Of a stretch of 64,000 nt of DNA, positions 1 through 64,000 are shown piece after piece. The first letter of the stretch is position 1. The number at the start of each line of letters is the position of its first letter. The notes below the pieces were generated by a model. The model was not told the origin of the DNA and did not search any database. It worked only from the letters and a program-made list of their open reading frames with translations. This DNA comes from Endomicrobium sp. (GTDB lineage: Bacteria > Elusimicrobiota > Endomicrobiia > Endomicrobiales > Endomicrobiaceae), in the NCBI GenBank assembly GCA_031261715.1, contig JAISJB010000001.1:62001-126000 (forward strand), read 5' to 3'. The position numbers were made by a program, and so were the translations under genes.

Positions 1-320
1 AACATATGTTAGCAGATATGGCTACTGAAGTTGAAGCTGCCAGGGCGTTCCTTTATTCATGTGTGAGAATGATTGACGCTAAAATATCAAAGCGTATAAG
101 TAAAGAATCTGCAATGGTAAAACTTTTTTGTTCTGAAGTAGCTATGAAGGTGACTCTTAATGCAGTACAAATATTAGGTGGATATGGTTATTTGCAAGAC
201 TATAATGTGGAAAAAATGATGAGAGATGCTAAAATTACAACTTTATATGAAGGAACTAGTCAAATTCAAAGAAATGAAATTGCCCTAGGCTTAATTAAAG
301 AAACAGTTATTAATGAATAA
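1..320 (+). CDS. Acyl-CoA dehydrogenase, C-terminal part (5' end outside window)
   Basis: Seen: the frame is open to the left edge and ends at 320. The encoded tail carries the family motif GGYGYLQDY and the segment TTLYEGTSQIQRNEIA, in which the Glu of YEGT is the catalytic base of short- and medium-chain acyl-CoA dehydrogenases. The first in-frame ATG at 6 is internal, not the start. Family knowledge: this FAD enzyme oxidises acyl-CoA to enoyl-CoA and passes electrons to ETF. The overlapping etfB and etfA downstream support that partnership. Short-chain (butyryl-CoA type) specificity is likely from the ETF linkage, but the substrate pocket is not in the window. Confidence 0.93.
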   Translation, partial: HMLADMATEVEAARAFLYSCVRMIDAKISKRISKESAMVKLFCSEVAMKVTLNAVQILGGYGYLQDYNVEKMMRDAKITTLYEGTSQIQRNEIALGLIKETVINE

Positions 321-1047
321 AATTGTGATTTGTATTAAACATATACATAACATTGGAATTAACTATTTTGATTTATATGCCTTAGAAGAAGGGGTTCAGC
401 TTAAGGAACAAAATCAAGATAATAGTAAAGTAATAGTTTTTACTATGGGCCCTAGAGGCTCTGAAAGCACATTACGTACAGCAATCTCAAAAGGAGCTGA
501 TGAAGCCTATTTATTAACTGATGATAAGTTTTTTAAAGGATCAGATACTATAGCTACATCTTACATACTAGCTACAGCCATCAAATTGTTGGTCGGGCAA
601 TATAAAATTATAATATGTGGAAAAAAAACTTATGACAGTGGAACTGAACAAGTTGGTCCTGCAATAGCAACAATGCTAAATATTCCTCATGTATCTTATG
701 TTAGAGAAATAAAATCTATTAACCAAAGAAGGTTAACAGTAGAAAGAGTAGTTGATGATGGCTATGAAACAATAAGAAGTTCTTTACCAGTTCTTTTAAC
801 AGTTACAAATGGAGTACATAAGCCTAGAATTGCTTCTATAAAATCTAAATTATTAGCACGCAAGGCTAACATAAAAATTTTTAATGCATATGATTTAGAC
901 ATTAATACTTCTAAAATAGGATTATATGGGTCTCCTACACAAGTTGTCTCATTGTATACAAAGAAGAAAAAACTTAAAAAGAAATTTTCAGGTAGTGCTA
1001 GATACATTGTATCTAGTTTTATAAAACAATTTAATAATTCAATATGA
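313..1047 (+). CDS. etfB: Electron transfer flavoprotein, beta subunit
   Basis: This is the small subunit of the soluble ETF heterodimer that accepts electrons from acyl-CoA dehydrogenase. The 244 residues are near the usual length. Typical features are the N-terminal KIVICIKHI strand, the central FCGKKT-like stretch (here IICGKKTYDSGTEQVGP) and the VERVVDDGYETI segment followed by LPVLLTVTNG. The start overlaps the acyl-CoA dehydrogenase end by 8 bases, and the stop overlaps the etfA ATG by 4, so translational coupling is likely. The C-terminus is unusually Lys-rich (TKKKKLKKKF), which fits AT-driven Lys enrichment. Whether this ETF is a bifurcating type cannot be decided here. Confidence 0.93.
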   Translation: MNKIVICIKHIHNIGINYFDLYALEEGVQLKEQNQDNSKVIVFTMGPRGSESTLRTAISKGADEAYLLTDDKFFKGSDTIATSYILATAIKLLVGQYKIIICGKKTYDSGTEQVGPAIATMLNIPHVSYVREIKSINQRRLTVERVVDDGYETIRSSLPVLLTVTNGVHKPRIASIKSKLLARKANIKIFNAYDLDINTSKIGLYGSPTQVVSLYTKKKKLKKKFSGSARYIVSSFIKQFNNSI

Positions 1048-2066
1048 ATAATATGTCTATATCTTTATCTTATACTTATAAAGGAGTTTGTATTTATGCA
1101 GAATATAACCGTGGTTGTATATCTACTACAACGTATGATCTGATACATATAGGAAGAAGTCTAGCTACAAAATTAAACGTGACATTAAGTGTAATCATTA
1201 TTGGTTCTAATATTAATAAAACCATAACTCAAGATTACATTAATATAGGAGTAGATAACTTATATATTTGTGACAATACATTATTATATGAATTTCAAGA
1301 TAATATTTATAGCGATATATTGCTTAGAATGATACAAATAATATGTCCAGAAATATTGATATTTAGTGCTACTAGTCGTAGTATACCGTTAGCTTCTATA
1401 ATTGCAGCAAAGTTGTATACAGGAATGACATCAAATTGTATTTCTTTAGATATAGATATTAAAACAAGAAATTTACAACAATTTACAGAAGATATGAAAA
1501 CTATTTTAACACCATATCATAGACCACAGATTGTAACATTAAGAGCTAAAATATTTAATAAAATTAGAGTTAAATGTAAAGCTAACAGGATTGGTAAAAT
1601 TGTAAAATTGCCAATAGATGTCAATAACAATATATTTAATAAAATCAAAGCTATAAATTTTACAAAATATAAAGTTGATAATATATTTAAAGATTTGTCT
1701 ACTGCAGAGGTTATAGTATCTGTTGGACGAGGAGTACGCACTTACAAAATATTTCAGCTAATTAAAGAATTTGTCATGATCATTAATGGGAAACTAGGAG
1801 CTTCTAAAGGTATAGTTGATTTAGGATGGGTTCCATATTCTTGTCAAATAGGAGAAACTGGAATAAGCGTAAATCCTAGACTTTATATTGCTTGTGGTAT
1901 TTCTGGGCATAAACAACATACTATCGGAATAAATTCTTCTAGTACAATAGTTGCAATAAATATAGATCCAAACTGTTATATGATGCAAATAGCTAATTTT
2001 GCGTTACAAGGTGATTTGGGTGAAATTATTACAGAATTTATCAAACAACTTAAAAAGCATAACTAA
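1044..2066 (+). CDS. etfA: Electron transfer flavoprotein, alpha subunit
   Basis: The large ETF subunit holds the FAD that shuttles electrons from the dehydrogenase. The N-terminal half is strongly drifted. The C-terminal FAD domain, from about residue 225, is clear: VSVGRGV, LGASKGIVDLGWVPYS, IGETGISVNPRLYIACGISG and VAINIDPN follow the canonical order. Two normally conserved positions differ from the usual sequences (IGETG for VGQTG, SGHKQH for SGAIQH). At 340 residues the length is normal. It starts on an ATGA overlap with etfB, and its last 4 bases overlap the convergent M23 peptidase gene. Confidence 0.93.
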   Translation: MNNMSISLSYTYKGVCIYAEYNRGCISTTTYDLIHIGRSLATKLNVTLSVIIIGSNINKTITQDYINIGVDNLYICDNTLLYEFQDNIYSDILLRMIQIICPEILIFSATSRSIPLASIIAAKLYTGMTSNCISLDIDIKTRNLQQFTEDMKTILTPYHRPQIVTLRAKIFNKIRVKCKANRIGKIVKLPIDVNNNIFNKIKAINFTKYKVDNIFKDLSTAEVIVSVGRGVRTYKIFQLIKEFVMIINGKLGASKGIVDLGWVPYSCQIGETGISVNPRLYIACGISGHKQHTIGINSSSTIVAINIDPNCYMMQIANFALQGDLGEIITEFIKQLKKHN

Positions 2067-3259
2067 TCATTATCAAAAATTGCAATAATATCTTTGATTT
2101 TACTATAAAAATATTTTTTTTCTTCATTCGTTAATATTACATTTGGTATTTGTTTTATTTTAAGAAAATTAAGAAAAGTACCATGTTTTTTAATTCTAAA
2201 ATCTAGATGTGGACCTGTAGCTAGGCCTGTCATACCTACATATCCTATAATTTGTCCTTCTATCACTCTATCTCCATTTTTAAGATTAGTTTCAAACTTT
2301 AATAAATGACCATAATAAGTTTCATAACCATTGAAATGTTTGATAACGATTAGATTCCCAAAATCTCCAGTATTGCTTAATTTTATTACTATTCCAGGCC
2401 CTATGGCTGACACTGGAGTTCCAATCGGAGCTGCATAATCTATACCTAGATGTGGTCTAACATATTTTAATATTGGATGCATTCTTTTTTTTGTAAAAAA
2501 TGAACTTATTCTACTAAATTGTAAAGGAGCTTTTAAAAAAGTACTTTTTAATGATTGTCCAGTTTCATCGAAGTAGGTACTATTATCAACATTATGTTTT
2601 GTATCAAAGTAAAAAGCATTATATGTTTGTGTAGAAGTTTTATATTGTGCAGCTACAATTCTAGATGATAAAATAACATATCTTTTTTTTAAATATTCTA
2701 TTGCATAGATGACTTTAAATGTATCTCCTTTTTTTGTATCTGTAACAAAATCCATTTTCCATGCAAATATATCTGCAAATGCAATAATTATATTTGATGG
2801 AACATTGTGTAATGACATTTCTGACCACAACGAAGATTTTATTGTTCCTTGTTGTTGAAATATTGTTACTTCAGTTTCGTATTCTCTCTGTTCTACGTTA
2901 ATTTTATTAGCATTATTCAATAAAGAGTAGTACTCTTTATTATTACGTAATGAATAATATGTAAATTCTTTCCAATGATTTGTTTTGCAGTCAAAAATAA
3001 TTTCACAAAAATCTCCAGGTATACACTGGTTAAGATTTATAACACCTTGAAACTTCCTTATAATTAATTTTATATCTTCTTTTGATAATTTACTATTGCT
3101 TAGTTTGCCTAGTAGTGTATCACCATATTGAATAACAAACTTTTCTACATTACATATAGCATTTCCTATTTTGTGGTTGACTAAAATCAAAAAAAATGCT
3201 ATTACTAGTGTAGTTAACTTTAGCTTATAAGTAAGTTTTTTTTTTATAGCAATAGACAT
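2063..3259 (-). CDS. M23-family peptidoglycan endopeptidase, membrane-anchored
   Basis: Residues about 12-33 form a single hydrophobic N-terminal segment, so the protein is probably anchored in the inner membrane or exported. The C-terminal half is a LytM/M23 domain. The HxxxD motif is H270-D274 (PHLGIDYAAP), and a further His is in YYGHLL at about 318. The second motif reads GPHLDF, with Asp353 where the classical motif has the zinc-binding His (HLH). The family cleaves peptide cross-links for wall growth or separation. HLD variants are, as I recall, found in some diderm lineages, so activity is plausible but unproven. No Shine-Dalgarno is visible before the ATG, and a promoter-like pair lies just upstream. 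Confidence 0.88.
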   Translation of the reverse strand: MSIAIKKKLTYKLKLTTLVIAFFLILVNHKIGNAICNVEKFVIQYGDTLLGKLSNSKLSKEDIKLIIRKFQGVINLNQCIPGDFCEIIFDCKTNHWKEFTYYSLRNNKEYYSLLNNANKINVEQREYETEVTIFQQQGTIKSSLWSEMSLHNVPSNIIIAFADIFAWKMDFVTDTKKGDTFKVIYAIEYLKKRYVILSSRIVAAQYKTSTQTYNAFYFDTKHNVDNSTYFDETGQSLKSTFLKAPLQFSRISSFFTKKRMHPILKYVRPHLGIDYAAPIGTPVSAIGPGIVIKLSNTGDFGNLIVIKHFNGYETYYGHLLKFETNLKNGDRVIEGQIIGYVGMTGLATGPHLDFRIKKHGTFLNFLKIKQIPNVILTNEEKKYFYSKIKDIIAIFDND

Positions 3260-3269
3260 AACATATTTT

Positions 3270-3299
3270 ATGTTAGTAATTTTGTTAGTTTACTGTCAA
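3270..3299 (-). promoter_or_regulatory. Putative sigma70-type promoter of the M23 gene
   Basis: On the minus strand a perfect -35 TTGACA (3294-3299) is followed after 18 bases by TAACAT (3270-3275). The -10 ends only 10 bases before the ATG at 3259, and no Shine-Dalgarno is present. The transcript would have almost no leader. This is inferred from sequence only. Confidence 0.45.
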
Positions 3300-3317
3300 C
3301 TTGTGGGATTATGAATA

Positions 3318-4541
3318 ATGGCTGAATTAAAACCTTTTAAAGCATTACGATATAAATGGCATGTATTGTCTGATGTGATTTGTCCGCCATATGATATTAT
3401 AAGTAATGAAATGAAAAATGATTTGGTTAACATTTCTAAGTTTAATATGGTTAATATTGAAGTGCCTATAGCTTCAACTACACAAGCAAACCCTTATATA
3501 CAAGCATCTAATTTACTTCATTCCTGGCAAATCGATAAAATTTTATTAAGAGATCAAAAACCATCATTATATTTTTATGAACAAATTTTTGAACATAATG
3601 GAATAAAAATTACTAGACGAGGTTTTTTTTCATTATTAAAAATTGATAATAACTTTGTAAAACAACATGAACAAACAATAGAGAAACATCAAACAGATAG
3701 GTTAGATTTGTTGCGTACAACTAAAGCAAATACTAGTCCTATTTTTGTTTTATTTGAAGATACTACAAATGTAATAGTAAATATATGTATAGAGATTGCT
3801 AAAAAACTACCACAAGCAATTGCAAGAGATCATAATGGGACGTTCCATAAACTCTGGGTTATATATGATGAAAAAATTATATATTTGATCCTAGAATATT
3901 TTCGTAGTAAAATTGTATTCATAGCAGATGGCCATCATAGATATAAAACTGCTTGTATATATAAGAATACTGAAATGCTCAAAAATGCAAATTCTATAGT
4001 AAACACTAAACATCCATATGATTATATACTAGCTTATTTTTGTCCAATGGAAGACCCTGGTATTTTGATTTTACCAACACATAGAGTGTTAGACATTCCT
4101 TTAAATATCGAACAAACTATTACTAAATATTTCGATATTTATAATACTACTAGAGATTTTAATAAAGCATTGTATAAACTTAGTGATGATACGCAATCTC
4201 TTATGGTTTTTCTAAATGGTACTTTTAGAATTATTACAATCAAAAAGAAATCATTATTAAAACAGTTTATGCCTAATAAAAGTCAATCATATAGAAATTT
4301 AGCTGTTAGCATTTTACATAACATATTAGTTCAAAATTTGAAGGCTACACAATTTATCTATGTTAAAAGTGACAAGGAAGCCTTGTTGCTTGCACGCAAA
4401 ACAGGAAAGATGGCAGTTATAGTTCCTTCAGTGCCTATTAAATGTTTAAAGGATATTAGTTTACATAATGAGATGATGCCACAGAAATCAACTTATTTTT
4501 ATCCTAAAATTGCAAGTGGAATAGTAATAAGAACATTATAA
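3318..4541 (+). CDS. DUF1015 family protein
   Basis: The 407 residues match the DUF1015 family throughout: N-terminal KPFKALRY followed by VICPPYDIIS, the middle KHEQT-like segment (KQHEQTIEKHQTDR), and the diagnostic ADGHHRYKTA motif. The biochemical role of this widespread family is not established. Its His-rich ADGHHR motif and resemblance to HPr-kinase-like or nucleotide-handling folds are only suggestive. It opens a plus-strand run with hisG, gltX and an unrecognised gene. The 58-base gap to the divergent M23 gene must contain its promoter. The start at 3318 gives the expected MAELKPFKA N-terminus. Confidence 0.9.
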   Translation: MAELKPFKALRYKWHVLSDVICPPYDIISNEMKNDLVNISKFNMVNIEVPIASTTQANPYIQASNLLHSWQIDKILLRDQKPSLYFYEQIFEHNGIKITRRGFFSLLKIDNNFVKQHEQTIEKHQTDRLDLLRTTKANTSPIFVLFEDTTNVIVNICIEIAKKLPQAIARDHNGTFHKLWVIYDEKIIYLILEYFRSKIVFIADGHHRYKTACIYKNTEMLKNANSIVNTKHPYDYILAYFCPMEDPGILILPTHRVLDIPLNIEQTITKYFDIYNTTRDFNKALYKLSDDTQSLMVFLNGTFRIITIKKKSLLKQFMPNKSQSYRNLAVSILHNILVQNLKATQFIYVKSDKEALLLARKTGKMAVIVPSVPIKCLKDISLHNEMMPQKSTYFYPKIASGIVIRTL

Positions 4542-4580
4542 ATAATTCATTTATACAAAAAAATTAGGAGAAAATTTATT

Positions 4581-5456
4581 ATGAAAACAATAAGACTTGG
4601 ATTTCCAAAGGGCAGTTTACAAGATGCTACTATTTCATTATTTCAACATGCAGGAATTAAAATAACTATACCATCTTCAAGATCATATTATCCAATTTCA
4701 GATGATAAAGAAATTGAAATGATGTTAATACGTTCACAAGAAATTGCTAGATATGTTCAAGATGGATTTTTCGATATTGGATTAACTGGGTATGATTGGA
4801 TTTGTGAAACTAATGCTAATGTTCACGAAATATGTGAATTAAATTATGCAAAGTCTGGTTTTAAGTTTGTTAAATGGGTGCTAGCAGTGCCAGAAAACTC
4901 TGTTATTAAATCAATAGTAGATTTGAATGGTGGACGTGTTGCAACTGAGCTTGTGAATTATACAACAAAATATTTTATCAACAAGAATATTAAGGCTAAT
5001 ATTGAGTTTTCTTGGGGAGCAACAGAAGCTAAAGCAGGTAAATTTGTAGATGCAATAGTTGAGCTTACTGAAACTGGCTCGTCGTTACAAGCAAATCATT
5101 TACGTATTATTGATGAAATATTAGTATCAAGTACAAGATTAATTGCTAATAAGACATCTTTACTTGATAATTGGAAAAAAGAAAAAATTAATAATATAGC
5201 CATGTTATTACAGGGAGCTCTTCTAGCTGAAAGTATGGTTGGCCTTAAAATGAATGTTCATTGTAAGTATCTTACAGATGTTGTACAAATGTTACCATCA
5301 CTTAAAAAACCTACCATAGCAAAACTACATGGTGATAATTGGTATGCTATAGAAGTGATATTAGAAGAAAAATTTGTCAAAGAATTAATTCCGATATTGA
5401 AACGACATGGTGCTACAGATATAATTGAATATTCATTAAATAAAATAATATACTAA
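4581..5456 (+). CDS. hisG: ATP phosphoribosyltransferase, long form
   Basis: HisG catalyses the first step of histidine synthesis (ATP plus PRPP). Seen: RLGFPKGSLQDAT at the N-terminus, the DIGLTGYDWI segment, and ATEAKAGKFVDAIVELTETGSSL, the PRPP-binding region. The C-terminal part, from about residue 215, is the regulatory ACT-like domain of long-form HisG, which normally binds histidine and works without HisZ. The 291 residues agree with that form. A good ribosome site (TTAGGAG) lies 10-15 bases before the ATG. No other his gene is in this window, so the pathway must be scattered or incomplete. Confidence 0.95.
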   Translation: MKTIRLGFPKGSLQDATISLFQHAGIKITIPSSRSYYPISDDKEIEMMLIRSQEIARYVQDGFFDIGLTGYDWICETNANVHEICELNYAKSGFKFVKWVLAVPENSVIKSIVDLNGGRVATELVNYTTKYFINKNIKANIEFSWGATEAKAGKFVDAIVELTETGSSLQANHLRIIDEILVSSTRLIANKTSLLDNWKKEKINNIAMLLQGALLAESMVGLKMNVHCKYLTDVVQMLPSLKKPTIAKLHGDNWYAIEVILEEKFVKELIPILKRHGATDIIEYSLNKIIY

Positions 5457-5468
5457 TTTTATTACATT

Positions 5469-6935
5469 ATGGAACAAAAAATTATTAGAGTTCGTTTTGC
5501 TCCTTCTCCGACTGGCAATTTACATATAGGTGGAGTTAGAACAGCATTATTTAATTGGTTGTTTGCTAAGAAGCAAAATGGCGACTTTATTTTACGTATT
5601 GAAGATACAGATAGATGTCGTTCAACGCAAGTATATGCAGATAATATTTTAGATACTTTAAAATGGTTAAAATTAACCTGGAATCATGGTCCATTTTATC
5701 AAATACAGCGTACAAAGTTATACAGTCAATATGTAAATGAATTACTTAAACGTAATCATGCTTATAAATGTTATTGTACTGTAGATGACATTGCTAAAGC
5801 TAAATACACATCTAAGCAAAACAAAATCCCATTTAAATATAATTGTAAATGTAAATATTTGACATTAGCTCAAATAAACAAAAAAACTAATAATCCAGTA
5901 ATAAGATTTATTGTTCCTAAAACAGGGACAACAATCTTTAATGATTTAATAAAAGGAACTATAACATTTGATAATTCTTTATTAAGTGATTTCATTATAA
6001 TGAGATCTGACAATCTGCCAACATATAATTTAGCTTGTGTAATAGATGATTACACCATGAATATAACACATGTCATAAGAGGTGACGATCATATTTCTAA
6101 TACGCCTAGGCAAATACTTATTTACAATGCATTAAGATGGAGTATTCCTCACTTCGCACATATATCTATGATATTAAATATTGATAGACAACGTTTGTCT
6201 AAAAGATATGATTCAATATCTGTTTTAAAATATAGAAAAGAAGGTTATTTACAGGAGGCTTTAGTGAATTATCTTGCATTACTTGGATGGAGTACTATAG
6301 ATAGTCAACAAATTTTTACAGTACAAGAGTTACAACAAAAGTTTACTATTGAAAAATGTAGCTCTAATCCAGCTATTTTTGATCATAATAAGTTACTATG
6401 GTTAAATAAAGAGAAAATACGCTCAAAGTCTGTTGATGAAATATATGATTTGTTTGTTGATTGGGCTAATAATGATATGAAGCTAAATAATTTGATTGCT
6501 AATTGGAATATTAAAACTTTAAAAAAAATTATAAAATTAGAACATAATAAATTAACAACCTTAAATGATATTATAATACTTGGTAATATGTTTTTTAATT
6601 ATAATTTAGTGTACAATAAAAAAATTAATGAAATACTTTTTGATACAAATACGAAAATAGTTTTGAATGAAAGTGTTAAAAGACTTAGTTCACAAAAAGA
6701 TTTTTCTGCTACTGCTTTAGAGTTATATGCAAGAGATTTAGCTAGAGAATATCAACTTACTACACCGAAGGTTTTTCACCCAATACGAATAGCTATATCT
6801 GGAAACATGAGAGGTCCTAGTTTGTTTAGTATGATGGAAATCCTTGGACAATATGAAATTATAAAGAGAATGTCTCTCACATTAGATAAAATTAATAAAA
6901 TACAAAAAGGAGAAAAAGCAAAATGTCAAGAGTAA
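5469..6935 (+). CDS. gltX: Glutamyl-tRNA synthetase
   Basis: This class I synthetase charges tRNA-Glu. In lineages without GlnRS it also mischarges tRNA-Gln for the GatCAB route. Motifs: HIGH-type PSPTGNLHIGG at 12-22, LRIEDTDR at 42-49, the zinc site as C101-x-C103 and C126-x-C128, and the KMSKS equivalent RLSKR at 242-246. The anticodon-binding helical domain follows and ends with the conserved MRGPSLF region. The 488 residues are normal. It lies 12 bases after hisG and overlaps the next gene by 13 bases. Whether it discriminates against tRNA-Gln cannot be read by eye. Confidence 0.97.
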   Translation: MEQKIIRVRFAPSPTGNLHIGGVRTALFNWLFAKKQNGDFILRIEDTDRCRSTQVYADNILDTLKWLKLTWNHGPFYQIQRTKLYSQYVNELLKRNHAYKCYCTVDDIAKAKYTSKQNKIPFKYNCKCKYLTLAQINKKTNNPVIRFIVPKTGTTIFNDLIKGTITFDNSLLSDFIIMRSDNLPTYNLACVIDDYTMNITHVIRGDDHISNTPRQILIYNALRWSIPHFAHISMILNIDRQRLSKRYDSISVLKYRKEGYLQEALVNYLALLGWSTIDSQQIFTVQELQQKFTIEKCSSNPAIFDHNKLLWLNKEKIRSKSVDEIYDLFVDWANNDMKLNNLIANWNIKTLKKIIKLEHNKLTTLNDIIILGNMFFNYNLVYNKKINEILFDTNTKIVLNESVKRLSSQKDFSATALELYARDLAREYQLTTPKVFHPIRIAISGNMRGPSLFSMMEILGQYEIIKRMSLTLDKINKIQKGEKAKCQE

Positions 6936-8332
6936 AGAAACAAGTAGTATCATTGACACTATCTTTATTATTAAACATTCCACTATATGCTACTGTTCCA
7001 TCAGCCTTGCCGAATCATTATACTAATTCTACATTGCCTATATCTTCGAATAATTACACCAATTCCACGTTTCCTAACCTTACATGTCCTGCATGGCAAA
7101 AGGATTTGTTCGAAAATGATAATTTTACATGTCCTGCTACACATGATGATGTTAAAATTGAACCTATAATGTTTGCAATGTTTGAAAACAAACCTGATTT
7201 TGTTACTGATGAGCAATGGGCATTTATAAGTAACTCTCGTATGTCTAGAGGGCAACATAGAACTCAAGAAGAGATGCAATATCTATTTGGGCCTGGCCCT
7301 TACGATGACCTTTACATCCCTACAACTTATAAAAAAATTACAGATTTTGTAAAAACAAATCTGGTTCCTGTGGTGGTATTGATTGGAGCTTGCGTTTTTA
7401 CATATTATTTGTGGGCTTTGTGTTTATTTCCATTTTATCTTTCACATGTTAAGACAGACATGCGAAGAGCAATAAATGATGAAATGCAAGAACACCTTGA
7501 AGTAGAGCGTAAAACTAGACCATATGTTCATAAAGGCTTGCGAGTGGGGGAAACTATGAACATTCCTGCTATAGCAACAGAGGACCAAGAGGCTCAAGTA
7601 GTTGACTATGATCCACGTAATAAGTTTCATGTTAGATTGGTTAGTTTATCATTACAAATCGCTCAAAGATTGGCTGACGAGAGAAATGAGGCTGTCCTAA
7701 ATATTGTAACAAGAGACCTACATTATCCAGGCGATACATATATAACACCTGAACCAGTTGATCAGTTACCACCAGTTTTTGAATATTGGGAACGAGCATA
7801 TTCCCAATCCCAAGCACTAAAAAATTATGTGGAACATGTCAAAGAAAGAAATAAACTTAGTGATAAACCTTATCCTCTACCTGGTTGGCTAATATTTCTT
7901 GAAAATGAAGATGGGCAAATGAGGCTAGAATATTTTAATCCTACTGATGAGAATCATGTCAGACAGATTGACGCTTCGCTAAATAGATGTTATGATTTTA
8001 TGAGACACCATCCTTATAGGATTAATAAAAAAGTTCGTACTATAACAAATCCTGTTTTAAGACAAGTTTATTCCTCTGACATGCAACAACAAATAGTATC
8101 ATTTGATTATAATGCGCCAATAGCTATGTTACATGACGCTCCTAAATTTACAGATCCACAATTTAAACCTAGCTTGAAAGACTTAATAGAAAATGGTGTT
8201 TTTCAATATGATTTTAAAGCTAAAGAGCGTAGATTGTCTTCATTAACACGTTCACAAAAAGTTGACGTAACACCTGATTTTCTTAAGAAGTATAAATTTC
8301 CACCACCACCACCATCACACATAATAACCTAA
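6923..8332 (+). CDS. Unrecognised secreted/membrane-anchored protein (469 aa)
   Basis: I do not recognise this protein. Residues 1-23 look like a signal peptide (basic MSRVKK, a hydrophobic core, then LYA before T24). Residues 31-75 are Asn/Thr/Pro-rich and contain two copies of the motif YTNST-L/F-P and two of TCPA. Residues about 147-173 form one strong membrane segment, followed by basic KTDMRR, so about 120 residues would face outward and about 295 inward. The tail ends in a run of six prolines and SHIIT. Translation signals are good: AGGAG at 6908-6912, 10 bases before the ATG inside the gltX end. Local GC is much higher than in flanking genes (27 of 60 bases at 7261-7320 and 7561-7620), though it falls to 15 of 60 at 8161-8220. 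It is clearly a real, maintained gene. A host-interface or envelope role is only inference. Confidence 0.8.
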   Translation: MSRVKKQVVSLTLSLLLNIPLYATVPSALPNHYTNSTLPISSNNYTNSTFPNLTCPAWQKDLFENDNFTCPATHDDVKIEPIMFAMFENKPDFVTDEQWAFISNSRMSRGQHRTQEEMQYLFGPGPYDDLYIPTTYKKITDFVKTNLVPVVVLIGACVFTYYLWALCLFPFYLSHVKTDMRRAINDEMQEHLEVERKTRPYVHKGLRVGETMNIPAIATEDQEAQVVDYDPRNKFHVRLVSLSLQIAQRLADERNEAVLNIVTRDLHYPGDTYITPEPVDQLPPVFEYWERAYSQSQALKNYVEHVKERNKLSDKPYPLPGWLIFLENEDGQMRLEYFNPTDENHVRQIDASLNRCYDFMRHHPYRINKKVRTITNPVLRQVYSSDMQQQIVSFDYNAPIAMLHDAPKFTDPQFKPSLKDLIENGVFQYDFKAKERRLSSLTRSQKVDVTPDFLKKYKFPPPPPSHIIT

Positions 8333-8337
8333 AAAAT

Positions 8338-8368
8338 AAAGAAAGCCATGTTACACATGGCTTTCTTT
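8338..8368. terminator. Bidirectional intrinsic terminator
   Basis: A perfect 13-bp stem (8338-8350 with 8356-8368) has a 5-base loop TTACA and A/T-rich flanks that give U-rich tails in both directions. It sits between the convergent 3' ends of the unrecognised membrane protein gene and asd, so it can end both transcripts. It is the clearest intrinsic terminator in the window. Confidence 0.92.
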
Positions 8369-8376
8369 TATATTAT

Positions 8377-9399
8377 TTAAATAATTTTTATTAATTCTTC
8401 TGCTATCTGCACAGCATTTAAGGCCGCGCCCTTTAATAAATTGTCAGAAACTATCCATAGTGTTAATGCGTTGTGTTTTTTTAATGATATATCTTGTCTA
8501 ATTCTTCCAACATATGTAATTTGTTGCCCTTCTGCTAAGATAGGCATAGGGTATTTGTATATATTAGGATCATCCATTATACAAATTCCATTTGCCTTAC
8601 ACAATAAATTTCTTGCTACTAATGGGGTAATTGTTTTTTCTGTTTCAATCCATACACTTTCTGAATGGGCACGTATAATAGGAACTCTTACACATGTAGC
8701 ACTTACTTCAATATCATATGAATTCATAATTTTTTTCGTTTCATTCGTCATTTTCATTTCTTCTTTTGTATAATTATTATCCATAAAAATATCTATTTGT
8801 GGTATTACATTAAAAGCTATTTGATATTTAAATGTATTTGTATTTACTGCTAAAGTATGTTTTCCTTTACCATATTCTTGTATTTGTTTAGTAAGTTCAT
8901 CAATACCTTTTTGGCCAGCCCCTGACACAGATTGATATGTTGATACAATAACTCTTTTAACTTTTGCATAGTCATGTATTGGTTTGAGAACAATAACCAT
9001 TTGTATAGTTGAGCAGTTTGGATTAGCAATAAGTTTTTTATCTCTTTTTAAAACATGCGAATTAACTTCTGGTACCACTAAAGGAACATCTGTATCCATT
9101 CTCCATGCATTTGAATTATCTATAACGTAACATCCATTTAAAATAAAATATGGGGCAAATTCTTTGGAAACATTCGAACCAGCACTAAATAATGCAATAT
9201 CAATCTCTTTGCCACTATTTTTATTTAACAATTCAACTTGTATTTCTTTGCCTCTATATATTAATTTTTTCCCAACAGATTTATGTGATGCGAAAAATCT
9301 TATACTTTGAATTGGAAATTCTCTTTTTTCAAGCATATTAATCATTTCACGACCAACTGCGCCTGTTGCTCCTACAACTGCTAGTTTAAATTTTCTCAT
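8377..9399 (-). CDS. asd: Aspartate-semialdehyde dehydrogenase
   Basis: Asd reduces aspartyl phosphate to aspartate semialdehyde, the branch point for DAP/lysine, methionine/threonine and, here, carboxynorspermidine-type polyamine synthesis. The NADP-binding VGATGAVGREM is at residues 9-19. The catalytic Cys lies in NPNCSTIQM and the active-site His in RVPIIRAHSESVWIE. The 340 residues are normal. It is the last gene of the minus-strand run that begins at glyQ, 25 bases after the SpoIID-like gene. Its products feed DapA (26962-27849) and the CANSDH/NspC pair, both encoded in another cluster of this window. Confidence 0.96.
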   Translation of the reverse strand: MRKFKLAVVGATGAVGREMINMLEKREFPIQSIRFFASHKSVGKKLIYRGKEIQVELLNKNSGKEIDIALFSAGSNVSKEFAPYFILNGCYVIDNSNAWRMDTDVPLVVPEVNSHVLKRDKKLIANPNCSTIQMVIVLKPIHDYAKVKRVIVSTYQSVSGAGQKGIDELTKQIQEYGKGKHTLAVNTNTFKYQIAFNVIPQIDIFMDNNYTKEEMKMTNETKKIMNSYDIEVSATCVRVPIIRAHSESVWIETEKTITPLVARNLLCKANGICIMDDPNIYKYPMPILAEGQQITYVGRIRQDISLKKHNALTLWIVSDNLLKGAALNAVQIAEELIKII

Positions 9400-9424
9400 G
9401 ATTATTTATTTCCCCTTAAATAAA

Positions 9425-10654
9425 TTAATTTTGATATTGTATTTTATCAATCTTAGTCTTAGGATAAAAATATGATAGAATTTGTTTATAAGTTTTACCT
9501 TTTTCTGCCATTACTTTAGTTCCCCATTGGCATAATCCAACTCTATGGCCCCATCCTTTACCATTAAAACAAAATTTACCTCTACATTTTTTAATAGATT
9601 TAAACATGTTACTTTTGATATTCCATGTACTGATTGCAAGCCTAAATTTATATGCGTGTATATTTAATTTACCTTGAGAGTGTATAATTTCTAATTGTTT
9701 GACAGTTCCATGCCTAGTTTTCCCTTTAATATTAATTTGTCTTATTTTTCCAATGTTACAAAAATTATTATTTATAAGTTGATTTCTTATGAATTTTTCT
9801 TCTAACTTCCCAGTCCAGCTAAAATATGGAGATTTTGAACAATAATGACATTTGACACCTTTTAAATATCTTGGTACATTTGTAGAATCCCATATATATT
9901 TTGGATTTTCAGTATGTCCTCCACAACTAGCATGAAAAACTGTTTGTGCTAACAAGCCTTTATAAGTTAAGACTTGACATTCAGTTTCTACAATGGCTTG
10001 ATTACATACTTCTGCTTCATTAGATAAACCTCCATACACTTGACAATGCGTTGTTGCACAAATATCAAAGCCTTGATTCATATGTCTATTATAATTCTTA
10101 ATAACATATGTTCTACTAATAATAGCTTGTACTTTTAATGCTTCAAACGACCAATGCTTGTAAATTTCTTGTGGTAGTACTCCTTTTAAATAATCTTCTA
10201 AGCATATAATATTGATTATATCGAAACAGTTAGAATTAAGATATGATTGTTGTAACAGTAAATGTCCTCTATATGCCTTATTAAAAACAAAAATACAACC
10301 ATCACTTGATGGTTGTATTACAACTGGTAAAGTCAAAATATATCCATCTATATCTATATTATTTTTATCAATATAAGAAACATTAATATATTGATTGCTA
10401 CTTTGAATTTTATTATTAAACTTATCAAATATATATATAACGTTGGAAATATTATGTATTGTACATGTAGATAACTTATGTGCTATACACACCTTAAGAG
10501 TGTTTTTTACTGTAATGATTGAATGCGCTATTAAATTAAATTTTAATAATATTATAAACACACATACACATTTTTTTAATACAAATATTTTCGTTAATCC
10601 TTTTATCTGTATTTTGAAAGTATTGTCATTAAGTTTTTTTATGATTGTCGTCAT
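9425..10654 (-). CDS. SpoIID/LytB-domain protein (probable peptidoglycan lytic enzyme)
   Basis: The C-terminal two thirds match the SpoIID/LytB domain: LEDYLKGVLPQEI, SFEALKVQAIISRTYV, the VFHASCGGHTENP segment, and GKGWGHRVGLCQWG near the end. SpoIID of Bacillus is a lytic transglycosylase for sporulation. Homologues in non-sporulating lineages are generally wall-remodelling proteins. An N-terminal hydrophobic segment (about residues 27-44) suggests export. The listed start overlaps tyrS by 26 bases, and a later start is possible. Cys residues are numerous, including a HYCSK motif. No other sporulation gene is in the window, so wall maintenance is more likely than sporulation. Confidence 0.85.
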   Translation of the reverse strand: MTTIIKKLNDNTFKIQIKGLTKIFVLKKCVCVFIILLKFNLIAHSIITVKNTLKVCIAHKLSTCTIHNISNVIYIFDKFNNKIQSSNQYINVSYIDKNNIDIDGYILTLPVVIQPSSDGCIFVFNKAYRGHLLLQQSYLNSNCFDIINIICLEDYLKGVLPQEIYKHWSFEALKVQAIISRTYVIKNYNRHMNQGFDICATTHCQVYGGLSNEAEVCNQAIVETECQVLTYKGLLAQTVFHASCGGHTENPKYIWDSTNVPRYLKGVKCHYCSKSPYFSWTGKLEEKFIRNQLINNNFCNIGKIRQINIKGKTRHGTVKQLEIIHSQGKLNIHAYKFRLAISTWNIKSNMFKSIKKCRGKFCFNGKGWGHRVGLCQWGTKVMAEKGKTYKQILSYFYPKTKIDKIQYQN

Positions 10655-11813
10655 TGTTCAATCTTATTCTTTGAAATCTTCGTTTTCCTACTTGAAGTAT
10701 AAAATCTTCTTTTAAGTTTATAACATAATCTATCATTACTTTTTGTGAATTTATTTTAATTCCACCTTGTTGAATGAGTCGTTGAGCCTCTTTTTTACTA
10801 GAGCACATCTTACTTAGTACAAGTAATTTTGATAGTTGTATTTCATTGAAAGTGATGTATTGAGTAATAAGATTGTTTGGAAATTCTTTTTTAATAAAAA
10901 CTTTATTAAAACTTTGTTTTGCTTCACAAGCATTGTCGTTTCCATAATATTGTTTTACTATAAAATGTGCTAGGTTACATTTAGCTTCTTTAGGATGCAT
11001 TTGTTTCACTACACTTATATTGATATTTGTAAGGATTTTATAATATTTATACATAAGCTCGTCAGAAATTGACATAATTTTACCAAACATCGTAGTACAC
11101 GTATCATTTAAAGCTATGTAATTGTTATATGATTTAGACATTTTTCTTACACCATCCATTCCTTCTAAAATTGGCATAGTGATAATAATTTGTATATTTT
11201 TCATTCCATAATTTTTTTGGACTTCACGACCTAATATCAAATTAAATTTTTGATCATGACCACCAATTTCTATATCAGGCTGTAATATTACAGAATCATA
11301 GGCTTGTAGTAAAGGATATAGAAATTCTCTAATACTTATAGATCTATTTTCTTTGTATCGTTTGTCAAAATCCTTACGCGTTAACATTTGAGCAACTGTA
11401 CTTTTTGTGGTTAGATTTAAAATTTCATTTATGCTCATTTTATTGAACCAACTGCTATTATATACAATTTCTGTTTTTGTTATATCTAAAATTTTACTGA
11501 CTTGATTGACATATGTTTGAACATTATTTTTTATTTCTTGTTTTGTAATAACAGGACGTGTTGTAGATCTACCAGAAGGATCTCCAATTAATGCAGTAAA
11601 GTCTCCAATGAGAAATAATACTTTATGTCCTAAGGTTTGTAAATGCCGCAATTTATTTAATATAACTGTATGACCAAGATGCAAGTCTGGAGCAGTTGGA
11701 TCTACTCCAAATTTAATTATTAATTGTTTTTTGCAGGTGAGTCTTTTGCCAAGTTCGACTATAGAAATAACATCAGTTGCTCCATATATGATATCTTCGA
11801 GTTTTGTATTCAT
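10629..11813 (-). CDS. tyrS: Tyrosyl-tRNA synthetase
   Basis: This class I synthetase charges tRNA-Tyr. Motifs in order: GVDPTAPDLHLGHTV with the HIGH equivalent HLGH, the tyrosine-pocket segment GGHDQKFN, KMSKS as RKMSKSYNN, and a C-terminal S4 RNA-binding domain (KKEAQRLIQQGGIKIN). The GVDPTAPDLHLGH form marks the TyrZ-like bacterial subgroup. The 394 residues are normal. An AGGGG ribosome site precedes the ATG. It follows btuD by 12 bases, so it should be co-transcribed with the cobalamin uptake genes. Confidence 0.96.
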   Translation of the reverse strand: MNTKLEDIIYGATDVISIVELGKRLTCKKQLIIKFGVDPTAPDLHLGHTVILNKLRHLQTLGHKVLFLIGDFTALIGDPSGRSTTRPVITKQEIKNNVQTYVNQVSKILDITKTEIVYNSSWFNKMSINEILNLTTKSTVAQMLTRKDFDKRYKENRSISIREFLYPLLQAYDSVILQPDIEIGGHDQKFNLILGREVQKNYGMKNIQIIITMPILEGMDGVRKMSKSYNNYIALNDTCTTMFGKIMSISDELMYKYYKILTNINISVVKQMHPKEAKCNLAHFIVKQYYGNDNACEAKQSFNKVFIKKEFPNNLITQYITFNEIQLSKLLVLSKMCSSKKEAQRLIQQGGIKINSQKVMIDYVINLKEDFILQVGKRRFQRIRLNNDDNHKKT

Positions 11814-11825
11814 TAAAGGCCCCTA

Positions 11826-12599
11826 TTAGTTAATTGGAACAAGATATGGCTTATTTGATATTGGATTAGTTCCTATAACAAATTGAATATTATAAATTTT
11901 CTCTATTATACCACATTGAAAAATTTCTAGTGGTGTTCCTTGCTTACAAATCATACCATTATTAAGTAATATTAATTTATTACAAAATTCACTTGCAATG
12001 TTTAAGTCATGTAAAGTTAAAATAATTGTTTTATTATATTTTTCATTTAGTTGTTTAATACATTTTAAAATTTTATTTTGACTACCAATATCTAAATGTG
12101 CTGTTGGTTCATCAAATATAATAATATCAGTTTGTTGTGCTATAACCTGGCCTATTAAAACTTTTTGTGTCTCTCCATATGATAATTGATTAATTTGTTT
12201 ATTTGTAAGTTTATATAAATGTAATAAATCTATGATTTGATTAACTATATTGTAATCATTTTGTGATGGCCACTTTAAAGTATTCATATATGGATATCTA
12301 CCCAATAAAATAAAGTCAAAAACTGAGAAAGATAAATTTGTATTAACATATTGTGGCAAAAATGCTATTTTGCGAGCTAAATCTTTTATGTGTAAATTCT
12401 GAATATCTTGATATTCTATACATATATTCCCTAAATATGGTTTAAGTATTCTACACAAAACTTTTAATAATGTACTTTTACCAGCTCCATTTTTACCAAT
12501 TATACCAACAAAATCTTTATTGTTAATAGTAAAAGAGCAATTCTTCAATATATTAGTGTTATTTATATATTTAGCATACACATTTTGTACTTGTATCAT
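11826..12599 (-). CDS. btuD: ABC transporter ATP-binding protein, probably cobalamin uptake
   Basis: This is a cytoplasmic ATPase of the FecCD/BtuCD type. Walker A is GKNGAGKSTLLK (about residues 35-46). The signature is LSYGETQKV, with Tyr replacing the usual Gly at the third position. Walker B is DIIIFDEPTAHLD, and the switch His follows in LTLHDLN. The stop of btuC and the start here share one base. Iron-siderophore and cobalamin systems are hard to tell apart from the ATPase. The adjacent cobO makes cobalamin the better call. Confidence 0.9.
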   Translation of the reverse strand: MIQVQNVYAKYINNTNILKNCSFTINNKDFVGIIGKNGAGKSTLLKVLCRILKPYLGNICIEYQDIQNLHIKDLARKIAFLPQYVNTNLSFSVFDFILLGRYPYMNTLKWPSQNDYNIVNQIIDLLHLYKLTNKQINQLSYGETQKVLIGQVIAQQTDIIIFDEPTAHLDIGSQNKILKCIKQLNEKYNKTIILTLHDLNIASEFCNKLILLNNGMICKQGTPLEIFQCGIIEKIYNIQFVIGTNPISNKPYLVPIN

Positions 12600-13573
12600 T
12601 ATGTTTTCTTTTGTATTAATAAAAATAAAAAAAATATACCACCTAAAATATTTGTAATTATACCAATTGGCAATATAATAGGACTAAATATCATAGTACT
12701 TATTGTATCACAAGCTAATAGAAACATTGCTCCAGAATAAGCAGACATAGGAATGATAATAGAATGATTATCTCCAAAAATACTTTTACATATATTGGGA
12801 ACTATTAATCCAACAAAACCTATAATTCCAGAAATAGATACTACTGTTGCTGTTATTAAAGAAGTAACAAAAAATAAAAATTTGACATTTCTTTCAATAT
12901 TAATTCCAAATGTTTTTGATTTATCAGTTCCTAAATATATTGCATTAAGAACATTGCTTGATAAAATTAACAATATAATTCCACTAAGTACTATAGCACT
13001 TGCAATTATAATTAATCTTTCATCAAATATTGAAAAACTACCCATTAGCCAATTAAAAGTCATATATAAAGTATCCATAGGTGACAATACGAAAGCAAGT
13101 AATGTTATTGATGTAAACATATAACTTACAATCATACCAGATAAAATCATAGTATGATGATTAAAAGTTTTACGCGAACTAAGAATAGAAACTATTAACA
13201 TAGAAATAATAGCTCCTATAAAAGCACAAAATGGAACAGTAAGGAAACCAACTCTTGATGATAAATTAAAAAGTAAAGATATTATAACACCACAAGCAGC
13301 TCCTCCAGAAATACCTAAAGTAAATGGTTCTGCTAAAGGATTATTTAATACAGTTTGTAAAACACATCCACTTGCAGATAACCCAGCTCCAGTAATACAA
13401 ATCATGATTATTTTCGGTATACGTATATATTTAATCATTTGCATTATATTTTTATTTGCATGGATAAACAATGATTTAACAACAGTTTTATCAAAGCCAA
13501 CTACTAACGCTAAAACTATATTTAGTATTAATAAGAATAACATTAAAATAAATTTCTTGCTATTTTTTTTCAT
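12599..13573 (-). CDS. btuC: ABC transporter permease, FecCD/BtuC family
   Basis: This is an integral membrane protein of 324 residues with about nine or ten hydrophobic segments, as in the BtuC/FecC family. Hallmarks are RIPKIIMICITGAGLSASG, the NPLAEPFTLGISGGAACG segment, the GFVGLIVPNI cytoplasmic loop that contacts the ATPase, and the C-terminal LPIGIITNILGGIFF. It would form the translocation channel with BtuD. It overlaps btuF by 14 bases. Substrate assignment rests on the adjacent cobO and on the absence of any siderophore gene nearby. Confidence 0.9.
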   Translation of the reverse strand: MKKNSKKFILMLFLLILNIVLALVVGFDKTVVKSLFIHANKNIMQMIKYIRIPKIIMICITGAGLSASGCVLQTVLNNPLAEPFTLGISGGAACGVIISLLFNLSSRVGFLTVPFCAFIGAIISMLIVSILSSRKTFNHHTMILSGMIVSYMFTSITLLAFVLSPMDTLYMTFNWLMGSFSIFDERLIIIASAIVLSGIILLILSSNVLNAIYLGTDKSKTFGINIERNVKFLFFVTSLITATVVSISGIIGFVGLIVPNICKSIFGDNHSIIIPMSAYSGAMFLLACDTISTMIFSPIILPIGIITNILGGIFFLFLLIQKKT

Positions 13574-14393
13574 AAATTTTATTCACTAAGATTTGTAAAT
13601 TTGTTACAAATGTTAATGGAGTTGGACTAAATATACTCTTATTATCAATCATAAAAATTTTTTTATTTTTAACTGCATTAAGTACTCTTGTGTATTGTTT
13701 CCAAAAAGTGTCTATAACAACATTATTATATTTTGTATGTATTATAATATCAGGATTACGTTTTATAAGATCTTCTATCCCAATAGGAAAATAACTTTTA
13801 TTGATATCAGAATATATATTATTTGTTTTACTATAATGACTATAATCATTTACAAAACTTTTACTACCAGCTGTATATAGTGGATAACGACCTATTTCCC
13901 AAAATATCCTTTTATTGTAAGCAATATTGATATTATTATATACATTTATTATCATAGTCTTAGCTTGATGTATGATCTTACTAGCTAATTTCTCCCTATT
14001 GATCTTACTAGCCAGTAAAAAATAATTATTGCATAAATCTTGAAAATTATTAGTAGTGTTGATAATATATATTTCAAATCCAAATCTAATAAGTTTTTTT
14101 GCAAAATCTTTAGTATTTCCTTCTTGAGTTAAAATTATTAAATCAGGTTTAAGCAACATTATCTTTTCAATATTAGGGTCTAACATTGTACCAACTATGT
14201 GTTTATTAGTAGTCCCTTTTGGACAATGAAATGTAATTCCAATAATATAACTTTCCATCTTAAGTTCATATAAAGTACGTGTAATAGATGGGGCTAAAGA
14301 TATAATACGTCTATATTCCTTTGCATTTATTCCTAAACATGTACTTTGTAGTATAACTAAAAAAAAATAAATACATTGTATCCATTTTTTCAT
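13560..14393 (-). CDS. btuF: Periplasmic cobalamin-binding protein, BtuF/FepB family
   Basis: A signal peptide (MKKWIQCIYFFLVILQSTCL, residues 1-20) precedes a helical-backbone metal/vitamin receptor domain. Seen: RRIISLAPSITRTLYEL, the YIIGITFHCPKGT loop, KIMLLKPDLIILTQEG, and the second lobe with DLIKRNPDIIIH. This arrangement is typical of BtuF-like proteins, which capture B12 and deliver it to BtuC. CTCL in the leader resembles a lipobox, but a Cys at that position is not strictly canonical (QSTC). It is co-transcribed with cobO upstream and btuC downstream. Confidence 0.85.
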   Translation of the reverse strand: MKKWIQCIYFFLVILQSTCLGINAKEYRRIISLAPSITRTLYELKMESYIIGITFHCPKGTTNKHIVGTMLDPNIEKIMLLKPDLIILTQEGNTKDFAKKLIRFGFEIYIINTTNNFQDLCNNYFLLASKINREKLASKIIHQAKTMIINVYNNINIAYNKRIFWEIGRYPLYTAGSKSFVNDYSHYSKTNNIYSDINKSYFPIGIEDLIKRNPDIIIHTKYNNVVIDTFWKQYTRVLNAVKNKKIFMIDNKSIFSPTPLTFVTNLQILVNKIYEKK

Positions 14394-14412
14394 ATTTACA
14401 TAAATAAGCCTA

Positions 14413-14928
14413 TTAAAATTCTAACCCTTTTTTTGCTAAAATCCCATGAGAATAAGGATGTTTTACATCTATCATGTCAGTTACTAAATCTGCTAAATCT
14501 AATAATTTTTGAGTTGCACCTCTACCAGTAATAATGATATCTGACTGTTTTGATAGTAATTGTACAACTGAAATAAAATTTTTTTCATTAATAAATTTAT
14601 CTTTTAAAGCAATATTAAACTCGTCTAAAACAAATACATCATATCTATGATTGCTATTAACAAATTCTTTTAATTTGCTTAAAGCTAAATTACATTCAAG
14701 AATGATATCACTAGTATGAATGTTAGTATTAAAATATGGATGTTGATTCACAAAGTATAAAATATCTATGTTATTTAATTTACTTAATATATTATTTTCA
14801 CCACAGCAATGTTCAGATTTAAATAAATAGATCAAACATATTTTAAACCCTTGGCCTAAATATCTAACTATTTGCCCAATGGCTGATGTAGTTTTTCCTT
14901 TTCCATTACCAGTATTTATAATTATCAT
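14413..14928 (-). CDS. cobO: Cob(I)alamin adenosyltransferase, CobA/CobO type
   Basis: This enzyme transfers the adenosyl group of ATP to cobalamin to make coenzyme B12. The N-terminus carries the inverted-order P-loop NTGNGKGKTTSAIGQ (residues 5-19). DVFVLDEFNIAL and the C-terminal KHPYSHGILAKKGLEF are diagnostic of the CobA/CobO family. The 171 residues are close to normal. Together with BtuFCD it forms a salvage unit: import, then adenosylation. No other cobalamin-synthesis gene is in the window, so the organism probably depends on outside B12. Confidence 0.94.
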   Translation of the reverse strand: MIIINTGNGKGKTTSAIGQIVRYLGQGFKICLIYLFKSEHCCGENNILSKLNNIDILYFVNQHPYFNTNIHTSDIILECNLALSKLKEFVNSNHRYDVFVLDEFNIALKDKFINEKNFISVVQLLSKQSDIIITGRGATQKLLDLADLVTDMIDVKHPYSHGILAKKGLEF

Positions 14929-14931
14929 GTA

Positions 14932-16884
14932 TTATAATAAATATAACGACAAATCTATGATATTAGTAAAGATATGTTTTGTCTTATTAAGTAAAGACAA
15001 TCTATTCTGTTTTATATGTTGATTTGGAGACATAATCATTACTTTTGAAAAAAAGTCATTTATTATTAAACTCAATTCTATTAGATAATTAAAAAAATTT
15101 GTATAATCGTCTGTTATAATATTGAAATTTTTTATTTTATTATATAAATTTTGTTCACTATCATTAGTAAATAAGCGTTCATTTATAGTAGTTGATATGT
15201 TGCTCTGATTCTTAATAGCTTGTTTTAATACATTATTAACTCTTTTTATCACTAATAATATATCTTTAAACTGTTTATGATGTGTAAAATTATTCAATAC
15301 ATTAAGCTTGTTATATAAAACAGACAACGCCCCTATTGTATTTATGCTATTGAGAGTAACTTGGATTTCCTTTAATCCATAGCCTTCTCTCATCAGCATA
15401 AAATTAAGTCTATGTTTGAAAAAATTCATAATTATATTATAAATTTGTTCTGGCATTTTAGCATTATTGTTATTTAAAGCAAATGTTTTCTTAATTATAT
15501 AATCTAAATTAATATCTACTAAATGTTTTTTAATGATTTTAAGGAAGCCTATACATATTCTGCGTAAACCATATGGATCTGTTGAGCCAGAAGACATGAT
15601 ATTAACAGTAAAACTTGTGACTAACGTATCTAATCTATCGGCTAAAGATATTATAGTTGCTAGTATACTAACTGGCAATGTATCAGAATTTGCATTAATT
15701 GGCCAATAATGTTGCTCTATAGCATTTGCTACATCATTACTTTCTCCTAACTTTAAAGCGTACATTTTACCTGCTGTTCCTTGAAGTTCAGGATATTCAA
15801 ATACAAGTTTGCCCAATATATCAGTTTTAGAAAGCTCTATTGCTTTTGTTAATAGTTGATTATTTACTTGCATGTTAAAAAATTCTTTGTTTAAAAAAAT
15901 AGCTATTTTTTTTATGCGTTTAATCTTTTCATAAACAGATCCTATTTTATTATGAAAAACAACATTTTGTAGTTCACCTAACTTACTAATGATTTTATTG
16001 TTTATATCATGATTATAAAAATATTGTGCATCTTCCAATGTTGATTCAATAACTCGTTCGTAGTCATTTCTAATTAGTACTGTATTATCCATGTTTCTGT
16101 TTCGTAAATGTCTGTTGACAATACATATAAAATAATTTGATAACGTATTATCTTTATTTAATATTGTGAAACATTTTTGATTATTTATACATACATTAAT
16201 GATTTGAGATGGTAATTGTAAATATTTTATGTTAAATGAGCATAAAATAGGATACGGATAATCTACTAAATAAGTCACTTCATTAATAAGTCTTTCATTG
16301 TATAATATTGTTCCAATATTTGCTAATAAACGTTTGATATTGTATTGTAATAATTTATACCTTTTATTTTGATCCACAATAATAAAATTACGTTTCATGC
16401 ATGAAACATAATTTGCTGGAACATCTATTTTTATTTTTTCTTGTGTGTAGATATTTATATTACTAAACCTAGAAGAGTGAACTTCAGCTATATATAATTT
16501 AATAAGTTGTTTACCATATATTGCCACTATATTTCTAATTGGTCTAGCAAATTTAAACTTACTATCATTCCATATCATATTTTTAGAAAAAGACATATTA
16601 CGTATCAGATCTATAAAGACTTTAGACAATAATATGTTCATGTATTTTTTATTATTTTTATTTTTATTTTTTGAAGTATATTGTAAATTTGTAATTATTA
16701 AAATCAATTTTCTTGAAGTAGCATATATGTTAAAAGAGTCACATATTAATCCATAACAAATTTCAAATTTTTTTAGCATGAAATCTTTCATTTTACTTAA
16801 AGCTATCATTATGCATGACACAGGCAAATTTTCAATTTCTATTTCTAATAAGGTGTCATTATAATAATCTTTATCTTGTTTCAT
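14932..16884 (-). CDS. glyS: Glycyl-tRNA synthetase, beta subunit
   Basis: The beta chain of tetrameric GlyRS binds tRNA. The sequence is heavily drifted but keeps family landmarks: LLEIEIENLPVS at the N-terminus, KFARPIRNIVAIYG, YPELQGTAGKMYALKLGES, QHYWPINANSDTLP, ISLADRLDTLV, and TDPYGLRR. It is about 40 residues shorter than most homologues, with shortening spread over the N-terminal and C-terminal regions rather than one deletion. It lies 9 bases after glyQ. Low-complexity Asn/Lys stretches (NKNKNNKK) are typical of the AT drift here. Confidence 0.94.
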   Translation of the reverse strand: MKQDKDYYNDTLLEIEIENLPVSCIMIALSKMKDFMLKKFEICYGLICDSFNIYATSRKLILIITNLQYTSKNKNKNNKKYMNILLSKVFIDLIRNMSFSKNMIWNDSKFKFARPIRNIVAIYGKQLIKLYIAEVHSSRFSNINIYTQEKIKIDVPANYVSCMKRNFIIVDQNKRYKLLQYNIKRLLANIGTILYNERLINEVTYLVDYPYPILCSFNIKYLQLPSQIINVCINNQKCFTILNKDNTLSNYFICIVNRHLRNRNMDNTVLIRNDYERVIESTLEDAQYFYNHDINNKIISKLGELQNVVFHNKIGSVYEKIKRIKKIAIFLNKEFFNMQVNNQLLTKAIELSKTDILGKLVFEYPELQGTAGKMYALKLGESNDVANAIEQHYWPINANSDTLPVSILATIISLADRLDTLVTSFTVNIMSSGSTDPYGLRRICIGFLKIIKKHLVDINLDYIIKKTFALNNNNAKMPEQIYNIIMNFFKHRLNFMLMREGYGLKEIQVTLNSINTIGALSVLYNKLNVLNNFTHHKQFKDILLVIKRVNNVLKQAIKNQSNISTTINERLFTNDSEQNLYNKIKNFNIITDDYTNFFNYLIELSLIINDFFSKVMIMSPNQHIKQNRLSLLNKTKHIFTNIIDLSLYLL

Positions 16885-16893
16885 ATGAATTAA

Positions 16894-17733
16894 TTAATTT
16901 AATGTAATATATTTTTGTACAACATATTTAACTATTTTTCTAACTCTTAAAATATAATCCATTCTTTCAGATACTGATAGTGCATTTCTTGCATCCAATA
17001 AATTAAATAAATGTGAACATTTCATAACAGCATCATAAGCAGGTATAGGTAAATTAACTTTAATAAGATTATATGCTTCTTTTTCCCAATCATTAAAATG
17101 TTGTTTAAGCATACTTATATCAGCGTGTTCAAAATTGTAACTTGACCACTGTTTTTCATTCTCAAGATACATGTCTCCATAAGTGACATTATCACTCCAT
17201 TGTAGATCATAAATGTTATTCTTCCTTTGCATACACATAGCAATCCTTTCAATTCCATATGTAACTTCAACAGAAACAGGGTCTAGATTGATACCACAAA
17301 TTTGTTGAAAATATGTAAATTGTGTTACTTCCATTCCATTAATTCGTACTTCCCAGCCCATTCCGCAAGCTCCAAGAGTTGGAGCCTCCCAATTATCTTC
17401 AATAAATTTTATATCATGTTTTGTATAGTTAAAACCTATATATTTTAAGCTGTATATATATTTTTGTTGTATCTTTATTGGAGCAGGTTTCATGATAACT
17501 TGAAATTGATAATAATGCTGTAATCTATATGGATTGACCCCATATCTACCATCACTAGGACGACGAGTCCTTTCTACATAAGCTACATACCAAGGTTTAG
17601 GCCCTAAAACTCGTAAAAAAGTAGCTGGGTTAAATGTACCTGCTCCTTTTTCTAAATCATAAGATTGTACTATTGTACAACCCTGTTTTTGCCAAAATGC
17701 TTGTAACTTAAGAATCAGTGTTTGTATATTCAT
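16894..17733 (-). CDS. glyQ: Glycyl-tRNA synthetase, alpha subunit
   Basis: This is the catalytic alpha chain of heterotetrameric GlyRS, a class II enzyme. It is strongly conserved: [19 protein letters not shown], the [12 protein letters not shown] motif 2 loop, and [20 protein letters not shown]. The 279 residues are normal. It is the first gene of the glyQ-to-asd run. There is no Shine-Dalgarno before the ATG. Instead a TATAAT box ends 6 bases upstream, suggesting a leaderless transcript. Confidence 0.97.
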
Positions 17734-17739
17734 TTTATT

Positions 17740-17769
17740 ATTATATATTAAGAATCATTATTATGACAA
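17740..17769 (-). promoter_or_regulatory. Promoter of the glyQ operon, apparently leaderless
   Basis: Reading the minus strand, TTGTCA (17764-17769) is followed after 18 bases by a perfect TATAAT (17740-17745), then 6 bases, then the glyQ ATG. The expected transcription start falls at or next to the A of the start codon. No ribosome site is visible. Confidence 0.7.
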
Positions 17770-17944
17770 ATTTTTAAACTTAATTGACTTTTAATCGTTT
17801 ATCACAAATTACTTAATTTTTTTAAATAGCATATAACATTCTACAAGTTGAAACTTGTTAATAGAATAAATTTATAAAATACTGTAAAATCTATTTTAAC
17901 TTATTTAAGATGTTTTCTATCATTATATAGAAACAATTTAAATT
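17746..17944. other. AT-rich spacer between divergent glyQ and tadA
   Basis: Of the 249 bases between the two start codons, the ends hold the two promoters. The middle contains a small inverted repeat, ACAAGTTGAAACTTGT (17851-17866), and otherwise only A/T-rich sequence. I see no RNA gene or reading frame of note. Confidence 0.5.
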
Positions 17945-17973
17945 TTGACATATAACTTAATATTTAGTATAAA
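17945..17973 (+). promoter_or_regulatory. Near-consensus promoter of tadA-ssrA
   Basis: A perfect TTGACA (17945-17950), a spacer of exactly 17 bases and TATAAA (17968-17973) form the best promoter in the window. Transcription should begin around 17980, only a few bases before the tadA ATG at 17983. The mRNA would be leaderless, or tadA starts at the next ATG (18022). The same promoter could also drive the downstream tmRNA. Confidence 0.75.
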
Positions 17974-17982
17974 AATGATGCA

Positions 17983-18528
17983 ATGCATACAAATTATAGT
18001 AGTGATGTTGATGTTTTCTTTATGACACAAGCTATACAAGAAGCTTATAAAGCTTTGAAAATGAAAGAAATACCTATAGGAGCTGTCATTGTTAATGCTC
18101 ACAATATCATTGCCAAAAACTTTAATCAGTGTATTAATAAAGCAGATCCTACAGCGCATGCTGAAATTATGGTAATCAGACAAGCTGCTAAAATACTTAA
18201 TAATTATCGTTTAAATAGTTGTTCCATGTACATCACTGCTAAACCATGTATAATGTGTATGGGGGCTATAACAAATGCAAGATTAAAAAGAGTTATATTT
18301 GGAAGTTGTAATAGTAAATTGATTGCATATGATAGTTTGTTGCAACTAGCATTGAAGAAACAATTTAATTACTGTGTAAATGAAATTAAATTGTTACAAA
18401 ATAATGAGATTAGTTTACTCTGCTCTAACCTTATTAAAGATTTCTTAATTACAAAGAGAAAAAGACGTGTGGGGGTGCCTATAGGATTCGACGGAATTAT
18501 CAACGGTGAAATTGCAGGTCGGAGATAG
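17983..18528 (+). CDS. tadA: tRNA-specific adenosine deaminase, reading into the tmRNA gene
   Basis: TadA deaminates the wobble adenosine of tRNA-Arg(ACG). The zinc and catalytic motifs are intact: H59-A-E61 and P88-C-x-x-C92. The natural C-terminus would be near FLITKRKRR (about residue 162). There is no stop there, and the frame continues for 18 more codons into the tmRNA gene before TAG at 18526. The extra tail VGVPIGFDGIINGEIAGRR is simply the translation of conserved tmRNA 5' sequence, so it is not a domain. The start at 17983 lies almost at the promoter's transcription start. ATG 18022 is an alternative but would leave almost no N-terminal helix. Confidence 0.93.
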   Translation: MHTNYSSDVDVFFMTQAIQEAYKALKMKEIPIGAVIVNAHNIIAKNFNQCINKADPTAHAEIMVIRQAAKILNNYRLNSCSMYITAKPCIMCMGAITNARLKRVIFGSCNSKLIAYDSLLQLALKKQFNYCVNEIKLLQNNEISLLCSNLIKDFLITKRKRRVGVPIGFDGIINGEIAGRR

Positions 18529-18742
18529 TCGATGGCTCCGTTAAAAATCGACTAAAAAATAAATAACAACAATATTAATAGAGATACTTTTACTGTAAAT
18601 AGTAGTAGTGCTTTGCCATTAGCTGCTTAGTTTTAATTTTAGTTTTAGTTTTAGTTTGTAAAATTGTTGTATTAAAGTAAAAACCTGTATAAAATTTCAT
18701 TAAAATAAGTTTCGGACGCGGGTTCGATTCCCGCCACCTCCA
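18471..18742 (+). ncRNA. ssrA: tmRNA (transfer-messenger RNA)
   Basis: tmRNA rescues stalled ribosomes. The 5' end GGGGGTG (18471-18477) pairs over 7 bases with CACCTCC (18735-18741), leaving A18742 as discriminator. CCA is not encoded. The conserved GGATTCGACGG follows the 5' strand. The T arm is GCGGG-TTCGATT-CCCGC (18718-18734). An open tag frame runs from about AAC 18565 to TAG 18628 and would encode 21 residues, NNNINRDTFTV followed by NSSSALPLAA. The terminal Leu-Ala-Ala fits a protease-degradation tag. The resume codon is inferred by aligning the AAAAAATA stretch with the E. coli molecule. Its first 58 bases overlap the end of tadA. Confidence 0.95.
18631..18654 (+). repeat. Short hexamer repeat inside tmRNA
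   Basis: Four tandem hexamers, TTTTAA then three of TTTTAG, follow directly after the tag stop codon. This part of a tmRNA normally forms a pseudoknot. The repeat looks like a slippage expansion in an AT-drifting genome. Confidence 0.7.
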
Positions 18743-18818
18743 GATGTTTTTTTGTTTATTTGGATGGATTTTTTATTGACCATCATTAAAATCTGTAAAT
18801 TAAATAAACACTATATTT

Positions 18819-18849
18819 TGTTATCCTCAGGTTAAAAAAATGGATAACA
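18819..18849. other. Hairpin between tmRNA and plsC
   Basis: TGTTATCC (18819-18826) and GGATAACA (18842-18849) form an 8-bp perfect stem with a 15-base loop in the 155-base spacer between the convergent ssrA and plsC. Neither side has a proper U-run, so it is at best a weak terminator or an mRNA 3'-end structure. The rest of the spacer holds nothing I recognise. Confidence 0.4.
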
Positions 18850-18897
18850 GTATTGTTCAAATTTTCTTAATTCCACAAAACATAGCTATATTTCATA

Positions 18898-19482
18898 TTA
18901 CATTGCTTCTATTATTTTATAAACTTTTTCTGATAACATTGAATAGTCATTTTTTGTAAATTGTTGTGGTGGTATGATTGGTGCTCCATATTTTATTTTG
19001 ATTTGTTTAAATGAAAGCATTGTATCACTATTTGTTATTCTCGCAGGAATTAATGGGACTTGAGCGATACATGCCATCATTCCAATACCATATTTTATAT
19101 TAATCATATTTTTCTTTCTTGTCCCTCCTGGAAAAATTAAAAGTAAATGTCCACTATTAATAATAGATATAGCATACTTAATAGACGTAACATTTGTACG
19201 CAATCTATCTATTGGAAATGCATTTGTCTTTTTTATTAGATATCCCAATAATGGAATATTAAATAATTCCTTTTTTGCCATAAAGTACAATGGTCTATAC
19301 ATCGCTACTCCATGTAATGGTGGGTCAAAAATACTCATATGGTTTGAAGCAATAATTGCACCACCAACTTGTGGAATATTATCAATACCTTCTATTTTGA
19401 GTCTATAAAGTACATTAAAAAATATTTTAAAGATATTGCGACCAAGTAAATATAACATTGACACTAGTTTGTAATCACTCAC
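18898..19482 (-). CDS. plsC: 1-acyl-sn-glycerol-3-phosphate acyltransferase
   Basis: PlsC adds the second acyl chain to make phosphatidic acid at the membrane. The catalytic HX4D motif is in SNHMSIFDPP, and the second motif appears as FPGGTRKK (usual form FPEGTRS, with Glu replaced by Gly). The 194 residues are normal for short bacterial PlsC. A hydrophobic N-terminal stretch around LLGRNIFKIFFNVLY fits membrane association. It is the last gene of the division/DAP run, 3 bases after ftsZ. Confidence 0.92.
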   Translation of the reverse strand: MSDYKLVSMLYLLGRNIFKIFFNVLYRLKIEGIDNIPQVGGAIIASNHMSIFDPPLHGVAMYRPLYFMAKKELFNIPLLGYLIKKTNAFPIDRLRTNVTSIKYAISIINSGHLLLIFPGGTRKKNMINIKYGIGMMACIAQVPLIPARITNSDTMLSFKQIKIKYGAPIIPPQQFTKNDYSMLSEKVYKIIEAM

Positions 19483-19485
19483 ATT

Positions 19486-20622
19486 TTAAATATTTGGATC
19501 AAACGACTCATCTTGCTTAAGAAATTTTGGTTTCCAATACATATATGCAGGTCTTAATGGATCTATTTCTTCTTCATCGACAACTAAACTTTTTTGTAAT
19601 AAAAATTCTTGGTTTTTATTTGTATTATTGTCTTTATCTAAGTCAACATTTTTGTTAAATCCTGTAGCAATAATAGTAATTTTAACTTTATTATCAAGTG
19701 TATTATCTATAGTATGTCCTAAAAATATATGACCATTAATACCATAACTTTTAATATCATTAAATATTTCTTGCAAAGTCATAGCAGTATCTTTTGAATT
19801 TGTTGTAATATTTACAAGAGCTTTTTCAGCCTTGGAAATATCATAACTGTCAAGTAAAGGACTTGTAACTGCATTTTTAACTGCTTCCTTCACATTTGAA
19901 CTTGCACTCTCCCCCATACCTATTAATGCTGTTCCAGAATTAGTTAAAATACTTTTAACATCAGCAAAATCTCTATTAATTTCTCCTGTTACTGTAATAA
20001 CATCTGTAATTGCTTGAATACTTTGTCTAAGTACATCGTCTATAATTTGATAAAAAGTATCAAGTACTATTTTTTCATTAATGACATTAAAAACTCTTTC
20101 ATTTGGGATCACAATTAGAGCATCTGTGTATTCTTTTAAATTTCTAATACCTTCTTCAGCCTGTTCCATTCTCACTTTCCCTTCATGCTCGAACGGTTTA
20201 GTTACAACTCCTATTGTTAAAATACCTTCTTCTCTCGCAAGTTTAGCAACGACAGGGGCTGCTCCTGTTCCTGTCCCACCACCCATTCCAGCAGTAATGA
20301 AAACCATATCTGCGCCAATAAGTCGTTCTCTTATTTCTTCTGCGCTTTCTTCTGCTGCACGTTTTCCTACTTCTGGATTTCCACCTACACCAAGTCCTTT
20401 TGTAATTTTCTCTCCGATTTGTAGAACATCTGGAGATGCTGATCTAAGTAAGGCTTGTGTATCAGTATTAATTGCCACAAATTCAACATTAGCTACATTA
20501 ACAGCAATCATTCTATTAACAGCATTGCATCCTCCTCCACCAACACCAAGAATTTTAATTACTGCTGGTTGAGATTGAGACATATTTTTACTATGTATTG
20601 TTTTTATTATTTTATCAGTCAT
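19486..20622 (-). CDS. ftsZ: Cell division GTPase FtsZ
   Basis: FtsZ polymerises into the division ring. The GTP-binding domain is clear: KILGVGGGGCNAVNRMI, the tubulin signature GGGTGTGAAPVVA, and NTDTQAL. The C-terminal polymerisation domain carries DVITVTGEINRDFADV. A short Asn/Lys-rich linker ends with the conserved tail KPKFLKQ, which normally binds FtsA. The 378 residues are normal. GC is well above the window average (32 of 60 bases at 20221-20280), which I take as strong constraint. It follows ftsA directly. Confidence 0.98.
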   Translation of the reverse strand: MTDKIIKTIHSKNMSQSQPAVIKILGVGGGGCNAVNRMIAVNVANVEFVAINTDTQALLRSASPDVLQIGEKITKGLGVGGNPEVGKRAAEESAEEIRERLIGADMVFITAGMGGGTGTGAAPVVAKLAREEGILTIGVVTKPFEHEGKVRMEQAEEGIRNLKEYTDALIVIPNERVFNVINEKIVLDTFYQIIDDVLRQSIQAITDVITVTGEINRDFADVKSILTNSGTALIGMGESASSNVKEAVKNAVTSPLLDSYDISKAEKALVNITTNSKDTAMTLQEIFNDIKSYGINGHIFLGHTIDNTLDNKVKITIIATGFNKNVDLDKDNNTNKNQEFLLQKSLVVDEEEIDPLRPAYMYWKPKFLKQDESFDPNI

Positions 20623-21876
20623 TCAAAAAATTTCCTCTAACCATTCTGATATTTTTGATACTACACTATTTCTTGAACTTTTTTGTTTAGGAGAATCATT
20701 TTGTTGATGTCTTATAAATCCATGTCTTAAGGTACTTACAGCAGTAGTATAAGATAAGTTTGATAATATATCATGTGGCCCTACTATAACTTTATTAAAA
20801 CTTACGGTGCCAACTCTTACAGAACAGCTAAAAACCTTTTCAAAAGCTTCTGTTAATCCATACAAATTACTTCCTCCACCAGATAAAATTATTCCACCAG
20901 AAAAAAATTCATCCCCATAATTATTTTTCTCAATAACTTTTTTTATCTTATATAAAATTCTATCTATTCTAGGCATAATTATATAATTAACTAATTTAAA
21001 TCTATCATATTGTCTAACACTTTTACCATCCGCAATTGTATATTCAAATTCTTTGTTTTCAAAGCCACTATGTACAAAAGCTGCTCCATACATTTCCTTA
21101 ATTTCTCTTGCACTAGAATAAGTAGTTTTTAATTTATAGCCTATATCTCTAGTTATATAATCAGACCCGTCTAAAATTTCATCAGTATGATTAATACATC
21201 CATTTAGATAATGTACAAGTCCAATAGTTAACCCTCCAAAGTCAATTAAAAGACAGCCAAGCTCTTTTTCCTCTTTTGAAATTAGCATTTCTCCTGTAGA
21301 AAGATATCCATAAACTTTATGACAATCATTTTTACCAATAGAACTAAATACTTTTGCTAAATTCCTTAAATTATTACTTGGAATTAAGAAAGTACATACA
21401 TCAACTTCTATATATGTTCCTTCCATACCAATTGGATTTTGAATACCTTTTTGCTGGTTTAATATATATTCTAATGGAACTATTTGTAAAATTTCTTGTT
21501 CAGGTTCTAATTTTATCTGTTTTTTTGCATTGTCCAATGCATTTAGTATAATTGTTTGTGTAATTTCTTTTCTGTCAGCATTTTCCATATTGACAACGCC
21601 TTTTGCAGTTCTAGATTTAATTAAATTTCCTCTAACCGCTACAACTATATTTTTGATACGTTCATTAATAGTTTTTTCAGTTTCTTCTAAAAGTTTACAC
21701 ATACATAATGCTGTTTCTTGAATATTAACAACAGTTCCAGCTTTTAATCCATCACATAACATTACCATAGCACTTAAAACTTTAATTAATCCCGTTGTTT
21801 CATCACATATACCAGCAACACAACATATTTGATTACTGCCAATATCTACACCTGCTGTAACTACTTGTTTTACCAT
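20623..21876 (-). CDS. ftsA: Cell division protein FtsA
   Basis: FtsA is an actin-like ATPase that tethers FtsZ to the membrane. Seen: TAGVDIGSNQICCVAG (phosphate 1), GCLLIDFGGLTIGLVHY (phosphate 2) and IILSGGGSNLYGL (adenosine motif). The extreme C-terminus VVSKISEWLEEIF is the expected amphipathic membrane-targeting helix. The 417 residues are normal. It lies between ftsQ and ftsZ in the order seen in many diderm bacteria. Confidence 0.97.
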   Translation of the reverse strand: MVKQVVTAGVDIGSNQICCVAGICDETTGLIKVLSAMVMLCDGLKAGTVVNIQETALCMCKLLEETEKTINERIKNIVVAVRGNLIKSRTAKGVVNMENADRKEITQTIILNALDNAKKQIKLEPEQEILQIVPLEYILNQQKGIQNPIGMEGTYIEVDVCTFLIPSNNLRNLAKVFSSIGKNDCHKVYGYLSTGEMLISKEEKELGCLLIDFGGLTIGLVHYLNGCINHTDEILDGSDYITRDIGYKLKTTYSSAREIKEMYGAAFVHSGFENKEFEYTIADGKSVRQYDRFKLVNYIIMPRIDRILYKIKKVIEKNNYGDEFFSGGIILSGGGSNLYGLTEAFEKVFSCSVRVGTVSFNKVIVGPHDILSNLSYTTAVSTLRHGFIRHQQNDSPKQKSSRNSVVSKISEWLEEIF

Positions 21877-21895
21877 TTTATCCTCTTAGTATATA

Positions 21896-22645
21896 CTAAC
21901 TTTCTACTTGTTTAGCAATTATCTTTCCATAATTATAGTAACTCATATCTATATACTTTATTTTACTATATCTTAAAGTCATATCTTTATATACTGTCTG
22001 CAATTTTTGTAATTTAGAGAGTATGATGGCTTTATTCATTTCATATATGCCCCAAACAATTATCACATCATTTCTCATTTGAATAATTATTTCATCTAAA
22101 CTATTAAATGATACTTCAGCAACATTATCATAAAAAGAGTTAGACAGAACTTTAACTATTCTGATAAATCTTAATAATTTATTTTTTTCATTCAATGATT
22201 TATAATTAATTTTTGGAATATTTCCTATCAATTGAACTTTGTGTATAGGAAACATCATATTTTTATTATCTATTCCAAAGATTTTACCATTCTTATTAGT
22301 ATACAATTCAGGTACCCTTTCAGATACTTTGATTATGATTCTATCATAATATCTATATATTTTGATATTTTTTAATTCAGGTTTTGCCCTAAGTATATAA
22401 TTTTTTGTATTTATTAAATTTATTTTATTAGTATTATAAATATTAAATATTAAAAACTTTTTTATTTCAGACTGTGATACATTTTTTGCTCCAAATATAT
22501 ATATTCGCTTATTAGATAGATCAATATTAAATATCTTATTATAAATATACAAACCAAATAAAATTATCAAACATAGCGTAATGGACAACACAGCTATACG
22601 ATGTTTCTTATCTAAATAATTCCTATGAAACCAACATATTAACAT
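21896..22645 (-). CDS. ftsQ: Cell division protein FtsQ/DivIB
   Basis: A bitopic inner-membrane division protein. There is a short cytoplasmic N-terminus, one transmembrane segment (about residues 18-36, VLSITLCLIILFGLYIYN), then a POTRA domain (IYIFGAKNVSQSEIKKFL) and the FtsQ domain with VSERVPELY and INYKSLNE. Overall conservation is weak, so the call rests on topology, domain order and position between murB and ftsA. The 249 residues are normal. Confidence 0.88.
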   Translation of the reverse strand: MLICWFHRNYLDKKHRIAVLSITLCLIILFGLYIYNKIFNIDLSNKRIYIFGAKNVSQSEIKKFLIFNIYNTNKINLINTKNYILRAKPELKNIKIYRYYDRIIIKVSERVPELYTNKNGKIFGIDNKNMMFPIHKVQLIGNIPKINYKSLNEKNKLLRFIRIVKVLSNSFYDNVAEVSFNSLDEIIIQMRNDVIIVWGIYEMNKAIILSKLQKLQTVYKDMTLRYSKIKYIDMSYYNYGKIIAKQVES

Positions 22646-22646
22646 T

Positions 22647-23549
22647 TTATTTTATTATCTTAATTTCTGTTTCAAGATTTATATTAAATTTTTTCTTCAC
22701 TTTAATTTTTATTAGGTTTATTAATAATAATACATCTTGAGCACAAGCTCCACCTGTATTAATTATAAAATTACCGTGTAATTCTGAAATTCTAGCTTTT
22801 CCAATACAGAAGCCTTTAAGATTAGCATATTCAATAAGCTTACCAGCACTAATTTCTACAGGATTTTTAAAGATACTACCAGCACTTGGGAAATCTATTG
22901 GTTGTGTGAGATATCTTTTCTGTATATACTCTTGAATGTTATAATTAATTTTAAATGGAAATTTATTAAGTTGTAATATGACTTTTGTAATAATACAATT
23001 ATTGATATTACTTGCTCTATATTCAAAGTGAATATACTTTCTATCTATGTACTGTTTTTGATAACTTGAATTATAAATCTCTATACCACTAATAACTGAA
23101 CTAATCCATTTATTACTTGAACCTGCATTGCCGAAAGTTGCGCCACCAATAGTTCCTGGTATACCAATGGCAAATTCTAATCCTGTTAAATTATTCATTA
23201 AAGTTAATTTAAGTATATCATTAAGATAAGATCCACTGCCACATAAAACATTATTTTGTTTGATAGAACAATATTTAAAATCTCCTACAAGAGTAATAAC
23301 TACTCCATTATATCCATAATCTGGAAAAAGTACATTTGTTCCACTACCTAAAATATAAAAGTTTTTAAATTTAATATATTTTAACAATAAATATAGAGAT
23401 TTTTCATTAGGTATTTCAATAAAAAATTTAACTGGTCCACCAATGTTAAACGAACAATGTTTAGACATTAATTCATTTCGTAAAACTTTACAACCATTTA
23501 CTATTAATTGATTAATAAAAGCATTGCTTAACATAAGATTAAATTTCAT
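22647..23549 (-). CDS. murB: UDP-N-acetylenolpyruvoylglucosamine reductase
   Basis: MurB makes UDP-MurNAc by NADPH-dependent reduction. The FAD domain shows HCSFNIGGPVKFF, LGSGTNVL and GIPGTIGGATFGNAG. The type II features are present: FEYRASNI, then PSAGSIFKNP with the catalytic Ser, and a terminal Glu in LETEIKII. The 300 residues are normal. It overlaps the end of murC by 11 bases. Confidence 0.96.
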   Translation of the reverse strand: MKFNLMLSNAFINQLIVNGCKVLRNELMSKHCSFNIGGPVKFFIEIPNEKSLYLLLKYIKFKNFYILGSGTNVLFPDYGYNGVVITLVGDFKYCSIKQNNVLCGSGSYLNDILKLTLMNNLTGLEFAIGIPGTIGGATFGNAGSSNKWISSVISGIEIYNSSYQKQYIDRKYIHFEYRASNINNCIITKVILQLNKFPFKINYNIQEYIQKRYLTQPIDFPSAGSIFKNPVEISAGKLIEYANLKGFCIGKARISELHGNFIINTGGACAQDVLLLINLIKIKVKKKFNINLETEIKIIK

Positions 23550-24930
23550 TGATCAATTCGTTACTAATTTTCCATATACTACCAGCTCCAATAGTTAATA
23601 TTATATCATTGTGTTTAGTGAGAGTTAATAAATGTTTGACACTTATAAATTTTGTTGCGTTACATCCTAGTTTTCTAAGTCCACTTACCAATAAATCTGA
23701 CGTTATAGTTTTCATTATTGGTTCGCCTGCTGAATAAATATCTAATATCTGTATTAAATTTGCGTTAAAAAAACTGTGGCAAAATGCACTCATGAGATGT
23801 TTTGTTCTTGTATATCTATGAGGTTGAAATAATACAACAAGTCTATGATTAGGCCAAGAAGATTTAATAGCATTTATTGAAGCTATAATTTCAGTTGGAT
23901 GATGACCATAATCATCTATTACTATAATGCCGTTTTTTTTACCTTTTATTTCTAAACGTCTTGCAACTCCTTTAAATAATTTTATTGTGTTTAGAATTCT
24001 CTTAATTGGAATTTTGAGCCATAAACACACTCCTATAACAGCAAGAGAATTCAGGACGTTATGTATACCTATTAGTTGGATACTACAGTTTCCAATGATA
24101 GTTCCCATATAATTAATATCAAATGAAGTATAAACGTTTTTATGGAATTTAATATTACAAGCACTAATTGAAGGCTTTCCTTTTAATCCATAAGTCAAAT
24201 ATTGAATGTTAATTTGCTTATTATTAAGTATATGCAATATATTTTCATTATCTGAACATAGTAAAGCAATACCATTACTTGGTATACCATTAATATGAGT
24301 AGTAAAAGCTGATTTTAATTTATAAATATTATTATCATAATGTTCTAAATGATCATTATCAATATTTGTTACAACTGTAGCCTTTGGTTTAAGTTGTAAA
24401 AATGATCCATCTGATTCATCAGCTTCTACAATCATATATTGGCCATCTCCAAGTTTTGCTCCAGATTTAGTTTGTCTTAACCTACCTCCTACAATAAATG
24501 TAGGGCCTAAATTACACTTTTGCATAATAAAAGATATCATAGCTGAAACAGTAGTTTTTCCATGTGTACCAGCAATTGTTATAAGTGATTTACAATTTGC
24601 TAGTTGTGCTAACATTTCTCCACGCGATATAATATGTAATTTTCTATTATATGCCAAAATCAATTCTGGATTCGTTTTAGGTATTGCGGAGGATATAACA
24701 ACTATATCTATATTTTTTATATTATTTATATTTTCACTGTTATGACCAATATAAACTTTTACACCTATGCTTATAAGATAATTAAGTAAATCACTATTGC
24801 ACACGTCAGAGCCGTACACATTATATCCTAAATTAATGAGAACTTCAGCTATTCCTGCCATACCTACTCCACCAATACCTATAAGATATATATTATTACT
24901 ATTACAAGTTGACATTGCTTTTAATTTCAT
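23539..24930 (-). CDS. murC: UDP-N-acetylmuramate--L-alanine ligase
   Basis: The first Mur ligase adds L-Ala to UDP-MurNAc. Seen: the Rossmann IGIGGVGMAGIAEV at the N-terminus, ATP-binding AGTHGKTTVSAM, IVEADESDGSFL, TNIDNDHLEHY, and the C-terminal DDYGHHPTEI. The 463 residues are normal. It is preceded by dapL with 20 bases between, so precursor and side-chain amino acid genes are in one transcript. MurD to MurF, MraY and MurG are not in the window. Confidence 0.97.
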   Translation of the reverse strand: MKLKAMSTCNSNNIYLIGIGGVGMAGIAEVLINLGYNVYGSDVCNSDLLNYLISIGVKVYIGHNSENINNIKNIDIVVISSAIPKTNPELILAYNRKLHIISRGEMLAQLANCKSLITIAGTHGKTTVSAMISFIMQKCNLGPTFIVGGRLRQTKSGAKLGDGQYMIVEADESDGSFLQLKPKATVVTNIDNDHLEHYDNNIYKLKSAFTTHINGIPSNGIALLCSDNENILHILNNKQINIQYLTYGLKGKPSISACNIKFHKNVYTSFDINYMGTIIGNCSIQLIGIHNVLNSLAVIGVCLWLKIPIKRILNTIKLFKGVARRLEIKGKKNGIIVIDDYGHHPTEIIASINAIKSSWPNHRLVVLFQPHRYTRTKHLMSAFCHSFFNANLIQILDIYSAGEPIMKTITSDLLVSGLRKLGCNATKFISVKHLLTLTKHNDIILTIGAGSIWKISNELINEI

Positions 24931-24950
24931 TATTTACTTTGATATTACCA

Positions 24951-26117
24951 TTACCATTGTATTGTCCTGATGCGTAGTAATGCTTCTTTAATTCGTTCTA
25001 CATTAACTGTGAGTGCAAATCTAATATATCCTTCTCCACTTTTGCCCATGCCATTTCCAGGTGTACATATTATTCCAGCTTCATCAAGTAACTTGATAAT
25101 TGTTTGAGAAGATGTATATCCTTTAGGAACTTTTGCCCATACATAAAACGTAGCTTGCGGTAATTTAACTTCCCACTTTAATTTTTGTAGTCCACTAACT
25201 AAAATATCTCTACGTTCTTTATATATATTTCTCATATCTTGTACACATTGCTTTGATGAGTTAAGGGCTGTGATTCCTGCTTCTTGAGTAGCTTGAAAAA
25301 CTCCAGAATCATAATTATCTTTAACTTTTGCAATACCAGAAATTATCTCCTTATTACCACAGACCCAACCTATACGCCATCCAGTCATATTATAAGTTTT
25401 AGATAGAGAATGAAACTCTACTCCAACATCTTTAGCTCCTGGCAATTCAAGAAAACTAGATGGCTTATATTGTTCTTGATAATATATTTCTGAATATGCT
25501 GCATCTGCAGCTACAATAATATTATTTTTTTTAGCTAAATCTATAAGTTCTAAATAAAAATTTTCTTGTGAAATTGCACAAGTTGGATTGTTAGGATAAT
25601 TAACAAAAATAATTTTGGCTTTACTTAAAATAGCAGATGGGATATCCTTTAAACAAGGTAAAAAATTATTTTCTTCCAATAAAGGCATAAAATATGGAAT
25701 ACCATCAGTTAATATTGTAGCAGTACTATAGACTGGATATCCAGGTTCTGGAACTAAAACGAAATCTCCAGGATTAACGAATCCTAAATGCATGTGGCCT
25801 ATACCTTCCTTAGAACCTATAAGAGCACAAATTTCATCTAATGCAAGTTTTACGTTAAATCTGTGCTCAAACCAATCTGCGATAGCTTGTCTATATTTAA
25901 TTAATCCAAAACCAAATGGATATTTATGATTTTCTGGATTTTCCAATGCAGTTCTCATGCTTTGTACTATGTGTTTTGGAGTAGGTAGATCAGGATCACC
26001 CACACCTAAAGATATAATATCTACACCTTTGGTTAAAGCTGCTTTTTTTCTCTTATCTATTTCAATAAAAAGATATGGGGGTAATTTAATTAATTTATTA
26101 CTATAATTTATTTTCAC
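24951..26117 (-). CDS. dapL: LL-diaminopimelate aminotransferase
   Basis: DapL converts tetrahydrodipicolinate directly to LL-DAP using glutamate, skipping the acylated intermediates of the DapD/C/E route. This is a PLP class I aminotransferase: ISLGVGDPDLPTP at the N-terminus, NYPNNPTCA, and the PLP lysine in FHSLSKTYNMTGWRIGW. It could be another aspartate-type aminotransferase. Position next to dapB, dapA and dapF and the absence of dapD/E here make DapL the natural call. The 388 residues are normal. Confidence 0.93.
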   Translation of the reverse strand: MKINYSNKLIKLPPYLFIEIDKRKKAALTKGVDIISLGVGDPDLPTPKHIVQSMRTALENPENHKYPFGFGLIKYRQAIADWFEHRFNVKLALDEICALIGSKEGIGHMHLGFVNPGDFVLVPEPGYPVYSTATILTDGIPYFMPLLEENNFLPCLKDIPSAILSKAKIIFVNYPNNPTCAISQENFYLELIDLAKKNNIIVAADAAYSEIYYQEQYKPSSFLELPGAKDVGVEFHSLSKTYNMTGWRIGWVCGNKEIISGIAKVKDNYDSGVFQATQEAGITALNSSKQCVQDMRNIYKERRDILVSGLQKLKWEVKLPQATFYVWAKVPKGYTSSQTIIKLLDEAGIICTPGNGMGKSGEGYIRFALTVNVERIKEALLRIRTIQW

Positions 26118-26147
26118 GTTATTTTTTTATCTCCTCCATTGCTATTT

Positions 26148-26942
26148 TTATTTTATATGATTCAAATCATTTATATCTAAGACATCAGCCATACTATATA
26201 AACCATGTGATTTTTTATTTGAAAGCCACTTTGCTGCTTTTAATGCCCCCATGGCAAAAGGATACCTTGAATGAGCTCTATGTGTCAATTCAAGGCGCTC
26301 ACCAATACCTGTAAAGTATATTGTATGATCTCCAACAATGTCCCCAGCTCTAATAGAAAAAATGCCTATTTCATTCTTTTTTCTATTTAAATTAGTCCCA
26401 TGTCTACCATAAATAGCAACATCATTAATATTTTCTCCTAAATTAGATGATATAATATCGGCTATTTGGTTAGCTGTTCCAGATGGTGCATCCTTTTTAC
26501 TATTATGATGTAATTCAACTATTTCAATATTATAATCCAATAATTTCCTTGTCATTATTTCAACTAACTTAAAGACAATATTCATCCCTATAGACATGTT
26601 AGGAGATAATACAATTGGAATGTATTTTGCTACCTCTAATATATATTTTTTTTCATGTTCACTAAAACCTGTTGTTCCAATAACAATAGGAGTATCATAT
26701 TTTTTTGCTATTTTTATATTATTTAACGTACATTGAGGATTTGTAAAATCTATAATAACACTTCTCGTAGTACAAATAATAGTCTCTAATTTATCTATAG
26801 GAAGTATTGTTATGTTTTTAGTATTTATAGCTTTATGTTCACGATCCAATGCTCCTACTATATTAATATCAGAATCCAGTTTCGATACTGATATTATTGC
26901 TTGTCCCATTTTACCTGCAGCTCCACAAATAACTATATTCAT
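26148..26942 (-). CDS. dapB: 4-hydroxy-tetrahydrodipicolinate reductase
   Basis: DapB reduces hydroxy-tetrahydrodipicolinate with NAD(P)H. Seen: the nucleotide-binding NIVICGAAGKMGQAI at the N-terminus, the VIGTTGFSEHE loop, ELHHNSKKDAPSGTA with the active-site His-His and Lys, and RAGDIVGDHTIYFTG. The 264 residues are normal. A GGGGG ribosome site lies 10 bases before the ATG. It sits between dapA and dapL. Confidence 0.97.
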   Translation of the reverse strand: MNIVICGAAGKMGQAIISVSKLDSDINIVGALDREHKAINTKNITILPIDKLETIICTTRSVIIDFTNPQCTLNNIKIAKKYDTPIVIGTTGFSEHEKKYILEVAKYIPIVLSPNMSIGMNIVFKLVEIMTRKLLDYNIEIVELHHNSKKDAPSGTANQIADIISSNLGENINDVAIYGRHGTNLNRKKNEIGIFSIRAGDIVGDHTIYFTGIGERLELTHRAHSRYPFAMGALKAAKWLSNKKSHGLYSMADVLDINDLNHIK

Positions 26943-26961
26943 TATTATTGTTCCCCCTATA

Positions 26962-27849
26962 TTATCTAGTTAATTTTAAAAGTTCATAATCGTACAAACT
27001 TTGTACAAGTTTTGTTTTATTGTCATCTTTCATTTGACACATAGGCAACCTAAATTTTAATTCACAAAGATTAAGCAATGAAGCAGCAGTTTTAACTGGA
27101 ATTGGATTAGTTTCTATAAACATTGTTTTCATTAAAGGTAACAATCTGTAATGAATTTTAATTGCATCATTTATATTACCTTTTTTAAAAGTTTTTACAA
27201 GACTAACTACATCTAATGGAAGAATATTAGATAAGACTGATATAACTCCTACCCCACCTATAGATAATAAAGGTAAGGTTAATATATCATCACCAGAAAT
27301 AAGCTCTGTATTTGGATTTAGTAATTTTATAATACTCATTTGCTTTAAAGACCCTGATGCTTCTTTAATTCCTATAACATTTTTACATGTTTGACAAATT
27401 TTTGTTACTGTACTTGGATCTATATTGATAGAAGTTCTGCCTTCAATATTATATAAAACAATAGGTATTTTAACTGAATCAGCTATAGCTTTAAAATGTA
27501 AGTACAATCCATTTTGAGTAGGTTTGTTATAATATGGAGATACTACTAAAGCTCCATCACAACCTATCTTCTCAGCAAATTTAGTTAGCTGTATTGTCTT
27601 TTCAGTACAATTTGAACCTGTTCCAGCTAGTATTTTGATTTTACCTTTTATTTTCTTAACACAAAATTCTATAACTGCTTTATGTTCTTCTGTAGTTAAT
27701 GTTGCAGATTCTCCTGTAGTGCCACATGGAACAATCCCATCAACTCCATTTAGTATTTGAATATTAAGTAAATTATCTAGTGCGTTAAAATCAACTTTAT
27801 TATTATTATTAAACGGTGTTAGTAAAGCAGTATATACACCACTAAACAT
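26962..27849 (-). CDS. dapA: 4-hydroxy-tetrahydrodipicolinate synthase
   Basis: DapA condenses pyruvate with aspartate semialdehyde. Seen: CGTTGESATL, the conserved VSPYYNKPTQNG with the catalytic Tyr, GIKEASGSL with the Schiff-base Lys, and SGDD. I place the start at ATG 27849 (MFSGVYTALLTPF). The longer frame beginning at 27864 would place the GGAGG ribosome site (27856-27860) inside its own coding sequence, whereas it lies 6 bases before 27849. Length is then 295 residues, normal for DapA. Confidence 0.97.
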   Translation of the reverse strand: MFSGVYTALLTPFNNNNKVDFNALDNLLNIQILNGVDGIVPCGTTGESATLTTEEHKAVIEFCVKKIKGKIKILAGTGSNCTEKTIQLTKFAEKIGCDGALVVSPYYNKPTQNGLYLHFKAIADSVKIPIVLYNIEGRTSINIDPSTVTKICQTCKNVIGIKEASGSLKQMSIIKLLNPNTELISGDDILTLPLLSIGGVGVISVLSNILPLDVVSLVKTFKKGNINDAIKIHYRLLPLMKTMFIETNPIPVKTAASLLNLCELKFRLPMCQMKDDNKTKLVQSLYDYELLKLTR

Positions 27850-27875
27850 AAAAATCCTCCACATTTACCTTTTAT

Positions 27876-28694
27876 TTATATTACAATGAATCCTTTGAAA
27901 GATATAGATACTGGCCCTTCTAATGTTACATTAGTTGGTTTTCCTTGAACCAAATTAAAAGAAACTATCAAAATATCACCGCCTTGTGATATAACATTGA
28001 TAGGAGCTTTTGTAAGACCTTTAAGAACAGTTATAATACCTGAAGCAGTTATGCCAGTGCCACATGCTAAAGTTTCTCCTTCAACGCCTCTTTCATATGT
28101 ACGTACGAGAATAGTGTTATTGTTTTTGACTTTAACAAAGTTAACATTTGTACCACCTATTTGTTTAAATTGATCATGATATCTGATCAGTTGTCCATAT
28201 TTACTAACATCAATATTATTAATATCCTTAACAAATATAACTACATGTGGTACTCCTGTATTAATGAAATCTATTTTAAAAATTCTGTCTTCTACTAATA
28301 TTTGCATGTTTGTTTTTATGTTACTTGGATTATATATATGTAGTTTTACTTTATCGTTAAGTAAGATTTCAGCATTAACAAGACCAGCATCAGTTTCAAA
28401 AATCATCTTTTTTGAATTGATAATATGTAAATTATACGCAAATGTCGCAATAGCTCGTCCACCATTGCCACACATAGAAGCATGAGAGCCATCTGAATTT
28501 AAATACTTCATTTTAAAATCTGCCATGTTACTGGATTCAAGTAATATTAATCCATCAGCCCCAACAGCATACTTTCTATTACACAACTTTTTTGCCACAA
28601 CTGTATAATGTTGTGGTAATATCAGCTTATATCTATTATCTATTACAATAAAATCATTACCTGCTGCAGTAATTTTTAAAAATTTAATTTCCAT
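27876..28694 (-). CDS. dapF: Diaminopimelate epimerase
   Basis: DapF converts LL-DAP to meso-DAP, used both for lysine and for the peptidoglycan stem. The two catalytic cysteines are visible: Cys in SMCGNGGRAIA (about residue 74) and Cys in GETLACGTGITA (about 213). The N-terminal KITAAGNDFIVID is typical. The 272 residues are normal. It lies between dapA and lysA. Confidence 0.97.
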   Translation of the reverse strand: MEIKFLKITAAGNDFIVIDNRYKLILPQHYTVVAKKLCNRKYAVGADGLILLESSNMADFKMKYLNSDGSHASMCGNGGRAIATFAYNLHIINSKKMIFETDAGLVNAEILLNDKVKLHIYNPSNIKTNMQILVEDRIFKIDFINTGVPHVVIFVKDINNIDVSKYGQLIRYHDQFKQIGGTNVNFVKVKNNNTILVRTYERGVEGETLACGTGITASGIITVLKGLTKAPINVISQGGDILIVSFNLVQGKPTNVTLEGPVSISFKGFIVI

Positions 28695-28725
28695 ATTGTA
28701 TTGTTATCCTTATAATGTTCTGTTA

Positions 28726-29964
28726 TTAAATTTCATTTAAAAGTAAATCATCATAACAAGCCCGTTTACGTATTAGCATAAAATTATCATTCTTAACTAA
28801 TACTTCAGCAATTTTTGGTCTTGAATTATATTCTGAAGACATAGATGAACAATAAGCTCCTGTATTTTTCACAATTAACACTTCGTTTTGTTTGACAATA
28901 GGAAACATTATATCTTTAGCTAAAAAATCTCCAGTTTCACATATAGGCCCAACGATATCTGTAATAACATTTTGTGTATTATTATGTTGAAATACAGGTA
29001 AAATTTCATGATATGCTCCATATAAAGTTGGTCTAATCAAATCATTCATACCTGCATCAGTAATAATAAAATGTTTGTTACCAGATATCTTACTATAAAT
29101 TACTTTTACCAACATACATCCTGCGTTAGCAATTATTGATCTACCAGGTTCAAAAATAAATTTATTATTCTTACCAAATATATTAAACATTTCTGTCATT
29201 AATTGATGTTGTGATATAACATTAGTTGTATTATTGTATTTAATTCCTAACCCTCCTCCACAATTAATACAATTAACTTTTATATTATAAGTATTTAAAA
29301 TGTCAATAATAGACTTAATTTTCTGTGCTGCAAGTTTGAACGGTTCAAGATCTACAATTTGAGAACCAATATGAAAATGAATACCAGACACTATAAGATT
29401 CTTTTTCTTACTAGCATTTAAATATATTTGTACAGCTTTTTCGTAAGGTATCCCAAATTTAGTACCTTTACTGCCAGTTACTATATATGAATGAGTATCA
29501 GGAGTAACATCAGGGTTAATTCTAATAGCGATTCTAACTTTATGTTGACATTGATTAGCTATTTGATCTATTACATATAATTCTTCTTCTGATTCTACAT
29601 TAAACATAAAAATATTACTTTTAATAGCATATGCTATTTCTTCACGAGTTTTTCCAACTCCTGCATAAACTATTTTATCTGGATTAAATCCTGCCTTCAG
29701 ACATCTATATATTTCACCACCAGATGTAGTATCAGCCCCAGCTCCGTGTTGTGCAAGTAATTTTAAAATAGTCCCATTGGAATTAGACTTACAAGCAAAA
29801 CATATCATGCCACCAGCTATTTCTGTTAATTCTCTAGTATATTTTTCAAAATTTTTTATAATTTGATCTTGAGAATATACGTATGTACTAGTATTATATT
29901 TTTCCACAATATCTAACAATCGTACTTGTTCTATAAAGAGATTATTATCATGAAAATTTAACAT
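28726..29964 (-). CDS. lysA: Diaminopimelate decarboxylase
   Basis: LysA decarboxylates meso-DAP to lysine with PLP. Alanine-racemase-like barrel: PLP Lys in CFACKSNSNGTIL-type segment (about residues 54-62), HFHIGSQ, NCGGGLGIKY, EPGRSIIANAG and the active-site Cys in GPICETGDF. The final YDD-type substrate segment is present (RACYDDLL). The 412 residues are normal. It is the paralogue-level neighbour of nspC (same fold, two genes away). Confidence 0.96.
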   Translation of the reverse strand: MLNFHDNNLFIEQVRLLDIVEKYNTSTYVYSQDQIIKNFEKYTRELTEIAGGMICFACKSNSNGTILKLLAQHGAGADTTSGGEIYRCLKAGFNPDKIVYAGVGKTREEIAYAIKSNIFMFNVESEEELYVIDQIANQCQHKVRIAIRINPDVTPDTHSYIVTGSKGTKFGIPYEKAVQIYLNASKKKNLIVSGIHFHIGSQIVDLEPFKLAAQKIKSIIDILNTYNIKVNCINCGGGLGIKYNNTTNVISQHQLMTEMFNIFGKNNKFIFEPGRSIIANAGCMLVKVIYSKISGNKHFIITDAGMNDLIRPTLYGAYHEILPVFQHNNTQNVITDIVGPICETGDFLAKDIMFPIVKQNEVLIVKNTGAYCSSMSSEYNSRPKIAEVLVKNDNFMLIRKRACYDDLLLNEI

Positions 29965-29985
29965 TTATACTCCTTATTATTATAA

Positions 29986-31218
29986 TTATATAACTAGTTT
30001 ATTTATTTCTATTATTTCAGTTGTCAAATTCATTTGTTTAAGTAACTTAATATAAGGATCAGGATTCAATTCTTCTATATTAACCATTTTCTTAACATCC
30101 CATATCCCATTATTAATTAAAATAGCAGCACTAACAGCTGGTACACCAGCTGTATAACTAATAGCTTGAGATTCAACTTCGTTATAACAAGATTCATGAT
30201 TACAAATATTATATATGAAAAGTTCTTTTCTTTGTGTCTTGGATGTTCCATTTATTAAAACACCTATACATGTTTTACCAGTATAATAAGGTGCCAGCGT
30301 TTTTGGATTAGGTAAACAAGCTTTAACAACTTTTAATGGAACAACTTTTAATCCTTCAGCAGTTGTAATAGTTTTTTCTGATAATAAACCTATATTTTTT
30401 AATACATTAAAACAGTTAAGATAATGAGAACTAAATCCCATCCAAAATCTTATTGAATTTGCGTTAATATTTGTAGCAAGCGAATGAATTTCGTCATGAC
30501 CTGTTAAATATACTGTTTGTTCACCTATAACAGGAAAATTATATTTTTTTTTCTCAAAGTGAATTGGCTTACATACCCACTGTTTATTTAACCATACCCA
30601 GACTTTGATGAATTCTCTAAAATTTATTTCAGGATCAAAATTTGTTGCAAAATATTTATTATGAATACCAGCATTTACATCCATTATATCTATAGTATCT
30701 ATTGAATCAAAGTAATGATTTTTGGCATATGATACGTAAGCATTTACTACTCCAGGATCAAAACCTGCACCTAGAATAGCTGTAATGCCATTTTGTAAAC
30801 AACTGTTCTTACGTTTCCACTCATAATTAGCATACCATGGAGGATCTTCACATACTTTACTTGGGTCTTCATGTATTGCGGTATCTATATATGCTGAGCC
30901 ATTTTTAATACAAGCATCTAAAATTGTCATATTACAAAATGCTGAAGCTAAATTAATTGTTATGGAAATGTTGCATTGTTTTAATATATTATTTAATTCT
31001 TTGACATTAAACACATCTAATTGTTTAATCTGTATTTTATTAGAAGTATCCTTGTAATTTTGTTTGTGTTCTATACTATTTAATATTTGTTGACAACTCT
31101 TAATTGAACGCGAAACTAAATATATATCACCAAATAAGTCATTATTTTGTGCAATTTTATGAGCTGCAACATGAGCAACACCACCTGCTCCGATAATAAG
31201 TATGTTTCTCTTTCTCAA
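29986..31218 (-). CDS. Carboxynorspermidine (carboxyspermidine) dehydrogenase
   Basis: A saccharopine-dehydrogenase-like NADP enzyme: NILIIGAGGVAHVAAHK at the N-terminus, IDTAIHEDP, GITAILGAGFDPGVVNAYVSYA. Adjacent nspC identifies it as CANSDH, which condenses aspartate semialdehyde with a diamine (putrescine or diaminopropane) to carboxyspermidine or carboxynorspermidine. Start choice: AGGAGG (31228-31233) directly abuts ATG 31227, which is too close. TTG 31218 lies 9 bases away, so I use it. A saccharopine dehydrogenase proper would not make sense beside a full DAP pathway. Confidence 0.88.
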   Translation of the reverse strand: MRKRNILIIGAGGVAHVAAHKIAQNNDLFGDIYLVSRSIKSCQQILNSIEHKQNYKDTSNKIQIKQLDVFNVKELNNILKQCNISITINLASAFCNMTILDACIKNGSAYIDTAIHEDPSKVCEDPPWYANYEWKRKNSCLQNGITAILGAGFDPGVVNAYVSYAKNHYFDSIDTIDIMDVNAGIHNKYFATNFDPEINFREFIKVWVWLNKQWVCKPIHFEKKKYNFPVIGEQTVYLTGHDEIHSLATNINANSIRFWMGFSSHYLNCFNVLKNIGLLSEKTITTAEGLKVVPLKVVKACLPNPKTLAPYYTGKTCIGVLINGTSKTQRKELFIYNICNHESCYNEVESQAISYTAGVPAVSAAILINNGIWDVKKMVNIEELNPDPYIKLLKQMNLTTEIIEINKLVI

Positions 31219-31248
31219 TCTTAACATCCTCCTATCTTTTATTTAATT

Positions 31249-32355
31249 CTATGATAAACTATTAAGGAAATCAATATAAGAAAATTTTTTTATTATTTTA
31301 ATGTTTCCATCTAGTTTCATAATAGCTATTGACGGCATTTTAAGTCCATTAAACCAATTTTTTTGTACAATAGTGTAACCTGCCGTATCTTGAAAACGTA
31401 TAATAGATCCAGGTTTAAGTATAGTTTCAAATTTATATTCTCCAAATATATCTCCTGCAAGGCAAGATTGGCCAGCAATAATATAGTTATATCTGCCAAG
31501 ATTATTATTATTAATTTTAGCAGAACTTCTATATATAAGTAAATCAGGCATATGCGCCGCTACAGATGTATCAACTATTGCAATTTCCTTTATGTTTTTA
31601 ACAACATCCAGAACCGTTGTTATTAATTCACAACTATTTGTCACTACAGCTTCTCCAGGTTCTAAATAAATTTGCACTTTAAATTGATTGCTAAAATCTT
31701 TTAATTTTTGACAAAATTTATCTAATGGATAACCTTTTTTTGTAAAATATACCCCCCCTCCAAGACTAACCCATTGAACATTTTGTAAAATACTACAGTA
31801 TTTTAAAGATATTTTATCTAGCATAGTACTAAAACTTTGATAGTTAGCATTTTCACAATTATAATGAAACATTACCCCACTTATTTTATTTAATACTGAA
31901 ATAACTTCTTTTGTAGAATTTACACCAAGTTTAGAATATTTTTGTGATGGATCAGCTAAAATAAACTTTGAATAACTTACACCAGGATTAATTCTTAGTC
32001 CAATCTGACTTTTTTGTAATGTTCTATAAAACAGTTCTAATTGTGATATTGAATTAAATATTATTTTATCAGATATATGTTTTAATAATTGAATATCATT
32101 ATCAGAATAAGCCACACTAAAAATATGATTTTCTTTTTTAAATTTATAGTATCCAAGCTTAGCTTCATATAAAGAACTGCTAGTTACTCCATCCATGTAC
32201 TTACTAATAAGATCAAACGTACTCCAAGTCGAAAAACATTTTAATGCTAAAAGAAGTTTAGTTCCTGAATACTCTTTAATATACTTCATTATTTTGAGAT
32301 TTTTTAATAACATATGTTCATTAATTAAATAATATGGAGTTTTTAGTTGTTTCAT
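31249..32355 (-). CDS. nspC: Carboxynorspermidine/carboxyspermidine decarboxylase
   Basis: NspC is a PLP decarboxylase of the alanine racemase fold and finishes spermidine (or norspermidine) synthesis after CANSDH. Seen: LLLALKCFSTWSTF with the PLP Lys, VTSSSLYEAKLG, GLRINPGVSYSK, VSLGGGVYFTKKGYP and YLEPGEAVVT. The 368 residues are normal. It is the first gene of the large nspC-to-plsC run and starts close behind a divergent promoter. LysA is a related fold, but the sequence motifs and pairing with CANSDH separate them. Confidence 0.93.
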   Translation of the reverse strand: MKQLKTPYYLINEHMLLKNLKIMKYIKEYSGTKLLLALKCFSTWSTFDLISKYMDGVTSSSLYEAKLGYYKFKKENHIFSVAYSDNDIQLLKHISDKIIFNSISQLELFYRTLQKSQIGLRINPGVSYSKFILADPSQKYSKLGVNSTKEVISVLNKISGVMFHYNCENANYQSFSTMLDKISLKYCSILQNVQWVSLGGGVYFTKKGYPLDKFCQKLKDFSNQFKVQIYLEPGEAVVTNSCELITTVLDVVKNIKEIAIVDTSVAAHMPDLLIYRSSAKINNNNLGRYNYIIAGQSCLAGDIFGEYKFETILKPGSIIRFQDTAGYTIVQKNWFNGLKMPSIAIMKLDGNIKIIKKFSYIDFLNSLS

Positions 32356-32396
32356 AACTAACCTTAAATGTAAAAAATTGTCAATATAACTAAACT

Positions 32397-32424
32397 TTGA
32401 AAATAAAATATTATATCATATAAC
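32397..32424 (+). promoter_or_regulatory. Putative promoter of the PAP2 gene
   Basis: TTGAAA (32397-32402), 16 bases, TATAAC (32419-32424). Transcription would begin around 32431, leaving a leader of about 40 bases before the PAP2 ATG at 32473, with a GAAGAAG ribosome-site-like stretch at 32461-32467. It interleaves with the oppositely directed nspC promoter. Confidence 0.5.
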
Positions 32425-32437
32425 CTTGATTTTACAA
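32410..32437 (-). promoter_or_regulatory. Putative promoter of the nspC-dap-mur-fts run
   Basis: Minus strand: TTGTAA (32432-32437), 16 bases, perfect TATAAT (32410-32415). It would start a leader of about 45 bases before nspC and could drive all 13 genes down to plsC, since none of the intergenic gaps exceeds about 31 bases. It overlaps the PAP2 promoter on the other strand. Confidence 0.6.
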
Positions 32438-32472
32438 AAATATTTACCTAAATCTACTTTGAAGAAGTCACT

Positions 32473-33171
32473 ATGAAAAATATATTTATATATATTAAAA
32501 TATTAACTACTAGTTTTATCTTCATATTTTTCATTAGCAGTTATGTATATACTTGTACTACTAGACAAAACACATTACTAAACAAAATTAATTATTTCAA
32601 TAAGTGTATAGAGATTATAATAAATATTGATCATAAAATATTTAAATTGATTAATTCAACACTCAAATGTAGAACCTTGGACTATTTTATTATCATATTG
32701 AATTTTATTTATAATTTAACAAAATTTCATTATAGTTTTACCATATTAATAATAATTATATCTATATTAATACTATGGAAATACAAAAAACACAATTTCT
32801 GTTTTAATGTATGTATATTTATAGTTGTTCTAACAATATCTACTATTAGTAATTATATTTGTAAATTCTTATGTGCTAGAGCAAGACCAATAACCCGTCT
32901 AGGAATAGAGAATGTCAATACTATATTAGAGAATAGTTTGTATAATTCTTTTCCATCAGGTCACACACAAATTGCTGTTACTATATGTACTTTTATGCTT
33001 TTTATTATTAATAAGTATAGGTTATTATATATTATTACAACAGTACTAATAGGGTTAGAAAGAATCTATGTTGGTAGTCATTTCCCTTCAGATGTTATAG
33101 CAGGCGCATTATTAGGTATGCTGATTACATATTTTATATTAATAGTATTGAAATATTTTTATAGGCTGTAA
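32473..33171 (+). CDS. PAP2-family membrane phosphatase
   Basis: An integral membrane protein of 232 residues with about five or six hydrophobic segments. The three phosphatase motifs are present in order: KFLCARARP, FPSGHT and RIYVGSHFPSDVIAG. Family members dephosphorylate undecaprenyl pyrophosphate, phosphatidylglycerol phosphate or phosphatidic acid. Recycling of undecaprenyl carrier is plausible given the neighbouring wall genes, but this cannot be decided from motifs. The 3' end overlaps the convergent lipA gene by 13 bases. Confidence 0.9.
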   Translation: MKNIFIYIKILTTSFIFIFFISSYVYTCTTRQNTLLNKINYFNKCIEIIINIDHKIFKLINSTLKCRTLDYFIIILNFIYNLTKFHYSFTILIIIISILILWKYKKHNFCFNVCIFIVVLTISTISNYICKFLCARARPITRLGIENVNTILENSLYNSFPSGHTQIAVTICTFMLFIINKYRLLYIITTVLIGLERIYVGSHFPSDVIAGALLGMLITYFILIVLKYFYRL

Positions 33172-33974
33172 GAGCTACGTATATATCTACCAGAAATTAC
33201 TCGTTTAATACCTAAAGAAACAGCAAATTCTTTTATTAATTTGAACTCTTCTATAGAATACTCTTTTATAACAGGATAATGTGATTTTGATGGAGCAAGA
33301 TATTGACCTATAGTTACAATGTCTACATTTAAATTTTTTATATCGTGAAGAACATTAACAATTTGTTTTGTGGTTTCTCCAAGCCCTAACATTAAACCTG
33401 TTTTAATTTTGAAGCCTAATCTTTTTGCATATTTTAATACATTGATCGAACGTTGATAATCAGATCCATTTCTCACTTGGCTGTATAACTCAGGAACTGT
33501 TTCCAAGTTATGTGCAAATATAGAAGGCTGTGCATCTAAAACTATTTTTATCAATTCAGTGTTACCACTAAAATCAGGAACTAAAACTTCTATTTTAATA
33601 TTTGGAACATTTGTTTTGATCGTAGTAATAGTATCAGCAAAATGCTTAGCCCCACCATCCTTCAAATCATCTCTAGTAACTGAAGTTATAACAATGTATG
33701 AACTACTACATTTTAATTTCTTAAGTATATGCACTATTTGTATTGGTTCATTCCTATTTACACTCTCAGGTATACTGATTTTATCTACCGCGCAAAAACT
33801 ACAACGTCTAGTACAACATTTTCCTAAAATTAAAAACGTTATAACTCCTCTGTTAAAACATTCGCTAATATTAGGACATTTGGCATTTATGCATACAGTA
33901 TTTACATTATAATATGAGCACATTCGTTTTAAACATATTAAATCATTAATATTGATTTTTTTTTTATATGTCAT
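33159..33974 (-). CDS. lipA: Lipoyl synthase
   Basis: LipA is a radical-SAM enzyme that inserts two sulfurs into protein-bound octanoate. The auxiliary cluster cysteines are seen as C(x4)C(x5)C in VCINAKCPNISEC, and the SAM cluster as CCTRRCSFCAVDK. The end GRYIRSSY carries the RSSY motif that closes LipA. The 271 residues are slightly short at the N-terminus. It is the last gene of the gap-to-lipA run. It implies a lipoylated enzyme (2-oxoacid dehydrogenase or glycine cleavage) elsewhere. Confidence 0.95.
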   Translation of the reverse strand: MTYKKKININDLICLKRMCSYYNVNTVCINAKCPNISECFNRGVITFLILGKCCTRRCSFCAVDKISIPESVNRNEPIQIVHILKKLKCSSSYIVITSVTRDDLKDGGAKHFADTITTIKTNVPNIKIEVLVPDFSGNTELIKIVLDAQPSIFAHNLETVPELYSQVRNGSDYQRSINVLKYAKRLGFKIKTGLMLGLGETTKQIVNVLHDIKNLNVDIVTIGQYLAPSKSHYPVIKEYSIEEFKLIKEFAVSLGIKRVISGRYIRSSYSL

Positions 33975-33976
33975 TG

Positions 33977-35533
33977 TTAATGTCTAAAGTGTCGTATCCC
34001 TGTCATAATCATAGTCATATTATGTTCATTTGCTGCTTGTATAGAATCATCATCTTTAATTGATCCACCTGGTTGTATTATTGCTTTTACTCCAAGCTTA
34101 TAAGCCAGTTCCACTACATCAGCAAAAGGGAAAAAAGCATCTGATGCAAGAACAAGTGGCAATAATGTTTCATCTACATGAGACTTCATAACTGACATTT
34201 TATTAGAAGCTATTTTTAAAGAATCTATACGACTCATTTGCCCAGCTCCTATTCCAACAGTTTGTTCTCCTCGTACTAATACAATTGCATTTGATTTAAC
34301 ATGTTTAGCAATTTTTAAAGCAAAATTTAAAGAACATATTTCAATTTCATTAGGTTTACGAATTGTTGCTATTTTGAATTCTGATACCAATTGATTATCT
34401 TGCTCTTGTATTAGTATACCATAATCAGTCATTCTCAATGTATACTTATTAGTAGCATTATACATAAGCTCATTTTGAATTAACAATCTTATATTCTTTT
34501 TTTTCGTAAGTATGTTAACAGCATTACCAGAGTACTTTGGAGCAATAATACATTCAATAAATAATTTGTTAAGTTCGATAGCTGTATTGTCATCTATTTC
34601 TTTATTAAATGCTATTACTCCTCCAAATGCGCTAGTGATATCACACTCTAATGCTCTTATATAAGCCTCTTTTAGATTAGTATTACTTGCACACCCACAT
34701 GGATTATTATGCTTAATAATTACACATGTAGGCTTGTCGAATTCGTTAACTACACGTGAGGCAGATTCTACATCAAGATAATTATTATAAGATAACTCTT
34801 TTCCATTAATTTGTTTGCAAGACATATTGTTGTTACAAGAATACAATGCAGCTCTCTGATGAGGATTTTCTCCATATCTTAATGCTGATATTTTCTTAAG
34901 AGGTATAGTCACAGTATCACACATATATAAATTGTCATATGTAAAATATTCAGCTATTAATGAATCATAATATGATGTGTAACGAAATGCTTTTGCTGCT
35001 AACCCCAACTTCATTGTATCAGATAATGTATTGTTCTTTAGATTAATAATAATAGATTCATAATCACTACTATCACATATAACAATTACATCTCGATAAT
35101 TTTTTGCTGCAGCCCTAAGTAGAGATACTCCTCCTATATCAATATTTTCGATAACTTGTTGATCAATTATTTTATTAATAGGTTTGTGTATTTTACTTAT
35201 TATTGTTTCAAATGGATATAAATTTACAACAACCATATCGATTTTATCTATTTTATAATGATGCAATTGTTTCATATGATTATTGTTATTTCTAATAGCT
35301 AGAATACCACCATAAATTTTTGGATTTAATGTTTTTACTCTGCCATCTAATATTTCTGGATAATCAATATATTCTGTAATTGCTTGACAGTTAACATTAG
35401 CTTGACGTAATAATTTAGTTGTTCCACTACTTGCAATTATATTCCATCCTAAAACTTGTAATTCATGTGTAAAAGTGATAATACCTTGCTTATCTGATAC
35501 ACTTATTAATGCTGTTGGCATAAATTTCTCCAT
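33977..35533 (-). CDS. purH: Bifunctional AICAR transformylase/IMP cyclohydrolase
   Basis: PurH performs the last two steps to IMP. The N-terminal IMP cyclohydrolase domain shows ALISVSDKQGI and GRVKTLNPKIYGGIL. The transformylase domain shows RYGENPHQ, the KHNNPCGCA motif with catalytic Lys-His, FFPFADVVE, and the end IMTGIRHFRH. The 518 residues are normal. A GGAG ribosome site precedes the ATG. No other purine gene is nearby. Confidence 0.97.
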   Translation of the reverse strand: MEKFMPTALISVSDKQGIITFTHELQVLGWNIIASSGTTKLLRQANVNCQAITEYIDYPEILDGRVKTLNPKIYGGILAIRNNNNHMKQLHHYKIDKIDMVVVNLYPFETIISKIHKPINKIIDQQVIENIDIGGVSLLRAAAKNYRDVIVICDSSDYESIIINLKNNTLSDTMKLGLAAKAFRYTSYYDSLIAEYFTYDNLYMCDTVTIPLKKISALRYGENPHQRAALYSCNNNMSCKQINGKELSYNNYLDVESASRVVNEFDKPTCVIIKHNNPCGCASNTNLKEAYIRALECDITSAFGGVIAFNKEIDDNTAIELNKLFIECIIAPKYSGNAVNILTKKKNIRLLIQNELMYNATNKYTLRMTDYGILIQEQDNQLVSEFKIATIRKPNEIEICSLNFALKIAKHVKSNAIVLVRGEQTVGIGAGQMSRIDSLKIASNKMSVMKSHVDETLLPLVLASDAFFPFADVVELAYKLGVKAIIQPGGSIKDDDSIQAANEHNMTMIMTGIRHFRH

Positions 35534-35592
35534 TTTTAAAGATACTAATATATTTTATTTTATCATATTTATTTTTGAATTCTTAATATCTT

Positions 35593-37296
35593 TTATGTAT
35601 ACTCAAGCGTATTTACACCAACATATATTAATTTATCTATAATTTGACGTACAGCTTTATTTTGAAAAAATTGTTGTAAAGATAATGCAGTAACATTACC
35701 TATATTTGTAATTTGTTTAAAATCGCTTATATTTGCATTTAATAATGCATTTATATTTTTAAAATGTTTAGCTACAATTTCAGAAGATGTTTCTCCAAGA
35801 CATTGTATACCTAAAGCAAATAGTAATTTTCGTAAAGGTTGTTTTTTACTTTCATGTATTGCTCTAAGTAAAGTGTTAACTTTTTTTTCTTTAAATATGT
35901 TAAGGTTTATCAGATCACTGTAAGTTAAAAAATAAATATCTGCAATAGTCATTAACTTTTTTTTTTGGATTAATCTAACTATGAATATTTTTCCAATACC
36001 TTTAATATTCATAGCTTTTCTACTCACAAAATGAAGTAAATGTCTTTGTAATTGTGCTGGACATTGTGGATTAACACATATATACTTATTATGTACAACA
36101 TTAATTGTCTTATAACATGCTGGACAATGCTGTGGTGGTTTAAAGAAATCATTAGTTTGTTTTTTTATTAATTTCATTATTTTAGGTATGACATCTCCAG
36201 CTCGTTTAATCAAAACAACATCTCCTTCGTTAACATTTAAACGTTTAATTTCATTGAAATTATGAAGTGTTGCTTTTGATATTGTGACTCCTGCTAAAAT
36301 ACTTTGTTCTAATATGGCTAATGGAGTCAAAGTGCCATTACGACCAACCTGAACACAAATCTTCTTGATAGTAGTTATCGTTTGTTGCGCGATAAATTTA
36401 AATGCTATAGCCCATCTAGGATGTCTAGTTGTACAACCTAATGACTTTTGTTTTTTAAAGCAATTGAGTTTAAGTACTAAACCATCAATTGTATATGATA
36501 ATGAGTTGCGCTGTTCAATCATATAATTTACATATACTAAAATATCATTTATTGAGTGACAAATATGCAAATTATTTTGCAAGTTAAATCCACATAACTG
36601 ACAAAATTGAAAAAACTTGAATTGTGTATCTATAAATGGCCCATCAATAAGTTTACTAAATGTATGTACAAAAAAATTTAAATTTCTAGAAGCAGTAACT
36701 TTATAATTTTTATGTCTCAATGCCCCAGAAGTTGCATTTCTAGCATTAGCAAATGTGGCTTGTTCATTCAATTTCGCAAACTCAAATTTATTCATATATA
36801 CTTCACCACGTAATTCAAATATTTTAGGTGGACTACATACTAGAAGTTTATGAGGTATATTTTTTATAGTTAGAACATTTTTAGTTATATCTTCTCCTAT
36901 TGTCCCTGTACCACGTGTAGAGCCAGAATGTAATACTCCATTGATATAAATTAAACTTATGCCAACTCCATCAATTTTTGGTTCGCAAATAATTTCTATA
37001 TTTTCATTACAAAAACGACGTTCAAGCATTTTATACCATTTAATAATTTCATGATTTGAATATGTATTGGATAACGATAGCATTTTTGATAAATGTTTAA
37101 CTTGGTTACAATCAACTGCAACAAAACCTGGCAATGTTTTAGCTGGAATATAATTTTGCTGTTCAAGAATGCTCAGTTCTTTAACAAGTTTATCGTATTC
37201 TATATCAGATATTTTAGAAGTATTATGATTGTAATACAGCTCATCATGATATATAATTTTTTTTCTTAAGTATTTTATTCTTTCTTGAGTATCCAT
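35593..37296 (-). CDS. ligA: NAD-dependent DNA ligase lacking the BRCT domain
   Basis: LigA seals nicks using NAD. Domain Ia at the N-terminus (RKKIIYHDELYYN), the adenylated Lys in EPKIDG (K107), the OB domain, the Cys4 zinc finger (CPACYK with CVNPQCPAQ) and a helix-hairpin-helix region are present. At 567 residues it stops about 100 short of typical LigA, after the final HhH and FFQNKAVRQII. The C-terminal BRCT domain is absent, and only 59 bases separate the stop from purH, so no remnant remains. Confidence 0.95.
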   Translation of the reverse strand: MDTQERIKYLRKKIIYHDELYYNHNTSKISDIEYDKLVKELSILEQQNYIPAKTLPGFVAVDCNQVKHLSKMLSLSNTYSNHEIIKWYKMLERRFCNENIEIICEPKIDGVGISLIYINGVLHSGSTRGTGTIGEDITKNVLTIKNIPHKLLVCSPPKIFELRGEVYMNKFEFAKLNEQATFANARNATSGALRHKNYKVTASRNLNFFVHTFSKLIDGPFIDTQFKFFQFCQLCGFNLQNNLHICHSINDILVYVNYMIEQRNSLSYTIDGLVLKLNCFKKQKSLGCTTRHPRWAIAFKFIAQQTITTIKKICVQVGRNGTLTPLAILEQSILAGVTISKATLHNFNEIKRLNVNEGDVVLIKRAGDVIPKIMKLIKKQTNDFFKPPQHCPACYKTINVVHNKYICVNPQCPAQLQRHLLHFVSRKAMNIKGIGKIFIVRLIQKKKLMTIADIYFLTYSDLINLNIFKEKKVNTLLRAIHESKKQPLRKLLFALGIQCLGETSSEIVAKHFKNINALLNANISDFKQITNIGNVTALSLQQFFQNKAVRQIIDKLIYVGVNTLEYT

Positions 37297-37325
37297 ACAG
37301 TTGTGTTAAGATTAATATTAATTCA

Positions 37326-37727
37326 CTATTTGTTATTTCTCAACAATTTCACTTTATCTAAAATTCCATTAATAAATTTAAATGAATCTTTTGTTGAATA
37401 CTTTTTAGAAATTTCTATAGCTTCATTAATTATAACTTTAACTGGAGTATCTAATATTGCTATAATTTCAAAAATAGCAATACGTAAAATATTACGATCA
37501 ACAACCGCTATTCTTTTAATATCCCAATTAATGACATATCTTTTTATAATAGTATCAATTTGTAGTTTGCTATTGCATACTCCCTTAAATAAAGTTATTG
37601 CAAAATCTCTATATAATTTATTTTTTATCAAATTAAATTGTTCAATATCACTCATAATAATATTACAGTTGTCAACTATATATAACATTTTTAAAGCACA
37701 TTCTCTTGCTTGTCTACGTGTACTCAA
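37326..37727 (-). CDS. nusB: Transcription antitermination factor NusB
   Basis: NusB, with S10, binds boxA of rRNA operons. The 133 residues include RRQARECALKMLY at the N-terminus and the C-terminal ILDTPVKVIINEAIEISKKYST, FINGILDKV. Length is normal. It lies between pgi and ligA on the minus strand. A long antisense frame over it has no protein-like sequence. Confidence 0.94.
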   Translation of the reverse strand: MSTRRQARECALKMLYIVDNCNIIMSDIEQFNLIKNKLYRDFAITLFKGVCNSKLQIDTIIKRYVINWDIKRIAVVDRNILRIAIFEIIAILDTPVKVIINEAIEISKKYSTKDSFKFINGILDKVKLLRNNK

Positions 37728-37794
37728 AGTTATGAATCCTCAAATTTGAATATTGTTTTTACATGAAAAGAAGAAAATCCCATTTCCTAATTTT

Positions 37795-39483
37795 TTATCT
37801 TAGCTTAGCATTAGTAGCTATATTATATTGAGATGTAAAAATATTTATCAAATTTCTTGTTGACACGTCATACTTAGTTATCTTATTCATGTTAAATCTA
37901 TTATCATTCAATACTAACATAATTTCTGTTGCTACACTTTTTCCAAGCTCAACTCCCCACTGATCAAAACTATTAATGTTCCATATAACTCCCTGTACAA
38001 AAGTCTTATGTTCATATAAAGCTATTAGAGCTCCAAGTATTTTAGGATTGAGTTCTCGAAATAATATACTAGTTGTTGGCTTATTCCCAACACATACTTT
38101 ATGTGCAGAAATAATATCTATATCTTGCAAATTATTTTTATCATTTACTAATTTTTCTATTATTTCCTGTTTAGTTACTCCAAAAGCTAGAGCTTTTGTT
38201 TGAGCGAAATAATTAGCCATAAGCAATTTGTGATGATTTTTATTGAATTGTTGAAATGGCTTTATAAAACCTATAAAATCACAAGGTATCAATCTTGTTC
38301 CTTGATGAAGAAGTTGAAAAAAGGAATGTTGTGCATTTGTACCAACATCACCCCAAATTATTGAACCAGTGTGATAATTAATGGCATGGCTTTCCATATT
38401 TATAGATTTACCATTACTTTCCATCTCCAATTGTTGTATATATTTTGGAAATATATGTAAATACTGACTATAAGGTAAAATAGCATGGCTATAAGCATTA
38501 AAAAAATTGTTGTACCAAAAACTTAAAATAGCCATAATAACAGGAATATTATTTTCATACTTAGTATATCTAAAATGTTGATCAATATGATAAGCCCCAT
38601 TTAACAACTCTACAAAATTATTAAAACCAATATAACATGCAATTGGTAAACCTATACTTGACCATACTGAATACCTTCCACAAACAAAGTCCCAAAATTT
38701 GAAAATATTATTTTTGTCAACACCAAATTCCAAAGCTTTTACATTATTTGTTGAAATTGCAATAAAATGTTGTTTTAAAGCATTGTACCCAAATTTACTA
38801 ACAATCAACTGTTTTGCTATTCTAGCATTAACAAGTGTTTCAGCAGTAGTAAAAGTTTTGGATGATATTATAAAAATTGTGCTTTCAAGATTTAATTTAG
38901 AATATTGTGTATATATATCACTTGTATCTATATTAGACACAAAATGAATATTTAAACCTTGTTTTGAATAACTTTGCAATGCCTCACATATCATGCGTGG
39001 CCCCAAATCTGAACCACCTATTCCTATGTTAACTATATCCGTGATTTTTTTTCCTGTTATACCACGCCAGCTGCCATTTCGTATTGCATCACTACACCAT
39101 TTCATTTTATACAGCATTAAGTTAATATCTGGCATAATATCCTTCCCCTGCACATAAATAGGACAATTACTTTTGTTCCTAAGGGCTACATGTAATACAG
39201 CCCTATTTTCTGTAAAATTAATATTATTACCAGTAAACATTTTATCTATATAATCGTTTAATTTAATTGATCTTATTAAATCTACTAATAGTTCCTTAGA
39301 CTCCAAAGTGATAATATTTTTAGAGTAATCAAAAACTAGTCCTATCTTATCATCATGTACTGAAAATTTATTAAATCTATCTTGATCCTCAAATAAATAT
39401 CTTAAGTGTAGTTTTCTAATTTTGGCATAATGTCTTTTAAGATTATGCCATTGTTGTGTTTCTGTCAATTGAATTGTTTTCAT
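37795..39483 (-). CDS. pgi: Glucose-6-phosphate isomerase
   Basis: Pgi interconverts glucose-6-phosphate and fructose-6-phosphate. Seen: NIGIGGSDLGPRM, SKTFTTAETL, the PGI signature region GRYSVWSSIGLPIA, MESNGKSI and GVELGKSVA near the end. The 562 residues match the long bacterial form. It is in one run with gap, pgk and rubrerythrin, so central sugar metabolism genes are clustered. Confidence 0.97.
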   Translation of the reverse strand: MKTIQLTETQQWHNLKRHYAKIRKLHLRYLFEDQDRFNKFSVHDDKIGLVFDYSKNIITLESKELLVDLIRSIKLNDYIDKMFTGNNINFTENRAVLHVALRNKSNCPIYVQGKDIMPDINLMLYKMKWCSDAIRNGSWRGITGKKITDIVNIGIGGSDLGPRMICEALQSYSKQGLNIHFVSNIDTSDIYTQYSKLNLESTIFIISSKTFTTAETLVNARIAKQLIVSKFGYNALKQHFIAISTNNVKALEFGVDKNNIFKFWDFVCGRYSVWSSIGLPIACYIGFNNFVELLNGAYHIDQHFRYTKYENNIPVIMAILSFWYNNFFNAYSHAILPYSQYLHIFPKYIQQLEMESNGKSINMESHAINYHTGSIIWGDVGTNAQHSFFQLLHQGTRLIPCDFIGFIKPFQQFNKNHHKLLMANYFAQTKALAFGVTKQEIIEKLVNDKNNLQDIDIISAHKVCVGNKPTTSILFRELNPKILGALIALYEHKTFVQGVIWNINSFDQWGVELGKSVATEIMLVLNDNRFNMNKITKYDVSTRNLINIFTSQYNIATNAKLR

Positions 39484-39489
39484 TGTAGA

Positions 39490-40068
39490 TTAAAAATTAT
39501 CACATAATTCTTCAGCATATGCTTTTGAATGTAAACATGCAGGACATATTTCTAAAGCTTCCTTACTTTCATATATATACCCACAATTCCTACATTTCCA
39601 TCTAGTTACTATGTCCTTTTTAAAAGTTCTATCATTTTCAAGGTTATCAAATAACATTAAATATCTAATCTCATGATGTCTTTCAACTACAGCTATATAA
39701 TTAAAACATTCAGAAACATCACAAAAGCCTTCATCTTTAGCAATCTTAGACATTAATGGATATATTTGAGAATGTTCTTTGTTTTCACCAGAAATAGCAA
39801 ACTTTAAATTTCTCATTGTATCATATATAGGCATAGATGAAAAAGTTGTATTGATATTCAAATTATTATTTTCTAAAAAACTATAAAACCTTTTTGCATG
39901 TTCTTTCTCATTATTTGCAGTTTCTTCAAAAATAGCAGCAATTTGTTCTAACCCTTCCTTTTTAGCGGCTGAAGCAAAAAAATTATATCTTAGATTTGCC
40001 TGAGCTTCACCACAAAATGCTTTTAATAGATTTTTTTCTGTTTCTGTTCCTTTAATTGACTTATTCAT
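39490..40068 (-). CDS. Rubrerythrin
   Basis: A non-haem diiron peroxidase of anaerobes and microaerobes. The N-terminal ferritin-like domain has EAQANLRY and EETANNEKEHAKRFY with diiron ligands, plus a second pair in the VERHHE helix. The C-terminal rubredoxin domain has two CxxC pairs, CRNCGY and CPACLH. The 192 residues are normal. The presence of both domains shows a complete electron route. It lies between pgk and pgi. It supports a low-oxygen lifestyle. Confidence 0.95.
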   Translation of the reverse strand: MNKSIKGTETEKNLLKAFCGEAQANLRYNFFASAAKKEGLEQIAAIFEETANNEKEHAKRFYSFLENNNLNINTTFSSMPIYDTMRNLKFAISGENKEHSQIYPLMSKIAKDEGFCDVSECFNYIAVVERHHEIRYLMLFDNLENDRTFKKDIVTRWKCRNCGYIYESKEALEICPACLHSKAYAEELCDNF

Positions 40069-40090
40069 TTTAAAGTTATATAACCTCCAC

Positions 40091-41338
40091 TCAAATAATA
40101 TTAGGTAATACTTGTAAACCAGGCAATTTAGTTCCAGATAAGAATGCTAAAGAAGCTCCTCCTCCTGTGGAAATATGACTAATATCTTTATTTACGTTAG
40201 CTTGTTTTACTGCAGCAACAGAATCTCCGCCTCCAATTATTGAAAAAGCGCCATTCCTAGTTGCTTGTGCTATTGCTTTAGCAATAGCTGTTGTTCCTTT
40301 AGAAAATTGATTTGATTCAAATACTCCAAGTGGGCCATTCCAAACAATAGTTTTTGCAAGATTAATAAATTTTGTAAACAAATTGACTGTTCTTGGGCCT
40401 ATATCAACACCTAACATAAATTTATCATAAATCATATTATCTTTTGTAATTATAAACTGACAATTATCAGTAATCTTCCCATCAATAAAATTATTTTTAC
40501 TAATGATTACATGATCTATTGGCAAAATAAACAACTTGTGTTGTTCATTGCGTAATAAATCTTTTGCTAATTGCAATTGATCATTATCAACAATAGAATG
40601 TCCCATTTGTATTCCTTGTGAAAACAGAAACGTATAAGCCATAGCTCCACCTAATGCTATATGACTAACTTTGTTTACTAGATTATGTATTACTTTTATT
40701 TTATCAGTTACTTTTGCTCCTCCTAGTATTAATAAGAAAGGATGTAAGGGATTGGTAATCACTTTACTTAGACATTTAAGTTCATTTTCAACTAAAAATC
40801 CTACAACCGCATTACTAATATACCTTACAATACCTACAGTTGAAGCATGTTCTCTATGCAGTACCCCAAAGGCATCTTGCACAAATACAGTTCCCATAGT
40901 TGCAAGTTGTTGTGCAAATTTATACATAGCTGATGTATCTTTTTCCCCTAAACTATTTTTGCCTTCTTCCTCACAATGAAATCTAAGGTTTTCCAATAAA
41001 CAAATTTCTCCTGGTTGTAATTGTGACACACCTTGTTTTGTTTCATTACTTATACAGTCATTTCCAAAAAATTTAACATCTATATTAAGTATTTTACTTA
41101 AATACTTTGCAACAGGATACAAACTCATGCTAGGTATAAAGTGCCCTTTAGGCCTACCTAAATGAGACATTAAGATTATAGAAGCACCTTGACGTAAAAT
41201 ATATTGTATTGTTGGCACAGTTCTAATAATTCTCTCATCATCAAGTACTTCCAGATGTTTATCTAATGGCACGTTATAATCAACACGTAGTAATACCTTT
41301 TTATTTTTTATGCAAATATCTCTTAAAGTTTTCTTCAT
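40091..41338 (-). CDS. pgk: Phosphoglycerate kinase
   Basis: Pgk makes ATP from 1,3-bisphosphoglycerate. Seen: VLLRVDYNVPLDK at the N-terminus, SHLGRPKG, LENLRFHCEEE, GGAKVTDKI, WNGPLGVFE and IGGGDSVAAV with the C-terminal STGGGASL. The 415 residues are normal. It directly follows gap, the preceding glycolytic step. Confidence 0.98.
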   Translation of the reverse strand: MKKTLRDICIKNKKVLLRVDYNVPLDKHLEVLDDERIIRTVPTIQYILRQGASIILMSHLGRPKGHFIPSMSLYPVAKYLSKILNIDVKFFGNDCISNETKQGVSQLQPGEICLLENLRFHCEEEGKNSLGEKDTSAMYKFAQQLATMGTVFVQDAFGVLHREHASTVGIVRYISNAVVGFLVENELKCLSKVITNPLHPFLLILGGAKVTDKIKVIHNLVNKVSHIALGGAMAYTFLFSQGIQMGHSIVDNDQLQLAKDLLRNEQHKLFILPIDHVIISKNNFIDGKITDNCQFIITKDNMIYDKFMLGVDIGPRTVNLFTKFINLAKTIVWNGPLGVFESNQFSKGTTAIAKAIAQATRNGAFSIIGGGDSVAAVKQANVNKDISHISTGGGASLAFLSGTKLPGLQVLPNII

Positions 41339-41370
41339 ATTCTTGTTTCCATCCTAAGAATTTACTTTAT

Positions 41371-42489
<1,119 letters not shown>

Positions 42490-42495
42490 TTAGAC

Positions 42496-43575
42496 ATGAA
42501 ACTTGGAATCATTGGATTACCAAATGTAGGTAAATCTACGTTGTTTAACGCCCTAACTGGATTAAAAGTTGAAACTTTTAATTATCCATTTTGTACAATA
42601 TCTCCTAACATAGGAGTTGTTGAGGTTCCAGATAACCGTTTAGATTTTCTTGAAAAATATTATCAATCTAATAACAAAATTAAAACTAAAATAGAATTCA
42701 TAGATATTGCAGGTATTATAAAGGGAGCCTCAAATGGAGAAGGCTTGGGTAATAAGTTTTTACATAATATAAGAGAAACTAATGCTATCATTCATATAGT
42801 CAGATGTTTTAATACGAATACTATATCGCATGTTATGGGAAACGTTAACCCCATAAGAGATATAGAAACAATTAATACAGAGCTTATTTTATCCGACTTA
42901 GATATAGTAATAAAGAAATTTGATAGACTAAAAAATGATTTTAATGTACATTATAATTATAGAGCATTTCTCAAGAAAATTATGAAGCATTTAAATGATG
43001 GAAATCCAGTACGAACCATAGAACTTAACAATAATATAGAGCAATACTACTTAAATAGGTTGTATTTAATTACTTCAAAACCTGTATTATATGTTTGTAA
43101 TGTATCTGAATCAAATTTAAGTTGTGATAATAAGTATATACAAGATGTTAAAGATTTTGCTAAAAATGAACATACATATGCTATTAAAATATGTTCAAAA
43201 ATTGAAGAAGAAATTGCTACATTATGTGCAAATGATCGTACAATTTTTTTGAATGAATTTGGCTTACAAGAACCAGGATTAAATTATTTAATAAAATGTA
43301 GCTATGAATTATTACAACTAATAACATTTTTTACTGCAGGCAAAAAAGAAGTACGAGGTTGGGGAATTAAGAAAGGATCATTAATTACAGATGCTGCCAA
43401 TAAAATACATTCTGATTTTAAAAAAGGTTTTATTTGTGCTGAGATTATGAGAATTGATGATTTATGTAAATTTAAAAATGAACAAAATGTAAGAAATAAT
43501 GGACTAATAAAAATTGAAGGAAAAGAATATTTAGTTAATGATGGTGATATTATCAATTTTCGTTTTAATGTATAA
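42496..43575 (+). CDS. ychF: Redox-regulated GTPase/ATPase YchF
   Basis: YchF is an Obg-family P-loop nucleotidase that binds ribosomes. Seen: KLGIIGLPNVGKSTLFNAL, FIDIAGIIKGASNGEGLG, and the C-terminal TGS domain (ITFFTAGKKEVRGWGI). The family normally has NxxE instead of NKxD, consistent with ATP preference. The start at 42496 (MKLGIIGLPN) fits the family. An upstream GTG at 42478 in frame would add only MSYNLD and lies across the -10 box. Length is 359. Confidence 0.95.
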   Translation: MKLGIIGLPNVGKSTLFNALTGLKVETFNYPFCTISPNIGVVEVPDNRLDFLEKYYQSNNKIKTKIEFIDIAGIIKGASNGEGLGNKFLHNIRETNAIIHIVRCFNTNTISHVMGNVNPIRDIETINTELILSDLDIVIKKFDRLKNDFNVHYNYRAFLKKIMKHLNDGNPVRTIELNNNIEQYYLNRLYLITSKPVLYVCNVSESNLSCDNKYIQDVKDFAKNEHTYAIKICSKIEEEIATLCANDRTIFLNEFGLQEPGLNYLIKCSYELLQLITFFTAGKKEVRGWGIKKGSLITDAANKIHSDFKKGFICAEIMRIDDLCKFKNEQNVRNNGLIKIEGKEYLVNDGDIINFRFNV

Positions 43576-43671
43576 GTTGTATTATATTTGACTAAAGAAA
43601 AAATAAAGTAGTAAACTTAAAATGTTAAAGTAATTTAAAATTATTAGTAATATAGGGATAGGGAGTATAAA

Positions 43672-44673
43672 ATGAAGAGAATTTTACTAATTGTAATCAC
43701 TATGATAATGTCATTTATGGCTAGTTATGCTATTGATAATACGAAAGGGAATATTGATAAAGTTGTGGCAGTTGTTAATAATGAACCAATTTTTATATCT
43801 GAAGTTAATACTATAGTTAATTCATTAATTAGTAGAAGTCCAACTACACTGGTTAAACAAAATGAATTAAAAAATATCATTTTAAATCAACAAATTGAGG
43901 CCCTACTTTTAAAACAAGAAGCAAAAAAACAAAAAATACAAGTTACTAAACAAGAAATACAATTAGGTATCAATGAAATAAAAAAGTTGTTTAAAAATGA
44001 ACAAGACTTTAATAATGAATTAAAAAAACTAAATATGACTATTACTAATCTAACAAGAAATGTAACAGAGCAAATATCTATTATTAAGCTTCTTAGTAAA
44101 TCATTAAGTTCTAAAATAAAAATACCTAACGAAACAGAAATCAAATCTTTTTATGATAAATTTTTTATAAATTTTAAACCTGTCAATAAAGAAAATAATA
44201 CTGATATAATAACTTTTGTAAATTTATTAAGAAAAAAGTTTAGTGAACATGTTAAAATACAGCAAATATTTATCAAGTGCCCTAAAAATGCATCAGCAAC
44301 TCAAATACAAGCAGCTCAAACCAAAATAGCAAATATAAAAGGGGCATTACAGAAACAAAAATCTTTTACAAGTATAGCATCACATTATTCTAGTAATTTT
44401 GGTTTAATATATAAAAATGATTTAGCTAATAATATAAATAATGTTATTTTTAATTTAAAAGTTGGAGAATATACTAAGGAACCAATTAAAACAGATAATG
44501 GTTATCACTTTATAAAAATTGAAGAAAAATATGCAAGGAGAGATCTAAATTATAATGATGTTAAAAATGATATCAAAGAATTTTTGTATAGAAAAAGTTT
44601 CATGAGGGAATATATATCCTATATTAAATCTTTGAAATCTAAATCATATATTAAAATAAATCAAAACTGGTAA
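43672..44673 (+). CDS. Exported peptidyl-prolyl isomerase, SurA/PpiC type
   Basis: Residues 1-20 form a signal peptide (MKRILLIVITMIMSFMASYA). Residues about 25-160 resemble the SurA N-terminal chaperone domain (KVVAVVNNEPIFISEVN and a helical core). Residues about 190-300 are a parvulin domain (VKIQQIFIKCP, ending in DNGYHFIKIEEK). Such proteins fold outer-membrane or secreted proteins. A GGGAG ribosome site lies about 9 bases before the ATG. An extracytoplasmic folding factor fits a diderm envelope. Confidence 0.9.
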   Translation: MKRILLIVITMIMSFMASYAIDNTKGNIDKVVAVVNNEPIFISEVNTIVNSLISRSPTTLVKQNELKNIILNQQIEALLLKQEAKKQKIQVTKQEIQLGINEIKKLFKNEQDFNNELKKLNMTITNLTRNVTEQISIIKLLSKSLSSKIKIPNETEIKSFYDKFFINFKPVNKENNTDIITFVNLLRKKFSEHVKIQQIFIKCPKNASATQIQAAQTKIANIKGALQKQKSFTSIASHYSSNFGLIYKNDLANNINNVIFNLKVGEYTKEPIKTDNGYHFIKIEEKYARRDLNYNDVKNDIKEFLYRKSFMREYISYIKSLKSKSYIKINQNW

Positions 44674-44691
44674 AAGAGGAGTTTATTTAGA

Positions 44692-44778
44692 TCCGTGTTA
44701 GCAAACTGTTTTATTATCAAAATTCACCTGCTAAAATAATTTAGGATACACAACTATTTGTGTCATGTTTGCTAGATC
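44692..44778 (+). ncRNA. Possible structured RNA upstream of tRNA-Gln
   Basis: The bases TTAGCAAAC (44698-44706) can pair with GTTTGCTAG (44767-44775). Between them are two further hairpin candidates, CCTGCTAAA with TTTAGG and ATACACAA with TTGTGTCAT (one mismatch). Outer GATC copies extend the closing stem. The piece has no protein frame longer than 14 codons. It could be an mRNA 3' structure, a decayed tRNA or a small RNA. I do not recognise a family. Confidence 0.3.
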
Positions 44779-44817
44779 ATTGTAAAGTTTGTTTAAATAA
44801 TTAAATTTGATAATGTT

Positions 44818-44888
44818 TCCGGGATTGTGTAAAGGTAGCACAAGGGATTTTGGATCCCTTTGTCTAGGTTCGAATCCTAGTCCCGGAG
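44818..44888 (+). tRNA. tRNA-Gln (anticodon TTG)
   Basis: TCCGGGA (44818-44824) pairs fully with TCCCGGA (44881-44887), with G44888 as discriminator. The anticodon stem AGGGA/TCCCT encloses TTTTGGA, so the anticodon is TTG. The T arm is CTAGG-TTCGAAT-CCTAG. CCA is not encoded. A TTGTAA hexamer at 44780-44785 with TAAATT 16 bases on is a weak promoter candidate. It is the only tRNA gene I find in the window. Confidence 0.97.
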
Positions 44889-44894
44889 TTTTAT

Positions 44895-45731
44895 TTATAT
44901 GCCCCAATGCATTTTTTTTTGTAACGTTTCAAAAAATGATTTATTATTATTATTTTGGATTATTAGTTTAAATGATTTTTTGTAAAGATAACAGTTTATT
45001 TCTTCTCCGTTAGCAATAGTGTAATTTTTCTGTCCATCTATAGATAGCATAATTTTACCAGAGTCACTTTTATTTTTAGCTATAAATGAAATTACGTTTT
45101 TATTAGATATGACCATAGATCTTTGAGACAATGTATGTGGAGAAATTGACGTTAAAATAAAAACAGGTAAATTTGGATATACTATTGGCCCTGTAGCGGC
45201 GAGTGAATACGCCGTGGAGCCTGTAGGAGTAGCTATAATCATACCGTCACATTTATAATGAGCTACAAATTTATTATTTATTTTGATGTCTACTATTATA
45301 AGCTTGCTACATAATAATGATTTAACTATACAATCATTAACAGCTATTTGTCTTACTTTGCTATTTTTATAATTAAATTCTATTGAAAGCAAATTTCTTC
45401 TTTCAATTATAAAGTTTGATAATAAAATATTATTTAATAATTGCAAGACATCGTTTATATCGGTATCAGCTAAAAATCCAAGTGAACCTAGATTAATGCC
45501 TTTTATAGGAACTGATAATGGAGCAAAAGTTCTTATAACTTTAAGCATAGTGCCATCTCCACCTAGTGATAGAACGAAATCAACTTTTCTAGATCTAATT
45601 AGTGTTGAACTATTAATAAATACTTTACATTGATATTTTTTAAGATAATTAGAAATGTTTAATGCTAAGTTTATTGCATTTTTTTTATATTTGTTATAAA
45701 CAATTACAAAATTATATTTATTGTTTGTCAT
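44895..45731 (-). CDS. nadK: NAD kinase
   Basis: NadK phosphorylates NAD to NADP. Seen: VLSLGGDGTMLKVIR with the GGDG motif, INLGSLGFLAD, AVNDCIV (the NE/D motif, here NDC), and CDGMIIATPTGSTAYSLAATGPI. The 278 residues are normal. It is a lone minus-strand gene between convergent tRNA-Gln and divergent thiL. No Shine-Dalgarno is visible. The ATG follows an AT-rich -10-like TATAAA by 11 bases. Confidence 0.96.
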   Translation of the reverse strand: MTNNKYNFVIVYNKYKKNAINLALNISNYLKKYQCKVFINSSTLIRSRKVDFVLSLGGDGTMLKVIRTFAPLSVPIKGINLGSLGFLADTDINDVLQLLNNILLSNFIIERRNLLSIEFNYKNSKVRQIAVNDCIVKSLLCSKLIIVDIKINNKFVAHYKCDGMIIATPTGSTAYSLAATGPIVYPNLPVFILTSISPHTLSQRSMVISNKNVISFIAKNKSDSGKIMLSIDGQKNYTIANGEEINCYLYKKSFKLIIQNNNNKSFFETLQKKMHWGI

Positions 45732-45800
45732 AATTTCAAATATTTATAATGTATTTTATATAATATAAAATAAATGAATTAAAAGTATTCAGAGGGCCAA

Positions 45801-46787
45801 TTGGATGTCATTACAGAACATGAATTAATAAATACAATAAAAGAACGTTTTGCTAATTATACAAATGTTTCAAATGTTATCACAAATATTGGAGATGATG
45901 CATTTTGCTTTACTGTAAATGATAGTACTATTTGTATAACAAAAGATATATTAATTGAAAATACTCATTTTAAACTAAGTTGGATTTCTGCTACAGACCT
46001 TGGTAGAAAAGCTATTGAAGTGAATATAAGTGATATAGTTGCAATGGGGCAAGTTATACCTAAATATGTTTTTATAGGATTAGGCTTACCATTAACACTC
46101 TCAAAAGAGTTCATTTTAAGTCTTTATCAAGGTTTTAAAGATACTTGTGATGAATATAAAATTGCAATATGTGGTGGAGATACAGTCAAAGCTGAGCAAC
46201 TTGTAATTTCAATTACAGTTATTGGGATATCTCATTGTGAAAATAAAATCATATCTAGACATGGGGCTAATGTTGGTGATGTAATTGGAGTAACAAATAC
46301 TTGCGGAGATGCTGCGGCAGGGCTCGAGCTATTGTATCAATATGGGTCTAATTATACCTACAATTATGATGAAATATCCTTAATAAAAAAACAAAACAAT
46401 CCAAAAGCAAGAAGACAAGAAGCTTGGATAATAGCTAACTATGCAAGTTCTTTAATAGATTCATCTGATTGTTTATATATCTCTATTCAAATGCTTATAG
46501 AACAATATTTTAAAGGAGCAAACATTTATTTGGAAAAAATTCCTGTGTCTGATCATTTACGAAATGTGTTTAATATACAGAACAAATGGAGGCAGTTTGC
46601 ATTATTTGGTGGAGAAGATTATGAACTTGTATTTACTGTTTCAACTATGGCATCAAAAATTTTAAAAAAATTACTCCCTAATATTTCTTATATAGGGATA
46701 GTGACTAATGCAAAAAGGGTAAAATATTTTTATAATGGTAAAGAACAATATATTATCTATTCAGGATATACACACTTTCATAAATAA
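45801..46787 (+). CDS. thiL: Thiamine-monophosphate kinase
   Basis: ThiL phosphorylates thiamine monophosphate to the active diphosphate. Seen: ITNIGDDAFCF, ITKDILIENTHF, LGRKAIEVNISDIVAMG, AICGGDTVKA and the C-terminal LFGGEDYELVF. One motif normally DxSDGL reads DSSDCL. The start is TTG 45801, with AGAGGG (45791-45796) just upstream. There is no in-frame ATG nearby. The 328 residues are normal. It overlaps the tsaE frame. Confidence 0.94.
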   Translation: MDVITEHELINTIKERFANYTNVSNVITNIGDDAFCFTVNDSTICITKDILIENTHFKLSWISATDLGRKAIEVNISDIVAMGQVIPKYVFIGLGLPLTLSKEFILSLYQGFKDTCDEYKIAICGGDTVKAEQLVISITVIGISHCENKIISRHGANVGDVIGVTNTCGDAAAGLELLYQYGSNYTYNYDEISLIKKQNNPKARRQEAWIIANYASSLIDSSDCLYISIQMLIEQYFKGANIYLEKIPVSDHLRNVFNIQNKWRQFALFGGEDYELVFTVSTMASKILKKLLPNISYIGIVTNAKRVKYFYNGKEQYIIYSGYTHFHK

Positions 46788-47208
46788 TACTTTTGTTACG
46801 GTTACGCCAATAGAAACACGAAGATTGGGGGGCCAGTTTGCTAAATTCTTACACAGAGGTGACATTGTTTTTTTGTATGGTGAATGTGGTAGTGGAAAAA
46901 CAACGTTTGTACAAGGAATAGTAAGAGCTTTTGGTAATAGAATATTTGCTAAAAGTGCTAGCTTTATCATTGTAAATGAATATAATGCTTTTGAGAACAC
47001 AAAATTATTCCATTTAGACCTTTATAGATTAGATAAAATAGATATTTATGAACTTGGTTTAGAAGAGTACATTTATAGTAATAATATATCTTTAATAGAA
47101 TGGCCAGATAGACTACTTGGAATGAAAAGTAATAACAGTTGGAATATTTTGCTTAAACAAGATTATGATGTTAATAAACGAATAATTAAAATAGATAAAA
47201 TAAAATGA
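46735..47208 (+). CDS. tsaE: tRNA threonylcarbamoyladenosine biosynthesis ATPase TsaE
   Basis: TsaE is the ATPase that drives t6A synthesis with TsaB and TsaD. Walker A is GECGSGKTTFVQG, followed by AKSASFIIVNEY and LFHLDLYRLD, and the end has SLIEWPDRL. The only in-frame ATG upstream of the conserved part is 46735, which overlaps thiL by 53 bases. That is long, but no TTG/GTG alternative exists between it and the ETRRLGGQFA segment. The 157 residues are normal. Confidence 0.93.
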   Translation: MVKNNILSIQDIHTFINNTFVTVTPIETRRLGGQFAKFLHRGDIVFLYGECGSGKTTFVQGIVRAFGNRIFAKSASFIIVNEYNAFENTKLFHLDLYRLDKIDIYELGLEEYIYSNNISLIEWPDRLLGMKSNNSWNILLKQDYDVNKRIIKIDKIK

Positions 47209-47870
47209 AAATTTTAGCTCTGGAAAATTCTGGCCCATATTTAAGCGTTGCTTTAAATGATAATAATCAAAACATTGCATCGTATTGTCAATATGGATAT
47301 AATCAATATAAACAACATATTATTTCTGATGTACTCATTACATTAATTGACAAAATATTATATTATACAGATAATAATTTAAATGCAATAGATAAGTTTG
47401 CTATTTCAATTGGACCTGGTAGTTTTACTGGATTAAGAATTGGCATGTCCATTATTAAAACTTTTGCTCAAATATTTAACAAGCCTATAGTTGGAGTTGA
47501 TACTTTATCAATTTTAGAAAATTATCTGCCATTTGCAATAGATGGAATTAAAATAGTTGCAGCAAGAAATGCTTTAAGGAAAGAAGTCTATATTAAGGAT
47601 AATATTAATAATAATGTTATAATTATTCAAGACATCAACAATTTTGTCAAAAATTTAAAAAAACATAGCGGTAAAATTTTAATAATAGGGGATGTAGCTC
47701 TAGATTATAAAGATCTGTTAAATAAAGAATTAGGACAATATAGTACTTCACTCCCACAATTTATGCATATACCACAAGCTAAAATTTTAGCTCAAATAGC
47801 GTATAAAGTAAAAGGAGTCGATTATAAATCAGTAAAACTGCTATATGTTCGTAGACCATATGCAAAATAA
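47205..47870 (+). CDS. tsaB: tRNA threonylcarbamoyladenosine biosynthesis protein TsaB
   Basis: TsaB is the non-catalytic scaffold of the t6A complex with TsaD and TsaE. Seen: MKILALENSGPYLSVAL at the N-terminus and AISIGPGSFTGLRIGMS, the family hallmark. It starts on an ATGA overlap with tsaE, so the two are translationally coupled. The C-terminal half is drifted but ends in the usual LYVRRP. The 221 residues are normal. TsaD must be encoded elsewhere. Confidence 0.94.
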   Translation: MKILALENSGPYLSVALNDNNQNIASYCQYGYNQYKQHIISDVLITLIDKILYYTDNNLNAIDKFAISIGPGSFTGLRIGMSIIKTFAQIFNKPIVGVDTLSILENYLPFAIDGIKIVAARNALRKEVYIKDNINNNVIIIQDINNFVKNLKKHSGKILIIGDVALDYKDLLNKELGQYSTSLPQFMHIPQAKILAQIAYKVKGVDYKSVKLLYVRRPYAK

Positions 47871-47877
47871 TGAATTT

Positions 47878-48915
47878 TTAATTATCTAGTATATCGTATA
47901 TTTTATAATCTTTTCCTAATAAGATACAAATATCAGCATAATTGTCTTTATTATATGATGTAATGATAGTATTTGTATTAAAAATTTTAGCAAGTTGTAA
48001 AGCTTGTAAAAAATTTCCTTTATAATCTTTGATGAATGTTTTTTCAAAATTAATAACATTGTTACTCCAATTAATAACATCAAAATTTTTACCTCTTAAA
48101 AGCCATGTTGCTTTTTCTGCCATACGTGCTTCATTGGAAGCGTTTTTAATATCAATTATGATATTTCTTGTGCTATATTTTGAAAGTTTTCTTGTACAAA
48201 AATAAATTTTATTTAAACATTCTTGAATATTTGTATTATCAAGTTGTAATTGTTGTTTGTAAAATTTTATAGGCATTTCATAAAATATATATTGTGGCTT
48301 TAAAAGTTTTAATCTTAATATTGAAATTATAAAAGAACATTTTGATATGTTAGTATCAATTGAACTATAATATTTACAAGCATTGATTACCATATTGGGT
48401 GTTAAACGCAAAAGACGTTTTATAATATTAATTTGATGAATTAATTGTAAATCGTTATTATTATAGCAATTGTATTGTACATCTTTAAATTTACTAATTA
48501 TCTTATCTAAGGTATTAATATTGATATTCAAATAAAAGTCTATTATATGTTTTTTCCCTATAATTCTATAAAAATTTTTATAAAAGCTATTTATTGCAAA
48601 ATTAATATTGTGGTTTGCTATATTTTTAATAAATTCTTCCTTGATACTTATGTTAGATTTGGTTATAAAAGATTTTATATTAGTATTTATACAAAATAAT
48701 TTTAGTAAATTATTTTTAGAATCATATAAAATAATATATGAGTACAGTTTGCTTGGAAAATTATTTTTCCACAATGTGACAGAGCAACTCACATATCCTT
48801 TTTTCTTAAGTTGAAAGATAATTGGATCTTTTTTATTCAGTAATATATATATAAATATTAAACTTATAGCAAATATTATAAGATTAACAATTCTTGTTAT
48901 ATTTGTTATTTTCAA
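47878..48915 (-). CDS. Membrane protein with LytR_C-like C-terminal domain (degenerate LCP-type)
   Basis: One N-terminal transmembrane segment (about residues 10-25) is followed by a drifted region with weak LytR-CpsA-Psr resemblance (about 55-225, including LIHQINIIKRLLR). A C-terminal segment (about 260-345, IIDIKNASNEARMAEKATW to ICILLGKDYKIY) fits the LytR_C domain. The conserved arginines of active LCP phosphotransferases could not be located. LCP proteins attach polymers to the wall. The gene order nadD-yqeK-this gene is typical of lineages with LytR-like genes at this place. I call the LytR_C part with moderate confidence and the LCP part with low confidence. Confidence 0.6.
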   Translation of the reverse strand: MKITNITRIVNLIIFAISLIFIYILLNKKDPIIFQLKKKGYVSCSVTLWKNNFPSKLYSYIILYDSKNNLLKLFCINTNIKSFITKSNISIKEEFIKNIANHNINFAINSFYKNFYRIIGKKHIIDFYLNININTLDKIISKFKDVQYNCYNNNDLQLIHQINIIKRLLRLTPNMVINACKYYSSIDTNISKCSFIISILRLKLLKPQYIFYEMPIKFYKQQLQLDNTNIQECLNKIYFCTRKLSKYSTRNIIIDIKNASNEARMAEKATWLLRGKNFDVINWSNNVINFEKTFIKDYKGNFLQALQLAKIFNTNTIITSYNKDNYADICILLGKDYKIYDILDN

Positions 48916-49450
48916 TGTACCAATTCCAAGTATCTACTATTTGAGGAAATAAATATATGTGTTTTTTAAGAATATATTGAATTTTATTCATTAAGACATT
49001 AAAAAAAGTTATATTTAGATTGTGTGTTGCAGAAGTTAGTAACTTTATGATCTCTCCCTTATTCTGTTTATGTGCAATGTAATCAGAAACAAAAATGATT
49101 TTTTCACAAACACTCATATTCTTTCGTCCTTGGGTATGATATTTGATAGAGTTTAAAACATCTTGATCTTGTATTTCTAGTTTGTCTTTGGCTATAATGC
49201 TTCCAACAAATGAATGTAATAAATTTGTACACTTATTAAACTTTTTAAATTTATATGTTTTCTGAAAATTAATCAATTGTGAATTAGACATGCATTTAGC
49301 ACAATCATGTAGTATACCAGCAAGGTACGCTTTTGATGTATCCACATTATTATTATATGCAATAATTTCTGCAAAGTTTGCAACCTGAATCGAATGCAAT
49401 AATCTTGTATACGTTAAATTACTGAATAAATAGATAAGTATTTTTTTCAT
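48884..49450 (-). CDS. yqeK: HD-domain phosphohydrolase, YqeK family
   Basis: An HD-domain protein: LLHSIQVANFAEIIA (first His), AGILHDCAKCMS (HD), LLHSFVGSIIA, IKYHTQGRKNM, VSDYIAHK. YqeK enzymes cleave diadenosine tetraphosphate symmetrically. It overlaps nadD by 4 bases and the next gene by 32. The 188 residues are normal. The pairing with nadD is a well-known gene order. Confidence 0.93.
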   Translation of the reverse strand: MKKILIYLFSNLTYTRLLHSIQVANFAEIIAYNNNVDTSKAYLAGILHDCAKCMSNSQLINFQKTYKFKKFNKCTNLLHSFVGSIIAKDKLEIQDQDVLNSIKYHTQGRKNMSVCEKIIFVSDYIAHKQNKGEIIKLLTSATHNLNITFFNVLMNKIQYILKKHIYLFPQIVDTWNWYIENNKYNKNC

Positions 49451-50022
49451 TTTGTATATAAACTATTTTTTAATATATACTTATACACTTGTGGATTTAA
49501 ATATAAACTAGCTTTATTATTTTTATCTTTAATTAATTGTCTTATCATTGTAGAAGAAATATCATATACCTTGTCATTAATACAATTGTAATAATTAATT
49601 TCATTTTTAGAGATGTTAACACCTGGTCTATTTATTACTATTAAATTATAATGCTTCTTAATATAACATATGTTTCTCCAAGAATGAAAATTTAGTACAC
49701 AATCAGACCCAATAATCATATATATTTTAGCTTTACTATATTTTCTTTGAAAATAATCTAATGTTTGATACGAGTACACAGTTCTATGTTTATTAACTTC
49801 ATATAAACTAATTTTCATGTGCTTTAAATTATATGTAGCAATTTGTAACATGTTTATTCTATCTATAATGTTAGCATATTGTATACTTTTATTTGGAGGT
49901 TTTATAGCAATAACAAAAAATATTGTATTCAATTTGTATAATTGAAGTGCTAATTGTGCTACTTGAATATGTGCTTTATGTATCGGATCGAAAGAACCAC
50001 CGAAAATTGCTATTTTCCTCAT
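49447..50022 (-). CDS. nadD: Nicotinate-nucleotide adenylyltransferase
   Basis: NadD adenylates nicotinate mononucleotide in NAD synthesis. Seen: IAIFGGSFDPIHKAH with the (T/H)xGH-type nucleotidyl-transfer site, MIIGSDCVLNFHSW, and ISSTMIRQLI near the end. The 191 residues are normal. It is the first gene of a three-gene minus-strand run and divergent from rpsT. NadK, the step after NAD, is also encoded in this window. Confidence 0.95.
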   Translation of the reverse strand: MRKIAIFGGSFDPIHKAHIQVAQLALQLYKLNTIFFVIAIKPPNKSIQYANIIDRINMLQIATYNLKHMKISLYEVNKHRTVYSYQTLDYFQRKYSKAKIYMIIGSDCVLNFHSWRNICYIKKHYNLIVINRPGVNISKNEINYYNCINDKVYDISSTMIRQLIKDKNNKASLYLNPQVYKYILKNSLYTK

Positions 50023-50111
50023 TTAATTTCTCTTAATATGGATATGTTAATATTTTTATGATATATTAAAAATAAATTATAGCATTATTTATAAGGAGGA
50101 ATTAAATTAAA

Positions 50112-50414
50112 ATGCCAAAATTACAAATTGGTAGGCATGCATCTGCTTTAAAAGAAGTTAGAAAAACTATTAGGCGCAATATAACAAACACATATATCAA
50201 AAGTAAATTAAAAACGGCAATTAAAAAATTTGAAAGATTAATACAAAGTAATGATAAAAATAATATTGCACTTATTAAAACGCACCTTAGTTACACTTTT
50301 TCTCAATTAGATAAAGCAACTAAGAAAAATGTTATTCATTCTAATAAAGCAGCAAATCAAAAGAAAAGACTATCTCATCTTCTTATAAAAACGTTAAATA
50401 ACTATACAGAATAA
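50112..50414 (+). CDS. rpsT: 30S ribosomal protein S20
   Basis: S20 binds 16S rRNA. The small, basic 100-residue protein shows SALKEVRKTIRRNITN, YIKSKLKTAIKKFE, and the conserved end segment VIHSNKAANQKKRLS. Ribosome site AAGGAGG (50093-50099) is strong, 12 bases before the ATG. The gene is alone on the plus strand, with only 4 bases between it and the convergent holA. Confidence 0.97.
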   Translation: MPKLQIGRHASALKEVRKTIRRNITNTYIKSKLKTAIKKFERLIQSNDKNNIALIKTHLSYTFSQLDKATKKNVIHSNKAANQKKRLSHLLIKTLNNYTE

Positions 50415-50418
50415 TATT

Positions 50419-51468
50419 TTATTGACATATAAATATAATTATTTCATCTATTAAGGTTCTAATGTATGAAAAATCATAGGCTGATTTTATTCCAATATCT
50501 AATTTTAATAAGATCTTAAAACTATTTTTTAATTGTTCTAGATTGTGTTTTTGTACATTTTTGAAAAATGAGGTAATACTATCTTGTCTTACTTTTAATA
50601 TTTTAGCAATCTTAAGCTTAGATATATTTTGTTCTTCTAACATACTCTTTGCATTAATAATTTTTCTTAGTGATGATGCAATGATATGTAAAATAACAAT
50701 AGGTTCTTGGTTATCTATAAATAGTTGATTGACTGTTGAGAAGGCTACACTCATATTTTTTTTTATAATTGCTGAATATAAAGATATAAGTTTTGTATTA
50801 TACGTGTGTTGTAAAGTTTTGTAACAATGATTGTTAGTTATTGAAGTTGTTTGATTGTCCATACATAAAGTTAATTTTTCTATCTCGCTTACAATACTGG
50901 CTAAATTTGTTCCAAGCTTTGTACTAATTAAGTATAGTATTTCATTTGAAATTATTTTATTTCTCGTAGTAAATTCATTTTTAATAAACTGTATTAATTC
51001 ATGATGTAATAATGTTCTACAATTAACAACCATGCATCTTTTTGATGATATACATTTATAAATAAACTCTTGTCGCTTAATGTTAGTATCATTTTTATAG
51101 TTAGTAGGATATATCAGTATTAAGCATGATATATTAGTGCTATTGTCTACTAAATATCCTAAATACATAATTAAATGTTCAGATTCTTTTGTAGTCATTT
51201 TATCTATATCTTTAACTATGATTTCTCTTAACTTACCATAAAATGGATATGTTTGTATGCTACTTAAGATATATATTATGGAAGTGTACTGAAGATAAAA
51301 CGTTTCTCTATTTACATAATCTACACTAATAACTTGTTCTAATTTATTTAAGCCTAAGTTGATTAGATAAGATTCTTCGCCCACAAAAATGTATATAGGA
51401 TATATAACATTATTCTGTTTTAATGATTCACTAAATTCTTGAAATGTCAACATTACCATAATATTCAA
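50419..51468 (-). CDS. holA: DNA polymerase III, delta subunit
   Basis: HolA is the clamp-loader subunit that opens the beta ring. The sequence is drifted. IYIFVGEESYLINLGLNKL at the N-terminus, LTLCMDNQTTSITN-type domain II end, and QEPIVILHIIASSLRKII in the C-terminal helical domain match the family. The 349 residues are normal. It shares 4 bases with the LptE-like gene, in the leuS-lptE-holA order known from many diderm bacteria, which supports both calls. Confidence 0.9.
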   Translation of the reverse strand: MNIMVMLTFQEFSESLKQNNVIYPIYIFVGEESYLINLGLNKLEQVISVDYVNRETFYLQYTSIIYILSSIQTYPFYGKLREIIVKDIDKMTTKESEHLIMYLGYLVDNSTNISCLILIYPTNYKNDTNIKRQEFIYKCISSKRCMVVNCRTLLHHELIQFIKNEFTTRNKIISNEILYLISTKLGTNLASIVSEIEKLTLCMDNQTTSITNNHCYKTLQHTYNTKLISLYSAIIKKNMSVAFSTVNQLFIDNQEPIVILHIIASSLRKIINAKSMLEEQNISKLKIAKILKVRQDSITSFFKNVQKHNLEQLKNSFKILLKLDIGIKSAYDFSYIRTLIDEIIIFICQ

Positions 51469-51998
51469 ATAAAATTTACAAAGTGTACTACTTGTTTTAT
51501 AATATTTGTAGCTAATCTGTCAAAAGTGGTGTTTATAGAATATGTTTCATTTGATGTACAAATATATATACTTTGTAAATTAGGTTTATAAAAGATTACA
51601 TTATTATTTTTATCAGTTATTGTTAAGCTTAAGACAGTACTAACTTTGTAAACTGGCATTGAAGAATAAGGATAATATGAATATATATTATCATCATCAT
51701 TTTTCCAACGTATTTTCTTTATTATATATTTATTAATATGAATAAGTAAAATATATTCTGCTTGCTTTTTGTTATTAACTAAAGTCAATCTACCGTCATT
51801 TAAGATCTCATTAATAATTCTATTTGTTAATTTTGTTTCTAATCCAAAATAACTAGTTTTATTTATACATGGTGATATATATATATTACATTTATAAATA
51901 TCACGATACAGCTTGTTACATGATATATAACTTAATGGAGATAACACTAAAAAAAACACACATATCAGTTTGTTTATAAGTAATTTATTTAATAACAA
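51465..51998 (-). CDS. lptE: LptE-like envelope protein
   Basis: A 177-residue protein with a hydrophobic leader (about residues 10-26) ending YISC, a possible but non-canonical lipobox. The mature part has the LptE pattern: IYISPCINKTSYFGLETKLTN, a predicted helix, GRLTLVNNKKQAEYILLIHI, then beta strands. LptE is the outer-membrane lipoprotein plug of the LPS transporter. Sequence identity is too weak to be sure. The leuS-lptE-holA order is the main support. If right, it implies an outer membrane with LPS. Confidence 0.62.
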   Translation of the reverse strand: MLLNKLLINKLICVFFLVLSPLSYISCNKLYRDIYKCNIYISPCINKTSYFGLETKLTNRIINEILNDGRLTLVNNKKQAEYILLIHINKYIIKKIRWKNDDDNIYSYYPYSSMPVYKVSTVLSLTITDKNNNVIFYKPNLQSIYICTSNETYSINTTFDRLATNIIKQVVHFVNFI

Positions 51999-54414
51999 TT
52001 GTTACAATTCTCTTTTTAACGTATATAAATTTTATGATTGTTTTATTCTTTAAATAAGTTGCGATTTTATTATTAGAAATAATATACTGTTTTATTAATT
52101 CTTGACTAGCTTCAATAGGTATACATATTGTACCTCTGACTTTACCATTAATTTGTATAGGTAAATCAATAAAATCATTTTTTACAACATTGCAATTATA
52201 TGATGGCCATGTATAGTAAGATAAATTTGTTTTATATCCTAGCATTTCCCATAATTCCTCACATATATGTGGTGTAAAAGGATATAGCAAAATGATAATT
52301 GTTTTATATACTTCTAATGATGTTTTACAATCATTTGATTTAGATTGATACACATATAACGAATTTACCAATTCCATAATGTTGGCAATGGCTGTATTGA
52401 ATTTAAAACTACTTTGCATCGTATATGTAACTTTTTTTATAGTTGTATGCATAAGTTGCACTATCTTAACTTTTTCATTTACTGTGGCAGTAGATTTTGC
52501 TTTTACATTAATAATATAAAAAAGATTCCATAATCTTTTAATAAAACGTCTACAACCTTGTAAACCTTCTATTGTCCAATCAAGTTGTTTTTGAGGAGGT
52601 GCAGCAAAAAGTATAAAAAGACGTAAGGAATCTGCCCCATATTGTTTAATTATTTTATCAGGTGATACTGTATTCCCTTTTGATTTAGACATAACTTTAC
52701 CATTTAATGTAACCATCCCTTGTGTTAAAAGGTTGCTAAATGGTTCACTAGTTTTAACAAGTTCAAGATCTCTCATAACTTTATACCAAAACCTAGCATA
52801 AACCAAATGCATACATGCATGTTCTATCCCTCCTATATATTGATTAACTGGCATCCAATAATTAACTTTATCACTATTAAAAACTGATTTCATGTTTTTA
52901 GGATCACAATATCTAGCATAATACCATGCAGAATCTATAAAAGTATCCATAGTATCAGTTTCCCTTGTTGCATTTTGTTGACATTTTGGACACTTGACAT
53001 TTATAAAAGATTTATTTGTTTTTAATGTAGAAGTTTTAGTAGAAAATTTAATATCTTTAGGCAAAATAACTGGAAGCTCATGGACAGGAACAGGTAGCAT
53101 ACCACAAATATTACAATAAATAATAGGAATAGGTGTTCCCCAATATCTTTGTCTTGAAATTAACCAATCTCTGATTTTAAAATTAATTACTTGTTTACCA
53201 CAAGCAGTATCTTTCAATAATTTTGATATTTTGGCTAATGCTTGGGATGATGTAAGTCCATTAAATCTATCTGAATTTATAAGTATACCATCACCTTCAT
53301 ACGGTTTATATAAAATACTTTTATTATTATTTTTGATAACTTCTATAATAGGTATATTATGTTGTTTGGCAAAATTCCAATCTCTTTTGTCATGAGCAGG
53401 TACTGCCATTATTCCACCAGTTCCATAATCTATTAAAACATAATCAGCTATAAAAATAGGAATTTCATTACCATTAATTGGATTAATAGCTTTAATTCCT
53501 TCAATCATAATTCCAGCTGTATCTTTATATTCATTATTAGTTTGCTGCATTTTATTCTTTGATATATAATTCATAATTTCATCATAATTTTTAATATAAC
53601 ATTCCACTTCTTTAAGTAAATTATGTTCTTGAGAAATTGCTATAAAAGTTACCCCATAAATAGTATCGGGACGTGTTGTAAAGATTTTAAGTGTATATTG
53701 TGATAATGTTAACTTAAAATTGATTTCTAATCCTATTGATTTCCCAATCCAATTATTTTGCATTGCTATCACCTGGTTTGGCCAACCAGACAATTGTTGA
53801 CTATCTTGTATAAGTTCATCAGCATAATTTGTAATCTTAATAAACCATTGTTTTAAATTTTTATATTCAGTATATTGACTACATCTCCAGCATTTACCAT
53901 TAATAACTTGTTCATTAGCTAAAACAGTATTACACGTTTTACACCAATTGACTTTTGCCGTTTTACGAAACGCTAATCCTTTTTCAAACATTTTGATGAA
54001 AAACCATTGATTCCATTTATAATATTCATAATTACATGTTGTGACTTCTCTCTCCCAATCATATGATATTCCAAGTGATTTCAGTTGATGTTTCATACAT
54101 ATAATGTTTTTTTTTGTCCATATTGCAGGATGAATATCATTTGCTATAGCAGCATTTTCAGCTGGAAGTCCAAAAGCATCCCATCCCATAGGATGTAACA
54201 CATTTTCTCCATTCATTCTATGAAAACGAGCTAAAACATCTCCAATAGTGTAATTACGAACATGTCCCATATGTAAAGTTCCTGAAGGATAAGGCAACAT
54301 AACAAGACAATAATATTTTTTTTCATTATATTTTTCTATAGATGTAAATACTTTGTTCTTTGTCCATGTTATTTGCCATTTTTTTTCTATTATATTATGG
54401 TCATAGTTTTTCAT
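51985..54414 (-). CDS. leuS: Leucyl-tRNA synthetase
   Basis: A class I synthetase with editing. Seen: PYPSGTLHMGHVRNYTIGD (HIGH), GMDAFGLPAENAA-type segment, the CP1 editing domain with TTRPDTIYGVTF, zinc-like Cys pairs, and KMSKS as VMSKSKGNTVSPD. The start is best at ATG 54414 (MKNYDHNIIEKKW). The longer frame begins with a GTG (54427-54429) that overlaps the AAGGAG ribosome site (54429-54434), and the spacing from that site to ATG 54414 is 14 bases. Length is 809, normal. Confidence 0.97.
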   Translation of the reverse strand: MKNYDHNIIEKKWQITWTKNKVFTSIEKYNEKKYYCLVMLPYPSGTLHMGHVRNYTIGDVLARFHRMNGENVLHPMGWDAFGLPAENAAIANDIHPAIWTKKNIICMKHQLKSLGISYDWEREVTTCNYEYYKWNQWFFIKMFEKGLAFRKTAKVNWCKTCNTVLANEQVINGKCWRCSQYTEYKNLKQWFIKITNYADELIQDSQQLSGWPNQVIAMQNNWIGKSIGLEINFKLTLSQYTLKIFTTRPDTIYGVTFIAISQEHNLLKEVECYIKNYDEIMNYISKNKMQQTNNEYKDTAGIMIEGIKAINPINGNEIPIFIADYVLIDYGTGGIMAVPAHDKRDWNFAKQHNIPIIEVIKNNNKSILYKPYEGDGILINSDRFNGLTSSQALAKISKLLKDTACGKQVINFKIRDWLISRQRYWGTPIPIIYCNICGMLPVPVHELPVILPKDIKFSTKTSTLKTNKSFINVKCPKCQQNATRETDTMDTFIDSAWYYARYCDPKNMKSVFNSDKVNYWMPVNQYIGGIEHACMHLVYARFWYKVMRDLELVKTSEPFSNLLTQGMVTLNGKVMSKSKGNTVSPDKIIKQYGADSLRLFILFAAPPQKQLDWTIEGLQGCRRFIKRLWNLFYIINVKAKSTATVNEKVKIVQLMHTTIKKVTYTMQSSFKFNTAIANIMELVNSLYVYQSKSNDCKTSLEVYKTIIILLYPFTPHICEELWEMLGYKTNLSYYTWPSYNCNVVKNDFIDLPIQINGKVRGTICIPIEASQELIKQYIISNNKIATYLKNKTIIKFIYVKKRIVTIVIK

Positions 54415-54446
54415 GTATAATTCAAACACTCCTTGTATATAGTTTT

Positions 54447-55187
54447 TTACCTTTTTAATAATATAAAATGTTCTAAATTACCTTTGAGTCCTTTTAAACT
54501 AGATGAAGTTTCTGCAATAATTGTAAAACCTAATTTTAAAGAGAATTCTTTAACTTTCTTTATTGCTTGTTGTCTTAAATTTTCATTTCGCACAATCCCT
54601 TTTGTCATTTTATAAGGTTGAAGTTCGAATTGTGGTTTAATCATAGGTAATATGAGATGACTTGTAGGAACATATTTATATACTACAGGTAGTATTTTTG
54701 TAAGTGATATAAAAGATACATCGATAGTTATAAAATCTATTTTATCTTCTACCAAAGATTGGTTAAAATATCTAAAATTCACACGCTCAATATTAATTAC
54801 TCGTTTATCTTTTTGAAGTTTATAATGTAATTTACCTTTAGCAACGTCTATAGCATAAACCTTGGTAGCCCCATGTTGTAACATACAGTCTGTAAAGCCT
54901 CCAGTAGAGGCCCCTACATCTAAACAAATACAACCATTTAAATCAAGTTTAAAAATATTTAAGGCTTCTGCTAACTTAAACCCAGCACGTGACACATATA
55001 AATTGTGATTTCTTATTGTTATTATATCATTAATGCTATAAAGTACCCATGGTTTATATTCAAGTTGATCATTAACATAAACCATTTTACTCATTATTAA
55101 AGCTTGCGCTATTTTTAATGTTGATGCCAAATGTTTGTCTAGAAGCAATACATCAAGACGTTTTTTATCTTTTTGAGATATTAGCAT
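54447..55187 (-). CDS. tlyA: TlyA-family rRNA 2'-O-methyltransferase
   Basis: An N-terminal S4 RNA-binding domain (RLDVLLLDKHLASTLKIAQ) is followed by an FtsJ-like Rossmann domain: CLDVGASTGGFTDCML, VYAIDVAKGKL and DFITIDVSFISL. The family methylates 16S and/or 23S rRNA and is linked to haemolysin annotation only historically. The 246 residues are normal. It follows ispA by 4 bases, in the ispA-tlyA order common in several phyla. Confidence 0.94.
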   Translation of the reverse strand: MLISQKDKKRLDVLLLDKHLASTLKIAQALIMSKMVYVNDQLEYKPWVLYSINDIITIRNHNLYVSRAGFKLAEALNIFKLDLNGCICLDVGASTGGFTDCMLQHGATKVYAIDVAKGKLHYKLQKDKRVINIERVNFRYFNQSLVEDKIDFITIDVSFISLTKILPVVYKYVPTSHLILPMIKPQFELQPYKMTKGIVRNENLRQQAIKKVKEFSLKLGFTIIAETSSSLKGLKGNLEHFILLKR

Positions 55188-55190
55188 TAT

Positions 55191-56078
55191 TTAATATTGT
55201 CTATTTTTTATATAATCTATTATTTGTATAAATATATCTGCTTTTGCACCAAAGTATGATATTGCTTTTTTAGCTTTTATCATATATTTATTAATATTAT
55301 TATCTATTTCTTGTTTATTGTAAAGTGACAATACTGTTAATCTATTATTGTAAATATCACTACCTAATTTACCCAAAATTTGCTTATTAGCATATAAATC
55401 AAGAATATCATCAATTGTTTGAAAGATCATGCCAGCGTACACACCATAAACTTCAAGAGCCTTAATGCTTTTAGCATCTGCTCCAGCTAAAATTGCACCT
55501 ATTTTTAAACTTGCAATAATTAATGATGATGTTTTATTTCTTTGTATAAACTGTAATTTTTTTTTTAATATAGGTTTATGGTCTTTACAATTATTATATC
55601 TTATATCATCCACTTGTCCTGCTATCATAGCTTTATAACCACTATATTCTGAAAGTATTTTTATGGCATGAACTATATTACTTTTACTACTTTTTACTTT
55701 TGTTAGTAAATTAAAAGCATCTGTTAGTAATGCATCTCCACATAATATAGCTATTGCTTCTCCAAATTTTTTATGATTAGCTAATTTACCTCTACGTAAT
55801 GTATCATTATCTATGGCTGGTAAATCATCATGTACTAACGAATAAGTATGTAAATATTCTACAGCACAAGCTGCCTGAATTACATTATCAGATCGTAATC
55901 CAAAAAGATTACTTGCTAGCAGTACAAGAATTGGTCTTAAACGTTTACCACCTGCTAATACACTATAGCGCATACTTTGTGCTATAATGGATTTACCTTT
56001 TGGTAAAAAAGTTTTCAGTGCAGTATTGATATATATAATTTGTTTGTCCAAATATTTTTGTAAGTTGTTATATAACAT
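55191..56078 (-). CDS. ispA: Polyprenyl synthetase (farnesyl/geranylgeranyl diphosphate synthase)
   Basis: IspA condenses IPP with allylic diphosphates. Both Asp-rich motifs are visible: LVHDDLPAIDND (first, DDxxxxD type) and FQTIDDILD (second). Also GGKRLRPILVLL and YNKQEID. The 295 residues are normal for the IspA group. Product length (C15 or C20) cannot be read. It supplies precursor for undecaprenyl carrier lipid. xseB, often next to it, is absent. Confidence 0.95.
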   Translation of the reverse strand: MLYNNLQKYLDKQIIYINTALKTFLPKGKSIIAQSMRYSVLAGGKRLRPILVLLASNLFGLRSDNVIQAACAVEYLHTYSLVHDDLPAIDNDTLRRGKLANHKKFGEAIAILCGDALLTDAFNLLTKVKSSKSNIVHAIKILSEYSGYKAMIAGQVDDIRYNNCKDHKPILKKKLQFIQRNKTSSLIIASLKIGAILAGADAKSIKALEVYGVYAGMIFQTIDDILDLYANKQILGKLGSDIYNNRLTVLSLYNKQEIDNNINKYMIKAKKAISYFGAKADIFIQIIDYIKNRQY

Positions 56079-56085
56079 ATTATTG

Positions 56086-57642
56086 TTACCTAGCTATATC
56101 TTGAGCTCTCAGTTCACGTATCACAGTTACTTTAATTTGTCCAGGATAATCTAATTCACATTCTATTCTCTTTGCTATTTTATGTGCTAATAATTGCGAT
56201 TGTACATCATCTATACAATCTGGTTTAACAAGAATTCTAACTTCTCTGCCAGCTTGTATTGCATATGCCATGAGGACTCCATGAAAACTTTTAGCTATTT
56301 CTTCAAGTTTTTCTAAACGTTTAACATAGTATTCAATAGACTCCATTCTAGCCCCTGGTCTAGAAGCAGAAATAGCATCTGCGGCAGCTATTACAAAAGC
56401 TTCAGGACTTTCAGGTTGAGCAAACCCTTCATGATGTGAAAGTATAGCATTGATCATTTTTTTAGATTCACCGTATTTACGAGCAATATCCGCAGAAATT
56501 TGATGGTGGCTACCATCTACTTCATGATTTACAGCTTTGCCTATATCATGCAACAATCCTCCTTTTTTGCAAAAATTTACATCTAGTCCTAATTCGTTAG
56601 CAATAATTTTTGCAATCCAAGTAACCTCTAATGTATGTTGCAATTGATTTTGACCATAAGAAGTACGATATTTTAATTTCCCAAGTAACTTAATAATGTC
56701 TGGATGAAGTCCTGATACACCTGCATTAAGAACAGCTTGTTCTCCTATATCTTTAATATGTTGTTCAATATCAATTTTAACTCTAGCAACAATTTCTTCA
56801 ATTCTCGTAGGATGAATTCTACCATCTGTTACTAATTTTTCTAAAGCAATACGTGCAATTTCTCTTCTTACTCCATCAAAAGATGAAATTGTTATTGTTT
56901 CAGGAGTATCATCTATTATCAAATCAACTCCTGTTATTTGTTCAAAAGCTCTTATATTTCTACCCTCTCTACCTATTACTCGACCTTTGACTTCGTCACT
57001 TGGAATACTGACACTAGAAGTTACATTGTCCATTGTATATTCTGCTGAAATTCGTTGTATTGCAATAGCTAATATTTCTTTAGATTGTCTATCAGCAAGT
57101 TCACGAGTTTCTTGTTCTAAACGTTGTGTTAAAACCGTTAATTCTTGTTTCATTTTATTTTTTGTCTCATTTATAATGAGATGTTTTGCTTCTTCAATAC
57201 TCATACAAGCAATGTTTTCAAGAGTTATCTGTTGCTGGTGCTTAATTTTGTCAATATCTATAAGTTTACTTGAAATTTGTTCGTCTTTAAAATTAATATT
57301 TTTTTCTTTTATAGTAAAATCTTTCTCTTTATTATCTAGTAAATTAATTTTTTTATCTAAGTGTTCCTCACGTTGATTAAGTCTATTCTCTAGAATTTGA
57401 ATGCGATGTTTTCTTTCTTTAATTTCATTTTCACATTCTTTTCTCTCTTTATCTACAATATTTTTAGCTTCTAATAGTGATTCTTTGACCTTAGTTTCTG
57501 ATATTAATTTTGCTTCTTTTATAATTTGTTCTGCTATTTGCTCTATAGATTTAGCATTTATCTTGGCATATATAAGACGCGTACAATAACCTATACAAAA
57601 TGATACCAAAATGATTATTCCAATTATCATAAAATTTAACAT
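56086..57642 (-). CDS. rny: Ribonuclease Y
   Basis: Membrane-anchored endoribonuclease initiating mRNA decay. An N-terminal transmembrane segment (about residues 3-22) and a long coiled coil (about 30-200) come first. A KH domain follows with [19 protein letters not shown], and then the HD domain with [11 protein letters not shown] and the second His segment [10 protein letters not shown]. The 518 residues are normal. Local GC is higher than in neighbours, which suggests strong constraint. It indicates RNase Y-based, not RNase E-based, RNA turnover. Confidence 0.97.
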
Positions 57643-57646
57643 TTAA

Positions 57647-58246
57647 CTACTCCTTAACTTTTCTACTAACTTTTATGATTTGTCTCTCAGTAATAATTGT
57701 TCCTACTGATAAATCGTATTGATCTATAGGAATTTTTCTAATAATTTGGAAATTATAACTAATACCTACAATCTTGTTTTGTGGCACATCCTGTAGCCAT
57801 CTATCATAGTACCCTTTACCATAACCTATTCTATAACCATAAATATCAAAGGCTACTCCTGGGACAAAAATTAGATCTATATTTTTTTTAGGAATAATAT
57901 TATTTATCGTTAAATTAGGTTGTCGTATCCCATAAACTGCTTTAGTAGTATCTGATATGATATTTAGAATTTGTACAGCTTCCATAGTATTAGTTATTTT
58001 ATTGGTTATAACAGGAAGTACAACAATTTTATTTTGCATACAAGCAAATTCTATCATATAGTCCATCATAACTTCAGAACCATAAGATAAATAAAACATT
58101 ACTATTTTAGATTTTTGATATTTTTTAAATTGTTTTATAGCATTTACAATTTGATAACTAAATATAGAATAATAATATGATGGCATATTATTTCTTAAAT
58201 ATAAAAAATAATTTCTTAATTTATTTTTTTGTTGGGCTATATTCAT
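57647..58246 (-). CDS. ygfA: 5-formyltetrahydrofolate cyclo-ligase
   Basis: The enzyme converts 5-formyl-THF to methenyl-THF using ATP. Seen: KNKLRNYFLYLRN at the N-terminus, IDLIFVPGVAFDIYGYRIG and the hallmark GYGKGYYDRWL, followed by GISYNFQII. The 199 residues are normal. It lies between rny and thrS with gaps of 4 and 14 bases. Confidence 0.94.
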   Translation of the reverse strand: MNIAQQKNKLRNYFLYLRNNMPSYYYSIFSYQIVNAIKQFKKYQKSKIVMFYLSYGSEVMMDYMIEFACMQNKIVVLPVITNKITNTMEAVQILNIISDTTKAVYGIRQPNLTINNIIPKKNIDLIFVPGVAFDIYGYRIGYGKGYYDRWLQDVPQNKIVGISYNFQIIRKIPIDQYDLSVGTIITERQIIKVSRKVKE

Positions 58247-58260
58247 AATATTATATATAT

Positions 58261-60000
58261 TTAGACTTTATTGTATATTTCAGTTTTTAACATATCAATA
58301 AAATTATTAATAGTCATAGTTCCTAAGTTAGTGTTATCTTTTGTTCGTCTTACTGAAATTAAACTTAAATTTTGTTCATTCTTACCAATGACTATTACAT
58401 AAGGAATTTTTTGGTGAATGCTATCTCTAATCTTATGTCCAATTGTAAAATTGTTGTCATTAAACATAACTCTAATATTGTTATTTTTTAATATTTTTAA
58501 TATTGTTTCGCAATAATCTTTTTGTTCCTGATTAATAGTTAAAATTGCTACTTGTATAGGTGATAGCCAAAGTGGAAGTTTTCCTTCATAATGCTCTAAA
58601 AGTATACCTATAAAACGCTCTATTGAGCCCATTAAAGCTCTATGTATCATATAAGGTCTTTGTTTATTGCCATGTTTATCAATGTAATAAATATCAAATC
58701 TTTCTGGTAGATTAAAATCAACTTGTATAGTTGAACATTGCCATAGTCTACCAATAGCATCTTTTATTTTGATGTCTATTTTAGGCCCGTAAAATGCTCC
58801 TCCACCTTGATCTATTTCATATTTACACATTATTTTATGCAATACACGTTCTATTGAAGCTTGTGCTATATCCCAATCTTGCAATTTCCCTACATAATTT
58901 TTTTCAGGTTTAGTAGCAAGATAAATTTTATATTCTTTAAAACCAAATGTTGTTAAACAATCAATTGCCATCTTAAATGTTTTAAGAATTTCATTTTCAA
59001 GTTCATGTGGAGAAACAATAACATGACCATCATCTTGAGTAAAACCTCTGACTCTTAGTAAACCATATAATACTCCTGACTTTTCAAACCTATAAACTGT
59101 TCCTAGCTCTGCATATCTGACAGGTAAATCTCTATATGAATGTAGTCTAGTTTTATATATAGCTAAATGCATAGGACAATTCATAGGTTTAATTCTATAT
59201 GGATTACCTTCTATTTGCATTGGTGCAAACATATATTCAGAATAGGTTTGTAAATGTCCACTAATGCTAAAAAGTTTATCACTTGTAATATGAGGGGTAG
59301 ATATAAGTTCATATGAATTACAAGTATGAAGTTTTTCCCAATAATTTTCTATTATTTTTTTTAAGATAGTACCTTTTGGATGCCATAAAATTAAACCACC
59401 ACCTATGCTATCATCAATACTAAATAAATCTAAATTTTTGCCAAGAAGTCTATGGTCTCTTTTTTTTACTTCTATGAGATTGTTTAAATAGTCTGTTAAA
59501 CTTTGTTGAGTTAAAAATGCTGTTCCATAAATTCTTTGTAATTGTTCTCTTTTTTCATCTCCTCTCCAATAGGCACCAGCTACTGAAAGTAGCTTAAAGT
59601 ATTTAAGTTCTCCAGTAGAAGTTATGTGTGGCCCCTTACATAGATCTATGAAATTACCACATTGATATATGCTTAAATTATCGTTACCTGGTATTTGTGA
59701 TATTATTTCTAATTTATATTTTTCATTGTTGTTATTAAACTTTTCTATAACAATTTTTCTAGGTAAAGATAAATGAATAAAGGCATAATTTTTTTCTATA
59801 ATCTCTTTCATTTTACTTTCAATTTGTATTAAATCATGATTGGTTAATGCTCTTGTAATTTCAAAATCATAATAAAATCCGTTTTCAATTGAAGGCCCTA
59901 TTGCAAGTTTGCTATTAGGAAACAAATATTTAATAGCATAAGCCATTATGTGTGCTGCAGAATGTCGTAAAACATTGATATTTATATTGTTATTTTTCAT
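58261..60000 (-). CDS. thrS: Threonyl-tRNA synthetase lacking the N-terminal TGS domain
   Basis: A class II synthetase. The protein begins directly at the N2 editing domain: LRHSAAHIMAYAI near residue 12 and CKGPHITS supply the His/Cys editing residues, so editing is kept. The catalytic core has RIKPMNCPMHLAIY (zinc Cys), YRFEKSG (motif 2) and HRALMGSIERF (motif 3). The C-terminal anticodon domain is complete. At 579 residues it is about 60 shorter than E. coli ThrRS, matching loss of the TGS domain. The 39 bases to pheT leave no room for it. Confidence 0.96.
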   Translation of the reverse strand: MKNNNININVLRHSAAHIMAYAIKYLFPNSKLAIGPSIENGFYYDFEITRALTNHDLIQIESKMKEIIEKNYAFIHLSLPRKIVIEKFNNNNEKYKLEIISQIPGNDNLSIYQCGNFIDLCKGPHITSTGELKYFKLLSVAGAYWRGDEKREQLQRIYGTAFLTQQSLTDYLNNLIEVKKRDHRLLGKNLDLFSIDDSIGGGLILWHPKGTILKKIIENYWEKLHTCNSYELISTPHITSDKLFSISGHLQTYSEYMFAPMQIEGNPYRIKPMNCPMHLAIYKTRLHSYRDLPVRYAELGTVYRFEKSGVLYGLLRVRGFTQDDGHVIVSPHELENEILKTFKMAIDCLTTFGFKEYKIYLATKPEKNYVGKLQDWDIAQASIERVLHKIMCKYEIDQGGGAFYGPKIDIKIKDAIGRLWQCSTIQVDFNLPERFDIYYIDKHGNKQRPYMIHRALMGSIERFIGILLEHYEGKLPLWLSPIQVAILTINQEQKDYCETILKILKNNNIRVMFNDNNFTIGHKIRDSIHQKIPYVIVIGKNEQNLSLISVRRTKDNTNLGTMTINNFIDMLKTEIYNKV

Positions 60001-60039
60001 TTTAAAATTCCATTATGAATATTATATAAGAAACATTAA

Positions 60040-62427
60040 TCAAGATTGTCTTAATTTAATACCTAAATTATTATCTAATTTTTGTAATAAATTATGAACA
60101 TCTTCATCAACTTCCTTATTAGTTAGTGTTCTATTTTTATTTTGATATAACAATCTAATAGAATAACTAATTTTATTATTACCTAACAGTTTATTATTAG
60201 AATACACTGAAAAGATTGAGTATTGTTTCAAAATATTTCCAGTTTGAATAATATCGTTTATGACATTTTCTATTTCAAAAAATTTTAACGATTTATTAGC
60301 AACTATTGAAATATCTCTTTTTACAAACGGAAACTTTGAATATTGTTTATATCTTAATATCTGAGTCTTAGTACTATACTCTATTAAATCTGTATTTATT
60401 TCACAATAAAATATATCACCTTGTATATGATCATGTTGAGTTATAGATGGATCTAAGGTTCCAAAATGCCCAACAACCTTATTGTGATGAAAGATAGATA
60501 CCACTTGATCTGGATGATAATAACTTTTATGAATATTATTCTTTACAATATCAATATCTTTAAGTGGAAGAATATGTTTAATTATACCACCACAAAAATA
60601 AAAATCATATTTTGGTAATATATTTAAATCATTCCATTTCCACCATTCATTCCAAATTTTACCATACATTATAATTGCAAACTTTTTATTTTCACTATAT
60701 TTATTAAAAGTTTTACCATATTCAAACAACGATATACTATCAATTCCATGACTGATATTTGATAGTAAATTATTATACATAGATGGTAATAACGATGGTC
60801 TTAGTACCTCATTTTCTTTTGATATAGGATTAATTATTTTGTAAAAATAATCTAAGTGAAATTTATTTAAATCAGCAATCTCTGCAAAACTAGAATTTAA
60901 GACTTCATGAAATCCAAGACATTTTAATGTAATTCTCATATCTTTAACAATATCAGGTAAAAAAGATTTGTTTGCATTGATGTGATTGGGTTTCCTTTTT
61001 ATCATAGCATATGGGATATTATCATATCCATGTATTCTAGCTATCTCTTCTATTAGATCTATATTTTCTGTTATATCACTACGCCAAGATGGAATAATAC
61101 AAGTAATAGTGACACTATTTGTTAGTAATATTTTTATTCCTAAATATTTCAAGATTTGTAGGATATCATGTTTGTTAATATGATATCCTAACACACTATC
61201 AATTTTTTTTAAATTTAATAATATCTTAGTTTGTCTAAACTTTTTTCTTTTTATATCTACTTGTGATTCAATCTTTGCTCCTGTTATTTGAATAATAAGG
61301 TTTATTGCTCTCCATGAAGCAAAATCTATCATATTCCAATCTGTACCATTACGCTCAAATCTATACGAAGCTTGACTAGTAATATTAAATTTTTTTGATG
61401 TTTTTCTAATTGAAATAGCATCAAACATTGCACTTTCTAATAATATAGAGCTAGTTTTTTCAGTAACACTGGAATCCTTACCGCCAATTATTCCAGCTAT
61501 TGATAAAATATCTTTATTGCTTGATAGTACAATATCGTTGGCATCCAAGACATGTTGTTTATTCTCAATAGTTAAAATGGTTTCATTTGCTATAGCGTTC
61601 CTAATAATAATATTACTAGATTTGAAACTATTAATATCGAAAGCATGTAATGGTTGCCCAGTTTCAAGCATTACATAATTTGTTATATCAACAATATTGT
61701 TTATAGACCTTATATCAGATTTATTTAATATTTCTATAAGCCATTCTGGAGATCTTGAAATTTTAATACCAGATAATACAGTTCCTATATATCTATAACA
61801 AAGCTTTGATTGTATACATATATTTAGGCTCATATTATGTTTAGGCTTTATCATTTTTATATTGGGATACTTAATACTTTTATGTAGTTTAGCTCCTATT
61901 TCTCTTGCAAGGCCGATATAATTTAAACAATCTCCTCTATTTGATGGTATTTCAATATTAAGTAAGAAATCATTGTTGTCTATAACATTGCTGAAATCTA
62001 AACCAATTTTAGTACTAGCATCAAGAATTAAAATTCCATGTGATTTATTTACATCTAAACCAAGTTCGTATTTAGAACATATCATTCCTTCAGACAGTAT
62101 TCCTCTAATGACAATTGGTTTTACCTTCATTTTATTAACGATAGCCCCTATTTTAGCCAAAGGAACAATTTGACCAATCTTAATATTATTGGCTCCACAG
62201 ATTATTGAATAATCTTTGAGTCCATCACTTAATTTACATAATGATAATCTGTCAGCATTTGGGTGTTTGCTAATATTTACAATTTCAGCAGTTACAATAT
62301 TAGTATAATTATTATTTATTGACATAAATGTAGCTTCTAACCCAATAGAACTCATTAGTGCAACTAACTTATCAGGATTTATATTAAAATCAATAAATTT
62401 TTTTAGAAAGTTATAAGATATTTTCAT
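60040..62427 (-). CDS. pheT: Phenylalanyl-tRNA synthetase, beta subunit
   Basis: The large chain of heterotetrameric PheRS. Order: N-terminal tRNA-binding domain (VTAEIVNISKHPNADRLSLC), B3/B4 editing region with the LETGQPLHAFD segment, B5 domain, catalytic-like B6/B7, and C-terminal ferredoxin-like anticodon domain (KFPFVKRDISIV). The 795 residues are normal. It lies 10 bases after pheS. Confidence 0.97.
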   Translation of the reverse strand: MKISYNFLKKFIDFNINPDKLVALMSSIGLEATFMSINNNYTNIVTAEIVNISKHPNADRLSLCKLSDGLKDYSIICGANNIKIGQIVPLAKIGAIVNKMKVKPIVIRGILSEGMICSKYELGLDVNKSHGILILDASTKIGLDFSNVIDNNDFLLNIEIPSNRGDCLNYIGLAREIGAKLHKSIKYPNIKMIKPKHNMSLNICIQSKLCYRYIGTVLSGIKISRSPEWLIEILNKSDIRSINNIVDITNYVMLETGQPLHAFDINSFKSSNIIIRNAIANETILTIENKQHVLDANDIVLSSNKDILSIAGIIGGKDSSVTEKTSSILLESAMFDAISIRKTSKKFNITSQASYRFERNGTDWNMIDFASWRAINLIIQITGAKIESQVDIKRKKFRQTKILLNLKKIDSVLGYHINKHDILQILKYLGIKILLTNSVTITCIIPSWRSDITENIDLIEEIARIHGYDNIPYAMIKRKPNHINANKSFLPDIVKDMRITLKCLGFHEVLNSSFAEIADLNKFHLDYFYKIINPISKENEVLRPSLLPSMYNNLLSNISHGIDSISLFEYGKTFNKYSENKKFAIIMYGKIWNEWWKWNDLNILPKYDFYFCGGIIKHILPLKDIDIVKNNIHKSYYHPDQVVSIFHHNKVVGHFGTLDPSITQHDHIQGDIFYCEINTDLIEYSTKTQILRYKQYSKFPFVKRDISIVANKSLKFFEIENVINDIIQTGNILKQYSIFSVYSNNKLLGNNKISYSIRLLYQNKNRTLTNKEVDEDVHNLLQKLDNNLGIKLRQS

Positions 62428-62437
62428 AAACTATATT

Positions 62438-63481
62438 TTAAAATTGTTGTAAAAATGCTAAATCATTTGCATAAAATAAACGTATATCATCTATTTGGTA
62501 CTTTATCATTGCTATTCTTTCAATACCTATACCAAAAGCATACCCTTTATACTTGTATGTATCATAATTAACAGATTTAAATACATTTGGATGTACCATA
62601 CCACAACCTAAAATTTCAATCCATCCTGAATTACTGCATACACTACAACATTTAGTATTGTCACAAAAATAACATTGAATATCAACTTCAGCTGATGGTT
62701 CTGTAAATTGAAAATATGACGGTCTAAAACGAATCTTTAAGTCACGTTCAAAAAACTTATGAACAAAATATTTAATAATAGTTTTAAGATCTACAAATGT
62801 CACATATTTATTTACTACAAGCCCTTCAATTTGATGAAAAGTTGATGAATGAGAGGTATTTTGGGTTTCATTCCTATAAACTCTACCAGGAACAATAATT
62901 TGTATTGGAGGTGACTGTTCTTCCATAACATGTATCTGAGCTGCTGATGTATGAGTTCGGAGAAGTTTTGTTTTCATTTCATCTATATAAAATGTATCTT
63001 GTATATCTCTTGCTGGATGATATTGTGGAATATTTAAAGCTTCAAAGTTGTACCAATCATTTTCTATATCATTTCCCTCAAAAATAGAAAACCCTAACAA
63101 TTTAAAAATAGTAATAATATCTTCCATAGTACTTATAATAGGATGAAAACTTCCTCTTGAAAATGGGAAATATAAAGATGTAGTTGAACAATCAATTTGT
63201 TTAGTATTGTATTTATTGTTAACATTATTTAATAAAATTTCTTGTCTTTTACTTATGATTACATTTTTTATGTGATTTTTAGCTTGATTTGCTGTTAAAG
63301 CTATTTCTTTTCTTTGATCAATTGGATACTTGACTAATGCCCGTATAATTTTAGATAATTTGCTTTTTTTACCAAGATATTCACTTGAAATTTTATTAAG
63401 TAATGTTATATTTTGACTATTTTCTATTTTTGTATAAGCTTCTGAAATTATTTGCTCAATCTCTATAATATCATTCTTCAT
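62438..63481 (-). CDS. pheS: Phenylalanyl-tRNA synthetase, alpha subunit
   Basis: The catalytic chain of PheRS. An N-terminal coiled coil is followed by the class II core: RGSFHPIISTMEDI, FEALNIPQYHPARD, LLRTHTSAAQI and the last motif GIGIERIAMIKYQI. A CxxC-CxxC-like loop (CYFCDNTKCCSVC) precedes WIEILGCGMVHP, as in many PheS proteins outside gammaproteobacteria. The 347 residues are normal. It follows rplT by 29 bases. Confidence 0.98.
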   Translation of the reverse strand: MKNDIIEIEQIISEAYTKIENSQNITLLNKISSEYLGKKSKLSKIIRALVKYPIDQRKEIALTANQAKNHIKNVIISKRQEILLNNVNNKYNTKQIDCSTTSLYFPFSRGSFHPIISTMEDIITIFKLLGFSIFEGNDIENDWYNFEALNIPQYHPARDIQDTFYIDEMKTKLLRTHTSAAQIHVMEEQSPPIQIIVPGRVYRNETQNTSHSSTFHQIEGLVVNKYVTFVDLKTIIKYFVHKFFERDLKIRFRPSYFQFTEPSAEVDIQCYFCDNTKCCSVCSNSGWIEILGCGMVHPNVFKSVNYDTYKYKGYAFGIGIERIAMIKYQIDDIRLFYANDLAFLQQF

Positions 63482-63510
63482 TAATTATATTTATTCCTCA
63501 TCATCTAACT

Positions 63511-63867
63511 TTATTGTACTATTGAGCTTTTAGAAATATTAATTAATTGTTTAAAAGTAGTATTATCTAATACTGCAATGTCTGATAATAACTTTCTATT
63601 GAGTTTAATATTAGCCACTTTAAGTCCTAAAATAAATGAACTATATGACATGTTAAATTGTCGACTTGCTGCGTTAATACGTATTATCCATAAAGTCTTA
63701 AAATTAGCTTTTCTATCCTTTCTACCTATATAGGAATAAGCAAGAGATTTTGCTACTTGTTGTTTAACGATTCTCCAACGGTTTTTTTTAGAAGCATAGG
63801 ACCCTTTAGCAAATCTAAATACTTTCTTTTTTCTTTGTCTTGTATATACAGCACTCTTTACACGCAT
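63511..63867 (-). CDS. rplT: 50S ribosomal protein L20
   Basis: L20 is essential for early 50S assembly. Highly conserved: MRVKSAVYTRQRKKKVFR, GSYASKKNRWRIVKQ, YIGRKDRKANFKTLWI and INAASRQFNMSYS. The 118 residues are normal. An AAGGAG ribosome site lies about 9 bases before the ATG. It lies between rpmI and pheS, the usual infC-rpmI-rplT arrangement. Confidence 0.98.
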   Translation of the reverse strand: MRVKSAVYTRQRKKKVFRFAKGSYASKKNRWRIVKQQVAKSLAYSYIGRKDRKANFKTLWIIRINAASRQFNMSYSSFILGLKVANIKLNRKLLSDIAVLDNTTFKQLINISKSSIVQ

Positions 63868-63917
63868 TATTTTATAAAACTCCTTAAATCAAAAAAAAAG
63901 AATAATAAGATAAAACT

Positions 63918-64000
63918 TTAGAATTTATATGGCATCATAACTTTTATTGCTTTTGTATTTGATTTTGATAATATAATAGATTTTCTAGAAATTCTGTTTT
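63918..64000 (-). CDS. rpmI: 50S ribosomal protein L35, C-terminal end (5' part outside window)
   Basis: On the minus strand the frame entering from the right edge reads NRISRKSIILSKSNTKA, then IKVMMPYKF, and stops at 63918-63920. This matches the C-terminus of L35 (RKS, LSKSDTKRIK and the final MLPY-type end). Position upstream of rplT is canonical. infC would be expected further upstream, outside the window. Confidence 0.9.
   Translation of the reverse strand, partial: NRISRKSIILSKSNTKAIKVMMPYKF

Follow-up and report, generated by a model that had tools for sequence, protein, structure and literature searches.

The window analyzed here is a 64,000-nucleotide stretch of DNA from an Endomicrobium sp. 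assembly and forms part of contig C2 of genome G000 (484 kb, 27% GC, 5 contigs, 79% complete). Between gltX and the convergent gene asd, it contains a gene for a membrane protein, referred to below as the orphan (Table 1). The open reading frame is real. The probability that 469 codons stay open by chance at 27% GC is ~1e-18, and the sister genome G034 has preserved the frame. As the initial annotation had it, the gene stands behind gltX with a good ribosome-binding site (AAGGAG, ~10 nt before the ATG and still inside gltX), and the G034 orthologue has AGGAGG at the corresponding place before its start. The C terminus of gltX is longer in G000 and G034 than in most relatives. The orphan had also been credited with the best terminator of the window; in a scan of positions 5400 to 9450, a terminator was indeed present behind the gene, but its symmetry gives it a score on either strand, and it therefore serves the convergent asd on the right as well. 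Rfam gave no match over positions 6500 to 8900.

Table 1. Features of the orphan locus in the window and of its orthologue in G034
Feature	Position	Strand	Remarks
gltX, left neighbor	5469..6935	+	13-nt overlap of its 3' end with the orphan start
Ribosome-binding site AAAAGGAG	6906..6913	+	Lies in the terminal part of gltX
Orphan membrane protein, 469 aa	6923..8332	+	Open frame with ATG start; orthologue in G034
Predicted signal peptide, residues 1-23 (MSRVKKQVVSLTLSLLLNIPLYA)	6923..6991	+	PLYA end and basic start kept in G034; model helix 3-22; by eye and hydropathy
Presumed outer (periplasmic) part, residues 24-146	6992..7360	+	N-terminal stretch rich in NxS/T
Predicted transmembrane helix, residues ~147-172	7361..7438	+	Hydropathy; model helix 135-198, pLDDT 71-84
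C-terminal part, residues 173-469, presumed cytoplasmic	7439..8329	+	Ends in FPPPPPSHIIT; VxxDPRxxxHV piece conserved in G034
Cumulative GC skew maximum (replication terminus)	7691 (C2:69,691)		Skew of the 325,727-bp contig; inside the orphan gene
Bidirectional intrinsic terminator	8338..8368		14 pairs; common to orphan and asd
asd, convergent right neighbor	8377..9399	-	Also borders the gap in G008, G028, and G031
Orthologue in G034	C48:6857-7525		Behind gltX; ends at contig end after residue 223

The orphan is compositionally unusual. Earlier hand counts of local GC were exact (27 of 60 at both 7261-7320 and 7561-7620 and 9 of 60 at 6541-6600), and the whole gene has 34.7% GC versus 26.9% for gltX, which makes it the highest of the 59 genes in the window and the third of 392 ORFs genome-wide. 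The encoded protein has the lowest combined content of Ile, Asn, and Lys and the highest content of Pro in the proteome. When amino acid content was taken into account, synonymous GC3 still ranked first among 329 genes (z = 5.1; the next gene had 3.3); the 4-fold sites alone were near normal (0.148 versus 0.127; standard deviation, 0.033). The high GC is due to amino acid content plus a real synonymous bias. It had been suggested that the GC might mark strong constraint, as in ftsZ; this explanation fails because few proteins of the genome evolve as fast as the orphan. In G034, the gene does not stand out in codon usage (z = 1.4), so codon bias does not date a shared transfer.

Database searches recovered no family for the orphan in Pfam, NCBIfam, PHROGs, or PADLOC (best E value, 0.088, far short of the cutoff), a profile search against PDB chains and a tblastn search against phages gave no match, and peptide-pattern scans of genome contigs and viral contigs found no homologues, in agreement with the earlier statement that no domain could be recognized. 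The gene had further been called lineage specific. Using tblastn and a two-row profile against 42 congeneric genomes (~0.2 to 1.4 Mb) and 199 genomes of the phylum, we found a single orthologue, in G034 and likewise behind gltX; 2 of the 42 congeneric genomes thus carry the gene at the same locus, and none was found elsewhere in the phylum sample. These comparisons strongly support a lineage-restricted distribution, and the orphan is a real, previously undescribed family with an informative location. What did not survive was the word “system,” since no partner gene is conserved with the orphan beyond gltX and asd, and these two border the gap even where a relative does not carry the orphan. 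A wider family including other signal peptide-plus-transmembrane proteins, such as those on contig C33 of G034, was considered and rejected: alignment z values were at most 3.2, barely above those of shuffles, versus 14 to 19 for the true orthologue. Contig C33 itself (5,166 bp) has ends that overlap by 119 bp and closes to a 5,047-bp unit. Its larger ORFs all lie on one strand, nearly all with a signal peptide and several with a transmembrane helix, no replication gene was recognized, and no Pfam or PHROGs match exceeded the cutoff; possible explanations are a plasmid, a tandem array, and a stray contig. Two further orphan membrane proteins (G000:C4:2-340 and G034:C42 [L116:10997-11638]) form another pair, which has in common the transmembrane motif TPxALLxPV..Y.DLLNI and aligns with a score of 65, compared with shuffled sequences that scored 30 on average and 56 at most.

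The gene order etfB, etfA, M23 peptidase gene, DUF1015 gene, hisG, gltX, orphan is common to G000 and G034, and the two genomes grouped together in the gltX tree (support, 99/88), both on long branches. The orphan was already present in their common ancestor. Both copies have the gltX overlap, the ribosome-binding site, the PLYA end of the signal peptide, the transmembrane helix, and a DPR..HV segment after it. They differ in that identity is only 28 to 32%, the outer part is poorly conserved and ~40 residues shorter in G034, and the sequence of the G034 copy breaks off where its contig ends; consequently, the C-terminal half of the orphan is without any relative, and the adjacent asd is not visible there. 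The identity of 28 to 32% compares with a median of 66% and falls in the bottom 1.8% of 339 orthologue pairs; the orphan evolves much faster than nearly all other proteins. At 30 of the 67 identical residues, the two genes differ by a silent change. The rapid change could reflect relaxed constraint instead of diversification, the divergence being too high for dN/dS.

The predicted layout (signal peptide, ectodomain, single transmembrane helix) is common to the two copies. Signal peptide and transmembrane helix were judged by eye, by hydropathy, and from AlphaFold helices. The export signals (MSRVKK...LLLNIPLYA/TV in G000 and MSKIK...YMPLYA/VG in G034) combine a basic n-region, a hydrophobic core, and a small residue before the cut, and these features, along with the one transmembrane helix, suggest that the orphan is a Sec-exported single-pass membrane protein. 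The single-sequence AlphaFold model was confident for two helices only, residues 3 to 22 (the signal peptide) and 135 to 198 (which holds the transmembrane helix); hydropathy and these helices favor the signal peptide and single membrane helix of the initial annotation. No confident fold was obtained for the C-terminal part, whether the whole protein or that part separately was modeled. Lys and Arg residues around the transmembrane helix number 3 before and 3 after it in G000 and 2 before and 0 after it in G034, a distribution that does not clearly favor a cytoplasmic C terminus. In the outer part, a short internal duplication was seen (7072-7089/7117-7134). The C-terminal tail reads FPPPPPS and is therefore a run of five prolines instead of the six previously counted. 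We considered FPPPP as an EVH1-binding motif and set it aside; it is the sole such match, and the sole Pro5 run, in the proteome, but no other protein there is as rich in Pro, and the tail probably lies in the cytoplasm. A eukaryotic (host) origin, considered on account of the clustered NxS/T motifs, was also rejected, the signal being weak (5 versus a shuffle mean of 1.7; P = 0.014).

The setting of the gene in the chromosome proved informative. The cumulative GC skew reaches its maximum inside the orphan gene, and gene orientation turns from plus to minus at the same point; the gene coincides exactly with the replication terminus. This position and the former dif site had been missed by the earlier interpretation, which was otherwise partly supported. 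In the noncoding gltX-asd gap of G028 and G008, and after gltX in G025 and G018, there is a 28-mer, ATGTC(T/C)GATAATATATATTATGTTAAGT, that has the form of a dif site and differs from Escherichia coli dif (sequence from PMC3025954) at 2 of its last 18 positions. Over its full length it has 7 to 8 mismatches of 28, and chance stretches in an AT-rich genome reach 8, so the match is not unique. We regard it as dif because the gap that follows gltX holds a near-identical copy in four genomes and because this place is the skew switch, where dif is generally located (PMC3025954). In G031, the gltX-asd gap holds DUF1844 together with a dif-like site that has diverged, and DUF1844 stands behind gltX in many larger genomes; from these two arrangements, the ancestral order was likely gltX-DUF1844-dif-asd. 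The orphan thus fills the space in front of asd that in relatives is taken by DUF1844, a dif-like site, or both. No dif-like site was found within 3 mismatches in the window or within 6 mismatches anywhere in G000, the best matches in G034 had 5 to 6 mismatches and poor arms, and DUF1844 was found neither genome-wide in G000 nor in G034. DUF1844 was rejected as an ancestor of the orphan: the protein of relatives has the same chromosomal place behind gltX but is ~100 aa long and without detectable similarity to the orphan, and it was found in neither G000 nor G034. In G014 (L016:2200-3040), a foreign-looking stretch interrupts the DUF1844/FMN-reductase-like region behind gltX, possibly through misassembly.

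The recombinases that act with dif were sought in the same genomes. No PF00589 match for XerC or XerD was found in G000 or G034, and tblastn with the Xer proteins of relatives agreed; PF00589 had 1 to 6 matches in each of the 7 other relatives searched, including the reduced genomes G028, G029, G031, and G008, and matches in 14 of 14 control genomes. Both assemblies are incomplete (79% for G000 and 63% for G034), so the absence of Xer is not proven; the chance that both genes are merely unassembled in both genomes is ~0.6% (0.21^2 x 0.37^2), a rough figure that assumes independence. The G000-G034 lineage appears to have lost dif and XerC/XerD. RecA (by its conserved motif) and FtsK are present in G000; a search for FtsK found none in G034, the less complete of the two genomes. 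With RecA, the genome can still form chromosome dimers. The dif/XerCD system is otherwise widely conserved. The way in which a symbiont that retains RecA and FtsK, as G000 does, resolves dimers is a testable question, as is whether an emptied dif gap serves as a landing site for new genes, and the apparent loss may outweigh the orphan protein in worth.

G000 encodes a UhpC-like sugar-phosphate transporter and an AroP-type amino acid permease, both under the NCBIfam curated cutoffs. Transporters of these two types have been described for Endomicrobiellum, elusimicrobial endosymbionts of termite-gut flagellates (PMC11257099), and by analogy the reduced genome G000 would be Endomicrobiellum-like and flagellate-symbiont-like. 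A search with PF03219 (ATP/ADP antiporter), considered as a genus marker, gave no match, with no match in any control either, and so carries no weight. Scanning the genome contigs for gltX brought up distant phyla only. Contigs C1 and C4 of G000 carry 13 genes in the same order at 64 to 92% protein identity, so that two related species were probably combined during assembly, unless the genome holds a diverged duplication. Contigs C10 and C39 of G034 encode Gly-rich surface proteins and a large protein with a sorting-like C terminus; these look as if they came from other bacteria and probably contaminate the MAG.

The reading that we favor, and to which we give an even chance, is that the orphan is a putative envelope or surface protein of one sublineage that was gained at the terminus gap and changes fast as a result of host contact. 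The gene would have been gained in the stem of G000 and G034, in the terminus gap, around the time of the dif/Xer loss; either order is compatible with the data, in that dif may have been lost first or the gene inserted first. The signal peptide would be cleaved, placing residues 24 to 146 outside the inner membrane, and the helix continuing from the transmembrane segment would carry a flexible C-terminal part. The likeliest function would be that of a putative surface or envelope protein contacting the host cell, in adhesion, shielding, or signaling. Such a gene might be kept as life in the host demands, in a gap left free since dif function is no longer used. What speaks against host contact is that, if a signal peptide plus a transmembrane helix is read in the ordinary way, the last two-thirds of the protein would be cytoplasmic and the bulk of it out of reach of the host. 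An orphan gene that persists through extreme genome reduction is a good candidate for a function required by the association with the host.

Several other histories of the gene have to be weighed. Filamentous-phage attachment proteins are also signal peptide-plus-transmembrane proteins, and the orphan, which resembles them in layout, is the strongest synonymous-codon outlier of its genome and fills the dif gap. It might on these grounds be a remnant or cargo of an element integrated at dif by the XerCD of the cell (an IMEX, e.g., a filamentous phage) whose other parts, together with the dif copies, have been lost. We consider this unlikely: there are no flanking dif copies, the neighbors are housekeeping genes only, without replication, Zot, or coat genes, the orphan has no PHROGs or phage match, and codon usage in the G034 copy is not exceptional. 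No more and no less likely, in our estimate, is a young or decaying ORF under relaxed selection, or with no selected function, that is tolerated in the terminus gap. The very low orthologue identity, the restricted distribution, and the want of a fold are what would be seen in such a case, but the signal-peptide end, transmembrane helix, frame, ribosome-binding site, and gltX overlap have all been kept, silent change is found at 30 of 67 identical residues, and 1.4 kb has been retained in a 0.5-Mb genome.

Somewhat less probable again is de novo origin from the noncoding terminus gap. The gap is noncoding in G028 and G008 and no homologue is found outside the G000-G034 pair, so that such an origin fits the distribution; it does not fit the composition, because a Pro-rich protein poor in Ile, Asn, and Lys is the opposite of a translated AT-rich spacer. 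Finally, the orphan could be a terminus protein, evolved or acquired after the XerCD/dif loss, that provides partial dimer resolution or anchors the terminus to the envelope, or works with FtsK. It is encoded exactly at the terminus and is present in just those genomes that yielded neither dif nor Xer, and G000 has kept RecA and FtsK. Against this, the protein has no DNA-binding or recombinase domain, nothing in its sequence supports such a role, its signal peptide points outwards, and the co-occurrence comes from one lineage; we regard a terminus function as very improbable, although if true it would be the most interesting outcome.

Among known systems, IMEX such as CTXphi use dif (PMC5357621), and the place that the orphan occupies, the dif gap, is the one taken by CTXphi and other filamentous phages that integrate there; the orphan locus differs from these in having no flanking dif and no phage gene and in belonging to a genome in which Xer was not found. 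The orphan is also like the taxonomically restricted secreted or membrane orphans of intracellular symbionts, with which it shares a signal peptide, rapid divergence, the lack of a domain, and confinement to one sublineage. It is unlike them in being one large single-copy gene that lies at the replication terminus and shows no link to a secretion system.
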